NCBI GenBank assembly: GCA_021824145.1
Contig: JAKALM010000003.1
Coordinates: forward strand, 1 to 64,000
Source: Bacteroidota bacterium
GTDB taxonomy: Bacteria; Bacteroidota; Ignavibacteria; Ignavibacteriales; Ignavibacteriaceae
Reading direction: 5' to 3'
DNA: 64,000 bases
Program-made: the position numbers and the translations under genes
The notes under the pieces: model-generated
What the model was told of the DNA's origin: nothing
Databases searched by the model: none
Seen by the model: only the letters and a program-made list of their open reading frames with translations
Part shown: positions 1 to 64,000 of the stretch, in pieces
How positions within the stretch are numbered: position 1 is the first letter of the stretch
Layout: each line of letters opens with the position of its first letter

Positions 1-85
1 TATCTTACTTTCATCTTACTGTTACTCTCCCATTCAATTCAATATCCAAACATAAATATATATTTGGCTCTCATGTATAAAATGT

Positions 86-118
86 AAAACCCCCGGACTG
101 CCTAAGCAGCACCGGGGG
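86..118 (-). terminator. Rho-independent terminator of the minus-strand directon
   Basis: The arms CCCCCGG (90-96) and CCGGGGG (112-118) pair perfectly. The loop contains a second small stem, CTGC/GCAG (98-101 and 106-109). Read on the minus strand, the stem is followed by TTTT, then ACA, then TTTT, a reasonable U-tract. The plus-strand side has only three T. It is the first GC-rich hairpin downstream of the gene ending at 482, although almost 400 bases away. Confidence 0.6.
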
Positions 119-123
119 CTTTG

Positions 124-174
124 AAAACGAAGAGTATGCATTTCTTCTTAACTCAATATCATCTTCTTCGTTTT
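124..174. repeat. Perfect 10-bp inverted repeat
   Basis: AAAACGAAGA at 124-133 is the exact reverse complement of TCTTCGTTTT at 165-174, with 31 bases between. It directly abuts the GC-rich hairpin, so the two could form tandem stem-loops in one transcript. Function unknown. Confidence 0.5.
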
Positions 175-481
175 ATTCACGTGATCTCCCAATGGTTTAA
201 ACTCTATCTTCTCCAATAATTTAATTTATCTATTATTTGTTCTTCTCAATTTCACCTAGCAATCAACAACATACTTAATTTCCCAATTTGTATGCCATAC
301 ATATCTACATCATCCAATTAAAATTTCAAGGTTTTTCTTTATCAAATAAATGAGTAGTTGTTCCAAAGTAAGAATGAAATTTTGATTTGTTTTCTTTTAA
401 GAAATGAAATGATCTGATGAAAATAGACTAATTACTATTCTCCCAAAGGAATAATTTTAAGTAAATAAAAAGTGGAATGAA

Positions 482-889
482 TTACTCCCTTGGATGAGCA
501 CTGCACCATTGTTTTATGAAATCTGCAATAGCAGTTGTTGGAGCACCAGGCGTAAATAATTCCCCGACCCCCATTTTTTTAAGTTCTTTTATATCTTCAT
601 CCGGAATAATTCCGCCGCCTGTAAGCAGAACATCGTCCAAACCTTTTTCTTTCATTAAGCTGAGAATCTTGGGAAGGATTGTCATGTGAGCACCGGATAA
701 AATACTTATTCCAATTACATCTACATCTTCTTGAATTGCAGCCTCAACAATCATTTCGGGAGTTTGTCTTAAGCCAGTATAAATAACTTCCATTCCGGCA
801 TCTCGCAGAGCAGCAGCAATTACTTTAGCGCCTCTGTCATGTCCGTCCAATCCGGCTTTTGCAATTATAACACGTATTTTTTTATCCAT
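482..889 (-). CDS. Cobalamin-binding subunit of methylmalonyl-CoA mutase (stand-alone)
   Basis: This 135-residue protein is a stand-alone B12-binding domain like the C-terminal domain of methylmalonyl-CoA mutase. It carries the DxHxxG cobalamin-ligand motif (D15, H17, G20 in GLDGHDRG) and the later GGG-IIPDED and GAPT segments typical of the mutase subfamily. The mutase interconverts methylmalonyl-CoA and succinyl-CoA with adenosylcobalamin. Here the large catalytic subunit is absent from the neighbourhood, so the enzyme is probably the split, two-polypeptide type. It is the last gene of the minus-strand directon, 19 bases after the HIT gene. A related B12-dependent acyl-CoA mutase (for example ethylmalonyl or isobutyryl) cannot be excluded. 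Confidence 0.9.
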
Positions 890-908
890 ATTAAAATCCT
901 TTTGAACT

Positions 909-1316
909 TTATAATGCCATTTTTATTTTTTCCGCAAACTCTTTCATTGAGCCGTTATCATAACTTTTTAGATTTGGTTTGAAACTAAAATTGTCATTCC
1001 TAAACCTAGGTATTATATGAAAGTGAAAATGAAATATAGATTGCCCTGCGGCTCTACCGGTGTTTGCTACAATATTAAATCCTTCGGAATTCAAACCCTT
1101 AATAATAGCATTGGACATTACTTTTGTAACTCTTATTAGCTCAGATAGTTCATCATCAGGCACCAGAAGAAAATTATCAAAATGGTTTTTTGTAATTACT
1201 AATGTATGTCCGTAATTTATTGGACGTATATCTAGAAATGAAATTACTTTTTCATTTTCAAAAAGTACTTCAGCGCTGGCACTTTTATTAATTATATCGC
1301 AGAATATACAATCCAT
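909..1316 (-). CDS. HIT-family nucleotide hydrolase/transferase
   Basis: A 135-residue histidine-triad protein. The triad HFHFHIIP (H96, H98, H100) is intact, and the N-terminal CxxC (C3, C6) followed by the D-I-R-P-x-N-x-G-H block matches the HINT/bacterial HIT branch. Family members hydrolyse nucleoside phosphoramidates or AMP-linked compounds in the cytoplasm. The substrate here cannot be told from sequence. It sits between the PLP desulfhydrase gene (57 bases upstream) and the mutase subunit (19 bases downstream), probably in one transcript. Confidence 0.92.
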
Positions 1317-1373
1317 GTTTCTAAAATAAGGTTAAAATATTTTTAAGGCAAAATAATTTGTATAAACTCCATT

Positions 1374-2336
1374 TCACTTTGTCGATAAATATTTTTCTCT
1401 TTTCCCAAATACACCAAACAAACCGCCGGTATGAAGAAAGATGTTTTTCATCCCTTTATTCTTTAAAATAAAATTATCATAATATGCTTTGAAAGCTTTG
1501 CCTGTATAAGCAGGGTCTAATAGTATCCCTGTTGATTGAGCAAACTTTTTAATCAGGCTCAATTTATCTTCAGTAATATTTTTATAACCTTCAGAAGAAT
1601 AACCGTCAATAATTTCTAATTTCTTTTCATTCAAGCTGCAAGGAAGTTTATAATCAAGAATGCAGCCTTCTGCAAGATGAAATATTTTCCTTTTTATTTC
1701 ATCCTTAGAATAAAGAACATTCACAGCAAATACTTTTATATTCAGTTTTAATAATTCTATTCCAAGCAGCAATCCTGCAGCAGTTCCGCCAGAACCGGCC
1801 GCAGCAACAATTCCTTCAATCTTTTTCAAATCAATTTGCTTATTCAATTCATTCATAAAAGAAATGTATCCCCAAATACCAAGCGTTGTAGAGCCGCCTT
1901 CCGGGATAACAAATGCATTCTTATTTTTCTTCAATAACTTTGCCCGCTCATCGAACATAATTTCGTTCACCTTCGAAAATTCTTTTTTGTTAAGAAAAGA
2001 AATTTCAGCACCATAAAGTTTATCAAGGAATAAATTTCCATCAGCATTTGGCTTGTCTTTTCCCCAAAGAAATAATTTAGATTTTATTCCTGCACTGGCT
2101 GCGGCAATTGCTGTTGCTCTAGCATGATTTGATTGATCACCGCCGTCGGTGAATATTATATCGGCCTTTTCTTTCTTAGCTTGATAAATTAAATATTCTA
2201 ACTTTCTAACTTTATTTCCGGATAGTTCTACTCCAGTAAGATCGTCACGTTTCATCAAAAAATTCTTTCCATCAAATTTTATTGTTTGAAGAGGCGTCGG
2301 AATATTTGCTAATAAAATTTTTTTAGGTAAAATCAT
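1374..2336 (-). CDS. PLP-dependent D-cysteine desulfhydrase / ACC deaminase family protein
   Basis: 320 residues, of fold-type II PLP enzyme. The Schiff-base lysine lies in SGNKVRK (K42), the usual position for the D-cysteine desulfhydrase/ACC deaminase family. The QSNHARA segment and the glycine-rich phosphate loop GSGGT follow. Members release ammonia from D-cysteine (pyruvate and H2S) or from 1-aminocyclopropane-1-carboxylate; the sequence alone does not decide which. Its start overlaps the end of kdsB by 4 bases (ATGA), implying translational coupling. Confidence 0.85.
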   Translation of the reverse strand: MILPKKILLANIPTPLQTIKFDGKNFLMKRDDLTGVELSGNKVRKLEYLIYQAKKEKADIIFTDGGDQSNHARATAIAAASAGIKSKLFLWGKDKPNADGNLFLDKLYGAEISFLNKKEFSKVNEIMFDERAKLLKKNKNAFVIPEGGSTTLGIWGYISFMNELNKQIDLKKIEGIVAAAGSGGTAAGLLLGIELLKLNIKVFAVNVLYSKDEIKRKIFHLAEGCILDYKLPCSLNEKKLEIIDGYSSEGYKNITEDKLSLIKKFAQSTGILLDPAYTGKAFKAYYDNFILKNKGMKNIFLHTGGLFGVFGKREKYLSTK

Positions 2337-3106
2337 ATGTCTCCGTCATCTTTCATTTTGATGTATCTGTTATAATACAATCTTGCACGGTCTAAATCTT
2401 CTTGCGTATCAACTGCAAGGTTTTCAAATTCAGTTACAACCACTTTGATTTTAAAACCGTTTTCAAGCATACGAAGCTGCTCAAGTTTTTCAATCTGTTC
2501 TAGATCAGTTGGCTCTAACTCAGTAAATTTCAACAACGATTCTCTTCGGTAAACATATAAACCAATGTGCTTATAAATTTCAGCTTTTTGTAGTCTTTCA
2601 AAATTAGTACGGGCATCGCGAACGTAAGGAATTGGTGAACGGGAAAAGTATAAAGCAAAATTATTGTAATCAAAAACTACTTTTGGAATTGAAGGCGATT
2701 TCAAATCCTGAACAGATTCAATTCGCTTTGCAAGTGTGGAAACATTAACCGATCTATCAAATAAAAGAGGCTCAATCGCTTGATCAATCATTTCACCCTT
2801 TATAAACGGTTCATCGCCTTGAATGTTAACAATAATTTTAGCGCTTGGTAAAGTTTTAGTTACAAATGCAATTCTGTCTGATCCGGTTGAAATGTTTTTG
2901 GGAGTCATTACTACTTTAGCGCCAAAATTTCTTGCAACTTGAGCAACTTTTTCATCATCAACTGCAATAATAATTTCGTTCAATAATTTTGATTGCTGTG
3001 CACTTTCATAAGTATGCCGTATCATCGGTTTGCCGCAAATATCTGCAAGCGGTTTACCCATTAAACGAGTAGAAGCAAAACGAGCGGGAATTATACCAAC
3101 AATCAT
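2333..3106 (-). CDS. kdsB: 3-deoxy-manno-octulosonate cytidylyltransferase (CMP-KDO synthetase)
   Basis: 257 residues, full length for KdsB. It begins with the nucleotidyltransferase signature IPARFASTRLMGKPL and keeps the conserved NIQGDEPFI, SRSPIPY and HIGLYVYRR segments. It activates KDO as CMP-KDO for lipopolysaccharide inner core synthesis, which supports a Gram-negative envelope. It lies 51 bases downstream of gatC and overlaps the next gene by 4 bases. The spacer upstream of its start is an A-rich low-complexity stretch. Confidence 0.95.
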   Translation of the reverse strand: MIVGIIPARFASTRLMGKPLADICGKPMIRHTYESAQQSKLLNEIIIAVDDEKVAQVARNFGAKVVMTPKNISTGSDRIAFVTKTLPSAKIIVNIQGDEPFIKGEMIDQAIEPLLFDRSVNVSTLAKRIESVQDLKSPSIPKVVFDYNNFALYFSRSPIPYVRDARTNFERLQKAEIYKHIGLYVYRRESLLKFTELEPTDLEQIEKLEQLRMLENGFKIKVVVTEFENLAVDTQEDLDRARLYYNRYIKMKDDGDI

Positions 3107-3157
3107 TATTTCAATTAAAAAGTAAAATTAAAAATTAGAAAAAGTTATCTGTTGAAA

Positions 3158-3451
3158 TTAATCTCCACCAATAACTTTTGGTACGTGAAAAAATTGTTCA
3201 TCTTTTTCTGGTGCATTTTTCAACGCTTCAGAAGTTGGAATAGACGGCTTTATTACGTCTTCTCTAAAAACGTTGCTTCCTTCAACTGGATGAGAAAGCG
3301 GTTCGACATTTTCCGTATCTAGTTCATTTAATTTATCAACATAAGTAAGAATTTCATTCAGTTGATTGGTAAAGTTATCCAACTCATCTTCGCTAAATTT
3401 TAACCTCGCAAGTTCTGCAATGTATTCGACATCTTTTCTACTTACAGACAT
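3158..3451 (-). CDS. gatC: Aspartyl/glutamyl-tRNA amidotransferase subunit C
   Basis: 97 residues when started at MSVSRKDVEYIAELARL, the normal GatC N-terminus. That ATG is preceded by an AAGGA ribosome binding site. A longer in-frame start at 3499 would overlap plsC and add a non-homologous lysine-rich tail, so I reject it. GatC is the small scaffold subunit of the GatCAB complex that amidates mischarged Glu-tRNA(Gln) or Asp-tRNA(Asn). The EPLSHPVEGSNVFREDV segment is typical. gatA and gatB are not in this window. The start is 1 base after the plsC stop, so the two are likely coupled. Confidence 0.95.
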   Translation of the reverse strand: MSVSRKDVEYIAELARLKFSEDELDNFTNQLNEILTYVDKLNELDTENVEPLSHPVEGSNVFREDVIKPSIPTSEALKNAPEKDEQFFHVPKVIGGD

Positions 3452-3452
3452 G

Positions 3453-4181
3453 TTAATTTCCTTCTTCAATTTTTTGTTTCGAAACTTCTCTATGAGCAAT
3501 TATAATTTCTCTAACTTTTTCCATAAGATCAATTTCGTCTTTTCGGTTTTTAATGTTGTCAGTTAAAATTGGTTTTTCAAAATGAACATTGATCGTACCG
3601 CCTTTTATCATAAATTTTCCTTTTGGAAGAATTTTTTCTGCACCGCTAATGGAAACTGGTACTATTGGAAATCCTACACGCGAAGCTAAATAAAATGCGC
3701 CTCGCTTAAAAGGTTGAACCTCACCGGTTTTACTTCTTGTCCCTTCCGCAAAAAGTAGGATTGATATATTTTTTTCAGACATTACTTTCTTAGCCAATTC
3801 AATGCTTTTCACAGCACTTTCAACATTTTCTCGATCGATCATTATATATGGCCCAAGCCGCATCTGCCAGCCAAATAGCGGAATCCTTCCTAGTTCTTTT
3901 TTATAAACTATACTTGTTTTTTGTTGAATCGCAAATTGTAAAGTAGGAATATCAAATTGACTGCTGTGGTTAGAGACAAAAATATAAGCTTTGTTTTTAT
4001 CTAGATTTTCTAAACCAGTAATTTTCAATTTAACTCCGCCTAAAAATAAAATTCCCCATGAAAATAATTTTGAAATTTTAAAGTACAGGTAAAAGCTTCT
4101 ATCAATTAATGCTGCTAATAAAGCTAAAATTGAATTAACAATTGTATAAATAATTATGAGGAATAATTTGAAATAAGACAA
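3453..4181 (-). CDS. plsC: 1-acyl-sn-glycerol-3-phosphate acyltransferase
   Basis: 242 residues with an N-terminal hydrophobic anchor (about 5-25). It has the acyltransferase motifs NHSSQFD (H72, D77) and FAEGTRS (E146-R149), followed by the VPVSISG block. It should add the second acyl chain to lysophosphatidic acid at the inner membrane. It starts 3 bases after the M48 protease gene and is followed 1 base later by gatC, in a tight minus-strand run. A related lyso-lipid acyltransferase is possible, but the PlsC assignment fits motifs and length. Confidence 0.92.
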   Translation of the reverse strand: MSYFKLFLIIIYTIVNSILALLAALIDRSFYLYFKISKLFSWGILFLGGVKLKITGLENLDKNKAYIFVSNHSSQFDIPTLQFAIQQKTSIVYKKELGRIPLFGWQMRLGPYIMIDRENVESAVKSIELAKKVMSEKNISILLFAEGTRSKTGEVQPFKRGAFYLASRVGFPIVPVSISGAEKILPKGKFMIKGGTINVHFEKPILTDNIKNRKDEIDLMEKVREIIIAHREVSKQKIEEGN

Positions 4182-4184
4182 AGC

Positions 4185-5327
4185 TCAACTTCCTTCAAAT
4201 TTTAGTTGATCATTAACATGTTGGCTTTCGCCACTTTTACTTGCATAATTATTTATTGCAGCAATTCTGTTTTTAATTGAAGGATGGCTGTAAAAATACC
4301 ATTCAACAAACGGATGTGGTTCTTTATCGCCTAAATTTTGATCCGTTAATTTTTCTAAAGTTGTAATAAATGCGTCCTTCTTTTTAGTCGATGAAATTGC
4401 ATATTCATCAGCTTCATATTCAAATTTTCTTGAAAGAATATTTGTTAAAGGTGTTAAAATCAATCCGATGATCATTGCCCAAAGCGAAAGCAAAGGCAAT
4501 GCTGCAATCTGAATAATCGAACTAAAACCGAACCATGAAATTGAAATATCATAAAAGTAAGCGATCAAGAAAAGCATAAGAAAGCTTGAGGCTGTTCCAA
4601 TAAAAATGTTTTTAATAATGTGCTTTCTTTTATAATGTCCAAGTTCGTGCGCAATTACAGTTTCAATTTCATCTTCGGTATAATTATCAAGTAAAGTATC
4701 GCCCAATAAAATTCTTTTCGATTTTCCTATTCCAGTAAATGCTGCATTTGCCTTCTTTGTATTTTTGCTCATGTTAAACTTAAAAACATTTTCAACTTTG
4801 ATTCCCGCATTTTTGGCAAGTTTCTGGATTCTGTTTTTTAATTCTTCATTTTCAAGCGGAGTAATTTTATAAAATAATGGAAGAATAAAAATTGGTACAA
4901 TCCTAGCTAGTATAACAGAAATTACGAAAAGTATAATTGCAAACGGCAGCCACCAAAGCATAAGAAATTTATTAAGCGAATAAAAAAACAAAAGTAAAAT
5001 TGGAATGCCGATGACTAGCGAAACCAATAACGATTTCAAATCTTCCCAAATCCATTTCCAAAAAGTTTGATTAGAAAGATTATACTTGTGTTCAAGATGA
5101 AACTCAGTGTAATAATTTACAGGAAAGAAAATTATTCCAGCTGCAAATCCTATAATGCCGACAAAAATAATAAACTGTATATAGCTGTTGGAGAAAAATC
5201 TTTCAAGATAATTTTGAAGGTTTAAACTTAGGCCGGTTAAGACAAACAAAAGAATTAATATAAAACTAAAAATTCCTTTGGTGATGCCGACAGCCAATTT
5301 TATATTATTATATTTTTTAGAATTCAT
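4185..5327 (-). CDS. M48 family (Ste24-type) membrane zinc endopeptidase
   Basis: 380 residues. The zinc site HELGH (H227, E228, H231) and the downstream EYEAD ligand region (303-307) are intact. Several hydrophobic segments precede the catalytic domain (about 14-35, 48-68, 100-120, 125-150), with two more between the zinc motifs. This is the CAAX-prenyl-protease-like architecture; in bacteria such enzymes act in membrane protein quality control, and prenylated substrates are not expected. It follows batE by 84 bases and precedes plsC by 3. Confidence 0.9.
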   Translation of the reverse strand: MNSKKYNNIKLAVGITKGIFSFILILLFVLTGLSLNLQNYLERFFSNSYIQFIIFVGIIGFAAGIIFFPVNYYTEFHLEHKYNLSNQTFWKWIWEDLKSLLVSLVIGIPILLLFFYSLNKFLMLWWLPFAIILFVISVILARIVPIFILPLFYKITPLENEELKNRIQKLAKNAGIKVENVFKFNMSKNTKKANAAFTGIGKSKRILLGDTLLDNYTEDEIETVIAHELGHYKRKHIIKNIFIGTASSFLMLFLIAYFYDISISWFGFSSIIQIAALPLLSLWAMIIGLILTPLTNILSRKFEYEADEYAISSTKKKDAFITTLEKLTDQNLGDKEPHPFVEWYFYSHPSIKNRIAAINNYASKSGESQHVNDQLKFEGS

Positions 5328-5411
5328 GACATAAAAATAATCTATAATGAAAAGCTAAACAAACCTGTAATTTGAGTTTAATCAAGAAGGAAATATTAGT
5401 GAGATGATGAA

Positions 5412-6191
5412 TTAGATTGTTCCGATTTCGTTTTGCTGGATCCAGCCTTCTTTGCCGTCTTGCAGTCTAATCTTAATCCAGCTTTCAACTTTATCTAACT
5501 CCGTAACTTTCAAACCTTCGTGAACTATAAAAGCATCATTGCTGGATGGATCTGGAGAAAGCTTCACAGTTGCAGTAGGTTGAATTACAATCGCATTTTT
5601 AACGTTTAACTCTCGGTTCAAATTAATTATTAAAAATATTGAAGTAACGATTAAAAATATAGCTGATATTAAACCAGTAAAAAAAGAATATCTTTGATAG
5701 TTTAACTTCTTTGCAAAAAAATAAAATCCAATTGAAGAAAGAAGCAATAAATAAAATAGGTAAACTAAATTTGTCCAGCCTTTAAGAGAAAAAATCGCCA
5801 ACAAACTTTCCCACCATTGAAATAAAAAGAATTTTGGAAGTGTATCAATTTTATCTACAGTTTTTGTATTTGCAATTGTAAGATTATGAATAACGTCATC
5901 ATCGCCGGGAGAAAGCCTTAGTGCTTTTTCATAATACAAAATCGCAAGACCAATTTTCCCATCACGGTAATATGCATTTCCAAGATTATAATATAATGAA
6001 GTGCTTTCAAATCCTAAATTAATTACTTTCTGGTAATCATCGATTGCCTTTTCATATTGTTTATCTTGATAAAATTGATTTCCCTGCTTCATTAAATCTT
6101 CTTGCTCAGACGCAAATGATAAATTTGACGCAGATAAAATCATTATAACTAAAGATGAGATAAAAATTATTTTTGAAATCAATTTATGCAT
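5412..6191 (-). CDS. batE: BatE-like TPR and SH3-domain protein
   Basis: 259 residues. An N-terminal signal peptide or anchor (about 8-27) precedes two or three TPR units (about 30-110). Two transmembrane segments follow (about 135-157 and 168-190). The C-terminal part (about 205-259) looks like a bacterial SH3 domain ending in GKEGWIQQNEIG. As the last gene of the Bat cluster it overlaps batD by 8 bases. TPR proteins at this position in Bacteroidota Bat operons are called BatE. The periplasmic SH3 part may bind cell wall or protein ligands; that is inference. Confidence 0.8.
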   Translation of the reverse strand: MHKLISKIIFISSLVIMILSASNLSFASEQEDLMKQGNQFYQDKQYEKAIDDYQKVINLGFESTSLYYNLGNAYYRDGKIGLAILYYEKALRLSPGDDDVIHNLTIANTKTVDKIDTLPKFFLFQWWESLLAIFSLKGWTNLVYLFYLLLLSSIGFYFFAKKLNYQRYSFFTGLISAIFLIVTSIFLIINLNRELNVKNAIVIQPTATVKLSPDPSSNDAFIVHEGLKVTELDKVESWIKIRLQDGKEGWIQQNEIGTI

Positions 6192-8031
6192 ATTTTTTCC
6201 CCGACAATAATTTTTCCAATTCTATTATTACTTTTGTCAAGTCATTATACATATCATTCATCGCCGCCGAACCATCGCTGCTTGGAGCAAAACGGGCGAA
6301 CTCACATTTTTCAGTTAAGGTTTTCAAATTTTCGATTAAGTTTCCATCAACATTTTTCTTTTGTAATTCTTCAGTTGCTTTCTCTAGTGAAATTTCTGAT
6401 TTAGGAATGTGAAGTTTATCTTCCAAATAACCAAAAAGAGCCATAGAAATTTCCGCATAAAACCCTGTCTGGTCATTTGCTTCCATCAAAGTTTTTGCAT
6501 TTTTAAATCTTGTGCGCGCAACTTTTTCAGCTCTTTGATACCGCAATAGTTGAAGGTTGCCAGCTAGTTTATCTTGTCTGCGTTTCCATGTAATAAGCCC
6601 GCTTAATAAAATCAGCGGCAAAACAGCCGCTGTCCAAAATCCAAATCCGAAGAGAGCAATTCCGCCTTGTCTTCTTAAATCGTCTGTTGAAGTTTTGATA
6701 TAACGAATATCTTGACCTAAAAGCTTAATTTCTTCTTTAGTGTAACCAGCAACATTTTCGTTTCCGGAATTTGATCCTTGTGCAACGTTTATAGTATACG
6801 CAGGAGTTGATACGGTTGCATATTGCCTTTTGTCAGGATTGAAATAAGAAAATTGAATCGGCGGTATTTCTTTCTTTCCGGCATTTCTTGGAACGATCAA
6901 GTATTCAAATGTTTTACTGCCATTAATTGTTCCTGTCCTATTTATCTGTTCAGAGGTTTTTGGTTCATATTTATCAAAACCTGGAGGAAGATTTATTTCC
7001 GGCATATTTAAAAGTTGAATATTGCCCTTTCCAGAAATATTAATTTTTAAAGAGATTGGATCATTTGTTTTTGTACTTGTAGAACTTAATTGTGAAGTTA
7101 AAGAATAATCTCCGACAGCTCCATTAAATGACTTAGGAACATTTTCCGAAGGCAATGGAATAACATGAAGTTTAATAGTGTTTGACTTTGCTGTGTAATT
7201 AACAGTTTGAACGTTATTGAAAAACGGATCATTAAAAAAATCATCAAAAATATTTCCGTTGCTTCTGCTTCTTCTTTGTTGAATTTGAACAGGAACATCT
7301 AGCACCATCGGAGTTACAGAAAGCTCACCAAGCTGCGATGGGAACAAAGCAACTTTTTTCAAAATGCCAACTCGATATTGCTTGCCTTTATAAACTTCAG
7401 TTGTAAAAGTTATATTGTTAGGAACGTCAATTTCTTCAGCCCAAAAACCTTCATAAGATGGAAGTTTAGAAACTTGCATTTGCGAAGCAATTCCAAGTCT
7501 TGTATATAATTTATAAGTAACTGTAACCTGCTGACCCATGTAAACACTCTGTCTATCCGCAGTAGCAAGAATAAAAAGATTGTCACCAATATCTTTTGTA
7601 GAAACTGTAGAGTTGCTTTGCGATTGTTGCTGCTTCGGTTTCGGTGAACCTTTAACAACATTAATCGCCAATGGCTGAGATTCAAAATTTTTTCCATTAT
7701 AATTTATTGTTGCACTTCCAATAGTAAATTTACCAATGCTCTGCGGCTGCAAATAATAGGAATATGTTCTTGAAGCAGACACAGAACTATTAATTATTTG
7801 CATGCTTGTAGATTGGTTTGGGCCAGAAAGGATCATAAATCCTTTAAAGTTTGGAGGAGTAAAACTTCTTATTCCATTTATATCTTGTCCGGAAAAAGTA
7901 AAAGAAACTTGAAACTGATCACCAACTCCAACCGTTGTATTATCAACTGATGCAGAAAATGACTGAGCAAACAAAATGCTTGGTAAAATACTAAATAGAA
8001 TTAAAATTATTTTGAAATATTTATTTGCCAT
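6184..8031 (-). CDS. batD: BatD oxygen-tolerance family protein
   Basis: 615 residues. A signal peptide (1-22, ending LFAQ) leads a large beta-rich extracytoplasmic part with the repeated BatD pattern SASVDNTTVGVGDQF near residue 25. A transmembrane helix lies at about 455-480, followed by a cytoplasmic tail of about 130 residues. Length and topology match BatD of Bacteroidota. It is thought to form an envelope complex with BatA/B VWA proteins, but its molecular function is unknown. It lies 38 bases after batC and overlaps batE. Confidence 0.88.
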   Translation of the reverse strand: MANKYFKIILILFSILPSILFAQSFSASVDNTTVGVGDQFQVSFTFSGQDINGIRSFTPPNFKGFMILSGPNQSTSMQIINSSVSASRTYSYYLQPQSIGKFTIGSATINYNGKNFESQPLAINVVKGSPKPKQQQSQSNSTVSTKDIGDNLFILATADRQSVYMGQQVTVTYKLYTRLGIASQMQVSKLPSYEGFWAEEIDVPNNITFTTEVYKGKQYRVGILKKVALFPSQLGELSVTPMVLDVPVQIQQRRSRSNGNIFDDFFNDPFFNNVQTVNYTAKSNTIKLHVIPLPSENVPKSFNGAVGDYSLTSQLSSTSTKTNDPISLKINISGKGNIQLLNMPEINLPPGFDKYEPKTSEQINRTGTINGSKTFEYLIVPRNAGKKEIPPIQFSYFNPDKRQYATVSTPAYTINVAQGSNSGNENVAGYTKEEIKLLGQDIRYIKTSTDDLRRQGGIALFGFGFWTAAVLPLILLSGLITWKRRQDKLAGNLQLLRYQRAEKVARTRFKNAKTLMEANDQTGFYAEISMALFGYLEDKLHIPKSEISLEKATEELQKKNVDGNLIENLKTLTEKCEFARFAPSSDGSAAMNDMYNDLTKVIIELEKLLSGKKYA

Positions 8032-8069
8032 AAATTCAAGAAATATTTTTAGAAAACTTCATTGCAAAA

Positions 8070-8843
8070 TTACCAATCTTTCTCAACTTTTGTCGGTTGA
8101 CTTTTCATTCTTCTCAATTGTTTTTGCAAATTCTTTTCATCATTGTTTAAAGCATTGAAAATTGCTTGTGCTTGCTCTTTGGAAATTTTATTCTGCTGAG
8201 GCTGTGGCTGATTTTGCTGCTGCTGTTTCTTTTGATCATTCTGATTTTGCTGATTATTCTTCTGATCTTGATTGTTCTGGTTTTTATCTTTGTTCTGTTT
8301 GTTCTTATCGTTTTGATTTTGCTTATTCTGATCTTTATTGTTTTTATTCTGCTTGTTTTTGTCGTTCTTATTATTCTTGTTGTTTTTATTTTGTTGATTC
8401 TGATTCTTCAACAAATTAAGAGCATAAGATAAATTGTATTTTGTAGCCTCATCATTTGGGTTCAACTTTAGTGCATCTGCATAAGCTCCAACACTTTCTT
8501 TAATCTTTTTATCTTTTAAAAGTGAATTTCCTATATTATGATAAGTTTGCGCTTTTAGCTCATTATTTTTTGTCTTAGTTAAAGCGCTTGAATAAGCTTT
8601 CAAAGCATCTTCGTATTTGCCTTCTTTATAATATGAATCGCCAAGATTAAAATTCGCCTGAAAATTATCCGGTGATTTTTCCAAACCTTTCTTAAACTCA
8701 ACTTCTGAATCAATATATTTTCCTTTATCGTAAAGATTAACGCCTTTATTCACATGCGAACGAGTACTTTGTGCAAAAATATTTCCGCTTGCAAAAATAG
8801 CTGCAATAATAAAAACATATTTGAATGAAAAATTCATTTTCAT
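8070..8843 (-). CDS. batC: BatC-like TPR protein with K/N/Q-rich linker
   Basis: 257 residues: a signal peptide (about 1-25, ending FAQS), about three TPR units (30-140), then a strongly biased K/N/Q region (147-219). A short conserved-looking tail follows (220-257, with AIFNALNNDEKNLQ). That tail and the TPRs match BatC. The low-complexity stretch should be disordered and positively charged. It overlaps batB by 4 bases, implying coupling. Confidence 0.85.
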   Translation of the reverse strand: MKMNFSFKYVFIIAAIFASGNIFAQSTRSHVNKGVNLYDKGKYIDSEVEFKKGLEKSPDNFQANFNLGDSYYKEGKYEDALKAYSSALTKTKNNELKAQTYHNIGNSLLKDKKIKESVGAYADALKLNPNDEATKYNLSYALNLLKNQNQQNKNNKNNKNDKNKQNKNNKDQNKQNQNDKNKQNKDKNQNNQDQKNNQQNQNDQKKQQQQNQPQPQQNKISKEQAQAIFNALNNDEKNLQKQLRRMKSQPTKVEKDW

Positions 8844-9883
8844 TCTTCAAGCCCAAGTTTTTTATTTAACATACTGAAAAACGGAGATTTTCTTTCCGAC
8901 ATAAAAAATTCTATTAAAAGTAAAATGATTGCCGGCGCCAAAAAATAATAAAATCTATCTTCGTAGTCAGTTACTCTCTTTTCACCGAATTCAGTTTTTT
9001 TAATTTTTGATAAATCTTTATATATCATATCAAGTTCATCTCTGTCATTTGTACCGCGCAAGTATTGCCCACCAGTATCTGAAGCAATTTCTTTTAAAGC
9101 AGTTTCATCAAGTTTTGTTAATACAACATTACCGGAATTATCTTTTTTAAAACCAACTTGCTGTCCTTGGTCATTAAAAATTGGAATTGGAACTCCATCT
9201 GGAGAACCAAGTCCGATTGTATAAATCTTTATATTATTTTTCTTTGCATTATCAATTGCGTCTTGAAGATTTCCTTCATGATCTTCACCGTCAGTAAATA
9301 TCACCATCACTTTTTCAGTCTTAGACGATTTGGCAAAAGATTTTGTTGCTAAGTTAATTGCCGCAGCAATTGCTGTCCCTTGCTCTGGAACAGTACTTAC
9401 GCCGGCAGCATTCAAAAATAAGTTCGCTGCTGAATAATCTGTAGTTAAAGGAAACTGCACAAATGGTTCGCCGGCAAAAACTATTAATCCTATTCTATCT
9501 CCACGAAGTTTCTGAATTAGATTTGAAACTTCGAACTTTGCTTTTTCAAGTCTGCTTGGTTTAATGTCTTGTGCCTGCATGCTTAATGAAACATCAAGAA
9601 GAATATAAATATCAATTCCACTTTGCTTCACATTTTCAATTCTAGTTCCAACTTGTGGATCAGCGGCAGCAATAAGCAGCATAATTATAGCAAAAATAAT
9701 TATTCCAAATCGAATAATACTTTTACCTTTGCTAAAGGTAGGAAGCAAAATTTTTTGTAATTTTTTCTGGGCAAATTTGTCTAGCAGTTTATTTTTATTT
9801 CGCAATAAAAACCAAAATGCTATAATTAGCCCAGGAATAAAATACAAACCGTACAAATATTCTGGATGTGCAAAACGAAACAT
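8840..9883 (-). CDS. batB: VWA-domain membrane protein BatB
   Basis: 347 residues. Two N-terminal transmembrane helices (about 8-26 and 55-77) precede a von Willebrand A domain with an intact MIDAS: DVSLS after residue 90, and FTDGED later. A C-terminal helix (about 310-328) follows. Bat VWA proteins are thought to bind divalent metal and assemble in the membrane with BatA, BatD and the MoxR ATPase. A 74-base A-rich spacer separates it from batA, the loosest junction within the Bat genes. Confidence 0.9.
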   Translation of the reverse strand: MFRFAHPEYLYGLYFIPGLIIAFWFLLRNKNKLLDKFAQKKLQKILLPTFSKGKSIIRFGIIIFAIIMLLIAAADPQVGTRIENVKQSGIDIYILLDVSLSMQAQDIKPSRLEKAKFEVSNLIQKLRGDRIGLIVFAGEPFVQFPLTTDYSAANLFLNAAGVSTVPEQGTAIAAAINLATKSFAKSSKTEKVMVIFTDGEDHEGNLQDAIDNAKKNNIKIYTIGLGSPDGVPIPIFNDQGQQVGFKKDNSGNVVLTKLDETALKEIASDTGGQYLRGTNDRDELDMIYKDLSKIKKTEFGEKRVTDYEDRFYYFLAPAIILLLIEFFMSERKSPFFSMLNKKLGLEE

Positions 9884-9957
9884 AAATTCAATTAAAAATT
9901 AGAAATTCAAAATTAAAAAGTTTAAAAATTCCGAAACATATTTCATTTAAAATTTGA

Positions 9958-10956
9958 TTACGGAATTTTTCTGAAAACAAATTTTGATAAACCTAATTCA
10001 ACTAAAAGCAAAACCAAACCTATATCCAGCCAATCTGAAAAAAGTTCAGCAGCATTGCGGTAAGATGTTACTTCAATTTTTGATTTTTCAAGCTTATCAA
10101 TTTTTTTATAAATTTCATTCAAAGTTCTATTATTGGTTGCTCTGAAATACTGCCCTCCAGTAGTTTGAGCAATTGTTTGAAGCAAACCTTCATCAATTTC
10201 AACAGGCATCATTTGGTAACGAATTCCAAAAGGTGTTTGAATTGGATACGGCGCTTGGCCTTCAGTTCCGACACCAATTGTGTATACTCTAATTCCATAA
10301 GTCTTGGCAATTTCAGCTGCAGTCAAAGGGTCAATTTCACCGGCATTATTCACACCATCAGTTAATAAAATTATTACTTTGCTTTTTGCCTGGCCGTCCT
10401 TTAATCTTCCAACTGCATCTGCAATTCCATTTCCAATCGCAGTTCCATCAGGCACCATTCCGGGTTCAACTTTTTGAAGAAGATTCTTTAAAACATCATG
10501 ATCAATTGTAATTGGGCATTGAGTAAATGCTTGTCGTGCAAACACAACTAATCCGATTCTATCGTTTGGTCTGCCATCTATAAATTTATCCGCAACATTT
10601 TTTGCCGCTTCAACACGGTTTGGTTTAAAATCTTCTGAGATCATACTGCCGGAAATATCAAGCGCAATTACAATATCTATTCCTTCAGTTGTAACATTTT
10701 GTCCAGAAGAAAAACTTTGCGGTCTGGCAAGAGCAACAATCAAAAAGGCTATTGCAAGCGATCTTAAAATTATTGGAACATGCCTTGTTTTTTCTTTTAA
10801 TGATGGCGGAATGTCTTTAAAAATTTTTAATGAAGAATAAGTTAAAGACGGCTGCTTAGCTTTACCAATTTTCCAGTACCAGAAAATCATTACTGGAATG
10901 ATTAAAAGAAAATAAAGCATCCAAGGATAAGCAAACGTTACATCACTGAACATCAC
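9958..10956 (-). CDS. batA: VWA-domain membrane protein BatA
   Basis: 332 residues with the same plan as BatB: two N-terminal helices (about 10-28 and 58-80), a VWA domain with MIDAS motif DISGS and the LLTDGVNNAG segment, and a C-terminal helix near 308-325. The segment SEDFKPNRVEAAK after the MIDAS is characteristic of BatA. It overlaps the preceding gene by 14 bases. Confidence 0.92.
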   Translation of the reverse strand: MMFSDVTFAYPWMLYFLLIIPVMIFWYWKIGKAKQPSLTYSSLKIFKDIPPSLKEKTRHVPIILRSLAIAFLIVALARPQSFSSGQNVTTEGIDIVIALDISGSMISEDFKPNRVEAAKNVADKFIDGRPNDRIGLVVFARQAFTQCPITIDHDVLKNLLQKVEPGMVPDGTAIGNGIADAVGRLKDGQAKSKVIILLTDGVNNAGEIDPLTAAEIAKTYGIRVYTIGVGTEGQAPYPIQTPFGIRYQMMPVEIDEGLLQTIAQTTGGQYFRATNNRTLNEIYKKIDKLEKSKIEVTSYRNAAELFSDWLDIGLVLLLVELGLSKFVFRKIP

Positions 10957-11896
10957 TTACCTCTATAGTTTTATCTTCTACTAAAACCGGAATTGTCTTA
11001 TTTACAATTTCATAAGCCTGCTTCATCATTTCTTCATTTACAGAACCGAGCGGTGTAAACTTTGCAAACTTTACAAGATCAGCATTCGAAAGAAATTTAT
11101 AAGTTGTATCCAATATCAGTTCGCTACCTTTTCGCTGCCTTAACAATTCAACTGCTTCCGAAGTTGGAAGTTCCAACGCTGGCATATTAAATCTTTCTTC
11201 AAAATATCTTCTGATAATTTCAGTTATTGCCGAGTGATATTCTTTTATCATTCCCTTCTGCCATAGTTTTTGCTCTTCAAGATCATGCAAAGCGTTTAGA
11301 GCAATTGTATGAATCGGAAGTTTGACAACTTTTCTAACCGGCTGCATTGCCAATTTTTTCTTCTGATATCTCCGATAGAAATAATAAGCTGCTCCGGCAA
11401 TTATCAACGCAAGTAAAACCCAGAATAAAATCCATCTCCAGTCAAGCGGAATTTTTATTGGATCTTTAACATCTTTTATATCACCTTGTGGATTTATCTT
11501 TACAGTTCGAATGACAAAGTTAACCGCGTTTGTCGTCGCATAATGAATTGTTGTATCGCCAGAAGTTTGATATAATACTGCTATCGGAGGAATTGTAACG
11601 CCGGTAGAATCATAACCAGAAAGAATATATTTATAAGTTGCGCTAACTTGCCCGTCCTTTTCATTTTCAACCGGATTTAAAGTTTGTATAATAGAAACAT
11701 TTTTCAAACTGTCTTTTATGAAAGGCGGAAAAACTTTCATTCCTTTATCATAATCAACTTGAATTGAATAGTTGATGTAATCTCCAACGAGATAATCAGA
11801 TTTATCAGTAGAAGCTTTAGCAGAAATATTCTGCGCAAGTAACTGAAAATAGAAAGACGAAGTAATGATTATTAGAAAAAATAATTTCTTTACCAT
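10943..11896 (-). CDS. Bat-operon membrane protein with periplasmic beta domain (DUF4381-like)
   Basis: 317 residues, not a named Bat subunit. A signal peptide (1-21, ending LLAQ) precedes an extracytoplasmic beta-rich domain (about 25-145) whose start (ISAKASTDKSDYLVGDYINY) resembles the first repeat of BatD. A transmembrane helix (about 153-172) and a cytoplasmic helical part (about 175-317) follow. Genes of this type commonly sit between the DUF58 and VWA genes in MoxR-Bat clusters. It overlaps the DUF58 gene by 7 bases and batA by 14. Its role is inferred only from context. Confidence 0.75.
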   Translation of the reverse strand: MVKKLFFLIIITSSFYFQLLAQNISAKASTDKSDYLVGDYINYSIQVDYDKGMKVFPPFIKDSLKNVSIIQTLNPVENEKDGQVSATYKYILSGYDSTGVTIPPIAVLYQTSGDTTIHYATTNAVNFVIRTVKINPQGDIKDVKDPIKIPLDWRWILFWVLLALIIAGAAYYFYRRYQKKKLAMQPVRKVVKLPIHTIALNALHDLEEQKLWQKGMIKEYHSAITEIIRRYFEERFNMPALELPTSEAVELLRQRKGSELILDTTYKFLSNADLVKFAKFTPLGSVNEEMMKQAYEIVNKTIPVLVEDKTIEVSDVQ

Positions 11897-12765
11897 CTTC
11901 TTTCTCTCAATCTGAAAAATTGGACAAGCGGCTTGATATAATTTTCACCGGTTTGAATTTCGATGCTGTCCAACCGGCTTGAAAGGAATAGTGATTTTCT
12001 TGCGGCTTTATTTCTTTCTCTCATTTGGCTGAATAAAAACTTAGTTCTCTTATCACCAGTATCAATCCAACGTTCATTTCCGGTTTCAGCATCAGCAAAT
12101 TTTACTAAGCCGATATCTGGGATTTCATCTTCTCTTTCATCATTTAAAACAATGCCAATTAAATCATGACGTTTACCGACAATTCGCAAAATCTTTTCAT
12201 AACCGGAATCCATAAAATCCGAAAGAAGAAAAACAATGCTTCGTTTCTTAATTGCGTTATTCATGTATTCAAGCGCTGCTTTGATGTTGGTTGACTTTCC
12301 TTCCGGTTCAAAAGATAGAACTTCGCGGATGATTCTAAGAACATGCTTGCGTCCTTTCCTTGGTGGTACAAATTTTTCAATTTTATCCGTAAATAAAATT
12401 AAACCAACTTTGTCATTATTCTTTAAGGCGGAGAAAGCAAGAATGGCGCTAAGCTCGGCTGCAATCTGTTGTTTGGTCTTATCAATCGAACCAAAAATTA
12501 ATGAACCGCTTAAGTCCGCCATTAGAATTACAGTTAATTCTCGTTCTTCTTCAAATATTTTTATAAAAGGATGACCGAAACGTGCAGTTACGTTCCAGTC
12601 AATGTTTCTTATATCGTCGCCAAATTGATATTCTCTTACTTCGGAAAATTCCATTCCTCTTCCTTTAAAGACGGAATGATATTCTCCAGAAAAAACTTGA
12701 TTAACCAAACCTTTGGTTCGGATTTCAATTTGTCTAACTTGTTTTATAATTTCTTTTGTCAGCAT
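11890..12765 (-). CDS. DUF58 / VWA-like domain protein of the MoxR-Bat cluster
   Basis: 291 residues. The conserved DUF58 core has the block G-x-G-x-E-F-S-E-V-R-E-Y near residue 35, then GDDIRNIDWNVTARFG, and a degenerate MIDAS-like DLSGS in VILMADLSGS. No transmembrane segment is evident, so it is probably cytoplasmic and works with the MoxR ATPase. It starts 9 bases after moxR and overlaps the next gene by 7 bases. Confidence 0.92.
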   Translation of the reverse strand: MLTKEIIKQVRQIEIRTKGLVNQVFSGEYHSVFKGRGMEFSEVREYQFGDDIRNIDWNVTARFGHPFIKIFEEERELTVILMADLSGSLIFGSIDKTKQQIAAELSAILAFSALKNNDKVGLILFTDKIEKFVPPRKGRKHVLRIIREVLSFEPEGKSTNIKAALEYMNNAIKKRSIVFLLSDFMDSGYEKILRIVGKRHDLIGIVLNDEREDEIPDIGLVKFADAETGNERWIDTGDKRTKFLFSQMRERNKAARKSLFLSSRLDSIEIQTGENYIKPLVQFFRLRERRW

Positions 12766-12774
12766 GAAAAATTT

Positions 12775-13758
12775 TTACGGCACTTCAACTTTGTTCAAAA
12801 TTTCTTGGATTACATTTTCTGTCGTAATTTCTTCAGCTTCAGCTTCGTAAGTAACAGCAATACGATGGCGCAAAACATCTAAACAAATTGCTCTAACATC
12901 TTCCGGTATTACATAACCTCTTCTTTTGATAAATGCCATCGACTTTGCTCCTAAAGCTAAATTGATAGATGCTCTTGGTGAGCCGCCATAGCTGATAAAA
13001 TCAGCAAGCTTGTCTAATCCAAAATCTTTTGGTGAACGTGTTGCAAACACAATATCAAGAATATATTTTTCAATTTTTTCATCGATATAAACTTCCTGCA
13101 CAAGACTTCTTGCTTTCAAAATATCCTGCGGTGTAATTACTTGCTGAACAGCGCCGTCAAGCATATTTACATTTTGCCGCATAATTTTTAATTCATCGTC
13201 GCGAGTTGGATAAGAAATTTTTATCTTAAGCATAAATCTATCAACTTGTGCTTCGGGCAAAGGATAAGTTCCTTCTTGTTCAATCGGATTTTGAGTTGCA
13301 AGAACTAAAAATGGTTCTTCCAATTTAAAAGTTTGTTCACCGATTGTAACTTGTCTTTCCTGCATTGCTTCGAGGAGCGCACTTTGAACTTTTGCGGGCG
13401 CACGGTTTATTTCATCAGCCAAAATGAAATTTGAAAAGATTGGACCTTTTCGAATTAAAAAGTTTCCATCTTTCTGGTTGTAAATTTGTGTTCCAACTAA
13501 GTCGGCTGGCAATAAATCCGGAGTGAACTGAATTCTTTGGAATTTTGCTTTCATTGCTGAAGATAGCGTTTTAATAGCTAAAGTTTTTGCAAGTCCTGGC
13601 ACACCTTCTAGCAAAACATGCCCATTGCTCAGTAAACCAACAATCAATCTTTCAACCATTGCTTTTTGACCGACAATAACTTTGCTTATTTCATTCATTA
13701 ACAAATCAATGAATGCACTCTCTTGTTTAATTTTTTCATTTAATGCAGTAATGTCCAA
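12775..13758 (-). CDS. moxR: MoxR-family AAA+ ATPase
   Basis: 327 residues. The Walker A variant GVPGLAKT (52-59), with the MoxR-typical AKT instead of GKT, is followed by Walker B ILADEINRAP and sensor segment LATQNPIEQEGTYPLPEAQ. MoxR ATPases are thought to act as chaperones for VWA partners, here DUF58, BatA and BatB. It is the first gene of the minus-strand directon. The 111 bases upstream, facing the convergent end of the rlmI-like gene, should carry its promoter, but I see no convincing box. Confidence 0.95.
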   Translation of the reverse strand: MDITALNEKIKQESAFIDLLMNEISKVIVGQKAMVERLIVGLLSNGHVLLEGVPGLAKTLAIKTLSSAMKAKFQRIQFTPDLLPADLVGTQIYNQKDGNFLIRKGPIFSNFILADEINRAPAKVQSALLEAMQERQVTIGEQTFKLEEPFLVLATQNPIEQEGTYPLPEAQVDRFMLKIKISYPTRDDELKIMRQNVNMLDGAVQQVITPQDILKARSLVQEVYIDEKIEKYILDIVFATRSPKDFGLDKLADFISYGGSPRASINLALGAKSMAFIKRRGYVIPEDVRAICLDVLRHRIAVTYEAEAEEITTENVIQEILNKVEVP

Positions 13759-13869
13759 TTTTGAACCTCATTTATATTTAATAAAAATGACTACTTCTTA
13801 TTGAAAAGTAATGTGATTAGACGTTGGCAAACTTAAAAAGGTTGCATCGTTTTTACAAGACAAGAAAAA

Positions 13870-15045
13870 TTAGTGATAGACTCTAAACACACAAAATTTT
13901 AAATACGATGTTTCAATCATTGCAGGCAATTCCGGATGATCCAGCGAGGCACCGTTAAAATGAATTAATTGAATTTTTTTATCGGCTTTTCGAGCGGCAT
14001 CTGTTACTACTTGAATAAAATCTTCCTTTGGGACATGATGAGAGCATGATGACGTTACCAAAAATCCGTTTTCATTTATAAGTTGAAGAGCTAATCGATT
14101 TAGTTTTTCATAGCCTTTCTTCGCAGTTGACAATTGCTTTTTACTTTTTGCAAATGCCGGCGGATCGATCATAACAACATCAAATTTACTTTTAGCAAAA
14201 ATTAATTTTTCAAAATAATCAAAAACATCACTAACGATAAATTCTGATTCTGAATTAAGATCATTCTTTTCAAAATTAAATTTTGCATTTTCAATTTCAG
14301 TTGACGAAGAATCTATAAATTTAACGGAAGCTGCACCAGCTTTTGCAGCATGAAGCCCAAATCCGCCAGCATTACAGAAAGCATCAATTACAGTTTTTCC
14401 CACAGCAATTTTTTCTACAAAAAATCTGTTATCTCTTTGATCGAAATAAAACCCGGTTTTATGCCCTCTTTCAAAATCTATTTTAAAATCTATTGATCCA
14501 TCGTTTATCAATTCTGATTTCATTTCGCCTAAATAAATCTCATCTTCTTCCGGCAATCCTTCCAGCTTACGGAAATAAGATTCATTCTTGGAAAAAATAT
14601 TTTCAGCGCCAAAATCTTCCTTCAAAATATTTACGATGGATAAAATATTTTTTTGCATTCCAAAAGAATAAACTTGAAGCACAAAAGTATTATTGTACTT
14701 GTCAATTATTAGTCCGGGTAAAAAATCACTTTCACTAAAAACTAATCTAAATGATTTAAGATTAGGGTAAAAAGTCTTTCGCAGTTGAAATGCACTTATA
14801 ATTTTATCTTTGAAAAAAGAATTGAAATCTTCAATTTTATTATTACTCAAAAGACGAACAGCTATTAAAGAATTCTTATTATAAAATCCGGTTCCTAAAT
14901 AACTTAATTTTGAATCGAAAATTTCTACAACATCACCATTTTCAGCTTGCCCTTCCAGTTTTTCAATTTCGTTACTAAAAATCCAAAGATGTCCGGATTT
15001 AATTCTTCGCTCTTCATTTCTCTTTAAAATTACTTTTGCTGTCAT
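13870..15045 (-). CDS. Class I SAM-dependent rRNA methyltransferase, RlmI-like
   Basis: 391 residues. An N-terminal PUA-type domain (about 1-75, with GHLWIFSNEI) precedes a linker and a Rossmann methyltransferase domain with DAFCNAGGFGLHAA (SAM loop) and MIDPPAFAKSKK (active-site DPP motif). TSSCSHH near residue 342 is the usual cysteine segment of the RlmI m5C enzymes. RlmI methylates C1962 of 23S rRNA in E. coli; the same position is likely but not certain here. It is divergent from the plus-strand gene at 15118. Confidence 0.9.
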   Translation of the reverse strand: MTAKVILKRNEERRIKSGHLWIFSNEIEKLEGQAENGDVVEIFDSKLSYLGTGFYNKNSLIAVRLLSNNKIEDFNSFFKDKIISAFQLRKTFYPNLKSFRLVFSESDFLPGLIIDKYNNTFVLQVYSFGMQKNILSIVNILKEDFGAENIFSKNESYFRKLEGLPEEDEIYLGEMKSELINDGSIDFKIDFERGHKTGFYFDQRDNRFFVEKIAVGKTVIDAFCNAGGFGLHAAKAGAASVKFIDSSSTEIENAKFNFEKNDLNSESEFIVSDVFDYFEKLIFAKSKFDVVMIDPPAFAKSKKQLSTAKKGYEKLNRLALQLINENGFLVTSSCSHHVPKEDFIQVVTDAARKADKKIQLIHFNGASLDHPELPAMIETSYLKFCVFRVYH

Positions 15046-15117
15046 TTCTTTTGTTCAAATGATTTTATTAAAAAAAATTATATTTTTAATTTAGTTAATT
15101 AAAAATAGATAATTATC

Positions 15118-16965
15118 ATGAAGAAATTATTATTTGCAGTTTGTCTTTTATTAATTTTTATCTCTTCTAGTTTTTCTCAAAGTTATAAATATGGTTGGAT
15201 TAGCGATATTCACATTGGAGCACCAGGAGCCGTAAGTGATTTGGAAAATGTTGTTCATAACATCAACAATAGAAAAGATATTTCGTTTGTTGTAGTAACC
15301 GGAGATATTGCTGAGAAAGGCAGGAATGATGAGCTTGAAACTGCAAAATCCATTTTGGATAGTTTGAAAGTTGCATATCATATTATTCCTGGAAATCATG
15401 ATACAAAATGGAGTGAAAGCGGCTGCACAAAATTTAAAGAACTTTGGAAAGACGACAAATTTGATTTTCAATTTGACGGAGTTGAACACATTGGAATGAA
15501 CAGCGGAATTCCGTGGCGCGGAGGCGGCGGACATTTTGCTGTTGAAGATTTTCCTTGGCTCGACAGTGTTTTAGCAAAAACTCCAAAAGATGAACAAGTT
15601 ATTTTTTATGCTCATCATCCGCTTGATGGAGAAATTGATAACTGGTTTGAAGTAACAAATCGCTTAAGAAAATATAATATCAAAGCGATTTTGGTTGGAC
15701 ACGGACATGCAAATAAACTGATGAACTTTGGCGGAATTCCTGCCGCGATGGGAAGATCAACTTTGAGTGATAAAAAAAGCTGGGGCTACACTTTAGTTGA
15801 TAACGAAACCGATTCATTGTCCTTTTGCGAAGTTACAAGCGACAGCATTCCAAAATTTTGGGGAGCGATTGGAAAAACGAATTCTCCAATCCCGGAAGTC
15901 GATTCCACTCAATTTATAAATTACACAACAACTTCTTCAAATTCTGAAATCAACGTTAAAGTTCTCTGGCAAAAAGAACTAAACACAAGTTTGTCAGCTT
16001 CAATTTTAGTTACGGACAAAAATATTTTTGCGGCAGCAATTAATGGAAATGTTTATTGCTTCGATTTAAGCGGCAACCTTATTTGGAAAAACAAAACTGG
16101 AGAAACAATTTTTAGTAAACCGGTTGAAGCAAATAATATTCTTGCGGTTGGAACGATTGTCGGAGATTTAATTACGATGGATGCATCAACTGGGAAAGTA
16201 ATTCAAACAATTGGAATTGATGAACCAATAACTTCTCAATTAATTACTCTTGATGGTGAGTACAATGGCCAAGCAACTACCGGAGTAGTTTTGGGAACTG
16301 CCAAAGGAAGCGTTTACTGTTACGATATTAATTCTTTAGAAATGATTTGGGAAAATCACTCGGCTCAAGGAATGATTGAGACAAAACCTTTGCTTGCGGG
16401 CGACAGAATTATTTATGGAAGCTGGGACAATTATCTTTATTGTATCGATTCTCGTTCCGGAATTATAAATTGGAAGTGGACAGAAAATAATAATTTTTAC
16501 TACTCGCCTGCCGCGTGCTGGCCAGTTACGGATGGGAAAAATGTTTATGTCTCAACACCTGATAAATTTGTTTCATCAATTGATCTTATGCTCGGAACAA
16601 CTGAATGGCGCAAAAATATTTTTGATTCTTGGGAAACAATTGGAATAAGTGAAAACAAAGAAAATCTTTATATAAAAAGTTATAAAGATAATTTTTTCAT
16701 CGCTTCAGCTAGAAATGGAAAGCTAATAAAAAATATTAAAGTCGGGTTTGGAATTGATACAATGCCGATTGATCCTATAGAATGGAATAAAAATATTATC
16801 TTCGGCTTCAAGGATGGTAAAATTTATTTGATCGATAAAAATTACGAATGGCATCCGCTGTTGTTTTTAGGAACGTGCAGAGTTCAAAACGTTTTTCATT
16901 TAAAGGATAACATTTTTGCTGCTTCGAACATGGATGGAAAGATTGTGGAGTTTGAGATTAACTAA
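15118..16965 (+). CDS. Secreted calcineurin-like metallophosphoesterase with C-terminal PQQ-type beta-propeller
   Basis: 615 residues. A signal peptide (1-20) precedes a calcineurin-like phosphoesterase domain with all metal-binding blocks: D30-x-H32, GD63, GNHD (92-95), HH (166-167) and GHGH (194-197). From about 260 to 610 the protein has repeated outer strands such as VYCFDLSGNLIW, VYCYDINSLEMIW and LYCIDSRSGIINW, the pattern of a PQQ-like propeller. The enzyme part should hydrolyse a phosphoester in the periplasm or outside the cell. The propeller may recognise a substrate or surface. No sorting domain is seen at the C-terminus. Confidence 0.87.
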   Translation: MKKLLFAVCLLLIFISSSFSQSYKYGWISDIHIGAPGAVSDLENVVHNINNRKDISFVVVTGDIAEKGRNDELETAKSILDSLKVAYHIIPGNHDTKWSESGCTKFKELWKDDKFDFQFDGVEHIGMNSGIPWRGGGGHFAVEDFPWLDSVLAKTPKDEQVIFYAHHPLDGEIDNWFEVTNRLRKYNIKAILVGHGHANKLMNFGGIPAAMGRSTLSDKKSWGYTLVDNETDSLSFCEVTSDSIPKFWGAIGKTNSPIPEVDSTQFINYTTTSSNSEINVKVLWQKELNTSLSASILVTDKNIFAAAINGNVYCFDLSGNLIWKNKTGETIFSKPVEANNILAVGTIVGDLITMDASTGKVIQTIGIDEPITSQLITLDGEYNGQATTGVVLGTAKGSVYCYDINSLEMIWENHSAQGMIETKPLLAGDRIIYGSWDNYLYCIDSRSGIINWKWTENNNFYYSPAACWPVTDGKNVYVSTPDKFVSSIDLMLGTTEWRKNIFDSWETIGISENKENLYIKSYKDNFFIASARNGKLIKNIKVGFGIDTMPIDPIEWNKNIIFGFKDGKIYLIDKNYEWHPLLFLGTCRVQNVFHLKDNIFAASNMDGKIVEFEIN

Positions 16966-17084
16966 AATTAGGGAAAGTTTTAAAATCGATTGTTATTATT
17001 AAATGATATGATTATTTTAAAAAAGTAAAGAATATAATTAATCAATTTTGATAGTTATTTTTTTAACTTTTAATCGGGGTCGTT

Positions 17085-19274
17085 ATGAAAAGGTTAATTT
17101 TCTTCGCAGTTGTTTTATTTTTGAATATACTTCCTTCAAATTTTTCTAACGCTCAGTGGTTATTAAAATCAAACGGCTTACCTAGCAGTACATATTCTTA
17201 TATTTCTTTAGCTTTAGATGCTGTAGATAGTTTAAATGCAATTGTTTCAGTTAATGCGGGAAATTATTTATATAGAACAACCGACGGAGGAAATAATTGG
17301 TTTGGGCTAAATTGGAAAACATATACTTCTGATGAACCGGAAGACATCTCAATGCCTGATAACCAAAATATTTGGGCAGCTACTAGAACAGGTAAAATCT
17401 TGAATTCAACTGATAACGGATCGACATGGAACCAACAATTTAGCGATCCAACCAAAACCAATTTTATGAATTATGTAAGAATGTTTGATAACAAAAATGG
17501 AATTGCAATGGGCGATGCACCAGCGGCTCCTGTTTTGAATTCAGTTTTCTTTATCAACACTTCAATTGGCTGGGCGGTTGGTTACGATTTTAGTAATGTC
17601 CAAGGAATTATTCTTAAAACTACCGATAACGGAATTACATGGATTAAAAAAAATAGTGGAATTACTGAACCATTACATTCAATATTTTTTATAAACGAAA
17701 ATATTGGATGGGTGGTTGGTGATTTTAATTCAATAATAAAAACGACTGATGGCGGCGAAAACTGGGCTCCTCAGCAAATACCAAATTATTCTGCCTTTAA
17801 TTCAATATTTTTTACTGATGAAAATAATGGATACTCTATAGGAAGTAATGTTTTTTTGAAAACTACAAATGGTGGTGCCAATTGGTTTAAATTAACGGGT
17901 TTTGATCGAAGCTCTTTAAATAAAATATACTTTGTAAACAAAGATACCGGTTGGGCAGCAGGTTATATATTTAATAACAGTATAGGAAGCATAATTATTA
18001 AAACTACAGATGGAGGAAATTCATGGGCACAACAGACTACCCAAACCACATCCGGATTGACTTCCATTTATTTTAATGACATTAACAATGGCTGGGCTTC
18101 CGGATGGGACGGAACAATTCTAAAAACTACCGATGGAGGAAATAACTGGCAATCATTAAGTACCGGAACTCAAACATATTTCACTTCAATATCATTTTCC
18201 GATTTACAAAATGGATATGCGGTAGGATTTGATGGCTTAATCTTTAGAACTACTAACGGTGGAAATTCATGGTTCCAAGAAAATTCAAATACTGGTTCTA
18301 ATATTAATGCGATCCAGTCAATCAGCAATTTAACTGCCTATTGTGTGGGAGAGAACAATATAATCTTAAAAACAACAAACGGCGGAATAACCTGGAATAT
18401 CTTAAATGAAAGTAAAAGCAAGCCGCCAATTTTCTTACGAACTACCGACGGAGGAACCAATTGGATTTCAACGAATGATTCTTCATTACTTGGAAAATGG
18501 TCCGGAGACATGTGGAGAAGATTGGATTTTATTAACATTGATACAGGTTATTTTTATACCAGCGGAGGAACCCAATATTTAGAAAAGACACTGAATGGCG
18601 GAACCAATTGGTCCCAAATAAATTATACTCTTTACGCGCAAGTAATAAAATTTTATGATGACAAACTCGGACTCATTTATAACTCAGGAACTATGTATAG
18701 AACAATCGACGGCGGAGACAATTGGGACACTTTTAGCACAACGGCAACAGGCTGGGGAAATGATATTGAGTTTGTTCCAGGTGAGCCTGCGAAAGTTTGG
18801 ATGACTGATTGGTACAATTTATTTTCTAGTTCTGATACGGGAAGAACATGGATTAAGCATTTTATTTCAGCTCAAAAATTGAAGGGACGAGACATAAAAT
18901 TTACAGATAGAAATACAGGATGGCTGCTTTGCGACAGCGGCAAAGTTTTTAGAACGACAAATCCATTATATAATGTTACTGATGTATCAAATGATTTCTC
19001 AAACATTCCCACACAGTACAAACTCGAACAAAACTTTCCGAATCCATTTAATATCTCAACTAGAATTGACTTCACCGTACCGAGAGATTCAAAAGTTTCA
19101 CTAAAAGTTTTTGATGCCCTAGGAAGAGAAATTGAAACAATTGTAAATGGATTTTTGACAGCGGGCAAATATTCAGTTGGCTTCAATGCATATAAAGTTG
19201 CAACGGGAATTTATTATTATCAATTAAAGGCTGGCGATTATACTTCAACGAAAAAGATGATATTTTTGAAATAA
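17085..19274 (+). CDS. Type IX-secreted YCF48/BNR-repeat protein
   Basis: 729 residues. A signal peptide (1-23, ending SNAQ) leads more than ten repeats of the form [LI]-x-[KR]-T-T-D-G-G-x-x-W, alternating with I-x-F-x-D-x-x-x-G-W-A-x-G. This is the YCF48-like sialidase-related propeller pattern, probably two propellers. Residues about 642-729 are a type IX sorting domain: QNFPNPFN near 650, then VPRDSKVSLKVFDALGREI, and the terminal GIYYYQLKAG-KKMIFLK. It is therefore exported and cleaved or anchored at the surface. Function is unknown; BNR enzymes are one possibility, but no catalytic residues are recognisable. It looks like a chimera: see the finding on residues 149-446. CGGGG lies 5 bases before the ATG. 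Confidence 0.87.
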   Translation: MKRLIFFAVVLFLNILPSNFSNAQWLLKSNGLPSSTYSYISLALDAVDSLNAIVSVNAGNYLYRTTDGGNNWFGLNWKTYTSDEPEDISMPDNQNIWAATRTGKILNSTDNGSTWNQQFSDPTKTNFMNYVRMFDNKNGIAMGDAPAAPVLNSVFFINTSIGWAVGYDFSNVQGIILKTTDNGITWIKKNSGITEPLHSIFFINENIGWVVGDFNSIIKTTDGGENWAPQQIPNYSAFNSIFFTDENNGYSIGSNVFLKTTNGGANWFKLTGFDRSSLNKIYFVNKDTGWAAGYIFNNSIGSIIIKTTDGGNSWAQQTTQTTSGLTSIYFNDINNGWASGWDGTILKTTDGGNNWQSLSTGTQTYFTSISFSDLQNGYAVGFDGLIFRTTNGGNSWFQENSNTGSNINAIQSISNLTAYCVGENNIILKTTNGGITWNILNESKSKPPIFLRTTDGGTNWISTNDSSLLGKWSGDMWRRLDFINIDTGYFYTSGGTQYLEKTLNGGTNWSQINYTLYAQVIKFYDDKLGLIYNSGTMYRTIDGGDNWDTFSTTATGWGNDIEFVPGEPAKVWMTDWYNLFSSSDTGRTWIKHFISAQKLKGRDIKFTDRNTGWLLCDSGKVFRTTNPLYNVTDVSNDFSNIPTQYKLEQNFPNPFNISTRIDFTVPRDSKVSLKVFDALGREIETIVNGFLTAGKYSVGFNAYKVATGIYYYQLKAGDYTSTKKMIFLK

Positions 19275-19279
19275 GAAAA

Positions 19280-19301
19280 AGCTGATAATTATTTTATCTG
19301 C
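19280..19301 (-). terminator. Possible terminator of prmA
   Basis: GCTGATAA (19281-19288) and TTATCTGC (19294-19301) pair over 7 of 8 positions with a 5-base loop. On the minus strand the stem is followed by TTTTT. The stem overlaps the prmA stop codon, so it is a compact and only moderately convincing terminator at a convergent junction. Confidence 0.4.
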
Positions 19302-20139
19302 TGAAAACAATTGCAATCCATTCGTCAAGAGATTGCTTTTCGAAAAACTTGAAGCCTAACGAAGAATATTTCTCAACTATTTCTTTTTCATCAGTGAAAA
19401 GCAAACCGGATAAAATTACTTTTCCTCCAGACTTTAAGCGGCTATAAATTTCTTCAGCAATATCCATTAAAATATTTTTTTGGATATTTGCAGTTATCAA
19501 ATCGAAATCTTTTTCATTTATATCTTTTATTTCTCCGAGCCTGACGTCAATCTTATCAGCAACTTCATTTAACTGGCAATTTTCTTTTCCATTTAGCGAG
19601 CACCATTCATCATTATCAATTGCAACTGCGGATGAAGCGCCAAGCTTTATTGAAGCTATCGCAAGCACGCCTGTTCCCGAACCGACATCAAGAATTTTAA
19701 TTCCTCTATCGACATATTTTTCTAGAAACTGTAAAACCAATTTTGTTGTTTGATGTTCGCCGGTGCCGAAAGACATTTTGGGATCGATTGTGATTATTAT
19801 TTGTCCTGGTTTAGATTGATATTCACGGAAGCTCGGTTTAATTACAAGTTTATCAGAAACTTCAATAACATTAACCGACTTTTCCCATTCTTCATTCCAG
19901 TTTTTATCTTCAACAAAATATTCCTCAACATTAAATCTGAAAATCATTTTTTCGTCAACTAATTTTTTCAGCTGCTCAGAGATTTTTTCAACATTAGCCG
20001 AGCTTTCTTCATTCGCAAAAACTTTTAAGCAATTTACTTCTTCATTAACACCGGTAATATCAAGCTCCCACATCAAGCCGCTGATTATCTCCGGTATAAA
20101 AGGCTCGGCTGTAATTCTAAATTCTTTGTAGTGTTTCAT
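19294..20139 (-). CDS. prmA: Ribosomal protein L11 methyltransferase
   Basis: 281 residues, normal PrmA length. It has the substrate-proximal motif SFGTGEHQTT and the SAM-binding loop ILDVGSGTGVLAIASIKLGA. TANIQKNILMDIA stands where PrmA usually has an N-I-L segment. PrmA trimethylates ribosomal protein L11. It starts 18 bases after the dacB-like stop and converges on the YCF48-repeat gene with only 19 bases between stops. Confidence 0.93.
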   Translation of the reverse strand: MKHYKEFRITAEPFIPEIISGLMWELDITGVNEEVNCLKVFANEESSANVEKISEQLKKLVDEKMIFRFNVEEYFVEDKNWNEEWEKSVNVIEVSDKLVIKPSFREYQSKPGQIIITIDPKMSFGTGEHQTTKLVLQFLEKYVDRGIKILDVGSGTGVLAIASIKLGASSAVAIDNDEWCSLNGKENCQLNEVADKIDVRLGEIKDINEKDFDLITANIQKNILMDIAEEIYSRLKSGGKVILSGLLFTDEKEIVEKYSSLGFKFFEKQSLDEWIAIVFSR

Positions 20140-20157
20140 AAAATCAATTTTACTTTT

Positions 20158-21591
20158 TTATTTATACTCTGCTAAAATATTACAAATTTCATCTTGAAAT
20201 TCTCTTCCAATTTTAGAACTTCCGACATAGTTTTGGACAAGCATAGAAAAAGCGATCAAATGTCCGTTGCTAGCTGTAACATATCCCGAAAGACTGCAAA
20301 CTCCGCTTAACGTTCCGGTTTTTGCGTGCACATTATTTTGTGCCGGCGTTCCGGTCATTCTGTTTTTCAAAGTTCCATCTACTCCGGCAACCGGAAAAGA
20401 TTGATATAGAATTTTATAAAGATCAGGCTTCTGGAAATAAATGTATTTTAAAAATGACAAAATCAATTCTGCAGAAATTAAATTGTAATGTGAAACTCCG
20501 GAGCCGTCAACAATACGATAATCTTTAGGATTCATTCCAGTTAAAATTATCAAACTGTCGATCATCTTAATGCCATTTTCAGCTGTTGCAGGAGTTCTGA
20601 AAAATTTTGCGGACAATGCGCGAAGAACCATTTCGGCTCCAAGGTTATAGCTAATTTTGTTAAGATTAGTAATTACATTTTTGTAAGGCCGCTCAAAATT
20701 AAAAATGTTTATTGCATATCCTGGAACTTTTGTAAAATATTTTTCGCCGTCAACTTTTATATTATCATTGCTTAAAGCGTCTTCAAACAACGTTAAAAAA
20801 TATTTTTGCGGCTTATAAACGTTCACAAATAAAGTATCTTGAAGTGAATCCGGAATAACTTTTGCGCTTACATTTCCTTTAATAATCAAAGTATTTTTGC
20901 GGTGTAGCCAATCTCTATCTAAAGAAAAAGTATTTTGACTATCAGCTGGAACAGTTGTTGTAAAATTTTCAACTTTAAAGAAATTTGATTTAGGAATTAA
21001 TTCTACTTCAGCTTTTTCACCAATTTTTGTTGGATTAATAACAACTCCAACTGAATTTGTATTTATATTTAATGAAGTAAGATATGGCGCGTCAGTTGAT
21101 GGATCGTCATCCCACATCCAGCCATTGCCCCAGAAAAGAGAATCAACCATCGAAACATCACCGAAAAGATCTCCGGTAATTTCATTTATTCCATTTGCCT
21201 TTACAATTGATGCGAGCGAATCAATATCTTTTGTTGAAAAATCAGGATCGCAGCCACCGACAACATATAAATCGCCGTACAAAGTTCCGTTCAAGATTTT
21301 TCCAGTGTAATAAAGTGATGTTTTAAATTTGTAATCCGGGCCAAGGAAAACTAATCCGGCAGAGGTTGTTAAAATTTTTAGGTTTGATGCCGGACGGAAT
21401 AGCAGCTTTTCGTTTTTGTTATATAAATTTTCTTTCGCAGTAAGATCAAAAACATCAATTCCCATCAAAGTTGATTCGAAAAATTTATTTGTGAACACGG
21501 AATCAATCTTTGATCTTAATTGCTGTGAATTACTTTGCGGAAATGAAACACTTATAAATAAAATTGGAATGAAGAATAAAAATGATTTCAT
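20158..21591 (-). CDS. dacB: D-alanyl-D-alanine carboxypeptidase/endopeptidase (PBP4, S13)
   Basis: 477 residues. A signal peptide (1-19) precedes the S13 domain. All three penicillin-binding motifs are present: SNLK (S69, K72), the SxN-type DGSGVSHYN, and HAKTGT. The insertion between SxxK and SxN seen in PBP4/DacB is present. It should trim or cross-link-edit peptidoglycan in the periplasm. It lies upstream of prmA on the same strand and 40 bases downstream of the TatD-radical SAM gene. Confidence 0.93.
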   Translation of the reverse strand: MKSFLFFIPILFISVSFPQSNSQQLRSKIDSVFTNKFFESTLMGIDVFDLTAKENLYNKNEKLLFRPASNLKILTTSAGLVFLGPDYKFKTSLYYTGKILNGTLYGDLYVVGGCDPDFSTKDIDSLASIVKANGINEITGDLFGDVSMVDSLFWGNGWMWDDDPSTDAPYLTSLNINTNSVGVVINPTKIGEKAEVELIPKSNFFKVENFTTTVPADSQNTFSLDRDWLHRKNTLIIKGNVSAKVIPDSLQDTLFVNVYKPQKYFLTLFEDALSNDNIKVDGEKYFTKVPGYAINIFNFERPYKNVITNLNKISYNLGAEMVLRALSAKFFRTPATAENGIKMIDSLIILTGMNPKDYRIVDGSGVSHYNLISAELILSFLKYIYFQKPDLYKILYQSFPVAGVDGTLKNRMTGTPAQNNVHAKTGTLSGVCSLSGYVTASNGHLIAFSMLVQNYVGSSKIGREFQDEICNILAEYK

Positions 21592-21631
21592 ACTTTATTA
21601 TGATACCTACTTAAGATCTAATCTAAATTTT

Positions 21632-22993
21632 TTAGAAGTACTGCCGAACTCTAAATTCAGCACCGATTTTTTCTTCAACGGTTTTTCTTGCGCGTTCTAT
21701 GTTAACTTCATCCATTGTTATAACTGTCATTACAACTTTTTCTACATAATTCTTTGCATCTTTTGCAAAGCTGATCATTTCATTAAAGAATCTAGTTTCT
21801 AAGCCCATCAATTCAGAGTATTGCCGCGGATCGGCGCTGTTAAAGCTTATTGAAACTACATCAATCAATCCTTTTAATTCCGGCGCAATATCTCTTTTGT
21901 TAATCAAGTTGCCATGGCCATTTGTAATTAATCTTGTTCTGCCTTCGTTTTCTTTTACATACTTGGCAACAGCTTTCACAATGTCCCAGCGCAGAGTTGG
22001 TTCGCCATAGCCGCAAAAAACAATTTCATCAAATTGTTTTGGATCGCCAATTTCTTTAATATAAACTGAAGCATCCGGTTCTTCACTTTTAGTCATCTTT
22101 AAATTATAACCACTGATTACCGATTCTCCATTTCGATCGCAGAATTGGCAGTTTGCATTGCACCGGTTTGTAATATTTATATAAAGAGAATTTCTGATTT
22201 TATAAGTAAAGCTCGTTCCCGGCTTCGATCCAATTCCAAACATTCTGAAAACATTGTACGAAGTTATTCTTGCGACATCTTCGATATTTAAATGATGAAT
22301 ATCCGCCAAAGTCTCGGCAACTAATTTTACATATGATGGTTCATTTCTTTGTCCGCGATAAGGCTCTGGAGTCATGAACGGCGAATCTGTTTCAAGCATT
22401 ATGCTTTCAAGACTTAAACGCGAAATTAATTCTCTTAAACTATCCTGCTTTTTAAAAGTTATATTTCCGGTAAACGAAATAAGATGGTTCAGTTTTATAA
22501 GTTCTCTTGCATGCTCAAATGATTGGCTGAAACAATGGAACTGCGCTTTCAATCCTGAATCCTGATATGAACGAATTACAGACATCATATCTTCATCGGA
22601 TTCTCGGTTATGAACAATGATCGGCTTATTAATTTTTAGGGCAAGTTCAATTTGAGCTTTGAATGCTTCAATCTGTTTTTCTTTGGGAGAAAAATCATAA
22701 AAATAATCTAGTCCTATTTCACCGATTGCTACTATCTTTTCATTCATTGCTAGAGCTTCAATTTTTTCAATCAGTGAATTATCCCAATCTTTAGTTTCGT
22801 GCGGATGAATGCCAACAGCGCCGTAAATGAAATCATATTTTTTTGTCAGCTCAACAACTTCTTCTGAAGTTTTCAAATCAGTTGCGGGGACAATAATATA
22901 ATCAAGTCCGGAATCTTTGGCTCTTTTAATTACTTCTTCTAAATCCTCATTAAAATTAGGATAAAATAAATGTGCGTGAGTATCGATTAACAT
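21632..22993 (-). CDS. Fusion of TatD-family metal hydrolase and radical SAM protein
   Basis: 453 residues in one frame. Residues 1-255 are a TatD nuclease-like domain with metal ligands H6, H8, E92, H128, H153 and D203. Residues about 264-453 are a radical SAM domain with the CxxxCxxC cluster site C278, C282, C285 (NRCNANCQFC), then FCGYGEPTLRWDIV and RLITNGHGN. This corresponds to the TatD-linked radical SAM family, usually separate neighbouring genes. TatD proteins are 3'-5' nucleases in DNA repair or decay. The radical SAM substrate is unknown. The C-terminus ends at RVRQYF without other domains. Confidence 0.92.
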   Translation of the reverse strand: MLIDTHAHLFYPNFNEDLEEVIKRAKDSGLDYIIVPATDLKTSEEVVELTKKYDFIYGAVGIHPHETKDWDNSLIEKIEALAMNEKIVAIGEIGLDYFYDFSPKEKQIEAFKAQIELALKINKPIIVHNRESDEDMMSVIRSYQDSGLKAQFHCFSQSFEHARELIKLNHLISFTGNITFKKQDSLRELISRLSLESIMLETDSPFMTPEPYRGQRNEPSYVKLVAETLADIHHLNIEDVARITSYNVFRMFGIGSKPGTSFTYKIRNSLYINITNRCNANCQFCDRNGESVISGYNLKMTKSEEPDASVYIKEIGDPKQFDEIVFCGYGEPTLRWDIVKAVAKYVKENEGRTRLITNGHGNLINKRDIAPELKGLIDVVSISFNSADPRQYSELMGLETRFFNEMISFAKDAKNYVEKVVMTVITMDEVNIERARKTVEEKIGAEFRVRQYF

Positions 22994-23063
22994 ATTATTA
23001 CTTCCTCCCCCATCAATTTGCGATAGTAAGATTAATTTTTTAACAAATTTAATATTTGAAATG

Positions 23064-25226
23064 TTAAAATAAAAATTCAGCGCTTAAAGAATAACTACGA
23101 ATAGGAGCTAAGTTTGCGATTAGCTCAACATAATTATAATTGAAAACATTGTTAACGTTGAAATAAACTTTAGCTGGAAATCCGATTGGATTTAAATCGT
23201 ATCCAGTGCGTAAATCAAGGACTTTAATTTCAACTCTTTTATCTCCATCTTTAACAACACCAAGACTAACAAGTTCAAAATCCATTTGCTCAACTTTGCT
23301 TGAATAACGGAAGTCAGCACCGAAATCAAAGTTATTAATGTAATAATCCAAACTTGCGTAAGCCATATTGCGCGGCCTATATTTCAATGCTTGATGAAGC
23401 TGTAAATCTCTTGCCCACAGATATGTATAATTTATAGAAAGTTTTAGTTTATCATCAAAGAAAGAATAATTTGAGTTGAGTTCAAATCCTTGAATGCGGG
23501 CACGAGTAATATTTCCGAAGTAAGCTAAACCATCATGCGGATCAATTCCCGGTTCGATAAAATCATAATATTCGTTTTGGAAAATTGCTGCATCAAAATC
23601 TATATAGTTTGATAATTGATAATTTGCGCCGATCTCAAACGTCCAATTTGTTTCTGGTTTAAGATTTGGATTTGGTTTGATTGTTATTCCGCTTGCAGTT
23701 GTGGATGTAAAAGCTTCGGCAAGAGTTGGTGCACGAAATCCAGTTCCGAATGATGATCTTAAAGTTACTCTGTCTGATAATTTATAATTCAATCCAACTT
23801 TGGGAGAAAAAGCACTGGAGCTTATTTGATTACTAAGCTTACTAAAATCATATCTTGCGCCAAATGTTGCAGAAAGCGGAAAAGAGAATTTATAATCTGC
23901 TTGAGAATAAATCCCAAAACCAAAGGCACTTTGATCATTAAAAATATTTGAAGTGACTTTATCATTAGTTCCTTCTATACCGGAAACTAAAGTAAAATTT
24001 TTAGCAAGGCTTGCAGTTGTTTGGAGTTCAAGTCTATAAAGATTTGAAAGAGAGTTATTATGAGAAGCGGTTTGATCGTTCCAGTCAGATCGATAATAAC
24101 TTCCTCTAATATTCATAAATAATTTATCGCTTAAAATATTTTTATAAACAGCACCGAACATATATCTGTTAGAAGTGACTCTTTCACCCTGATCCACATC
24201 CGGTGGAACGAGAGCATCTCTTGAATCTTTCCAGTAAATAAAATTGCCGTGATTTTGATTAAGAGAGTTTATGAAAAGAATTAACGACGAAGAGTTAGAA
24301 AAGTTGTACATACCTTTAAAGAAACCAATATATCTTGTGTAAAATCCGCTTTGCTCGTAGCTCATATCGGAAAGGCGCGTTAATGAAACTGCATAACCGA
24401 AATCTTTTATTTTATCTGAATGAGCAACTGTCAATCCGCTAAAAGTTCTAATTTCATTTGACCATTTCCAAATGCTGTATGCCGGGTTATCATAAGCGCC
24501 GATGCTTGTTTTAACATAAGTAACCGGTTTTGAAGTTATGTCTTTAGTAATAACGTTTACAACTCCGCCAATTGCCGAAGAGCCGTATAATGAACTTGCC
24601 GCACCTTTTATTATTTCAACTCTTTCAATCTCTGGAACCGGAATAATTTCCCAAATGATTTCACCTGTATCACCAGTGTAATATGGAATCCCATCAATCT
24701 CAAGCAAAACTCGTGTCCCGGCACCTCTACTGTATCCGCTTGATCCTCGAATGCTGATTTGATCATCAACCATATTAACTCCGGGAACATATCTCATTGC
24801 ATCTTGAAGATCATTAATATCTTTCTTGTTAATTTCATTTGAGTTAATAATATCAGCGCTGACAGGAAGCTCAGAGATCTTCTGTGCATACTTACTAGCG
24901 GTAACAACAACTTGCTGAGATTCAATGGCTTGCTGTGATAGAACAACATTTATAATTAAAGATTCATCTTTTAATTGTTGATTTAATATTCTTCTTGTTT
25001 TATAACCTATACAAGAAAATTCGATATTATAATTTCCCGGTTTTAGATTTTTGATAGAAAATATTCCTTGAGCATTTGAAACAGTTCCGAGTTTAGTTCC
25101 GATTAAAGAAACATTAACTCCCGGAATTGGGGCACCGGAAGTATCTTTTATAGTTCCGCTGAAGCTCAAATTTTGTGAAAAAATTTGAGCAGTAGAGATA
25201 ATCAATATTAGAAGTATTTTTTTCAA
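23064..25226 (-). CDS. TonB-dependent outer-membrane receptor
   Basis: 720 residues. A signal peptide (1-18) precedes a carboxypeptidase-regulatory-like domain (about 20-100, GTIKDTSGAPIPGVNVSLIG). A plug domain follows (about 115-225, with NDLQDAMRYVPGVNM and the SSLYGSSAIGGVVNVITK block). The 22-strand barrel ends in a terminal phenylalanine (SLSAEFLF). It takes up a substrate with TonB energy; a metal chelate, corrinoid or sugar are all possible. It starts 50 bases downstream of a lipoprotein gene, probably co-transcribed. A perfect palindrome at 25898-25915 upstream of the pair may control them. Confidence 0.92.
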   Translation of the reverse strand: MKKILLILIISTAQIFSQNLSFSGTIKDTSGAPIPGVNVSLIGTKLGTVSNAQGIFSIKNLKPGNYNIEFSCIGYKTRRILNQQLKDESLIINVVLSQQAIESQQVVVTASKYAQKISELPVSADIINSNEINKKDINDLQDAMRYVPGVNMVDDQISIRGSSGYSRGAGTRVLLEIDGIPYYTGDTGEIIWEIIPVPEIERVEIIKGAASSLYGSSAIGGVVNVITKDITSKPVTYVKTSIGAYDNPAYSIWKWSNEIRTFSGLTVAHSDKIKDFGYAVSLTRLSDMSYEQSGFYTRYIGFFKGMYNFSNSSSLILFINSLNQNHGNFIYWKDSRDALVPPDVDQGERVTSNRYMFGAVYKNILSDKLFMNIRGSYYRSDWNDQTASHNNSLSNLYRLELQTTASLAKNFTLVSGIEGTNDKVTSNIFNDQSAFGFGIYSQADYKFSFPLSATFGARYDFSKLSNQISSSAFSPKVGLNYKLSDRVTLRSSFGTGFRAPTLAEAFTSTTASGITIKPNPNLKPETNWTFEIGANYQLSNYIDFDAAIFQNEYYDFIEPGIDPHDGLAYFGNITRARIQGFELNSNYSFFDDKLKLSINYTYLWARDLQLHQALKYRPRNMAYASLDYYINNFDFGADFRYSSKVEQMDFELVSLGVVKDGDKRVEIKVLDLRTGYDLNPIGFPAKVYFNVNNVFNYNYVELIANLAPIRSYSLSAEFLF

Positions 25227-25276
25227 TTACTGATTCGAATATTATATATATAAAAATTTATTAATGTTCATTTTAT

Positions 25277-25798
25277 TTAGTTACCTCCCGGAGGCTGCGG
25301 TGGAGGATTATTGAAATTACATTCAATATTAATATTGCCAACCACAGTATTATTTGGAATATTTAACGCACCAGGTTTTGTTGTATCATTATTGGCGTAG
25401 TAAACACCAACAACTTTCCAATCACTTCTATTTACAGTTAAATTTGGATTTTTTGATTGAGCAACAGCGATATATGAATAGCTTCCCGCAGTTATTGGAA
25501 TATATCCGGTATCTACTAGCGTAGAATAATTATAAACACTGGTTCCCGTTGGAATTGGATGGCCAATGTAACCAACATTTAAAACATTAAAAGATTCCGG
25601 TGTACTTAACGGATTTTTGAAAACCACAAGAAGTGTCCATTTAACGCTGTCAGGCCATGTTCCGACAAAAGTAATAGTTCCGCTAAAGCCGGCTTTTTGA
25701 TTTTCTTCTTCAACTGTTGCTGGAGCAATTCCTTTATCGCAGCTAATAAGCATAACTAACTGAAGAAAAATCAAAAGATATTTATATAGAATTTTCAT
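25277..25798 (-). CDS. Lipoprotein, probable partner of the TonB receptor
   Basis: 173 residues when started at MKILYKYLLIF, which gives a proper lipoprotein signal with lipobox LISC (cysteine at residue 20). A start at 25837 would bury that signal, so I prefer 25798. The mature part is beta-rich (SGTITFVGTWPD, YSYIAVAQS) and ends in a proline-rich tail. No family is recognised. Its place directly before a TonB receptor suggests a surface ligand-binding lipoprotein of the SusD/HmuY arrangement, though it resembles neither in sequence. Confidence 0.75.
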   Translation of the reverse strand: MKILYKYLLIFLQLVMLISCDKGIAPATVEEENQKAGFSGTITFVGTWPDSVKWTLLVVFKNPLSTPESFNVLNVGYIGHPIPTGTSVYNYSTLVDTGYIPITAGSYSYIAVAQSKNPNLTVNRSDWKVVGVYYANNDTTKPGALNIPNNTVVGNINIECNFNNPPPQPPGGN

Positions 25799-25897
25799 TG
25801 AAAAAATATAAAGAGCATCAATATCATTTACAAACACTTTGAATAGAAATATTGACTGTTATTAAGAACAATGCCGGTATTCCAAGATCCATATTAT

Positions 25898-25915
25898 TAT
25901 GATTACCTAATCATA
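25898..25915. promoter_or_regulatory. 18-bp palindrome, candidate operator of the lipoprotein-TonB receptor operon
   Basis: TATGATTA-CC-TAATCATA is a perfect 8-2-8 inverted repeat. It lies about 100 bases upstream of the lipoprotein start, between that gene and purM. Size and AT-rich symmetric form suit a dimeric repressor such as a Fur-family regulator, but no regulator gene is nearby. Confidence 0.5.
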
Positions 25916-26000
25916 CATTTTGATAAGCAAAGAGTAACTTTTAAGTAATAGGGAAAAGTATAATTATATAGAAATAGAAAGCCAGGTGAAAGCCACTTAC

Positions 26001-26044
26001 AGTATATTCAGAGTATATTCGGAGTATATTCAGAGCCTATTCAA
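26001..26044. repeat. Four tandem 11-bp repeats
   Basis: The unit AGTATATTCAG occurs at 26001-26011 and 26023-26033, with the variant AGTATATTCGG at 26012-26022 and a decayed copy AGCCTATTCAA at 26034-26044. The unit length is one helical turn. The array sits just downstream of purM in the spacer before the lipoprotein operon. Confidence 0.8.
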
Positions 26045-26087
26045 ATTCATACAATTTAAAATTTAAATTTGCTCAAATAAAGAACAT

Positions 26088-27083
26088 TTAGATTACTTCT
26101 CCAATGATAATCGCTTTTTCACCAACTTCGTTCGCAAGCTTTATTGCTGATTGAACGTCATTCTGATCAACCACAGCGATTAATCCAATTCCAATATTGA
26201 ATACTTTTCTCATTTCATCATCACTAATATTTCCTGCCGCCTGAATGAGTTTGAACAATGCTGGCAATTCCCATGCAGTCCAGTTGATCTTAAGTTTTCT
26301 TCCCTCAGGAAGAATTCTATTTGTATTTCCGACAATTCCGCCGCCGGTAATGTGAGAAAGTCCTTTCAATGTTAAATTTTCTTTTAGGTGAGTAATCAAT
26401 TTCAAATATGATTTGTGGATTCTTAACAATTCCTCTCCAAGAGTAAAATCCAAATCTGAAAACTTTTCTGTGAGCTTATATTTATCAAGAAGAATTTTAC
26501 GAGCGAGAGAATATCCATTAGTATGCAATCCATTTGATGCAAAACCTAAAAGCACATTTCCTTTAGAAATATTTTTTCCGTTAATAACTTTTTCTTTTTC
26601 AACAATTCCAACAATAGTTCCAGACATATCGTATTCACTATCAGAATAAAGCCCCGGCATTTCGGCAGTTTCTCCACCGATTAAAGCACAATCGTTTTGT
26701 TTACATGCAATTGAAAAACCTTCAATTATTTTTGCCGCTTTATCCGGGACTAATTTTCCAAAAGCTAAATAATCTAAGAAATAAATTGGTTTAGCGCCGC
26801 AAACTGCAATATCATTTACACAATGGTTAACCAAATCTTGTCCAACGGTTTTATGTTCATTCATTGCAAAAGCAATTTTCAGTTTAGTTCCAACTCCATC
26901 AACACTTGAAACTAAAACGGGATTTTTATATTCGGCAAGATCAAGTTCATAAAATGCACCAAATAATCCAATATCAGAAATTACATTTTTATTAAAAGTA
27001 GACTTTGCAAACGACTTAATTCTTCTAACAGTTTCGTCGCCTGCCTCAATATCAACTCCAGCTGATTTATATGTATTATCCAA
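26088..27083 (-). CDS. purM: Phosphoribosylformylglycinamidine cyclo-ligase (AIR synthetase)
   Basis: 331 residues, normal for PurM. Conserved blocks are SSVDGVGTKLKIA, DLVNHCVNDIAVCGAKP, ALIGGETAEMPG and LSHITGGGIVGNTNR. It makes aminoimidazole ribotide in de novo purine synthesis. The start appears to be a TTG (27081-27083) preceded by AGGA on the minus strand. It seems monocistronic. Confidence 0.95.
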   Translation of the reverse strand: MDNTYKSAGVDIEAGDETVRRIKSFAKSTFNKNVISDIGLFGAFYELDLAEYKNPVLVSSVDGVGTKLKIAFAMNEHKTVGQDLVNHCVNDIAVCGAKPIYFLDYLAFGKLVPDKAAKIIEGFSIACKQNDCALIGGETAEMPGLYSDSEYDMSGTIVGIVEKEKVINGKNISKGNVLLGFASNGLHTNGYSLARKILLDKYKLTEKFSDLDFTLGEELLRIHKSYLKLITHLKENLTLKGLSHITGGGIVGNTNRILPEGRKLKINWTAWELPALFKLIQAAGNISDDEMRKVFNIGIGLIAVVDQNDVQSAIKLANEVGEKAIIIGEVI

Positions 27084-27545
27084 TCAGAATCCTATTCTAT
27101 ATATAAAAGATTAAACAAATTTGAAACTAAAATTTACTACTAAAGTTAAAATGAAACAAAAAGCGAAATATTGTGCTAATAAATTCCATAGAGAATCAAT
27201 CATAGTGATGGGAAAAAATATTCAACGCATAAATATTTTTACAGATTAAGAAAGGAGTTGTAACAATTATTAATCTCTGAAAATTTTGTCTTTAGATAAA
27301 CAAAATCTATAAAAAAGGAGACTTTGTTACTATAAGTTGAAACAAATTTTGATTATTTATTTTACAAAGGAATTGATTTATCTCATCTCTGAAAAACTTC
27401 ATTGAAATAATTCTTACAAAAAGGAAATAGTCTACTTTATTTCTTTGAAAAAGTAATATGGAATAGAAAAACAAATCAATAATTTCTACGGTACATAATT
27501 TGTTTAATATCCACGAATTCAATTTAATTAATTAACGGGGATTCT
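27084..27545. other. Intergenic region upstream of the cytochrome gene
   Basis: 462 bases, strongly AT-rich, between divergent purM and the nine-heme cytochrome. I see no credible small gene and no known riboswitch. A long 5' leader for the cytochrome is likely. The only clear element is CGGGG at 27536-27540, 5 bases before the ATG, identical in sequence and spacing to the other type IX cargo gene at 17085. Confidence 0.5.
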
Positions 27546-29942
27546 ATGAACAAATTAAAATTACTAATTTCCCTTACATTGGGAATTCTTATATTTCAGT
27601 CGCTGACTTTAACATCAGCGCAAACTGCAAGAATAATTAGAGTTGCAATGACACCACGAATGGTTGGCACTATGGCACCGGGAACTAATCCGGTATACAG
27701 CGGCGAACTAGTTGTGGCAAAAGGCATGAAAGTTTATCTTGCAGGCGATACAACTGGTGGAGTAAATGCTTTTTCATGGAGTATTACAACACCAACTGGC
27801 TCAACTACAACTTTAAGCAGTACAAGTGGACAAAATGTTACCTTCGTACCTGATATGACAGGACAATTTATTGTCAAATTGCAGGTAGGAAGCACTGCAG
27901 ATGCAGACACTTTTACTGTTGGAACTTATTTAGGTGTTAGCGGTGGCTCAGGATATAAATGTGCATTATGCCATGGTTCATTTTCAACACAACCAGGCTA
28001 TGCTCAATTTTCTGGATGGCAGCAAACACCTCACGCTCAAATTTTCCAGCAAGGTCTTACTGGTCAATTGGAAACTTCAAATGTTAACAATATGCTAAAG
28101 GGAGTTTACTCAAGCAGCTGCTGGAAATGCCATACTACCGGATGGGACCAAACCGCTAATAACGGAAATTTTGGATATCTTACCCATCAAAGTGGATTTG
28201 ATACCACATGGTATAAAACCTACACAAAATCTGGCAGCAGTTATTTGATTCCAACCAACGATCAAACTGCATGGAATCTTTTAACAACAAATCCTACATA
28301 TAACAATGCAGCTCCATTAGCAAGCATTGGTTGTGAAAGCTGCCATGGACCGGGATCTGAACACGTTAGCACTTTGGATCCTAGCAAAATTAATGTAAAT
28401 CTTGATGCTGGTATTTGTTTACAATGCCATGATGCACCAACACATCATACAATTGGAACATATTATGAAGCATCAGTACACGCTCAACTTCCAGATGGAG
28501 CTCATACAGCTCAAACTGGCTGTTTTCCATGCCATAGCGGCGGTGCTTACTTTAAATATATTAAGAACCAAACTAATCCAGGCTGGACAGCTGCAGACGG
28601 CAACATTGCAATTTCATGCGCAACTTGCCATGACCCGCACGTTGCAACTAATTTTGGACTTCGTATTGCTACAAACATTACACTCCAAAATGGTTTCCAA
28701 GTAACTGGCGGCGGCAATGGCCAAATTTGTATGAGATGTCATCAAGCTCGTTCAAATGGAAATACTGTTATTACAAACGCAGCTCCATATTATGGTTTCA
28801 AAGATCGTTTTGGACCACATCATGGACCTCAAGCAGATATGTTCTGGGGACAGAATGCATATCAATTTGGTGATAGCACTATTACTGGTTTAATGACTCA
28901 CGGATCAGTTCAAGACGCTTGCGTTACATGCCACATGGCTAATATAGGTACAGGCAATAGCCCAAGCCATCAATGGAATATGACTGATACAACAGGCGGA
29001 ACAGCAAAAGATTTCGTTGCTGGCTGCGTAAATTGCCATGGCAATATTACATCGTTTAATGATATCAAAGCTAGTTCTGACTGGGATGGCAACGGTAAAA
29101 TTGAAGGAGTACAAACTGAAATTCAAGGAATGTTGAACAATTTGGCTTCTTTACTGCCACAAGATTCACAAGCAGGTGGTGTTGTATCACGCACTTATGA
29201 TTCTTTATTAGTCAAAAACAAACCAGCTGTTGTAAAAGGCATCTATACTTATTATTTCGTTTCTGAGGATAGAAGCTTGGGCGTTCATAATGCAAAATAT
29301 ACAGTTGCATTATTACAGAAAGCACTTACAAATCTCGGTTGGGTTGTTCCAGTTGAATTAACTTCGTTTAATGCAACAACAAATAATAGTCAAGTTAATC
29401 TTAGCTGGCAGACTGTTACTGAAACAAACAATAAGGGATTTGAAATTCAGAAGAAACTGGATAATGCATGGGTTACAATTGGTTTCGTTAGCGGAAAAGT
29501 AAACTCAACAAGCGTTACTCAGTACAATTATGTAGATAAATTGAATGATGCTGTAAGCGGCAAGCTTACATATAGATTAAGACAAATTGATCTGAATGGC
29601 ACAACACATTATTCAAAAGAAGTTGAAGTAACTGTAACTGGTGGTCCTAATACATATACATTGTATCAGAACTATCCAAATCCATTCAATCCTTCAACAA
29701 CTATTAAATTCTACTTACCTTTTGAAAGTAATGTAAAGGTTGTTATTTATAATATTACCGGTGCAGAAGTAAAAGTTCTTGTTAACTCTGTACAATCATC
29801 TGGTGTTCATCAATTTACATTGAACACAGCTGAAACAGGACTTAACTTATCATCTGGTATTTATTTCTATTCAATTGAAGCTACATCATTAGATGGCTCG
29901 CATTCGTTCAGAGAAACTAAGAAAATGGTTCTCATGAAATAA
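27546..29942 (+). CDS. Nine-heme c-type cytochrome with type IX sorting domain
   Basis: 798 residues. A signal peptide (1-25, ending TSAQ) and an Ig/PKD-like domain (about 40-130) precede nine CxxCH heme motifs. Their first cysteines are at 139, 192, 263, 291, 326, 358, 395, 459 and 494. A fibronectin-like domain (about 600-695) and a type IX sorting domain (about 700-798) follow, with QNYPNPFNPS near 706 and a final KKMVLMK. Such a protein should be matured with heme in the periplasm, then moved to the cell surface. A role in extracellular electron transfer is plausible but unproven. The motif spacing does not obviously match known nitrite or tetrathionate reductases. A terminator follows 23 bases after the stop. 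Confidence 0.9.
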   Translation: MNKLKLLISLTLGILIFQSLTLTSAQTARIIRVAMTPRMVGTMAPGTNPVYSGELVVAKGMKVYLAGDTTGGVNAFSWSITTPTGSTTTLSSTSGQNVTFVPDMTGQFIVKLQVGSTADADTFTVGTYLGVSGGSGYKCALCHGSFSTQPGYAQFSGWQQTPHAQIFQQGLTGQLETSNVNNMLKGVYSSSCWKCHTTGWDQTANNGNFGYLTHQSGFDTTWYKTYTKSGSSYLIPTNDQTAWNLLTTNPTYNNAAPLASIGCESCHGPGSEHVSTLDPSKINVNLDAGICLQCHDAPTHHTIGTYYEASVHAQLPDGAHTAQTGCFPCHSGGAYFKYIKNQTNPGWTAADGNIAISCATCHDPHVATNFGLRIATNITLQNGFQVTGGGNGQICMRCHQARSNGNTVITNAAPYYGFKDRFGPHHGPQADMFWGQNAYQFGDSTITGLMTHGSVQDACVTCHMANIGTGNSPSHQWNMTDTTGGTAKDFVAGCVNCHGNITSFNDIKASSDWDGNGKIEGVQTEIQGMLNNLASLLPQDSQAGGVVSRTYDSLLVKNKPAVVKGIYTYYFVSEDRSLGVHNAKYTVALLQKALTNLGWVVPVELTSFNATTNNSQVNLSWQTVTETNNKGFEIQKKLDNAWVTIGFVSGKVNSTSVTQYNYVDKLNDAVSGKLTYRLRQIDLNGTTHYSKEVEVTVTGGPNTYTLYQNYPNPFNPSTTIKFYLPFESNVKVVIYNITGAEVKVLVNSVQSSGVHQFTLNTAETGLNLSSGIYFYSIEATSLDGSHSFRETKKMVLMK

Positions 29943-29964
29943 TTCGAGTTCTTCCCTTTCATTT

Positions 29965-29999
29965 AACCCGGTTGTGCTTTTAGCGTAACCGGGTTTTTT
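29965..29999 (+). terminator. Rho-independent terminator of the cytochrome gene
   Basis: AACCCGGTT (29965-29973) and AACCGGGTT (29987-29995) form a perfect 9-bp stem with a 13-base loop, followed by a run of T. It is the first hairpin after the cytochrome stop codon. Confidence 0.9.
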
Positions 30000-30218
30000 A
30001 TTGACAAATTTTATCTCTAACCAAATTGATTCCTTTAATTTATCATACGTTTGTAATGCTTAATTTATTTTAATATTTCAGCAAATACTGAAAGGGTTAT
30101 GATTGAGATTACAAGTTCACAAACTTTATTCAACTTAATAGATTTTTCAATCGTCTAACAAATTGAATTTGAGAATGAATTGAAATTTAGAATTTAGAAA
30201 TTATGTTAAGGTGAAACC

Positions 30219-30971
30219 ATGAAAACGCAAATAAAAAATATTGTATTAAAAATTGCATTTCCCTTTTTAGCGGCTGGATTAATTATAACTCCTTTAATAG
30301 CTCAAAACGGAACTAATAACTCTTCGGCCAAAAACGTAAAAATATTTGTCGAATATAAACTAGCTAAGGATAATATTCTCGATAATATTTCTGTAAATAT
30401 CAAAAATAACACTATTTTACTAACCGGAGCTGTACCTACAATTAGTGAACGTAATAAAGCTTATAAAGATGCGCAAAGTGAAGCTGGAGGATACACAATT
30501 TTGAATAAATTGAAAATTTCTGAGGTGAATATCCCTTCAAAAGAAATTGTAAAAAATGTTTTAGACAGAATTCGCAATAATGCTTTTTATGGTGTTTTCG
30601 ATTGGGTAGACGCTTCAGATTCAAACGGCATTGTTTATTTGACAGGCTGGGTTCATGTACCATGGTACAAAGAATGGTATCAGAAAGAAGCCGAGAAAGT
30701 TGCTGGTGTAAAAGAAATTAAGAACGAAATTCAAAATACTTTTGGCCCTGGATTAATTGGATATAAAGCCGAAAGGCTGATTTATAATGATCCAAGTTAT
30801 GAAGGTATGCAATACATGGCAAATCCTCCAATACATATAATTGTAAATAATGACTCAATTATTTTGGAAGGAAAAGTTCGTTCGGATTCAGAAAGCGGTT
30901 GGATTGAAACTCTTTTGAGATTCAATACTGATGCATTTAATGTAAATAATTATCTTGCTGTTAGAAGTTAA
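30219..30971 (+). CDS. Secreted protein with three BON-like domains
   Basis: 250 residues. A signal peptide (about 1-30, ending LIAQN) is followed by three segments of BON type (about 40-103, 107-172 and 180-250). Each has the V-x-V-x-x-x-x-I-x-L-x-G-x-V pattern: NISVNIKNNTILLTGAVP, SNGIVYLTGWV and NNDSIILEGKV. BON domains bind phospholipid or stabilise envelopes, as in OsmY. AAGG precedes the ATG. It stands alone between the cytochrome terminator and the hrcA operon. No closer function can be given. Confidence 0.75.
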   Translation: MKTQIKNIVLKIAFPFLAAGLIITPLIAQNGTNNSSAKNVKIFVEYKLAKDNILDNISVNIKNNTILLTGAVPTISERNKAYKDAQSEAGGYTILNKLKISEVNIPSKEIVKNVLDRIRNNAFYGVFDWVDASDSNGIVYLTGWVHVPWYKEWYQKEAEKVAGVKEIKNEIQNTFGPGLIGYKAERLIYNDPSYEGMQYMANPPIHIIVNNDSIILEGKVRSDSESGWIETLLRFNTDAFNVNNYLAVRS

Positions 30972-30980
30972 ATAAAATAG

Positions 30981-31042
30981 CTGTAGAGATTCTTATTTGA
31001 AAAATCTGAAATAGGATAAAAATTAAATAAGGATCCCTACAG
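30981..31042. repeat. Imperfect 18-bp inverted repeat with 26-base loop
   Basis: The left arm (30981-30998, CTGTAGAGATTCTTATTT) pairs with the right arm (31025-31042, AAATAAGGATCCCTACAG) at all but one position, counting one G-T pair. It starts 10 bases after the BON-gene stop. There is no T-run after the right arm, so it is a poor terminator. It may be a miniature element or an RNA hairpin. Confidence 0.6.
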
Positions 31043-31170
31043 CACGATTAATTCCTATCAATAGAAAAATCATTTCGCATTACACAAACAATAAAAATCC
31101 ACTTAATTGTATTGTTAACCGAATCAAAGCTTAATAATTTTCATCAAATTATTTAAGAAAGTATATTCTT

Positions 31171-31200
31171 ATATTTGATGATAGATATATTATCAAATAT
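31171..31200. promoter_or_regulatory. Palindrome upstream of hrcA, candidate operator
   Basis: ATATTTGAT (31171-31179) and ATCAAATAT (31192-31200) are perfect arms. Three further pairs extend inward. A -7-type box TATATTTG follows at 31229-31236, about 27 bases before the hrcA start. The sequence is not the HrcA CIRCE consensus, so the binding protein is unknown. Confidence 0.4.
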
Positions 31201-31263
31201 TGTAATCTTAATATTCTTTAAATTTTACTATATTTGAAATCTTAAAAATTAAAATTAATTTTT

Positions 31264-32316
31264 ATGCCGAATGAAGAATTAAATGATCGAGAAAAAAGTA
31301 TTTTAAGGCATATAATTCAGCAATTTATAGCAACTGCAACTCCAGTAGGATCTAGAAATATTGCAAAGAATTATAACCTAAATATTTCGCCAGCAACAGT
31401 TCGAAATATTATGGCCGATTTAGAAGATTCTGGATTTATTGATCATCCTCATACTTCAGCTGGACGAATTCCGACTGACAAGGGATACAGACTTTACGTA
31501 GATTTTCTAATGGATGTTCAAGAATTACGAAAATCTGAAAAAAGTATTATCAGTAGAAACTTAGAAGAAAAATCTATAGAAACAGACGAACTTTTTCAAT
31601 TAGCTTCAGTTTTATTAAGCAATATAACTCATCAGCTAGCTTGCGTTACTTATCCAAAACTTGATACCGGATATTTAGAAAAATTGCAGATAGTTATTTT
31701 GTCTTCAACTAGAATTTTGGTAATTATTACAATTAAATCAGGATTAGTAAAAACTATCACTTTAGAACTTTCATCAGATATTAAATCATCTCAAATTGAA
31801 TCGGTTCAAAGTTTATTGAATGAAAAACTTTGTGGATTAACTTTTAAAGAAATAAGAGAAACATTTAAAGAAAGATTTAAAGATATTGAAGATGACCATA
31901 AACCAATTATTCGGGTTTTTGTAGATTCAGTTGATAAAATTTTTAAAGATGCAAATAAAGCAAATAAACTAGTTATTAGAGGCGCTAAAGAATTTGTTAA
32001 ACAACCGGAGTTTGAAGATCCAAATAAATTTCAAAGCGTTATTGAATTAATTGAAGATGAAGAAATTATAGTAAATATAATGGAGAAAACATCTGAAGCT
32101 TCTGCCAACCAGGTTTACATTTCAATCGGAAGTGAAAATCAAAAAGAAGAATTGCTGGAATATAGTTTTGTAAGTAAAGATTATAAACTAGGAGATGTTT
32201 CTGGCACTTTAGGAATAATTGGCCCAAAACGAATGGATTATTCAAAAGTAGTGGCTATAGTTGATTTTATGGCTAAGATGCTTTCCGATGTTATAACAAA
32301 TCCTATTCAGAAATAA
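31264..32316 (+). CDS. hrcA: Heat-inducible transcription repressor HrcA
   Basis: 350 residues, normal HrcA length. The N-terminal winged helix (about 4-75) contains LNDREKSILRHIIQ, SPATVRNIMADLEDSGFI and the wing HTSAGRIPTDKGYR. The rest is the GAF-like and dimerisation region ending GTLGIIGPKRMDYSKVV. HrcA represses chaperone genes through CIRCE elements and depends on GroEL for activity. Here it leads an operon with grpE and dnaJ. No canonical CIRCE is present upstream. Confidence 0.95.
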   Translation: MPNEELNDREKSILRHIIQQFIATATPVGSRNIAKNYNLNISPATVRNIMADLEDSGFIDHPHTSAGRIPTDKGYRLYVDFLMDVQELRKSEKSIISRNLEEKSIETDELFQLASVLLSNITHQLACVTYPKLDTGYLEKLQIVILSSTRILVIITIKSGLVKTITLELSSDIKSSQIESVQSLLNEKLCGLTFKEIRETFKERFKDIEDDHKPIIRVFVDSVDKIFKDANKANKLVIRGAKEFVKQPEFEDPNKFQSVIELIEDEEIIVNIMEKTSEASANQVYISIGSENQKEELLEYSFVSKDYKLGDVSGTLGIIGPKRMDYSKVVAIVDFMAKMLSDVITNPIQK

Positions 32317-32330
32317 TGGAGAATAAATTA

Positions 32331-32990
32331 ATGAAGAAAGAAAAACATGAAATAAAAATTAACGGCGACGAACAAGAAAATAAAAATGTGAAAAATAGTT
32401 CTGATTCCAATAACTCAATACAAAACGAAAATACAGATAATGAAAATCTGAAAGAATTAACTGAACAGTTAGAAAAAGCAAATCAAAAAATAGGTCAGTT
32501 TGAAAATGAAATTTCGGAATATAAAGATAAATTATTGAGAAAAGCAGCTGAGTTTGAGAATTATAAAAGACGGACAGAGAACGAACAACTCAATTTATTA
32601 AAATATGCGGCAGAATCATTTATTGTAAAAATTCTTCCGATAGTAGATGACTTCGAAAGATCTTTGCTTCACATTGATAATGCAAAAGATATTGATTCTA
32701 TTAAACAAGGAATAAAACTTGTTTATGACAAACTGATAAAAATTCTTAACGATCAAGGCGTAACAAAGATTGATTCGATCGGTAAACCATTCGATGTACA
32801 TTTTCACGAAGCTTTAATGCAAAGAAAAGCAGACGGAGTTGAGCAGCATACAGTACTGGATGAAATAGAGAAAGGTTATATATATAAAGATAAAGTAATT
32901 CGCCATGCTAAAGTAGTTGTGAGTGAAGATTCTTTGGAAGAAACTGCTAAACAAAGTGATATTGAAAATCAAAACAGCGAGGATAAATAG
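32331..32990 (+). CDS. grpE: Nucleotide exchange factor GrpE
   Basis: About 219 residues. A charged N-terminal region (about 1-45) and a coiled coil precede the GrpE core with [43 protein letters not shown] and the final [11 protein letters not shown]. It releases ADP from DnaK. Two starts compete. An ATG at 32316 overlaps the hrcA stop by one base but lacks a ribosome site. The ATG at 32331 has GGAG nine bases upstream, so I chose it. dnaK is not in the window. Confidence 0.93.
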
Positions 32991-32995
32991 AAGAG

Positions 32996-34144
32996 ATGGC
33001 GAAACGGGATTATTATGAAATTTTAGGGATTCAGAAAAATGCCTCTAAAGAGGAAATGAAAAAAGCATATCGCAAGTTAGCAATGCAATATCATCCAGAT
33101 AGAAATCCCGATAATAAAGAAGCAGAAGAAAAATTTAAAGAAGCCGCAGAAGCTTATGAAATTCTTAGTGATGATGAAAAACGCAGCAGATATGATAGAT
33201 TTGGACATGATGGAGTTAAAGGTAATGCTTACGGTTCACCAGGATTTACAGATATCAATGATATTTTCTCACATTTCTCAGATATTTTTGGTGGAGGTTC
33301 TATCTTTGATGATTTCTTTGGAGGTGGACAGAGAAGCAGAGGACGAAGGCAAGGAACTGGAGTACCTGGTTCTGACTTAAGAGTAAATTTAAAACTTACA
33401 CTTGAAGAAATTGCCTCGGGTGTATCGAAAAAAATAAAAATCAAGAAACAAGTTAAGTGTAGTCAATGTGGGGGAACAGGCGCAAATGCAGGAACATCGA
33501 CAAAAACTTGCCCAGTTTGTCACGGCTCGGGAGAAGTAAAAACTGTTTCGCGCTCTGTGTTTGGCCAATTTGTTAATATTACTCCTTGTTCAAATTGCAA
33601 TGGAGAAGGTTCTGTTATTGACGAGCCGTGTAAAAAATGTATGGGCGATGGAAGAGTAAATGATGAAGCGACAATAAATATAAACGTTCCGCCCGGAGTT
33701 CATGATGGAAGTTATATGACTTTAAGAGGAGAAGGAAACTCGGGCAAACGCGGTGGACAACCAGGTGATATAATTGTTGTTTTCCAAGAAATTCCTCACG
33801 AATATTTTATGCGAGAAGGCGACGATATTATTTATGATTTATTTATAAGCTTTCCAACCGCTGTAATTGGAGCTGAAGTTGAAGTGCCGACATTAAATGG
33901 AAAAGCAATTTTAAAAATTGATGGCGGAACACAACCAGGTAAATTATTAAAAATGAGGGACAAAGGGATAAAACATCTTAATCAATCCGGCCATGGCGAT
34001 CAGCTAGTGCGCGTTAATATTGAAATCCCTAAGAAAGTAACAAGCAAAGAAAAAGAGCTATTAAAAGAATTATCTGAAATGCAAAGTTTTAAAAAATCTT
34101 CTAATTCAGACGATAAAAATTTCTTTAAGAGATTTAATTTCTAA
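32996..34144 (+). CDS. dnaJ: Chaperone protein DnaJ
   Basis: 382 residues. The J domain (1-70) has the HPD motif in QYHPDRNP. A Gly/Phe-rich linker follows (about 75-125). The four CxxCxGxG zinc repeats are [24 protein letters not shown] and CKKCMGDG. The substrate-binding beta domains end with [12 protein letters not shown]. It delivers clients to DnaK and stimulates its ATPase. It starts 5 bases after grpE. Confidence 0.96.
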
Positions 34145-34162
34145 ACATTAAGAAAATATTTT

Positions 34163-34660
34163 ATGCTCAAAAAACTTTCTGAGCGAATTGGATTTACCCA
34201 AACTGAAATCAAGGTAATTGGATTTTTATTAATAACTTTTTTAATTGGCTTTACATACAAAACTTTTTTTAAACAATCTGATAATCTTCAGTTAAAAGAA
34301 TTTAATTATGCAAAAGAAGACAGTACTTTTTTTGCTTCAGGTTCGGAATTCGACTCATCGGAAGTTATAGCTAGTACAAATGATAATGAATTAAAAGATA
34401 AAAATGATATTTTAGAATTAGGTAGTAATTCAAAAAAATTTTCAGCTAAAATTTTACCTCAAGAAAACAGTATTAATTTGAACCAAGCTGATGTTAATGC
34501 ATTAACAAATCTTCCCGGAATAGGAAAGAAAACTGCGGAGAAAATTGTTGAATTAAGAAATCAAGTTGGCAAATTTAACAGCGTTGATCAGCTGCTTATG
34601 GTAAAAGGAATTGGGAATGCAAAATTAGCCAAAATTAAAAAATACATTTATATTGAATAA
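34163..34660 (+). CDS. ComEA-like helix-hairpin-helix DNA-binding protein
   Basis: 165 residues. A single transmembrane helix (about 17-36) precedes a low-complexity charged spacer (about 40-100). A ComEA-type double helix-hairpin-helix domain follows (about 103-165): INLNQADVNALTNLPGIGKK, then MVKGIGNAKLAKIKKYI. ComEA captures incoming DNA in the periplasm during natural transformation. The gene follows dnaJ by 18 bases and precedes a PilM-like gene, which hints at a competence or pilus link, though no other such genes are nearby. Confidence 0.85.
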   Translation: MLKKLSERIGFTQTEIKVIGFLLITFLIGFTYKTFFKQSDNLQLKEFNYAKEDSTFFASGSEFDSSEVIASTNDNELKDKNDILELGSNSKKFSAKILPQENSINLNQADVNALTNLPGIGKKTAEKIVELRNQVGKFNSVDQLLMVKGIGNAKLAKIKKYIYIE

Positions 34661-34737
34661 ATATATTCCAGATTTATTATAACTTTCAGTCGAATAATTT
34701 TTATTTTATCTTTTAAAACTTTTAAAGAAAGTCATTA

Positions 34738-35664
34738 ATGGCAGGTTTTGAAAATCAAGCCGGATTTACGTTATCAAACTCCAAGCTTCAACTTGCAGAG
34801 GTAATTTATTCTGATGAACGATTTATTCTTAATAATGTTGATGAAATTTATTATAACGAAACACTAAATTTTGAAAAAGATAAGGAAACAAAAATTTTAG
34901 CTCTGCTTCAAGCAGCATTTAACGAATTACTTATAAAAAAACCTTTGCAAAGCTCGTCAGTTTCTTTTGCATTACCGTTCGAATTATTTAACGTTATTCA
35001 AATTCCTTATGACAATACTTTGCTTCACCAGGATTTGATTGAAGAATTTAAGTGGGAATTTTCAGTACTTTACCCTTATTTATCAACAACCGATTTTGTA
35101 ATTCAGTACTTCGAAATAGAAAAAAATAACTTAATTGACCAGAGCAGCGTAATTGTAATTGCTATTCATAGAAAATACCTTCAGCTAATTCATAATTTTT
35201 GCAGCAATAATAACTTAAAATTAAAATTTATAGATAACATTCACGTTGCTTCCGAAAGAGCTTTAATGCTCAATTACGTTAGCGCTTCAAGAGGCTTAAC
35301 AATGAGTGTTTACTTAGCAAACAAATATTTTTCTTTAATATTTTCAATCGACGGCAAACCTATTTATTTTAAAGTTATTCCGCTAAACGATGCTACTGAA
35401 ATTCCTTCTCTTCTTTTAACAGAAACATCTTCGCAAAAATCATTTAATATTAGCAGAAATTTGATTGACAATGCTTACATAACCGGCGAAGAAATTTCTG
35501 AAACAATAATTCATACTCTTAACAATGCTTTAGAAATTGAATTCAAATATTTCAATCCATTCGATAAAATAAATGCAGGCCCTAATTTATTCGGCAATAA
35601 ATATTATGCTGAAAAATTTAATTCATTTTCTGCATCTGCAGGAATTGCATATAGACTTACCTAG
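34738..35664 (+). CDS. PilM-like (actin-fold) protein with degenerate nucleotide site
   Basis: 308 residues. Its layout follows PilM of type IV pilus machines: a first-strand block GFTLSNSKLQLAEV, then SFALPFELFNVIQIPYD and a helix EEFKWEFSVLYPYL. The second repeat begins TMSVYLANKYFSLIFSIDGK, and the C-terminus SASAGIAYRL matches the usual PilM end. The acidic residue and glycines expected in the two phosphate loops are missing, so ATP binding is doubtful. PilM normally docks PilN at the inner membrane. Assignment rests on pattern similarity, without an alignment. Confidence 0.55.
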   Translation: MAGFENQAGFTLSNSKLQLAEVIYSDERFILNNVDEIYYNETLNFEKDKETKILALLQAAFNELLIKKPLQSSSVSFALPFELFNVIQIPYDNTLLHQDLIEEFKWEFSVLYPYLSTTDFVIQYFEIEKNNLIDQSSVIVIAIHRKYLQLIHNFCSNNNLKLKFIDNIHVASERALMLNYVSASRGLTMSVYLANKYFSLIFSIDGKPIYFKVIPLNDATEIPSLLLTETSSQKSFNISRNLIDNAYITGEEISETIIHTLNNALEIEFKYFNPFDKINAGPNLFGNKYYAEKFNSFSASAGIAYRLT

Positions 35665-35693
35665 AAAATTAAATTGGCACCATAAAAATGAAA

Positions 35694-36245
35694 ATGAGAA
35701 TAATTTCGGGTGAATTCAAAGGAAGATTAATCAACGTTCCCAAATCCGATTTAATAAGACCAACAACTGACAGAGTTAGAGAAACACTTTTCAATTTATT
35801 AAATAACATAATTGATTTTGAAGGCATTAAGGTTTTAGATATTTATGCGGGTTCAGGTTCACTTGGATTTGAGTGCTTAAGCAGAGGAGCCGCATCAGTT
35901 GATTTTGTAGAAAAAAATTTTGTTATACAAAAAAATCTTCAAGAAAATATCACTTCTTTAAAAGTTGAGAATCGTTGTCAAATATTTAAAATGGAATCAA
36001 TAAGATTTTCCAATACTCAGAACAAAATTCCTTACAACTTAATTCTTGCCGATCCGCCATTTTTCAAAGATGATATTTACTCTGTTGTAAAAAATCTTTT
36101 ATTAAATAATTTTTTATCCGATAAAGGAATAATGGTTATTGAACGTTCTAAGCAAACTAAAGAAAAAGATATTTTCAATTTTGAAGTTGAGCCTTTTAAA
36201 GTAATCGGCGATACTTGCCTTTATAAAATTCATCTTACAAACTAA
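35694..36245 (+). CDS. rsmD: 16S rRNA (guanine966-N2)-methyltransferase RsmD
   Basis: 183 residues from the start MRIISGEFKGR, which is the canonical RsmD N-terminus. An ATG two codons earlier (35688) is an equally possible start. The SAM loop LDIYAGSGSLGFECLSRGA and the catalytic ADPPFF motif are present, as is RPTTDRVRETLFN. It methylates G966 of 16S rRNA. It lies 47 bases before coaD, the common rsmD-coaD pair. Confidence 0.94.
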   Translation: MRIISGEFKGRLINVPKSDLIRPTTDRVRETLFNLLNNIIDFEGIKVLDIYAGSGSLGFECLSRGAASVDFVEKNFVIQKNLQENITSLKVENRCQIFKMESIRFSNTQNKIPYNLILADPPFFKDDIYSVVKNLLLNNFLSDKGIMVIERSKQTKEKDIFNFEVEPFKVIGDTCLYKIHLTN

Positions 36246-36292
36246 TTGTTTTAATTAATTGTAAATTCGAACAAACAATTTGAGATATATTT

Positions 36293-36772
36293 ATGCGAAA
36301 AGTGATTTATCCTGGCACATTTGATCCTGTAACTAACGGACACATTGATATAATAAAAAGAGCAAGTGAATTATTTGATGAAGTTATTGTTACAGTAGCA
36401 ATAAATCCCGGTAAAACGCCATTGTTTACAGTAAATGAGCGAGTAAATATGCTACAAGAAAGTTTAAAAGATTTTAAAAATATAAATGTCGATTCATTTG
36501 ATGGATTAGTTGTAGATCATGCTCATGAAGTTGGAGCTGTTGGAATAATTAGAGGTTTGAGAGCAGTAAGTGATTTTGAATATGAATTTCAAATGGCATT
36601 GATGAATAGAAAACTTGCCAGCGATCTTACAACTGTATTCTTAATGCCTCATGAAAAATATACATATTTAAATTCTTCGATTATAAGAAACCTTGCAAGT
36701 TTGAATAGCGATGTAAGTGATTTTGTTCCCGATGTTGTTCTTAAAGCATTGAACAAAAAGTTTTCTAAATAA
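36293..36772 (+). CDS. coaD: Phosphopantetheine adenylyltransferase
   Basis: 159 residues, full-length CoaD. It has the nucleotidyltransferase motif TNGH (14-17), the GIIRGLRAVSDFEYEFQMA block and the closing SSIIRNLAS motif. It adds AMP to 4'-phosphopantetheine in coenzyme A synthesis. It follows rsmD on the same strand. Confidence 0.96.
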   Translation: MRKVIYPGTFDPVTNGHIDIIKRASELFDEVIVTVAINPGKTPLFTVNERVNMLQESLKDFKNINVDSFDGLVVDHAHEVGAVGIIRGLRAVSDFEYEFQMALMNRKLASDLTTVFLMPHEKYTYLNSSIIRNLASLNSDVSDFVPDVVLKALNKKFSK

Positions 36773-37094
36773 AATTTGATTACTAGAAATATAAAACCAA
36801 CTTACATAAATTCTTTTCTCTCTAAATAAGTTATTAAAAAAATTTTGAATTTCTTCCCCACAATCATGCATATTTATTTAGTTAAAATGTGATACGAATA
36901 ATCCCACGCGCTTCAATATTTCACGTTCACTTCCATTTAGAAATTTATTTGTTAAATTTGCAAACAATTATTGATGATCATTCCGTTTCGGAAACATATC
37001 TACAAATTAAAACGGTAAATGAAAATTAAAAATAAATTGAATCTTTGATTCATAAAAATTCAATTAGATTTTATAACAAATTAAGGTTATTAAG
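36773..37094. other. Intergenic region upstream of the aminotransferase
   Basis: 322 AT-rich bases without a credible gene. A TAAATTTG -7-like box lies at 36953-36960. A short perfect hairpin TGAATC-TTT-GATTCA lies at 37038-37052, about 40 bases before the TTG start of the next gene. Nothing else is recognised. Confidence 0.4.
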
Positions 37095-38288
37095 TTGATT
37101 AAACATTCAGAATTGATTTCATCTGTAGAAGAAAGCAGAACGATGGCTATTTCCTCTCTTGTAAAAAAACTACAAGCTGAAGGAAAAAATGTTTTAAGTT
37201 TCAGCGCTGGTGAACCTGATTTTCCAACACCGGAATTTATAAAGAGAGCCGCAATAAAAGCTATTAACGAAAATTTTACACGATATACAGCAAACGAAGG
37301 TTATCCGGCATTAATAAATGCAATAATTAAAAAGTTTTCCAAAGAAAATAATCTAGAATTCAAAGCTGAAAATATTTTGGTTTCTGATGGAGCAAAGCAT
37401 TCCATTTATAATTTGTTAATGGCAATTTGTAATCCCGGAGATGAAGTAATTTTCCAAGCACCTTATTGGGTAAGTTATCCTGAAATGGTTAAACTAGCTC
37501 AAGCAAAATCAGTTATCATTGAAGCAGGAGTTGAGCAGCATTATAAAATTACTCCTGAGCAGCTTGAAAAAGCAATTACACCAAAATCTAAAGCATTTAT
37601 CTTTAACACTCCTTCTAATCCAACCGGTGCAGTTTATAGTAAACAGGAAATTGAAGCTTTGGCAGAAGTTTTAAAGGATAAAAAGATTTATATCATTTCT
37701 GATGAGATTTATGAAAAAATTGTTTTTGATGATGAAGAACATTTCAGCATTGGCAGCATAGATTTTTTAAAAGACAAAACAATTACTGTTAATGGAATGA
37801 GTAAAGCCTATGCAATGACCGGCTGGAGAATTGGTTATGCTGGCGGGCGAGCAGATATAATCAAGCTAGCAAGAAATTTACAAAGTCATTCCACTTCAAA
37901 TGCTGCTTCAATTTCACAAGCAGCTGCTACCGCAGCATTAACTGAACCTTCAGATGAAATTCCTAAAATGGTAAGTATGTTTAAGGAAAGAAGAAATTTT
38001 ATTTATGAATCTTTAAACAAGATTGATGGAATTAAATGCCCGCTGCCGAAAGGTGCATTTTATGTTTTTTACGATGTAAGTCATTTTTATGGAACTCATG
38101 TAAATGGATATAAGATCAACGATTCTTCAACATTTTGTAATTATCTTTTAACTGAAGAATTTGTTGGATTAGTTCCTGGAATTGCGTTTGGAAATGATAA
38201 ATGCGTTAGAATGTCTTATGCTTGTTCATTCGATGATTTAACTGATGGATTAAATCGGATTAACCGAGCTCTTGCAAAATTAAAATGA
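37095..38288 (+). CDS. aspC: Aspartate aminotransferase (class I, PLP-dependent)
   Basis: 397 residues. The PLP lysine is K237 in GMSKAYAMTGWRIGY. It also has FSAGEPDFPTP near the start, NTPSNPTGAVYSKQE and SDEIYEKIVFD. These place it in the class I-gamma aspartate aminotransferase group common in bacteria lacking the E. coli-type enzyme. The start is a TTG with AAGG upstream. It may also act on prephenate, as some I-gamma enzymes do. A strong terminator follows. Confidence 0.92.
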   Translation: MIKHSELISSVEESRTMAISSLVKKLQAEGKNVLSFSAGEPDFPTPEFIKRAAIKAINENFTRYTANEGYPALINAIIKKFSKENNLEFKAENILVSDGAKHSIYNLLMAICNPGDEVIFQAPYWVSYPEMVKLAQAKSVIIEAGVEQHYKITPEQLEKAITPKSKAFIFNTPSNPTGAVYSKQEIEALAEVLKDKKIYIISDEIYEKIVFDDEEHFSIGSIDFLKDKTITVNGMSKAYAMTGWRIGYAGGRADIIKLARNLQSHSTSNAASISQAAATAALTEPSDEIPKMVSMFKERRNFIYESLNKIDGIKCPLPKGAFYVFYDVSHFYGTHVNGYKINDSSTFCNYLLTEEFVGLVPGIAFGNDKCVRMSYACSFDDLTDGLNRINRALAKLK

Positions 38289-38309
38289 ATGGTTAAAAAA
38301 TATTGATTA

Positions 38310-38336
38310 AAAACCTTCTGCATAGAAGGTTTTTTT
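38310..38336 (+). terminator. Rho-independent terminator after the aminotransferase gene
   Basis: AAAACCTTCT (38310-38319), loop GCAT, and AGAAGGTTTT (38324-38333) form a 10-bp stem followed by further T. The A-run on the other side lets it work for the convergent aroE as well. Confidence 0.92.
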
Positions 38337-38354
38337 ATGCTCATCCTTTTATAT

Positions 38355-39230
38355 TCAGTCTTGAATATAAAGCTGCAAAGATTTTTGAACTCTATCTGTG
38401 GGCATTTCTTCGCCTGTCCAAAGTTCAAATGATTTTGCTGCTTGATTAACAAGCATCTTTAATCCATCAAGTATAGTTGCACCTTGAGATGCAGCAATCT
38501 TTAGCAACTGAGTTTTAGGCGGATTATAAACCAAATCAAAAACTATCTGATCTTTTCCAAATGAATTACTTAAAGTTGTAATTGTATCGTCAGATTCTGG
38601 GTACATCCCGATTGAAGTTGCATTAATAATCAACTTGGAATTTTTAAAAACATCAACCAAGTCTGGAGGAAACAATTCTTGCGTTTTAAACGAATCATAT
38701 TTCATTTTATCATAAAAATAATTTTTTAACGCTTCGGCTCTTTGTTCAGTTCTATTAACTAAAAATATTTTTGAAGGTTTAAAGAAACGAATTAAAGTAT
38801 AAATAACAGCTCTAGCAGCTCCGCCAGCACCAACAACGCTAACTTCATTATTAATTATTTCATCTTTATAAGGAAGAAGAGTTTCATAAACTCCGTTTAC
38901 ATCAGTATTGTAGCCGGTAAGCTTCCCAAGATCATTTACAACAGTATTTACAGCACCAATAATTGAAGCTTCATCAGAAACATTATTTAAATGTTGTAAA
39001 ATATTTTCTTTGTGAGGAATTGTTACATTGAAACCCTTTAATCCAAGCGCAACCATTCCTTTTAAAGCTGTTTTAAGTGAAGCAATCGGAATATCAAAAG
39101 GTAAATAGATATAATCTAACTTTTTTAGTTCAAAAGAAATATTATGAATAAAAGGAGAATATGTATGTTTTATTGGATGCCCTATCAATCCGGTTAATTT
39201 AGTATTTAAATGATATGAGTTCTTTATCAT
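38355..39230 (-). CDS. aroE: Shikimate dehydrogenase (NADP+)
   Basis: 291 residues. The shikimate-binding block is GHPIKHTYSPFIHN (usual HS replaced by HT). The catalytic lysine is K74 in TIPHKENI, with D110 in GYNTDVNG. The NADP loop is VGAGGAARAV. It reduces 3-dehydroshikimate in chorismate synthesis. It stands alone on the minus strand and shares a bidirectional terminator with the aminotransferase. Confidence 0.93.
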   Translation of the reverse strand: MIKNSYHLNTKLTGLIGHPIKHTYSPFIHNISFELKKLDYIYLPFDIPIASLKTALKGMVALGLKGFNVTIPHKENILQHLNNVSDEASIIGAVNTVVNDLGKLTGYNTDVNGVYETLLPYKDEIINNEVSVVGAGGAARAVIYTLIRFFKPSKIFLVNRTEQRAEALKNYFYDKMKYDSFKTQELFPPDLVDVFKNSKLIINATSIGMYPESDDTITTLSNSFGKDQIVFDLVYNPPKTQLLKIAASQGATILDGLKMLVNQAAKSFELWTGEEMPTDRVQKSLQLYIQD

Positions 39231-39336
39231 CGTTTCACATTCAATAATTATTTTTAAAATTAATTAGGTTAGGCCCAAATACACTTACTTTAAATTATAA
39301 AATTTTTGCAATTAAAATTGTGATTTACGAATTGGT

Positions 39337-40770
39337 TCAAATTTCCCCAAGCAGTTTTTTAAATAACTTTGAGGATTTTATCTCAGGATATTCTTTTGCA
39401 AATTCAGTTTTGATTGAAGGATCAATAGCAAATGCAGATTTTAAACAATCGACTGCATCTTGAGTTTTACTTAATATAAAATTTATTTTTGCTTTGCCGT
39501 AAAATGATGCTGCATCAAGTGGGTTTATTCGTATACATTCATTATAAGCATTCATTGCCTCAAGCCAATTCCCCATTTCTAAAAAAGTCTCTGCAAGATT
39601 AAACCAAATTTCAAAATTATCAGGTTCAATATTTAATGCGGCTTTGTAGCTTTCAACGGCTTCTTGAAGCTGTCCAAGCGAGTATTCCAAGTCGGCTTTT
39701 GCATACCACGCCTCCGCATTATCTTGTGAAAGCGAAATTGCTTTATTAAAATCTTTTAAAGCTAAATGATATTTTCCAGAAGAATCATAACAAAAACCCC
39801 GCGCAAGATAAGCCTCATAGTATTGATCATTTATTTTAATAGCTTCAGTATAATATTTTATTGCGTTTATAAGATCGCCAAGTTCCTCATAAATATTTGC
39901 AATATTGTACGATGACGCCTCATCATATTTGTCAATATCTAATGATTTTTTAAATGCAGCAATCGCACTTTCAAATCTTCCTAAATCAGCAAGAGCATTT
40001 CCCTTATTAAACCAAGCACTTGCAAAATCATCTTTTATCGCAACTGCCAGGTCATAACTTTCAATTGCTTTTTCAAGCTTATTCATTTTGACAAGTACAA
40101 TTCCACGATTGTACCAGCCATTTGGATTATAAGGTTCGAATTCTAAAAATTTATCATAAGATTCGAGAGCTTTCAGAAAGTTATTTAAGTTTTCATAGCT
40201 AAAGCCTATTTCATAATAAGCCTCAGAAAATTCAGGATCCAGTTCAATAGTTTTTAAAAAATAAACTAATGCTTGTTGAAAATTTTCCTGTCTTTGATAA
40301 AGCATCCCTAATCCGTATGTAGCTTCCTCATTATTCGGATCGTTGCTTAATGCAGTTTCAAATGAATTTTTAGATTCTTCAAATAATCCTAAATTTTCTT
40401 CTGATGCGGCTCTATCTATTAAAGCTTCAGAATCTGCTGGGTTTAAAGAGAGAGATTTGTTAAAACAATTGATTGCTTCTTCAAAATTTCCGACTGCATT
40501 AAAAATATTTCCCTTCTGCAGCCAGTACTCTGAATTATAAGGAAACGTTTCTAATAAAAGATTAATAAAATAAAATGCGTCGTTGAATTTTTCTTTCTCT
40601 ATACATACTTGAATTAAGTCTTCAACACTTTCAGTACAGTCATAAATTCCTGATGCAAGAATATGTTCTTTACATTTTCTAATTTCATCATCAATATTCT
40701 TGCTCTGATCGTAAAAATAATTCTCATCATCAAAACTGGAATCCAAGAACGACATTTTTTCTCCTAACAA
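39337..40770 (-). CDS. Cytoplasmic TPR-repeat protein
   Basis: 477 residues made almost wholly of 34-residue TPR units, about twelve, with the classic W/Y-x-x-x-G-x-A pattern (for example AWFNKGNALADLGRFESAI and AWYAKADLEYSLGQLQEAV). The N-terminal 40 residues are acidic (FDDENYFYDQSKNIDDE). No signal peptide or membrane segment is seen. It should be a protein-protein scaffold; the partner is unknown. It follows the sucC terminator, so it has its own promoter. Confidence 0.85.
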   Translation of the reverse strand: MLGEKMSFLDSSFDDENYFYDQSKNIDDEIRKCKEHILASGIYDCTESVEDLIQVCIEKEKFNDAFYFINLLLETFPYNSEYWLQKGNIFNAVGNFEEAINCFNKSLSLNPADSEALIDRAASEENLGLFEESKNSFETALSNDPNNEEATYGLGMLYQRQENFQQALVYFLKTIELDPEFSEAYYEIGFSYENLNNFLKALESYDKFLEFEPYNPNGWYNRGIVLVKMNKLEKAIESYDLAVAIKDDFASAWFNKGNALADLGRFESAIAAFKKSLDIDKYDEASSYNIANIYEELGDLINAIKYYTEAIKINDQYYEAYLARGFCYDSSGKYHLALKDFNKAISLSQDNAEAWYAKADLEYSLGQLQEAVESYKAALNIEPDNFEIWFNLAETFLEMGNWLEAMNAYNECIRINPLDAASFYGKAKINFILSKTQDAVDCLKSAFAIDPSIKTEFAKEYPEIKSSKLFKKLLGEI

Positions 40771-40864
40771 TTGAAATGGCTGCGAAAAATGTATTACTAA
40801 TAAAATATAAAATCAAGTTGATTTTATTTAAGCTTTTTATATGCTAAATATTTTATTGTAAATG

Positions 40865-40902
40865 GAATAAAAAACCCTGCAAATCAAAATCACAGGGTTT
40901 TT
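40865..40902 (-). terminator. Rho-independent terminator of sucC
   Basis: On the minus strand a 10-bp stem (AAAAACCCTG 40870-40879 with CAGGGTTTTT 40893-40902) with a 13-base loop is followed by a run of T. It lies 24 bases after the sucC stop and separates it from the TPR gene. Confidence 0.92.
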
Positions 40903-40926
40903 ATAATAATTTAATATGTTAATAAT

Positions 40927-42093
40927 TTAATTTCTTAGAACTGCTGTAACCTTTTCAGCTGCATCTTTCAGACTTGTTGCAACTTCAAAGTTTAATCCAG
41001 ATTCTTGCAGTAAAACACCAGCTTCAATTGCATTTGTTCCTTCCAAACGAACTACAATTGGGATATTAACATTAATTTCTTTTGTTGCATCAATTACGCC
41101 TTGAGCAACGCGGTCGCATCTTACAATTCCGCCGAAAATATTAATTAAAATTGCCTTCACATTTTTATCTGAAAGAATGATTTTAAATCCATTTGAAACT
41201 GTATCTTTATTTGCGCCGCCGCCTACATCAAGAAAGTTTGCCGGTTCGCCGCCTGCTAATTTTATTATATCCATAGTTGCCATTGCAAGTCCGGCGCCAT
41301 TAACCATGCAGCCAACATTTCCATCAAGCTTTATATAATTCAAATTAAATTTTGAAGCTTCAATTTCAAGCGGATCTTCTTCATCAAGATCGCGGAAGGC
41401 TGCAATATCCTGATGACGATAAAGTGCATTGTCATCAAAATTCATTTTTGCATCAAGCGCAATTACATCTCCTTCTTTTGTAACTACCAATGGATTAATT
41501 TCAGCCAAAGAGCAGTCACTGTCAACGTAAGCATTATAAAGTCCGGTTAAAAACTTAACTGCATTCTTAAATTGAACTCCTTCAAGACCTAATGCGAACG
41601 CCAGTTTTCTGGCTTGATAAGGTTGCAATCCAAGTTCAGGCTCGACGGCTTCCTTAATAATTTTTTCCGGTGTCTCGGCAGCAACTTTTTCAATTTCCAC
41701 TCCGCCTTCTGTTGAAACCATAATTACGTTTTTAGAGATTGCTCTATCCAGAGTTATACCAACGTAAAATTCTTTTTCGATATTTACGCCTTGCTCAATT
41801 AACAATCGCTTAACTAATTTTCCTTCAGGGCCAGTTTGATGAGTAACCAGCGTCATTCCAAGCATTTGCTCGGCAAAACTTCTTACTTCTTCAAGACTCT
41901 TAGCTACTTTTACTCCGCCTCCCTTACCTCTTCCGCCGGCGTGAATTTGCGCTTTAACAACCCAAACATTTCCGCCAATTTCATTTTCAGCAATTTGTAC
42001 TGCTTCATCGGCAGAAAATGCAACTTTACCTTTAGGCACGGCAACATTAAATTTTCTTAAAATTTCTTTTGCCTGATATTCATGTATTTTCAT
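40927..42093 (-). CDS. sucC: Succinyl-CoA synthetase (ADP-forming) beta subunit
   Basis: 388 residues, normal SucC. It starts with [17 protein letters not shown] and has the ATP-grasp segments [16 protein letters not shown] and SLAEINPLV. The ligase part contains [15 protein letters not shown] and [10 protein letters not shown]. It performs substrate-level phosphorylation in the TCA cycle. sucD is not adjacent, and a terminator follows directly, so it is monocistronic. AAGGA precedes the ATG. Its upstream region holds two symmetric elements. Confidence 0.96.
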
Positions 42094-42127
42094 TTAAAGT
42101 CCTTCTTTCTTTTCAGGTTTTATTGAA

Positions 42128-42158
42128 GTTAGATACTCCCCTTAGCGTGAGTACTAAC
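42128..42158. promoter_or_regulatory. CIRCE-like inverted repeat upstream of sucC
   Basis: GTTAGATACTC (42128-42138), a 10-base spacer, and GAGTACTAAC (42149-42158) pair fully apart from one bulged A. The known HrcA operator is TTAGCACTC-N9-GAGTGCTAA, which this resembles except at one symmetric position and the bulge. It lies 35-65 bases upstream of the sucC start codon, in its likely 5' leader. Confidence 0.4.
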
Positions 42159-42218
42159 AACTTTTTCAAAAAATAATTGAAAAATTAATCCTTTTGGTTG
42201 GAATAATCAAAACCTTAC

Positions 42219-42233
42219 CGGTTAATTTAACCG
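42219..42233. promoter_or_regulatory. 15-bp perfect palindrome, candidate operator
   Basis: CGGTTAA-T-TTAACCG is a perfect 7-1-7 inverted repeat between divergent sucC and fadD. Its size fits a dimeric repressor such as a TetR-family fatty-acid regulator, but the regulator is not identified. Confidence 0.45.
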
Positions 42234-42460
42234 AAAATTTTTATTTGTTATGAAAATAAAGTTTATTAAGTTTTACCCTCGTTAAGATAAATTCTATTTT
42301 ATTTGATTGTTTAATAATTTTTTTTAGATATTTTAATATAAGGAATTAATTAGTTCGGCCAATGAATCTAAAATGGGATCTAATCTGTATATAGCTTAAT
42401 GAAAGATTTATTGGATTATTTTTCAACCAAATTATTTAAAACGTTTTTAGGAACGAAAAA

Positions 42461-44278
42461 ATGTTAAATACAAATTCTTGTAAAACAATTCCTGAACTTT
42501 ATGAATTTTTAACCGAAGATTATGGGAAGACAGCAAAAAATTTTTTGCTCAAAAGAAAAGTGAACGGCGAATTTAAAGGAATAACTTTTCAAGAGTTTAA
42601 AGAAGAAACTGACAACTTTGCATGCGGGCTCGCTTCAATTGGAATTAAGAAGGAAGATAAAATTGCTATCATTGCAGAAAACCGGCCGGAATGGGTTTTC
42701 TCCGACATGGCTGCATTAGCGCTTGGAGCGGTTGATGTTCCTATTTATCCATCGCTGACTTCGGATTCAGTTGAATTTATTTTAAACAATTCTGAATCAA
42801 AAGCTGTAATTGTTTCAAATAAATTTCAGTTCAACAAAATCTTAAAGATAAAAGATAAATGCAGGCATCTTAAGTTCGTTATCGTAATGAATGAGAATGA
42901 TGTTCAATCCGATTTAAAAACTTTTTATTCATTTAAAAAAGTTCAAGAGCTCGGAGTAATATTTAAAGCGAATCATCCGACTTTCATAAAAGATAATATC
43001 AGGCAAGTTAAAGAAAATGATTTATGCACAATAATATACACTTCCGGAACAACCGGCGAACCAAAAGGCGTAATGCTTACACATAAAAATATTTTATCCA
43101 ACGTTCATGCTGCTCTAGAAATTTTCCCGATTTATGAAACTGACATCTTCCTATCTTTTCTTCCACTCTGCCACATCTTCGAAAGAATGGCTGGCTATTA
43201 TACAGCTTTCTCTTCCGGAGGAACAATTTGCTATGCAGAAGGAATTGAATCTGTTGCGCAAAATATGCTGGAAGTTCATCCGACAATTATTACAACTGTG
43301 CCGCGATTGTTCGAAAGAATCTATTCAAAAATTTTGAAGACTGTGGAAAGCCAGCCTGCTTCAAAACAAAAAATATTTTTCTGGGCAATCGAAACAGGAA
43401 AGGAATTCCATCATTCAAAACGTATGGGAAATATTCCATTCAGCTTATCAGTTAAAAATAAAATTGCTGACAAATTAGTTTTCAGCAAGCTTCGAGAAAG
43501 AACAGGAGGCAGTTTACGATTTTTTATATCTGGCGGTGCGCCGCTTTCCCGCGAGCTTGGTGAATTTTTCGAAGCTATCGGCTTAACAATAATTGAAGGC
43601 TACGGCTTAACTGAATCTTCTCCAGTAATTGCAGCAAACAAACCCGATGATTATAAATTCGGTACCGTCGGCAAAACAATGCCTGGTGTTGAAATTAAAA
43701 TTGCACCGGACGGCGAGATACTTGCAAGAGGCCCGAACATTATGCAGGGCTATTTCAAAAATAGAAAAGAGACTGAAGAAACTTTGAAAGATGGCTGGCT
43801 TCATACCGGCGACATCGGTGTTTTTGATGCAGATGGATTTTTAATGATTACAGATAGAAAAAAACATCTCTTCAAAACTTCAACCGGAAAATATATTGCA
43901 CCAACTCCGATTGAAAATCTTTTCTTAACTAGTAAATACATTGATCAATTCGTGCTCGTCGGCGATAGGAGAATGTTCCTTTCTGCTTTGATTGTCCCCG
44001 ACTTTGAAGCTCTCCAGGAATATGCCGATACCAATAAAATTCCTTACACAAAATTAGAAGAGCTTGTAAAGACAAAAGAGATTTATGAATTGATTGAAAA
44101 AGATATGGCGCAAGTTCAAAAGAAATTAGCCAACTATGAGCGTGTAAGAAAGTTTACTTTGCTCGATAAACCATTCAGCTTAGAAAGCGGCGAGATTACT
44201 CCGAGTATGAAAGTAAGAAGAAAATTTGTTGAAGAAAGATACGGCCATTTGATAGAGGAGATGTACGAGAATAGGTAA
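42461..44278 (+). CDS. fadD: Long-chain acyl-CoA synthetase (AMP-forming)
   Basis: 605 residues, of the long bacterial form. The P-loop motif YTSGTTGEPKGVM starts at Y193. Also present are GYGLTESSPV, the TGDIG motif, and the final lysine region TPSMKVRRKFV. It activates fatty acids to acyl-CoA for lipid synthesis or beta-oxidation, probably at the membrane face. It is divergent from sucC. Chain-length preference cannot be read from sequence. Confidence 0.92.
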   Translation: MLNTNSCKTIPELYEFLTEDYGKTAKNFLLKRKVNGEFKGITFQEFKEETDNFACGLASIGIKKEDKIAIIAENRPEWVFSDMAALALGAVDVPIYPSLTSDSVEFILNNSESKAVIVSNKFQFNKILKIKDKCRHLKFVIVMNENDVQSDLKTFYSFKKVQELGVIFKANHPTFIKDNIRQVKENDLCTIIYTSGTTGEPKGVMLTHKNILSNVHAALEIFPIYETDIFLSFLPLCHIFERMAGYYTAFSSGGTICYAEGIESVAQNMLEVHPTIITTVPRLFERIYSKILKTVESQPASKQKIFFWAIETGKEFHHSKRMGNIPFSLSVKNKIADKLVFSKLRERTGGSLRFFISGGAPLSRELGEFFEAIGLTIIEGYGLTESSPVIAANKPDDYKFGTVGKTMPGVEIKIAPDGEILARGPNIMQGYFKNRKETEETLKDGWLHTGDIGVFDADGFLMITDRKKHLFKTSTGKYIAPTPIENLFLTSKYIDQFVLVGDRRMFLSALIVPDFEALQEYADTNKIPYTKLEELVKTKEIYELIEKDMAQVQKKLANYERVRKFTLLDKPFSLESGEITPSMKVRRKFVEERYGHLIEEMYENR

Positions 44279-44292
44279 TCAACAAATTAGTT

Positions 44293-44320
44293 CTTGAACT
44301 TAATCTTGAACTTGATCTTG
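44293..44320. repeat. Short tandem repeat of a 12-bp unit
   Basis: CTTGAACTTAAT (44293-44304) and CTTGAACTTGAT (44305-44316) followed by a partial copy CTTG lie between the convergent ends of fadD and the inositol phosphatase gene. It may be a minor replication-slippage product. Confidence 0.6.
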
Positions 44321-44342
44321 TTTAACTGCAAAGCTGTTACGA

Positions 44343-45113
44343 TTAATTCTTTTTTAATATTTCCAAAATTTGGTTGTGCACTAATCTATTACTTGCCAAC
44401 ATTCTCTTAGTAAAGATATTCGTTTCGTTTCCAAGAAAGTCTGTAACAATTCCCCCAGCTTCTTCAACAATTAATTTTCCGGCGCACATATCCCACGGAT
44501 GCAAAGACACTTCCCAGAATCCATCAAATACGCCTCTTGCAACGTAACAAAAATCAATTGCCGCTGAACCTAATCTCCTCATTCCTCTCGATGCTAAAGT
44601 AAGAGCGGAAAATTTTTCCAAAGCATTATCCGGGTTTTCAGAAATGTTGTACGGAAAGCCGGTAACTAAAACGCTTCTGCTCAGCTTATCATTTTTACTA
44701 ACGCTTAATTTATTTTTTCCAGCAAAAGAACCGCTTCCCAGTTCCGCAGAATAAACAATGTTCTGCATAACATCATATACAACACCGGCAATCGTCTTTC
44801 CATTTTTCTGCACTCCGATTGAAACGGAAAATATCGGCAATCCGTGTGCAAAGTTTGTAGTTCCGTCAAGAGGATCAACAACCCAAACATATTCGGAACT
44901 GTTTTTAGTCTCGCCTCCCTCTTCGGCAAGTATTCCGTGTGTTGGATATTTTTTCTTAATGAATTCTGTAATCAGTTTTTCGGAAGCTTTATCAATTGTA
45001 GTTACTAAGTTCGATTCGTTAGTCTTAAACTCAATATTAAAATTAGTTCCAAAACCTTCTCGAATAATTTCTCCGGCGCTCTTCGAAATTTCTATAATAT
45101 CTTCAATCATCAT
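44343..45113 (-). CDS. suhB: Inositol monophosphatase family protein
   Basis: 256 residues. The metal-binding motifs are intact: AEEGGE (63-68), DPLDGTTN (80-87) and the C-terminal WDMCAGKLIVEEAGG. Family members dephosphorylate inositol phosphate or related sugar phosphates. SuhB also has an RNA-regulatory role in E. coli. Two adjacent ATG codons (45113 and 45110) can serve as start; AAGG is better spaced for the second. It converges on fadD. Confidence 0.92.
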   Translation of the reverse strand: MMIEDIIEISKSAGEIIREGFGTNFNIEFKTNESNLVTTIDKASEKLITEFIKKKYPTHGILAEEGGETKNSSEYVWVVDPLDGTTNFAHGLPIFSVSIGVQKNGKTIAGVVYDVMQNIVYSAELGSGSFAGKNKLSVSKNDKLSRSVLVTGFPYNISENPDNALEKFSALTLASRGMRRLGSAAIDFCYVARGVFDGFWEVSLHPWDMCAGKLIVEEAGGIVTDFLGNETNIFTKRMLASNRLVHNQILEILKKN

Positions 45114-45334
45114 TAACCTTTTTAATTTTTCAATGCAAATATAAAAAATAATTGAATTGCTAAATTGTTAAACTGTTTGATCGGTAAAACAATTAGACAA
45201 TATAAATTATCATATTTCTTTCCAACAATCCTACTCCCAACAATCAACCGCCAATTTTTCCTTCCTTGATAGCCGAAGCCAATTTTGGTATATTTCATCA
45301 TCAATTAAAGTTTGAATAATAAGGAGTTCTCCAT

Positions 45335-47764
45335 TTGAAGGAAATTAAAGATATAGAAGTAAAAGAAACAAGTGAACAATCTATAGTAGATAATATGCCG
45401 GAAATCCTTCCGATTCTTCCTCTGCGTGATGTTGTGATTTTTCCTTATATGATTTATCCCGTTCTTGTAGGCCGTGAGCAGTCAATTAGAGCCGCTAATT
45501 ATGCATTGGACAATACAAAATATATTTTTCTTGCAACTCAAAAAAAATCTAATATTGAAGATCCCAAAAAAGAAGATATTTACCGTGAAGGAACTATTGC
45601 AAAGATCGTTCAAATCCTTAAACTGCCAAACGGCTTAATGAAGATTTTAGTCGATGGTTTATTGCACGGAAGAATATTGGAATTTACCGACAACAAAAAT
45701 TTCTTTGAAGCAAAGATTGAAGTTCTTGTGCCAGAATTTGAACAAGACCACGAGATGAATGCGCTCGTCCGCCAAATGTCTCAACTGTTTAAAGATTATG
45801 TAAAGATCAGCCGGAATGTTCCTAGCGAAGCTGTTTCTGCTTTTGAAAACATTGAGGAGCCTGATAGAAAATTATTTTACGTTGCTGCAAATATCAATCA
45901 GCTCATCGAAGTTAAACAAGGCATTCTGCAGAAGTTTACACTTAAAGAGCAATTTTACGAAATAATAAAATTATTGAATTCTGAAATTGACATTTTAAGA
46001 ATCGAAAAAGAAATCGACAACAAGGTTCAAGAGAATATTGCGAAGACACAGCGCAAGTTTATCATTCAAGAACAAATAAAAATTCTTCAAGATGAACTTG
46101 GCGATGAAGAAGATGCAACGCCGGAATATGTAAAAATCAGAGAGCAGATTAAAAAAGCTAAAATGCCTAAGGAAGCTGAAGAGAAAGCATTCGAGGAATT
46201 GAACAAGCTTAAAAAAACACCGCCAATGTCACCGGAATCCACAGTTATAAGAAATTATCTTGATTGGCTGACTGACATTCCGTGGTCAAAGAAAACAAAA
46301 GATAATTTGGATATTTCACACGTTCAAAATATTCTAGATGAAGATCATTTTGGATTAGAGAAACCGAAGGAAAGAATTATTGAGCATATTGCCGTATTAA
46401 ATCTCGTTAAACAAATGCGCGGACAAATTTTATGTTTCGTTGGACCTCCAGGAGTTGGTAAAACTTCTTTAGGAAAATCTATCGCCCGTGCTCTTGGAAG
46501 AAAGTTTGTAAGAATAAGTCTTGGCGGTGTTAGAGATGAAGCAGAAATCCGCGGACATCGAAGAACTTATATCGGTTCAATGCCGGGTAAAATAATTCAA
46601 TCGATGAAAAAAGCTGAAACAATAAATCCAGTAATGCTTCTTGATGAAATTGATAAGATGAGTATGGATTTTAGAGGCGATCCATCTTCAGCAATGTTGG
46701 AAGTTTTAGATCCAGAACAGAACCATACTTTTAATGATCATTACATTGAAGTTGATTACGATTTGTCGCAAGTAATGTTTATAACAACTGCGAATGTTCG
46801 ATATAATATTCCTCTTCCTCTTCAGGATAGAATGGAAATTATTGAACTGCCTGGTTATTTGGAATATGATAAAATTGAAATTGCAAAACGTCATATCATT
46901 CCTAAGCAATTAGAAAGTCATGGATTAAGAAATAAGAATGTAACGATAACAGATGAAGCAATTAAAAAGATCATCACTGAATATACCCGCGAAGCCGGAG
47001 TTCGAAATCTTGAAAGAGAATTAGCATCTGTCTGTAGAAAATTGGCAAGAGATATTGTGCTTAAAGAATCTTCAAACGGCAAGAACAAAGCTCATCATGC
47101 ATACATTGTAGATGAAGTTAAGATTGAAGATTACTTAAAAGTCCCTCGCTATAGATCGCACAAACACGATAAAGAATTTAAAGTTGGAAGTGTTACAGGA
47201 TTGGCATGGACAAGCGTCGGCGGAGAGATTTTGAATGTTGATGTAACAATCATGAATGGCTCAGAGAAATTAACTTTAACCGGACAAATGGGAAATGTAA
47301 TGAAAGAATCAGCTCAAGCTGCTTTAAGTTACATTCGCTCCAAAGCAAAAGAATTTGGAATTGATCCAAATTTCTTCAAAGGAAAAGAAATCCATATTCA
47401 CTTACCAGAAGGAGCAATTCCTAAAGACGGTCCATCAGCGGGAATTACAATGTCGATGGCTCTTCTTTCTGCTGTCAGCGGCCGACCAGCATCTAATAAT
47501 GTTGCCATGACAGGAGAAATTACTTTGCGAGGAAATGTTCTTGCAATCGGCGGTTTGAATGAAAAATTATTAGCTGCAAAGAGAAATGATATTCATACTA
47601 TTTTAATTCCTAAAGACAACGAAATTGATTTAAAGGAAATTCAAGATTCTGTCAAAGAAGATTTGAAGATTATTCCAATTGAAAAAATTGAAGATGCTAT
47701 TCCATATGTTTTTAAGGTGGATAAACCTAAGAAAACTAAATCGGCAAAAAATAAGGGTAAGTAA
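45335..47764 (+). CDS. lon: ATP-dependent protease Lon
   Basis: 809 residues. It has an N-terminal substrate domain (about 25-225), a coiled-coil region, and an AAA+ domain with Walker A GPPGVGKT (370-377) and LLDEIDKM. The protease domain has the catalytic dyad S701 (PKDGPSAG) and K744 (GGLNEKLLAA). It degrades misfolded and regulatory proteins. The start is a TTG with AAGGAG 8 bases upstream. The stop abuts the next start with no gap. Confidence 0.96.
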   Translation: MKEIKDIEVKETSEQSIVDNMPEILPILPLRDVVIFPYMIYPVLVGREQSIRAANYALDNTKYIFLATQKKSNIEDPKKEDIYREGTIAKIVQILKLPNGLMKILVDGLLHGRILEFTDNKNFFEAKIEVLVPEFEQDHEMNALVRQMSQLFKDYVKISRNVPSEAVSAFENIEEPDRKLFYVAANINQLIEVKQGILQKFTLKEQFYEIIKLLNSEIDILRIEKEIDNKVQENIAKTQRKFIIQEQIKILQDELGDEEDATPEYVKIREQIKKAKMPKEAEEKAFEELNKLKKTPPMSPESTVIRNYLDWLTDIPWSKKTKDNLDISHVQNILDEDHFGLEKPKERIIEHIAVLNLVKQMRGQILCFVGPPGVGKTSLGKSIARALGRKFVRISLGGVRDEAEIRGHRRTYIGSMPGKIIQSMKKAETINPVMLLDEIDKMSMDFRGDPSSAMLEVLDPEQNHTFNDHYIEVDYDLSQVMFITTANVRYNIPLPLQDRMEIIELPGYLEYDKIEIAKRHIIPKQLESHGLRNKNVTITDEAIKKIITEYTREAGVRNLERELASVCRKLARDIVLKESSNGKNKAHHAYIVDEVKIEDYLKVPRYRSHKHDKEFKVGSVTGLAWTSVGGEILNVDVTIMNGSEKLTLTGQMGNVMKESAQAALSYIRSKAKEFGIDPNFFKGKEIHIHLPEGAIPKDGPSAGITMSMALLSAVSGRPASNNVAMTGEITLRGNVLAIGGLNEKLLAAKRNDIHTILIPKDNEIDLKEIQDSVKEDLKIIPIEKIEDAIPYVFKVDKPKKTKSAKNKGK

Positions 47765-48253
47765 TTGGCAGAAACTATTATTGTTGACAAAAATCTTTCA
47801 ATAGTCGAGCAGTATGAAATGATAATTCCACAGATAAAATCTTTGCTCGATAAAAGAGAAAACTTGATTTCTAATCTTTCAAACTTAACCGCCGTACTAA
47901 AGCAAACTTTTGATAAAATCAGTTGGGTTGGCTTTTATTTATTTGATGGCGAGAAACTTTATCTTGGTCCATTTCAAGGTAAAGTAGCTTGTACCACTAT
48001 TGAAATTGGGAAAGGAGTTTGCGGAGCTTCAGCGTTGAGAAAAGAAACTGTGGTTGTTCCGGATGTAAATAAATTTCCAGGACACATTTTTTGCGATGCT
48101 GATTCAAAATCGGAAATCGTCGTTCCAATTCTTAAAGATGGAAGTTTATTCGGAGTTCTCGATGTTGACAGCGCTGAGTATAATTCATTCAACGAAACAG
48201 ATAAAAAATATTTGGGAAAAATTATAGAAATTTTATCAACAAAAATTTTCTGA
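47765..48253 (+). CDS. msrC: GAF-domain free methionine-(R)-sulfoxide reductase
   Basis: 162 residues forming one GAF domain. Its three cysteines, C76, C86 and C110 (CTTIEIGKGVCG, then FPGHIFCD), have exactly the spacing of the catalytic cysteines in E. coli fRMsr. SEIVVPI is also conserved. It repairs free oxidised methionine using thioredoxin. The start is TTG, immediately after the lon stop, so translation is probably coupled. Confidence 0.92.
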   Translation: MAETIIVDKNLSIVEQYEMIIPQIKSLLDKRENLISNLSNLTAVLKQTFDKISWVGFYLFDGEKLYLGPFQGKVACTTIEIGKGVCGASALRKETVVVPDVNKFPGHIFCDADSKSEIVVPILKDGSLFGVLDVDSAEYNSFNETDKKYLGKIIEILSTKIF

Positions 48254-48286
48254 TTATATATGTATAATAACATTATTGGGAATTAA

Positions 48287-49978
48287 ATGTCATTTGTAGT
48301 AACGGCGCGTAAATGGCGCCCTCAAAAATTTTCGGATGTTGTTGGACAAGAGCATATAACTGTAACCCTAAAAAATGCTATCAGCAGCAACAGAATTGCT
48401 CATGCTTATATATTTGCCGGGCCGCGCGGCGTTGGTAAAACTACAACTGCCAGAATTCTTGCTAAAGCTCTTAATTGCTTAAATCCGATAGATGCTGAAC
48501 CTTGCAATGAATGTGAAATGTGTAAATCAATTCAAACTTCACAATCTTTAGATATAATTGAAATTGACGGAGCTTCTAACCGCGGTATTGATGAGATTAG
48601 AACTTTGCGAGATTCTGTAAAGTACGCACCAACAAAAGGCAAATATAAAATCTATATCATCGATGAAGTTCACATGCTTACCAAGGAATCTTTCAATGCT
48701 TTCTTAAAAACATTGGAAGAACCTCCAGCACATACCGTTTTTATTTTTGCTACAACCGATATTCACAAGGTTCCATTGACTATCATTTCACGATGTCAAA
48801 GATTCGATTTCAGAAGGATACAATTAGATACAATTAAGTCGTTATTAAGTCAAATTGCTGAAAGTGAAAAAATTTCAATCGACGACAAAACTTTAACCAT
48901 CATTGCTAAAAAAGCTGATGGCGCATTGCGCGATGCGGAAAGTTTCTTCGATCAAATTGTTTCTTTCTGCGGAAACAAAATTGATAATGTTACAGTTTCC
49001 AGTATGCTTAACTTAATTGATGATGAAATTTACTTTATTATTTCAGATGCTGTTTTATCAAAAGATTTCAAATCTGTATTTGAAGTTTCAAAAAAAATCT
49101 ATGATAACGGCTGGGACTTCATTGATTTTATGGACGGTCTGATTGAACACTTTAGAAATATTATGACTGTCGTGTTAAGCAAAAATGTAAACCTTGTTGA
49201 AGCTGCTGATGTATATAAAGCACGTTATTTAGATTATTCTGAAAAATTTTCTGAAAGCGATACTTTGCGATTACTAAATTTCTTAAATAAAACTCAACAG
49301 GAATTAAGATATTCGCAAAATCAAAAGCTTAAAATTGAAATATCGCTCAGCCATTTAATTGGCTTAGAAAAATCTTCAACTATTAGTGAAATTATTTCTG
49401 AATTAAATAATTATAGTAATTCATCTTCTAAATCAGTAAATGAAGAACCTCAATTGAAAATTACATTAACTGGAAATAATGATGTAGAAGGAAAGCATAC
49501 CCATTCTATACTAGAAAAAAAAACACTAGGAGAAAAAATAGTTGATTCTCTTCCCTCTAAAATTCTTGAAACTGCGAACATTGATGATTCAAATTTTGAT
49601 TTTAATACTGTGGTACAGAAGTGGTCTGGTTTTGTCGAATTAGTTTGTCAAGAAAAAGGATTAATCTTTGGACCAGTAATTAAAAATATTAAACTTGTTG
49701 GTTTGGAAGGCAATAAACTTTCAATCTTATGCGAAGATCAGCATAGCAAAGATATTGTGAAAAATAATCAAGAATATATTTCTAAGAAAACATTAGAATA
49801 TTACGGGAAGAAAATGTCTTTTAACTTTTCTGATCATAAATCTCAATATGAGGTTGAAGAAAAAAATTTATCAACTAAAGAATTAAAAAAGCAAAATATA
49901 AAACATAAAAAGGAAGAAGTACAAAATTCTTTTGCCGATGAAATTGTTAAGGAATTAGGCGGAGAAGAAATCGCTTAA
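48287..49978 (+). CDS. dnaX: DNA polymerase III subunits gamma and tau
   Basis: 563 residues. The AAA+ clamp-loader part has GPRGVGKTTTARILAKALNC (45-64), zinc cysteines C64, C73, C76 and C79, the DEVHM Walker B, and the ISRCQRFDF sensor. Domain III follows to about 375. The remaining region, to 563, is the poorly conserved tau-specific part. A run of nine A at 49515-49523 (codons 410-413) lies just beyond domain III and could yield a shorter gamma product. It sits 33 bases after msrC. Confidence 0.95.
   Translation: MSFVVTARKWRPQKFSDVVGQEHITVTLKNAISSNRIAHAYIFAGPRGVGKTTTARILAKALNCLNPIDAEPCNECEMCKSIQTSQSLDIIEIDGASNRGIDEIRTLRDSVKYAPTKGKYKIYIIDEVHMLTKESFNAFLKTLEEPPAHTVFIFATTDIHKVPLTIISRCQRFDFRRIQLDTIKSLLSQIAESEKISIDDKTLTIIAKKADGALRDAESFFDQIVSFCGNKIDNVTVSSMLNLIDDEIYFIISDAVLSKDFKSVFEVSKKIYDNGWDFIDFMDGLIEHFRNIMTVVLSKNVNLVEAADVYKARYLDYSEKFSESDTLRLLNFLNKTQQELRYSQNQKLKIEISLSHLIGLEKSSTISEIISELNNYSNSSSKSVNEEPQLKITLTGNNDVEGKHTHSILEKKTLGEKIVDSLPSKILETANIDDSNFDFNTVVQKWSGFVELVCQEKGLIFGPVIKNIKLVGLEGNKLSILCEDQHSKDIVKNNQEYISKKTLEYYGKKMSFNFSDHKSQYEVEEKNLSTKELKKQNIKHKKEEVQNSFADEIVKELGGEEIA
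49515..49523 (+). promoter_or_regulatory. Nine-A slippery run in dnaX
   Basis: The frame reads GAA-AAA-AAA-ACA. Loss of one A, or a +1 shift, meets TAG at 49527-49529. Gain of one A, or a -1 shift, meets TGA at 49543-49545. Either would give a product of about 413-419 residues, the size expected for a gamma subunit. Confidence 0.55.
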
Positions 49979-50093
49979 GAATTTAGTTTTAGGATATCAT
50001 ATAATTGGGAAAAAAGTAAATTTCAACATTTCTTAAACACTTTCTAGTCATATATATTATCATTTTATCAGAAAAATAACCTTTTATAATTTT

Positions 50094-50125
50094 TTTGAAA
50101 AAATGACAAATATTATATAATTTTG
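50094..50125 (+). promoter_or_regulatory. Bacteroidota-type promoter of cmk
   Basis: TTTG at 50094-50097 and TAATTTTG at 50118-50125 match the -33 and -7 elements (TTTG and TAnnTTTG) with a 20-base spacer. The predicted start of transcription falls only a few bases before the cmk ATG at 50132. In such AT-rich DNA a chance match is possible. Confidence 0.45.
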
Positions 50126-50131
50126 TAATCT

Positions 50132-50812
50132 ATGTTAAAAAGGTTAATCGTAGCAATTGATGGCCCGGCTGGATCAGGTAAAAGTACTTCCGCTAAGCTT
50201 ATCGCAAAAAAATTAGGTTTCTTGTACATTGATACTGGTGCCATGTACAGAGCAATTACTTATTTAGCAATAGAAAATAATGTTCTTCAAAATAATGATG
50301 CAATTATCCAACTTGCAAAAAATGCCGGATTAGATTTAGAATTTAATAACGGCGAGACTCACGTTTATACTAACGGTAAAGAAATCACTGATAAAATCCG
50401 CACCCGAGAAGTTAATTCAAAAGTAAGCGACATTAGTAAAATTGAAGGTGTAAGAAAAGCTTTGGTTGATAGACAACGAGAACTTGCGGAAAAAAATAAT
50501 GGTATTGTAATGGAAGGAAGAGATATTGGAACAGTTGTATTTCCAAATGCAGATGTAAAAATATTTCTTACAGCTTCAATTGATGAACGAGCCAGCCGAA
50601 GAACCAAAGAATACGAAGAAAAAGGCGTACATATTTCACTTGAAGAAATTAAATCTAATATTGAACAGCGAGATAAGATTGATTCTACAAGAGACGTTAG
50701 TCCCTTAGTAAAAGCGCTGGACGCCATTGAAGTAGATACATCCAATATTAGTATACAAGAACAAGTTGATATAATTCTGAGAGTAATTCAGCAAAAAGTA
50801 AATAAAAAATAA
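50132..50812 (+). CDS. cmk: Cytidylate kinase
   Basis: 226 residues. It has the P-loop GPAGSGKS (11-18) directly after the start, DTGAMYRAITYLA, and the GRDIGTVVFPNADVKIFLTAS block, all typical of Cmk. It phosphorylates CMP and dCMP. It precedes rpsA, the widespread cmk-rpsA pairing. No ribosome binding site precedes the ATG. Confidence 0.95.
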   Translation: MLKRLIVAIDGPAGSGKSTSAKLIAKKLGFLYIDTGAMYRAITYLAIENNVLQNNDAIIQLAKNAGLDLEFNNGETHVYTNGKEITDKIRTREVNSKVSDISKIEGVRKALVDRQRELAEKNNGIVMEGRDIGTVVFPNADVKIFLTASIDERASRRTKEYEEKGVHISLEEIKSNIEQRDKIDSTRDVSPLVKALDAIEVDTSNISIQEQVDIILRVIQQKVNKK

Positions 50813-50818
50813 TTTTTA

Positions 50819-50882
50819 AAAGTCATCATAAATTATTTATGTAAAACTAAATTTTCTGCTTTATTCCTTTTCCGATGACTTT
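50819..50882 (+). promoter_or_regulatory. Structured leader of rpsA
   Basis: AAAGTCATC (50819-50827) is the exact reverse complement of GATGACTTT (50874-50882). Between them lies a perfect hairpin CATAAA-TTA-TTTATG (50827-50841). The structure ends 32 bases before the AGGAGG ribosome site of rpsA. It may regulate S1 synthesis. Confidence 0.45.
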
Positions 50883-50924
50883 GAGAAATAAATGCAGAAA
50901 TCATTTTTATTATTAGGAGGATTA

Positions 50925-52745
50925 ATGTCCGAAGCGACTAAAGAATCTAAGAAATATGTAACTACAACCGGTGATTATGAAAAAGCAAAGAAACAATTTA
51001 ACAATGAGGAATATTCACAAGAAGAATTTTTCACATTAGCTAAATTATATTCAGATTCATTCAAAGATGTAAAAGAAGGCGAACTGATAAAGGGAAAAAT
51101 TGTAAGAATTCAGGGAGATAATGTTATTATCGATGTTGGTTTCAAATCAGAAGGCTCAATTCCTAAAAACGAATTTAATGAGAACGAAGAAATTAAAGTT
51201 GGACATGAAGTTGAAGTTGTTCTTGAAAGTGTTGAAGATCAGGAAGGAAATCTTGTTCTCAGCAAACAAAGAGCAGACTTCTTAAGAATTTGGGAAAAGG
51301 TTGTTCGTGCTCATGAAACTGGTGAAATAGTACAAGGAAAAATTCTTAAAAGAATTAAAGGCGGAATGGTTGTTGATCTTATAGGAATGGAAGCATTTCT
51401 ACCAGGCTCACAAATTGATATACGTCCAATTAGAGATTTTGATGCTTTCGTTGGACAGACTATGGACTTTAAGGTTGTAAAAGTCAACATCCCAACAGAG
51501 AATGTCGTAGTTTCCCACAAAGTTCTTGTTGAAGAAGAAATTGCAGATCAAAGAAATGCAATTCTTAACAGTCTTGAAAAAGGCCAGATACTTGAAGGTA
51601 CAGTTAAAGCAATTACAGATTTTGGTGTATTCATTGACCTTGGCGGTGTAGATGGTTTAGTTCACATTACAGATTTAAGCTGGGGCAGAATTAATCATCC
51701 AAATGAAGTAGTTAAACTTGACCAAACAATAAAAGTAGTTGTTACAGATTTTGATGAAGAAAAGAAAAGAATTTCTCTCAGTCTTAAAAAACTACTTCCT
51801 CATCCTTGGGAAGATATTGATAATAAATATAAAATTGGCGATAAAGTATCTGGTCGTGTTGTATCTTTAACTGACTATGGCGCTTTCATCGAAATTGAAA
51901 AAGGAATTGAAGGATTAATTCATAACTCTGAAATGAGCTGGACTCAACATATCAAACATCCTTCTCAAGTTGTTTCAATGGGGCAAGTAGTTGAAGCAGT
52001 AATTTTAAGCTTAGATAAAGATGAAAAGAAAATTTCATTAGGCATAAAACAATTAGAGCCAGATCCATGGGAATCACTTATGCACAAATATCCTGTTGGA
52101 TCTAGACATTCTGGAATTGCCCGCAACTTAACTAACTTCGGCGTATTTGTTGAGTTAGAACCTGGTGTTGACGGCTTAGTTCATATTTCAGATTTATCGT
52201 GGACTAAAAAAATCCGCCACCCCGGTGAAGTTGTAAAGAAAAGCGAAAAGCTTGAAGTTATTGTTCTTGGCGTTGATGTTGAACAAAGGAAAATTTCACT
52301 TGGGCACAAACAAGTAGAAGAAAACCCTTGGTCGCAATTTGAAAAGTTATATTCTGTTGGTACAATAACTCAAGGTAAAGTTGTAAGAATTATCGAAAAG
52401 GGATTAATTGCAGAATTACCAGAGCATGTAGATGGTTTCGTTCCAGGAACCCAATTAGTAACAACAAAAATTAAAAACATTGCAAATCATTTTCCTGTAG
52501 ATGATATAATTCCTTTAAAGGTAATTGAATTCGATAAGGAAAATAAGAAAATTGTATTAAGTGCAATAGCAGCATTAAAAGAAAAATCTGAAGAGGAAAT
52601 TCGTTCTTATTTAGATAAACATAAATTTGATCGAGTTAATACCCAAGAGATTCAGAATGCTGAAACAACTGCAATTGATGCAGCTGATTTTCCAATTTTC
52701 GAAGTAAATGAAGATGATCGTTCAACACAAACAGAGAAAAAATAA
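50925..52745 (+). CDS. rpsA: 30S ribosomal protein S1
   Basis: 606 residues from the ATG at 50925, which follows a consensus AGGAGG by only 4 bases. An upstream in-frame ATG (50892) would add a hydrophobic stretch unlike S1, so I reject it. Six S1 RNA-binding repeats are visible; the third to fifth are the clearest ([39 protein letters not shown] and [20 protein letters not shown]). S1 recruits mRNA to the 30S subunit. A strong terminator follows. Confidence 0.95.
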
Positions 52746-52770
52746 TTAAGCTTTCTTTTTTGATTTAATA

Positions 52771-52799
52771 GAGCGGGGAATTCCCCGCTCTTAATTTTT
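52771..52799 (+). terminator. Rho-independent terminator of rpsA
   Basis: GAGCGGGG-AATT-CCCCGCTC (52771-52790) is a perfect GC-rich palindrome followed by TTAA and a run of T, 25 bases after the rpsA stop. Confidence 0.95.
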
Positions 52800-52814
52800 T
52801 TAAACATTTTTATT

Positions 52815-54143
52815 ATGCAAAGTAAAGTTGCATTACATACTATTGGTTGTAAACTAAATTTTTCAGAAACGTCCACAATTGGAAATCAATTTTTAAAAAA
52901 AGGATTTCAAGTTGTTGAGTTTAATGAAAAAGCTGATGTTTATGTTTTTAATACTTGCAGTGTAACTGAAAATGCCGAAAAAGAATGCCGCCAGCTTGTA
53001 AGAAGAGCACTAAGACAAAACCCAGAAGCATTTATAATTGTTACAGGGTGTTATGCTCAATTACGCCCGGAAGAAATTTCTCAAATTGAAGGAGTAGATG
53101 CAATTCTTGGCAGTAATGAGAAATTTAAATTATTTTCATTGTTGGAAGACTTTAACAAAAAAGATTTAACATGCATTTACGTCTCTCCTACTCAGCAATT
53201 AAACGAATTTGGAGCAGCCCATTCAACAGATGCAGACTCGCGAACAAGAGCTTTTTTTAAAATCCAAGATGGATGCGATTATAAATGTTCTTTCTGCACA
53301 ATTCCTTTAGCAAGGGGTTCTAGCAGAAGCATGAACACAATTGAATTAATTTCTGAATTTAATAAATTGATTAGTTCTGGATACAAGGAAGTTATTCTTA
53401 CTGGAGTAAATGTTGGAGATTATGGCAAAGCATATTCAACTAATTTATTCAATGTTCTTAAAAAGATGATTGAAGTTCCTGGAGAATTTAGAATTAGAAT
53501 AAGTTCAATTGAACCAAATTTGCTTTCAGACGAAATAATAGAATTAACAGCTGAAAGCGAGAAGCTTTGTAATCATTTTCATATTCCTCTTCAAAGTGGA
53601 AGCACGAATATTCTAAAAGCAATGCAGCGTAGATATACAGTATCAGATTATTCAAAATTAATTTATAAGATAAAGAATAGAATTCCAGACGCATGTATTG
53701 GCGTTGATGTGATAGTTGGGTTTCCCGGTGAAACTGAAGAAGAATTTCTAAAAACTTATAAATTCTTAAATGAATTACCAATATCATATTTGCATGTTTT
53801 TACTTATTCCGAAAGGCCTGATACAAAAGCAATTACTTTTAATGGAAGCGTTGATATTCAGATACGTAAAAGAAGAAATAATATGCTTCGAATTTTAAGT
53901 GAAAAGAAGCGTCAAGCATTCTACACTGAAATGATTGGTAAAAATTTAGAGGTACTTTTTGAATCCGAAAATGATAATGGCAATATGAAAGGCTTTACTT
54001 CAAACTATGTAAGAGTGAGTCATACATACGATGAAAACTATGTAAATCAATTTTCGGATATAACAATTTCTGAAGTTCGCGAAAATATTTGTATTGGAAA
54101 ATTAAAAGGGACAAAAAAATCAATTGAATTAATAGCATGTTAA
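52815..54143 (+). CDS. mtaB: tRNA t6A37 methylthiotransferase MtaB
   Basis: 442 residues. The N-terminal cluster cysteines are C12, C48 and C79, and the radical SAM cysteines are C154, C158 and C161 (CDYKCSFC). IPLARGSSRS and a C-terminal TRAM-like region follow. The GCKLNFSET start is characteristic of MtaB as opposed to MiaB or RimO. It adds methylthio to t6A at position 37 of ANN-decoding tRNAs. Confidence 0.94.
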   Translation: MQSKVALHTIGCKLNFSETSTIGNQFLKKGFQVVEFNEKADVYVFNTCSVTENAEKECRQLVRRALRQNPEAFIIVTGCYAQLRPEEISQIEGVDAILGSNEKFKLFSLLEDFNKKDLTCIYVSPTQQLNEFGAAHSTDADSRTRAFFKIQDGCDYKCSFCTIPLARGSSRSMNTIELISEFNKLISSGYKEVILTGVNVGDYGKAYSTNLFNVLKKMIEVPGEFRIRISSIEPNLLSDEIIELTAESEKLCNHFHIPLQSGSTNILKAMQRRYTVSDYSKLIYKIKNRIPDACIGVDVIVGFPGETEEEFLKTYKFLNELPISYLHVFTYSERPDTKAITFNGSVDIQIRKRRNNMLRILSEKKRQAFYTEMIGKNLEVLFESENDNGNMKGFTSNYVRVSHTYDENYVNQFSDITISEVRENICIGKLKGTKKSIELIAC

Positions 54144-54164
54144 CGATTAAAATTGCATAAAAAA

Positions 54165-54902
54165 ATGAAAAAAATTCTTATTATTATTTTTGTTTTAACG
54201 ACCTATACTTTTTCGCAAACAAATGTTCATTCCAATTACTTAGCGCTTCAAAATTCAATCAATGAAATAAAAGTTGAAAAAAAAACCCAGCAAAATTTTA
54301 TAACCGAAAACTCTTCTTCTAAAAAAAGTGCAGGACTTGCAATCCTATATTCTATTCTTTTGCCTGGCATGGGTGAACTTTATGCAAATTCATATTCCTC
54401 TGGTAAGTATTTTACAATTGCAGAAGGAGGTTTATGGGGTATTTATTTTGGCATGAATACTTATGGGAATTGGCTGAAAGACAGGTATATTTCTTATGCA
54501 TCATCAACCGGCATGGTTAATACACAAAATAAAAATGGTGATTATTTTGCAACGATTGGTGATTATATGAGCGTTGATGAATATAACAACGCAATGGCAC
54601 TTCAACAAAGTTTTGATAAAATGCTAGATCCTTCTAAATTTTATTGGAATTGGCAAACCACTGCGAACAGAAAAAACTATCGAAATATGTGGGTATCAAG
54701 TGAACAAGAGCATAATGATTTAAGATTTGTTGTTGGAGCATTAATTCTTAATAGAATTGCAAGCGCTATAAATGCTGTAAGATTAGTTTCCGAATATAAT
54801 AAAAGACAATCTGGAGAATTGAGCTGGAACATTTCTGTGGATGCAAATACATCCGCAACTTTACCTTCTACTTTATATTTTAATTTTCAAACCACTTTTT
54901 GA
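54165..54902 (+). CDS. DUF5683-like membrane/envelope protein
   Basis: 245 residues from the ATG MKKILIIIF, which gives a clean signal peptide ending TFSQ. A TTG four codons earlier is the alternative. A hydrophobic glycine-rich segment AILYSILLPGMGELYANSY, followed by a G-rich stretch (EGGLWGIYFGMN), is typical of the DUF5683 family of Bacteroidota envelope proteins. Function unknown. It starts 21 bases after mtaB. Confidence 0.7.
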   Translation: MKKILIIIFVLTTYTFSQTNVHSNYLALQNSINEIKVEKKTQQNFITENSSSKKSAGLAILYSILLPGMGELYANSYSSGKYFTIAEGGLWGIYFGMNTYGNWLKDRYISYASSTGMVNTQNKNGDYFATIGDYMSVDEYNNAMALQQSFDKMLDPSKFYWNWQTTANRKNYRNMWVSSEQEHNDLRFVVGALILNRIASAINAVRLVSEYNKRQSGELSWNISVDANTSATLPSTLYFNFQTTF

Positions 54903-55101
54903 AGATTATTTAATATCATACTTTATTTTCTTTCGATTTTAAGCATATTTTCAATCTTTTTTATTATTACTTAGATTAATTTTTATTAATCTTTTATTAA
55001 GATTCTATTAATTATATTCTAATATGTTTGGAGTAGCAAATTCAAAGAGAATTTGTTAGAAATTAATTTTTAACAACAAAATTTTCATATGAGGTATTTT
55101 A

Positions 55102-55404
55102 ATGAAATCTAGAATCATGTCATTATTCGTTTTAGTTGCTTTTGTATTTACACTTGCTATTGGTGCTTCTTTTGCACAAGATAAACCACAAGCAAAAGAA
55201 AAAACCAAAAAAGTTGAGAAAAAAGAACATGTAATGAAACACGAAAAAGTTGAAAAGAAAGCTGAAAAAAAAGCTGAAAAGAAAGTTGCTAAGAAAGAAG
55301 CAAAGACTGAAAAGAAAGAAGCAAAAGTAGAAAAGAAAGCTACCAAGAAGGTAACAAAAAAAGCAGCTAAGAAAATGGAAAAGAAAGAAACTGAAAAGAA
55401 GTAA
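55102..55404 (+). CDS. Small secreted lysine-rich repeat protein
   Basis: 100 residues. A signal peptide (1-25, ending ASFAQ) is followed by 75 residues built almost entirely of K, E, A, V and T in AEKK, AKKE and VEKK repeats. The mature protein should be strongly basic and helical or disordered. It recalls the AKK tails of histone-like proteins but is exported. A TATGTTTG -7-type box lies at 55023-55030, and GAGG precedes the ATG. A terminator follows. No function can be assigned. Confidence 0.7.
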   Translation: MKSRIMSLFVLVAFVFTLAIGASFAQDKPQAKEKTKKVEKKEHVMKHEKVEKKAEKKAEKKVAKKEAKTEKKEAKVEKKATKKVTKKAAKKMEKKETEKK

Positions 55405-55426
55405 TCTTTTTTAATAGAGGGTTCTT

Positions 55427-55457
55427 AAAAAGGAGAGTTTCATGACTCTCCTTTTTT
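55427..55457 (+). terminator. Rho-independent terminator after the lysine-rich gene
   Basis: AAAAAGGAGAGT (55427-55438), loop TTCATG, and ACTCTCC followed by six T form a perfect stem. The T-run ends only 15 bases before the response-regulator start codon. Confidence 0.92.
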
Positions 55458-55472
55458 ATTTATATTTCTCTC

Positions 55473-56147
55473 ATGAGAATATTAATTGTAGAAGATGAAA
55501 AAAAGGTAGCCTCCTTTATCAAAAAAGGCCTTGAAGAGGAATATTTTGCGGTCGATATAGCTTATGACGGAAAAGAAGGTCTTAAGCTGATTACTTCCGA
55601 AGAATATGATGTTATTATAATGGATATTATGCTTCCATATTTAGATGGAATTTCTTTAATAAAAGAAATTAGGAATAGGAATATTCTTACTCCAGTTTTA
55701 ATGTTAACTGTAAAAGATAGCTTAAATGATAAAGTAGAAGGATTAAATTCTGGTGCAGATGATTATTTGACAAAACCATTTGCATTTGAAGAATTATTAG
55801 CAAGATTAAGAGCGTTGCTGAGGAGAAATGAAAAATCAAAGACCTCAATCTTAAAAGTTGGAGATTTAGTTTTAGATCTACAGTCGCATAAAGTATTAAG
55901 AAATAACCAGGAAATTATTTTAACTCCGAAAGAATATTCAATTCTTGAATACTTAATGAGAAATTCTAACAAAGTAATTTCCCGAACAAAACTTATTGAA
56001 CATGTTTATGATTATCATTTTGATACCGAAACGAATATTATTGATGTTTATATAAATAAGGTTAGGACAAAAATTGATAATAATTTCGATAAACCGCTAA
56101 TTCACACAATTCGTGGAATTGGATATATATTAAAGGAAAGTGATTAA
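55473..56147 (+). CDS. OmpR/PhoB-family response regulator
   Basis: 224 residues. The receiver domain (1-115) has the acidic pair E7-D8, phospho-acceptor D51 (IIMDIMLP) and the switch lysine in LTKPFAF. A winged-helix DNA-binding domain (about 128-222) has LTPKEYSILEYLMRN and the final IRGIGYIL. The operon with a histidine kinase 18 bases downstream is of the CusR/CusS or ArlR-like type; the signal is unknown. Confidence 0.94.
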   Translation: MRILIVEDEKKVASFIKKGLEEEYFAVDIAYDGKEGLKLITSEEYDVIIMDIMLPYLDGISLIKEIRNRNILTPVLMLTVKDSLNDKVEGLNSGADDYLTKPFAFEELLARLRALLRRNEKSKTSILKVGDLVLDLQSHKVLRNNQEIILTPKEYSILEYLMRNSNKVISRTKLIEHVYDYHFDTETNIIDVYINKVRTKIDNNFDKPLIHTIRGIGYILKESD

Positions 56148-56164
56148 TTTTTAATTTTGATTTT

Positions 56165-57595
56165 ATGTTTCAAAAATTTAAAAATTTCTTTTCGTCAACA
56201 AGATTTAAAGCCACACTTTGGTATTCAACGTTATTTTTGATTTTGGAATTGCTTTTAGGAGTACTGATATACATTTACCTTTACAACACTTTGATGGATA
56301 ATTTAGATTTAGCGCTTAAAACTCAAGCTAAAGGTATTTTAAGATTAGTTTCTGAAAAGCATATGGATATTGATCACTTTGTTCCGGATTCAATTTATAC
56401 AGATCCGGAGGATTTAGTTTGGGATGTAATTTACAACGAAGTAGCGTTCAACCTTAGAAATAATTATATCCAAATTAATTCCAAGAATAAAATAGTTTTT
56501 AGAAGTGCAAATTTAAATGAGGACACTCTATTCTTTCCGCAAAGAAAGGCACCGATAAATCTATTCTACTTTACTGACACAACACTTTCTCAAAAGCCGA
56601 TAAGATGTGTAAAATTAAATTCAAATTATTATTCAATCTTTGTTGCATTTCCAATTCAACATATTACGCAAACATTAAACAGCCTTATTCATATTTTCAT
56701 ACTATTAGCGCCAATATTCTTCCTAGTGTCTATTATAGGCGGCGCCGCAATATCTGCGAAATCATTATCTCGAATTGATGCCATCATTAGAAAAACAGAA
56801 GAGATTACTGCGCTAAATTTGGACGAAAAAATCGGTGGTGAAAAATATAGTGATGAATATGGCAGACTTGTAAAAAAAATGAATGAAATGATTAGCAGAA
56901 TAAAAACTTCAATTGATTACATGAATCAATTTTCAATTTCTGCCGCACACGAACTTAAAACTCCCTTAACAATTTTAAGAGGCGAAACTGAAATTGCTTT
57001 GAAATCCCCTAAGACTCCTGCTGAATATATCGAAGTTTTGCAAAGTAATTATGAAGAAACTATAAGATTAACAAAAATTATTGACAACTTATTTTTTATT
57101 TCTAAAATTGATCATTCTTTAATAGATATTAAAAAAGAAAAAATAGCACTTGATGATTTTCTTAAAGGTATTGGTGAAAGTTTAAGAATTTTAGGTGCGG
57201 AAAAAAATATTAAAATTGAAGTTAACTCCAATACAAATTCATTTGTAGAGATAGACAAAGAATTAATGAATCAGGCTCTAACCAATTTAATCGATAATGC
57301 CATTAAATATGGTGAAGAAAATAATATTGTTTGGATTAAAGGTGAAAACTGCGATACTGATAAAATCAAAATAAGTGTTGTAAATAAAGGGGAAGGAATT
57401 CCCTCAGGGTCTCTTCCAAAAATATTCGATCGTTTTTATAGAGTTGAATCTTCTAGAAATAGGAAAACTGGAGGCGTTGGGCTTGGTTTGTCGGTTGTAA
57501 AAGCTATTGTAAATTGGCATGATGCAGAAATATATGCAGCTTCAATTCCCAATGAGCATACTGAATTTAGTATTTTGTTGCCCAGAGTTAATTAG
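56165..57595 (+). CDS. Membrane sensor histidine kinase
   Basis: 476 residues. Two transmembrane helices (about 18-41 and 174-198) flank a periplasmic sensor domain of about 130 residues, followed by HAMP (about 198-250). The phospho-acceptor is H262 in SAAHELKTPLTIL, then the N box NLIDNAIKYGE and the G box GGVGLGLSVV. It should phosphorylate the adjacent response regulator. The stop lies 16 bases from the convergent protease gene. Confidence 0.93.
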   Translation: MFQKFKNFFSSTRFKATLWYSTLFLILELLLGVLIYIYLYNTLMDNLDLALKTQAKGILRLVSEKHMDIDHFVPDSIYTDPEDLVWDVIYNEVAFNLRNNYIQINSKNKIVFRSANLNEDTLFFPQRKAPINLFYFTDTTLSQKPIRCVKLNSNYYSIFVAFPIQHITQTLNSLIHIFILLAPIFFLVSIIGGAAISAKSLSRIDAIIRKTEEITALNLDEKIGGEKYSDEYGRLVKKMNEMISRIKTSIDYMNQFSISAAHELKTPLTILRGETEIALKSPKTPAEYIEVLQSNYEETIRLTKIIDNLFFISKIDHSLIDIKKEKIALDDFLKGIGESLRILGAEKNIKIEVNSNTNSFVEIDKELMNQALTNLIDNAIKYGEENNIVWIKGENCDTDKIKISVVNKGEGIPSGSLPKIFDRFYRVESSRNRKTGGVGLGLSVVKAIVNWHDAEIYAASIPNEHTEFSILLPRVN

Positions 57596-57611
57596 TCTTC
57601 TTATTTTTTAT

Positions 57612-58658
57612 TCAATTCTTATAAATATTAAAATAATATCCATTTTTAATAAAGAATTCTTTATTCTTCATTAAAAAATCTACTATTGATTCCATCGGAA
57701 TAACTTTTGTAATTCCATATCTCAAAAGCTTTTGTTGTTTTACAAACATATCACCTTTATAAGGGACTAATGGATTATATTTTATCGATTCTTCAACAGG
57801 TGCAGGTTCTAAAATATTTTCATTTTCTTCAGGCACCCATTCTATTATCCCCACTAATTCAAAATTCGGAATTCCGTTTTTAACTGCTAGAACTAGTCCG
57901 CCGCTGTAACCTCTATTTACTACTGCATCAATAAAGAAGGAACCAGTGCGATCATAATTGGGACTGCTAACTATTGCACTCGAAATCATTTTATAATTTA
58001 AAGGGAATCCAAATACATAAACAAAATTTCCCCATGATAGATCTTTAGCTTTTCCGAAAGGATAATTAAAAACGTGGAATAGTCTTTCAAATTTTGAATT
58101 ATAATTATTTCCAATAATTGTAATATCTAAAGATTTATCAGACAAAATTTCCTTAACTTCACTTCCTTCTGGAAAACCAGCTACATAAATAAACCTTCTG
58201 CTCATAAAAGCAATGCTTTGTACGTTATCTGAAAATGTACCCTGTTTTTCAGAAAAATATGAAACTATTGTATCCGGAAAATCAATCACATGAGCACATG
58301 TTAAAAGTGCTACTGTACCATTCGAGCTGTATATTAATGTACTTGTTCCTGAACTTGCTTTATCCAAATAAGTAGTTTTTATAGATTGATTTTTAATTAC
58401 ATCATCATTTAAATCTTTTAATTTTATTTTACTGTTTTCATCAAATATATATGCCTTATAAAAGGCTAGGCTGTTTACTCGGTAAATTGTGTTGCTAATT
58501 CCTTCTAATTGTTCCGATCCATCATTATAAGGAAATTCACTATCATACTTCTTATCATTTGAAGAAGGTATGATATTTTTATATATAACAGAAGTACATG
58601 AATAATTAATAAAAATAAAAACTGATACCGCAACTTTCTTAAATGCCGAGTAATTCAT
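57612..58658 (-). CDS. Lipoprotein with trypsin-like serine protease fold
   Basis: 348 residues. A short lipoprotein signal ends at C21 (INYSC). A chymotrypsin-fold catalytic triad is recognisable: H123 in LLTCAHV, D178 in SLDITII, and S252 in GYSGG. No PDZ domain is seen; the region after 260 is a helical tail (SIVDFLMKNKEFF). It would be a membrane-anchored periplasmic or surface protease, unlike classic DegP. It is divergent from the hydrolase at 58803. Substrate unknown. Confidence 0.72.
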   Translation of the reverse strand: MNYSAFKKVAVSVFIFINYSCTSVIYKNIIPSSNDKKYDSEFPYNDGSEQLEGISNTIYRVNSLAFYKAYIFDENSKIKLKDLNDDVIKNQSIKTTYLDKASSGTSTLIYSSNGTVALLTCAHVIDFPDTIVSYFSEKQGTFSDNVQSIAFMSRRFIYVAGFPEGSEVKEILSDKSLDITIIGNNYNSKFERLFHVFNYPFGKAKDLSWGNFVYVFGFPLNYKMISSAIVSSPNYDRTGSFFIDAVVNRGYSGGLVLAVKNGIPNFELVGIIEWVPEENENILEPAPVEESIKYNPLVPYKGDMFVKQQKLLRYGITKVIPMESIVDFLMKNKEFFIKNGYYFNIYKN

Positions 58659-58802
58659 GGTTTCACCTCATTTTTGAAAATGCTGTTTTTATTCGAAGAT
58701 AATTGGAAACCTTAATAATAACAATAAACTTTTTTTTGATTTTACACAAGAAATATTAAATGAACTTCTTAGTATATTATATAGAGCAAAGTTATAATTA
58801 AA

Positions 58803-59840
58803 ATGAAAAAATATATCTGGGAAATCATGTACAAAATAATACTTCTTTACATTTCTCTATTTATATCATCATCAAATTGTTTTGCAATTCCCAAAATAAA
58901 AATTCAAAACGAAATTAAATTAAAAGGCTTTGCTACTAGCACATTTCTAAATGAACAGGTATTAACTTTAAATTATGAGCCGGAAATAAGGATTGAAATA
59001 AATGCACCATCGATAGAAACATTTGATACTAGTAAAAAAGTAATGTTGATTTTTTACGCTCTCCCAAATATGAATACCATTGAAGAAACTATTGGTAAAC
59101 AATTTCAGAAAGGTATGGACTGGCATTACGATATCCAACACATTGGTGCGCAAGTCCGCTTTTTGAGAAACGAAATTAAAGATAGAAATATTGTTGTTGT
59201 TTATTTAGAAACCAAAGAATTGAGCTGGCCGTGGTGGAGAATGCGTCATCCTGGAGGCGACTTAGTAATCCGCAGCGTTATTGATTCGGTTAAAAATATA
59301 TTTGAAAAATTTAATCCGGATATAATTTTGGATGGGCATAGCGGGGGCGGAAGTTTTATCTTTGGATATTTAAATAGTGTTTCAAAAATTCCTAATCAAA
59401 TTAAAAGAATTGCTTTTCTTGATAGCGAGTATGATTATGCAGATAGCTTAAATCATGGCAATAAATTATTAAATTGGCTTAGCGCTAGTTCCGATCATTA
59501 TTTGTGCGCAATTGCTTACGATGACAGAGATGTTATTATTGATGGTAAAAAAATTGGAACACTTAATGGCGGCACATTTTATAGAACAATCCTAATGAAA
59601 AATTATTTATCTAAAAAATTAAATTTTGAAAATAATTCAGATTCTTTATTCGAAAGATTTTCTTCTTTAAATGGTAGAATAAAATTTTTTCTAAAATTAA
59701 ATCCCGACCATTTAATGTGGCATACACTTTTAGTTGAAAAGAATGGTTTTATCGAAAGCATAGTCTCGGGAACAAAATATGAAAATCTTGGTTATGAATT
59801 TTGGGGACCAAGAGCATATTCTCAGTTCATTCAGCCTTAG
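58803..59840 (+). CDS. Secreted alpha/beta-hydrolase-like protein
   Basis: 345 residues. A signal peptide (about 1-28, SSSNCFA) precedes a domain with the nucleophile elbow GHSGG (S180 within LDGHSGGGS), preceded by a hydrophobic strand. Possible acid and base residues follow in FLDSEYDY and DHLMWH. No specific family is recognised. An alternative start is the ATG at 58827. Its stop TAG directly abuts the convergent helicase stop. Esterase or peptidase activity is an inference. Confidence 0.68.
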   Translation: MKKYIWEIMYKIILLYISLFISSSNCFAIPKIKIQNEIKLKGFATSTFLNEQVLTLNYEPEIRIEINAPSIETFDTSKKVMLIFYALPNMNTIEETIGKQFQKGMDWHYDIQHIGAQVRFLRNEIKDRNIVVVYLETKELSWPWWRMRHPGGDLVIRSVIDSVKNIFEKFNPDIILDGHSGGGSFIFGYLNSVSKIPNQIKRIAFLDSEYDYADSLNHGNKLLNWLSASSDHYLCAIAYDDRDVIIDGKKIGTLNGGTFYRTILMKNYLSKKLNFENNSDSLFERFSSLNGRIKFFLKLNPDHLMWHTLLVEKNGFIESIVSGTKYENLGYEFWGPRAYSQFIQP

Positions 59841-61367
59841 TTATTTTGAGATTGATTCCAAAAGATCTTCAGGCGGATAAATACAATTCAATTTGTTACC
59901 TAAAAATTTTTCTATTGCCGGAATATTAAATGAATCATCTTCAGACGCAAAGCTGATTGATATTCCCTCAGCTCCAGCTCTACCCGTTCTGCCAATACGA
60001 TGGACATAATCTTCAGGATCTTCTGGAAGCGTATAATTAATAACATGACTTACATTTTCAACATGAATTCCGCGGCCTGCAACATCGGTTGCAACAAGCA
60101 CTCTAATATTTCCAGCTTTAAAATCATCTAAGGTTTTTAATCTTAACCTCTGGTCAACTTCACCAGAAATTAATTTACAACTAATTCCATATTTCGTCAG
60201 CATACCGTCAAGATTTTTTGCTTCATCTCTTCTGTTGGTAAAGACGATAATTCGCTCCAAATTTTGTTTTGTTATTATATTAAAAAGAAGTGAAAATTTT
60301 TCTTCATTTGAAGTAATGTAAACGATTTGTTCAATATTTTCACCAGCAGTTTTTTCAGGATCTATTTCAACATTTATTGCATCTTTTGTCCAGCTTGAAG
60401 ATAATCTTTTTACTTGACTGCTTAAAGTTGCACTAAACAAAAGTGTTTGCCGTTTAATTTTTGGCGGCGTGCTATGAATAATTTTTCTTACGTCTGGTAT
60501 AAATCCCATATCCAACATTCTATCGGCTTCATCAATTACTAATATTTCAACATTTCCAAGATAAATATCTTTCTTCTGCATAAAATCAATTAATCTTCCC
60601 GGGGTTGCTACAATTATATCAACTGGACTTCTTTTCAATTTAATTCTTTGTTTATTGTAATCCATCCCTCCAAATATTTCCACAATATTTATTCTAATAT
60701 ATTTAGATAACAACTTTGCATCATTAGCAATTTGGATTACAAGTTCTCTCGTAGGAGCTAATATCAATGCTTTTGGAACGCCTGGTTTTTTTGAAGAAGA
60801 AGTTTTTTCTTTTAAAATACTATTTAGAATTGTAATTAAGAAAGCTGCTGTTTTCCCTGTGCCGGTTTGCGCTCGTCCTGTTGCATCTTTACCTGCCAAT
60901 GTAGATGTTAAAATTTCTTTTTGAATCGGAGTGCAATATTGGAAACCTAAATCAGCAATAGCATGCATTATTTCCTTCGGTAAATTTAAATCATGAAATC
61001 TAGTTTTACCTTCTTGAACTTCAACTTGAAATTTTGAAATATCCCAATCATCAACAGGCTTCTGTTCTTTTCTTATTCTATTTTTATCTTGAAGATCGGC
61101 AGGTTTTTCTTTAATAAAGTTTTTTTTACGCTGAACCGGTTTTTCTGCTGACTGGATTTTTTTTACTGATAAGTTATCATTTTTTTTGTTTGCATTGCTT
61201 CGATAATTTTTATTTATCGGCTTTCTTTTTTTATCCTCATTATTATTTACTGAAGGAGTTTGCTCTTTAGTAATCTGGCCGATTGAAGCTTTTGTAATAT
61301 TCTTTTTTCTATCTGAAGATAACTTTTTTATCTTTTCTTTTACGTAACTAAATAATTTCTTTACCAA
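59841..61367 (-). CDS. DEAD-box RNA helicase with basic N-terminal extension
   Basis: 508 residues. A lysine-rich, probably disordered extension (1-120) precedes the helicase core. The Q motif is GFQYCTPIQKEIL, motif I AQTGTGKT (166-173), motif II LVIDEADRM and motif VI HRIGRTGRAG. It unwinds RNA in ribosome assembly or decay. The RhlE/CsdA-like core is clear, but the specific subfamily is not. N-terminal rather than C-terminal basic extension is less common. Confidence 0.92.
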   Translation of the reverse strand: MVKKLFSYVKEKIKKLSSDRKKNITKASIGQITKEQTPSVNNNEDKKRKPINKNYRSNANKKNDNLSVKKIQSAEKPVQRKKNFIKEKPADLQDKNRIRKEQKPVDDWDISKFQVEVQEGKTRFHDLNLPKEIMHAIADLGFQYCTPIQKEILTSTLAGKDATGRAQTGTGKTAAFLITILNSILKEKTSSSKKPGVPKALILAPTRELVIQIANDAKLLSKYIRINIVEIFGGMDYNKQRIKLKRSPVDIIVATPGRLIDFMQKKDIYLGNVEILVIDEADRMLDMGFIPDVRKIIHSTPPKIKRQTLLFSATLSSQVKRLSSSWTKDAINVEIDPEKTAGENIEQIVYITSNEEKFSLLFNIITKQNLERIIVFTNRRDEAKNLDGMLTKYGISCKLISGEVDQRLRLKTLDDFKAGNIRVLVATDVAGRGIHVENVSHVINYTLPEDPEDYVHRIGRTGRAGAEGISISFASEDDSFNIPAIEKFLGNKLNCIYPPEDLLESISK

Positions 61368-61533
61368 AATATTCTTTCACAAATCCTTTTAAATTTAACG
61401 CAACAAATATAAGAAAAACTAATTTGTTATCGCTCTTAAAACTGTGAATTAAATCTCAGTATGTTTTAACAAATAATTTTCCAATTATTTAGTAAGTTAA
61501 ATTTTATTTATTCTAATTTTTTCAAGGTTCATT

Positions 61534-62649
61534 ATGAAGATAAAATTCTTATCCTCAATTATTTTATTCATCGTTATTCTCTCTGGATTTGAAACAGCCG
61601 AATACCAAACAAATCTCAATTTAACTGCTGCACAAATAAAAGCAGCTTCACTTAAACTTGATTCTCTTGTTTATTCAAAAATGGGGAAAAATTTCCCCGG
61701 CTTTGCTGTATTGGTTGTTAAAGCTGGAAAGAAAATTTATAACAAAGGATTTGGTTTTGAAAATTTGCAAAGTAAACAAAAAATTACTCCAAACACGAAC
61801 TTTTACCTAGCATCCGTTTCAAAAGAATTTACTGCAATGGCAATAATGATTTTACATGACCGCGGCAAATTAAATTTTGATGACAAAATTCAAAAATATT
61901 TACCAAGTTTCCCTTCTTACGGAAAAGATGTAACCATAAGAGAGCTTTTAACTCATACATCCGGAATTCCAGATTATTATTCATTGCTTGGTTATGGTCA
62001 TAATTTTTCTGGAATTACGAACAAAGATGTTTGGCAATTGCTGCTAAAACAAGACAGCCTGAATTTTCAACCTGGATCAAAATATGAGTACAGCAATTCT
62101 GGTTACGTTCTTTTATCAATGATTGTTGAAAGAATTTCACGGCAACCTTTCGCTATGTTCATGAAAAAAAATATTTTTGAAAAACTAAGAATGAATAACA
62201 CATTAGTTTGCACGCCGAATAACTACTTCAAAATTTCCAATAGAGCAACCGGTTACATAAAAGATAGTACTGGAAATTATGTTAAAGACGACTACAATCA
62301 ATTTACAACAGGTGCAGGCGGAATATTTTCTAACATCAATGATTTGTATAAATGGGATCAAAGTTTATATACCTCAAAACTTGTTAAGAAATCAACCTTA
62401 CAAGAAGCATTTACAAAACAAAAATTAAATAATGAAAAAGATATTGATTATGGATTTGGATGGGTTATTGGAAGCTTTGAGGATGGAAAGCTAAAAGGTT
62501 TTAAGTATTTATATCATACCGGAGCACTTGACGGTTTTAGAAATTTGATTTTTAGAATCCCCGAATTACATTTTAGCTACATAGTTCTTTCCAACTCCGG
62601 CGAAGATTTGGCGAATCCCGAAACTATTACAAAATTGTTTTTCAATTAA
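61534..62649 (+). CDS. Serine beta-lactamase-fold hydrolase (class C/esterase family)
   Basis: 371 residues with a signal peptide (about 1-21). The three motifs of the penicillin-binding fold are SVSK (S94, K97), YSN (186-188) and HTG (328-330). Most such proteins in this phylum are esterases or D-aminopeptidases and not antibiotic-resistance enzymes. It stands alone, divergent from the helicase gene. Confidence 0.88.
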   Translation: MKIKFLSSIILFIVILSGFETAEYQTNLNLTAAQIKAASLKLDSLVYSKMGKNFPGFAVLVVKAGKKIYNKGFGFENLQSKQKITPNTNFYLASVSKEFTAMAIMILHDRGKLNFDDKIQKYLPSFPSYGKDVTIRELLTHTSGIPDYYSLLGYGHNFSGITNKDVWQLLLKQDSLNFQPGSKYEYSNSGYVLLSMIVERISRQPFAMFMKKNIFEKLRMNNTLVCTPNNYFKISNRATGYIKDSTGNYVKDDYNQFTTGAGGIFSNINDLYKWDQSLYTSKLVKKSTLQEAFTKQKLNNEKDIDYGFGWVIGSFEDGKLKGFKYLYHTGALDGFRNLIFRIPELHFSYIVLSNSGEDLANPETITKLFFN

Positions 62650-62672
62650 TCAAATCAACATTACATTTTATA

Positions 62673-62724
62673 AATGGAATATTAAAATCTGAAATTAAAT
62701 ATTTCTGATTTACAATATTCCATT
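62673..62724. repeat. Large near-perfect hairpin
   Basis: Outer arms AATGGAATATT (62673-62683) and AATATTCCATT (62714-62724) pair perfectly. Inner arms AAATCTGAAAT (62685-62695) and ATTTCTGATTT (62701-62711) pair with one mismatch. The loop is 5 bases. It lies between convergent genes. With no T-run it may be a bidirectional processing hairpin or a miniature repeat. Confidence 0.75.
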
Positions 62725-62761
62725 CGTAATTATTTATAATAAATTTGGAAAAGATTGCCAG

Positions 62762-63547
62762 CTAATTTGCTTTTAACCTCTTAAGCATTCCTTCTGCATT
62801 TGCATCTTGGGGGTTTATCTTTAATGCTTTTTCAAGATTCTGAATTGCTGAATCTTTATCGCCTTTAATCAAATATGCTTCTCCAAGTGCGTCATAAATA
62901 TTTGATGAGTTAGGATAAGTTTCATTATTCAATTTAAGTATGGCAATAGCATAGTCGGTCATATTATTTCTTAAAAGTCTGAATGCTAGAAAATTAATTT
63001 TATCCTCATCAAAATCATATTTGTCTTTTTGTGTCTTATATAATTCATGATATTGTGCCGCAGCAGAATCAATTCCTTTTTCAAAAATTGTTGCAAGTAG
63101 CGTATCTGCTAAAGATAATTTCGGCTCTTCCACACTCATCAGTTCTGTTTCAAAAATTAAAGTTGCATTTGGTGGAATTACATTTCCTGCTCCTTGTTCT
63201 CCATATCCAAGCTGCGGAGGAATTATCAACTTAAATTTATCTCCAACATGCATTAGGGCTATTCCTTCATCCCAGCCTTTAATTACTTGGCTTTTACCTA
63301 GGACAAATTTAAATGGTTTGCCTCTTTTATAAGAGTTATCAAATTCTTTTCCGTCTGAAAGTGTGCCAATATAATTAACAGCAACTTCTTTCCCATCTAC
63401 TGCTTGAATTCCATTTCCTTTTTGTAAAACTATATATTTTAATCCTGAAGAGGTAGTAACTGTATCTTGTGGAACTGGATCAGTCTGTGCAAAAGTAATT
63501 AGCGGAATTAAGATTAATGGTAACAAAACTAAAAGATTTATATTCAA
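62762..63547 (-). CDS. FKBP-type peptidyl-prolyl isomerase with TPR tail
   Basis: 261 residues. A signal peptide (about 1-20, TFAQT) precedes an FKBP domain (about 28-138). It has YIGTLSDGKEFDNSY, VIKGWDEGIALMHVGDK and PPQLGYGEQGAGNVIPPNA. A C-terminal part (about 150-261) has at least one clear TPR (IYDALGEAYLIKGDKDSAI). It should be a periplasmic folding factor. The FKBP-TPR order is familiar in eukaryotes but less usual here. Confidence 0.9.
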   Translation of the reverse strand: MNINLLVLLPLILIPLITFAQTDPVPQDTVTTSSGLKYIVLQKGNGIQAVDGKEVAVNYIGTLSDGKEFDNSYKRGKPFKFVLGKSQVIKGWDEGIALMHVGDKFKLIIPPQLGYGEQGAGNVIPPNATLIFETELMSVEEPKLSLADTLLATIFEKGIDSAAAQYHELYKTQKDKYDFDEDKINFLAFRLLRNNMTDYAIAILKLNNETYPNSSNIYDALGEAYLIKGDKDSAIQNLEKALKINPQDANAEGMLKRLKAN

Positions 63548-63741
63548 AATAATTCTCCTTAAAATTTAGATGCAAAGATAAAAAAAGCTCTTATAAACTG
63601 AACAGAAATTAAGATTTTTCGTCAAAACTCTATAAAAATTGAAAAGAATGTTATTCTTAATAGTGCATAATTCATCTAATTTCAATAAGTTTACTCAATG
63701 TTTTCCCATTAATTTTTCATTCTTATTAAGGTATAAAATAT

Positions 63742-64000
63742 ATGACTGTAAAATTAGCTCGTAGGATAATAGGTGCATTTGTATTCCTATTAACCACCGT
63801 TATTTTATTTTTAACAGTGCAGCCATCAGTGTCATTCTGGGATCCAGGTGAAATCTCTGCTGCTTCATATTCAATGATGGTTCCTCATCCGCCAGGTGGT
63901 CCGCTCTGGTTAATAATTGGAAGATTTTTCTCAATGATTCCGTTTGCTTCTAATATCGGTTTCAGAATAAATACGGTATCAGTCCTTGCCGGTTCTTTTT
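63742..64000 (+). CDS. DUF2723 membrane protein, 5' part only
   Basis: The open frame starts with ATG at 63742, with AAGG ten bases upstream, and runs off the window end (86 codons). A transmembrane helix (about 8-27) is followed by FWDPGEISAASYSMMVPHPP. That matches the start of DUF2723 proteins, multi-helix membrane proteins predicted to be O-mannosyltransferase-like (GT-C fold). The C-terminal part lies outside the window. Confidence 0.85.
   Translation, partial: MTVKLARRIIGAFVFLLTTVILFLTVQPSVSFWDPGEISAASYSMMVPHPPGGPLWLIIGRFFSMIPFASNIGFRINTVSVLAGSF

Follow-up and report, generated by a model that had tools for sequence, protein, structure and literature searches.

The dnaX gene found in the window, the 64,000-nucleotide stretch of bacterial DNA analysed here, contains an unbroken run of nine A residues (A9) in its sense strand, which raises the question of whether this run allows a single gene to produce both the full-length tau and a shorter gamma protein. 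In dnaX genes of the Thermus type, the mRNAs contain a variable number of A residues, and gamma and tau are made in a ratio of about 1:1. For the gene of Thermus thermophilus, published accounts describe programmed transcriptional slippage on A9 (PMC1088944, PMC5009743). Reading the sequence of the window gene together with those of its relatives, we propose, with a rough probability of 0.82, that the A9 is a selected programmed transcriptional-slippage site of the T. thermophilus type, from which a predicted gamma would be made out of the tau gene through predicted slippage at the RNA level. It is very highly probable that a truncating slip site is under selection in this dnaX and, given such a site, RNA polymerase is very likely the enzyme that slips. 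The features on which the argument is built are the following.

48287..49978, plus strand: dnaX, tau in one open frame of 563 aa (matches to TIGR02397 and NF004046)
48287..49393, plus strand: clamp-loader core (AAA+, lid and domain III), residues 1-369 (Pfam PF13177, PF22608, PF12169)
49430..49591, plus strand: predicted disordered linker, residues 382-435, containing the A9 run (AlphaFold2 pLDDT <50)
49515..49523, plus strand: predicted A9 slippage run, from codon 410 phase 1 to codon 413 (from the sequence)
49527..49529, plus strand: TAG, the stop reached when one A is lost (or two are gained), giving 413 (414) aa
49543..49545, plus strand: TGA, stop after gain of one A, product of 419 aa
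49601..49828, plus strand: folded C-terminal domain, about residues 439-514, missing from the predicted gamma (pLDDT and conservation)

The identity of the protein is clear from its NCBIfam matches (TIGR02397, E 1.2e-140; NF004046, PRK05563.1, E 5.3e-155). An AlphaFold2 model, built from a 16-row alignment (mean pLDDT 79, pTM 0.58), is confident for the core to about residue 360 and less sure for the helix that extends to residue 379; the solved structures that it resembles most are E. coli clamp-loader chains, with about 350-375 columns aligned, in agreement with the sequence search. The C-terminal domain (mean pLDDT 79-89 for residues 441-510) is conserved among dnaX relatives, with W446, G507 and K508 invariant across the 11 rows of alignment A1. 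A Pfam search of DnaX found no domain in this region, and a profile search of the domain against solved structures returned chance-level matches only (best E 0.35); it is here called the tau domain, a name given by position and conservation only.

The first A of the run is base two of codon 410 (GAA AAA AAA ACA, peptide E-K-K-T). The first-pass annotation had read the nine A residues, their codon and both alternative-frame stops exactly, including the product sizes of about 413-419 residues; its description of the run as lying just past domain III is loose, since domain III ends at residue 369 and the run comes 41 codons later. With one A fewer, translation would end in ...E-K-K-H followed by TAG, whose end lies 6 nt from the run, and with one A more in ...E-K-K-N-T-R-R-K-N-S followed by TGA, which ends 22 nt from it. 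In the mechanism that we propose, RNA polymerase would slip on the 9-10 bp RNA-DNA hybrid at A9 and generate dnaX mRNAs that have gained or lost A residues; those with 9+3n A would encode tau, of 563 aa or one or two residues longer, and the remaining ones gamma. Given the position of the run in the middle of the linker, the predicted gamma of 413-419 aa would be a whole clamp-loader subunit, with the core (residues 1-369) entire, minus its C-terminal domain. The window gene thus has in common with that of T. thermophilus an unbroken sense-strand A9 within a single tau frame, close stops in both non-zero frames, a run placed after the clamp-loader core and before the C-terminal tau region (as judged from Pfam and the predicted structure) and the expectation of a shorter gamma. 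There are also differences: the lineage is unrelated to Thermus, and the run is found at codon 410 of 563 (73%), whereas in Thermus it lies seven-eighths of the way through the gene.

The run in the window dnaX alone is weak evidence, and it is the comparison among relatives that decides. We collected 285 dnaX genes, 284 of them usable (11 from the genus, 27 from the family, 37 from the order, 83 from the class, 46 from the phylum and 80 best hits from named genomes), and defined a linker zone of 100 codons that begins where TIGR02397 ends; this start was fixed when run positions had already been looked at once. Genes were chosen by family or genus and by listed coordinates before runs were examined, open-frame lengths being visible beforehand. 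From a 59-genome set we used the genes whose listed match extends into the zone; G007, G008, G016, G035 (where the listed match stops at residue 203), G039 and G045 had no such match. A 294-genome set provided the 83 class-level genes, besides order-level ones, and the phylum level is represented by 46 of 89 genomes. The 80 named loci, being best hits, are an uneven draw, and the relatives from named genomes share at most 52% identity over the N-terminal part. One gene at a contig end (L046), two fragments (L055, L056) and duplicates (L155-L157, L159, L235 and many of L250-L279) were not counted. Two of the genomes lacking a listed match, G039 and G045, are rated 99% complete, and in neither does a dnaX match pass the threshold of TIGR02397 (best E 5.4e-20 and 3.0e-24, respectively), for which assembly gaps are a possible reason.

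A run of at least nine A is present in the linker zone of 150 of the 284 genes: 8/11 in the genus, 16/27 in the family, 17/37 in the order, 40/83 in the class, 34/46 in the phylum and 35/80 among the named genomes. With families taken as groups and the genus counted apart, 32 of 51 groups contain at least one. The same search found none in 849 equal-sized zones inside the core, three in the 247 stretches of 100 codons following the linker zone, and four in the remaining open frames of these loci that are 200 codons or longer, which total 305,877 nt. Synonymous resampling predicts 60.9 runs and codon permutation 16.6. The excess over both nulls is confined to lengths 9 (67 runs, against 27.5 synonymous and 9.2 permuted) and 10 (76, against 20.8 and 4.0), which make up 143 of the 150 runs. 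Runs of 8 are fewer than either null predicts (5, against 28.6 and 19.4), length 11 is represented by 7 runs (8.5 and 1.9) and lengths of 12 or more by none (4.0 and 1.5). In this regard, slippage by bacterial RNA polymerase is reported to be efficient in vivo at a run length of 9 (PMC5009743), and many genomes are described as showing selection against runs of 9 (PMC1088944).

Among the 128 single-ORF genes with a run, a stop lies within 30 nt in the -1 frame in 127, in the +1 frame in 112, and in both in 111 (86.7%), compared with 58%, 50% and 31% at random positions of the same zones and 57-63%, 42-47% and 24-29% for control A5-A8 runs of the same genes. Averaged over groups, the proportions are 99.9% for -1 and 91.9% for +1 stops, and Fisher tests against other zone runs, in which related genes are treated as independent, give p 4e-22 for -1 and 2e-15 for +1. 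As a nearby +1 stop is needed for slippage in both directions and not for -1 frameshifting, its enrichment favours slippage. The other 22 run-bearing genes close their zero frame shortly downstream of the run, and 21 of these have a 581-696 nt open frame that continues in -1; these two-ORF genes carry A10 in 17 of 21 cases, and their second frame is presumably tau, judging by its length only. The window dnaX does not belong to this class, its 563-aa ORF being open throughout. Changes between the one-ORF and two-ORF states number at least 10 on the tree.

The strongest competitor, which we nevertheless regard as improbable, is that the ribosome slips on the run, by a -1 shift on A_AAA_AAA or by sliding on poly(A), and makes gamma from faithfully transcribed mRNA. 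An in-frame A_AAA_AAA is indeed available in every run (150/150), and the host genome, which is 95% complete, shows tRNA-Lys(UUU) as its only Lys species among 45 tRNA matches, with no CUU. In this it is like E. coli, stated to have only tRNA-Lys(UUU), and differs from Thermus, whose two Lys tRNAs have been suggested to favour transcriptional slippage (both from passages of PMC5009743). Poly(A) sliding, moreover, may run forward and backward, according to passages of a study in which sliding in E. coli cell-free translation was robust on A11 and slight on A9 and A10 (PMC4363877). The stimulators of the E. coli dnaX frameshift, which has the same outcome of gamma and tau from one gene, are mostly missing. 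The window site offers A_AAA_AAA and no in-frame A_AAA_AAG, there is no Shine-Dalgarno core in the 18 nt upstream of the run, and no strong stem-loop follows it, the best 50-nt fold from 3 nt past the run having -4.2 kcal/mol. Across the set, A_AAA_AAG is additionally present in 37 of 150 runs and A_AAA_AAA is the sole option in 78; folding of the 50 nt downstream does not exceed that of other linker windows (p 0.26, n=150). Of the heptamer, the upstream core and the downstream fold, the three signals of the E. coli type, only Shine-Dalgarno-like cores rise slightly above control, nominally (7/150, 4.7%, versus 2.0%; binomial p 0.034), and 143 runs have none within 18 nt. Two further observations count against a -1 ribosomal mechanism: it would have no use for the enriched +1 stops, and 7 A in the right phase would suffice for it, whereas the excess begins sharply at 9 in any phase. 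The concentration of 143 of 150 runs at 9-10, the scarcity of E. coli-type stimulators and the weak sliding at A9 and A10 together favour the polymerase. Of the two precedents named in the first-pass annotation, whose interpretation is supported, the Thermus-type mechanism fits better than E. coli-type frameshifting; run, length and both-frame stops recur far above controls. As a side remark, the host carries tRNAs of either anticodon for Gln, Glu, Leu (TTR) and Arg (AGR).

Chance, in the form of a genome rich in A and T, a linker with many lysines and early stops in whichever other frame is entered, is very unlikely as an explanation for the set, although it could account for the window gene taken singly. 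The probability of at least nine A in the 100-codon linker zone of this gene is 0.048 under codon permutation and 0.58 under synonymous resampling, and 190,638 nt of ORFs from the same genome contain eight A9 (15.6 expected from synonymous resampling), together with no A-run of 10 or more (7.3 expected). In the window, both strands included, there are two A9 against 46 expected from dinucleotide shuffles; the second (54277-54285) lies at codon 42, near the 5' end of an ORF of 249 aa (54153-54902), and also encodes E-K-K-T. A9 is therefore avoided in the host genome, yet it is not unique to dnaX and some copies are tolerated, a shortage of long A-runs such as is seen in slippage-prone genomes. 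For the 284 genes, chance is rejected by the tests of zone, length and GC stratum, besides the both-frame stops, and not from the window gene alone. Runs exceed the expectation of synonymous resampling in every GC class: 36 of 55 genes below 0.35 (19.7 expected), 43 of 75 at 0.35-0.42 (21.5), 39 of 59 at 0.42-0.50 (13.0), 19 of 40 at 0.50-0.55 (4.6) and 13 of 55 at 0.55 or above (1.2, and 0.1 by permutation). As the excess persists in GC-rich genes, AT-richness is not the cause of the runs.

A replication-slippage (phase-variation) site, at which changes in DNA length would turn tau on and off, is hardly credible: A-runs mutate easily and the frame at the run is not the same in one-ORF as in two-ORF dnaX, but in all eight run-bearing genes of the genus the run is exactly A9 and the long frame is uninterrupted, and tau is expected to be essential.

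If transcriptional slippage is what maintains the run, selection would keep an A9-A10 in the linker together with stops in both frames, and not a given position. The distribution of runs is consistent with this. In the genus, family and order they begin 17 to 56 codons downstream of the zone start, and the single-ORF genes are spread over phases 0, 1 and 2 (31, 47 and 50 genes). Within the genus, A9 lies at codon 376 in four genes (L008, L009, L011 and L047, the last a gene fragment placed by alignment) and at codon 410-412, within E-K-K-T, in another four (L001, L002, L004 and L005); at the aligned site of the window run, A9 is found also in L002, L004 and L005. The three genus genes without a run read E-K-P-K (L003, L006) and E-K-R-E-R (L007) at this second site, so that the second lysine is replaced in all of them; both E-K-P-K genes have AAG as the first lysine codon, and a synonymous step may thus have contributed to the loss. 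The first-pass annotation had named synonymous breaks of the run in relatives as evidence against a slip site. In the genus, the four E-K-K-T genes keep an unbroken A9 and four more have it at another codon, whereas the run is missing from three through lysine replacement, with a possible synonymous part in two of these. In the core tree, several forks of which are weak, the losses fall among second-site genes, as does L012, a gene of another genus whose run is again elsewhere, and at least three changes of run state are required within the genus. The run would accordingly have been lost, gained or moved repeatedly, even at this short range. On a tree of 283 rows, at least 47 run-state changes are needed, compared with 79-103 (mean 93) in 100 label shuffles, which indicates that presence of the run is inherited, though often gained or lost.

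No zone run is present in 134 of the 284 genes, among them the three in the genus, and in these gamma by slippage is thus either dispensable or made otherwise. Their zones contain A_AAA_AAG in two cases, a G or C run of at least 7 in three, and T9 or longer in none. Other A_AAA_AA heptamers occur in them at 28 of 13,400 codon steps in the zone versus 36 of 40,200 in the core, about twice as often, and some run-negative genes may therefore use a ribosomal shift. At the level of families, f16 (0/7), f32 (0/4), f6 and f18 (0/3 each) have no run in any sampled gene, and f43 (6/6), f19, f36 and f41 (5/5 each) have one in every sampled gene; the all-negative families are possible natural losses of the slip site.

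The run is very probably a real, selected slip site of the Thermus type, a known kind that here shows an unexpectedly wide occurrence and a shifting position. Antonov et al. 2013 (PMC3711429), in the passages available, list 17 two-ORF dnaX genes with poly-A, nine of them with A10, and shorter runs in Chloroherpeton and Chlorobium. The poly-A of those genes sits at the gamma/tau junction, as it does here, and the two-ORF layout is found in 21 of the 284 genes surveyed; the default product differs, since tau requires a slip in the genes of Antonov et al., whereas in the window dnaX tau is the default and gamma requires the slip. Searched excerpts of the openly licensed literature yielded T. thermophilus as the one-ORF case and these two-ORF genes, and no survey of one-ORF dnaX runs across the phylum. 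Baranov et al. 2005 (PMC1088944) pointed out, in the portion of the article consulted, that for slippage that only truncates, function is hard to infer by comparison, as no coding sequence is gained. Recurrence at shifting positions, the length profile and both-frame stops constitute such a comparative test of truncating slippage, and dnaX passes it. We lean towards a broader view, in which a wandering A9-A10 transcriptional-slippage element would be the main, probably ancestral, route to gamma in the phylum, with outlying cases in Fibrobacter and Omnitrophota records. Its function (length 9-10, linker location and both-frame stops) would be selected, while position, phase and default product (tau or gamma) turn over; gamma would matter to fitness in most lineages and be abandoned or otherwise made in some. 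If the slippage reading is right, slipping by RNA polymerase is a frequent source of gamma throughout a large phylum, instead of one known mainly from Thermus and a set of two-ORF genes, and comparison offers an answer to whether gamma matters, with natural losses available for study.

A few single genes depart from the general picture. The DnaX of L170 (G303) and L171 (G253), from one genus (g50), reaches no more than 447 aa, and its gene lacks an A9 in the zone; this DnaX is possibly constitutively short. Five genes of family f8, in the same class (L241, L243-L246), have DnaX ORFs of 415-493 aa, with A10 in the zone of four; the exception, L244, has an in-frame TGA inside its match. Beyond the 100-codon zone, nearer the C-terminus, L094 (from a Deltaproteobacteria MAG) has an A10 and L013 (G025) an A9, the latter in addition to an A10 in its zone. 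Isolates carrying the run in the named set include Pedobacter, Chitinophaga, Hymenobacter and Aureispira.
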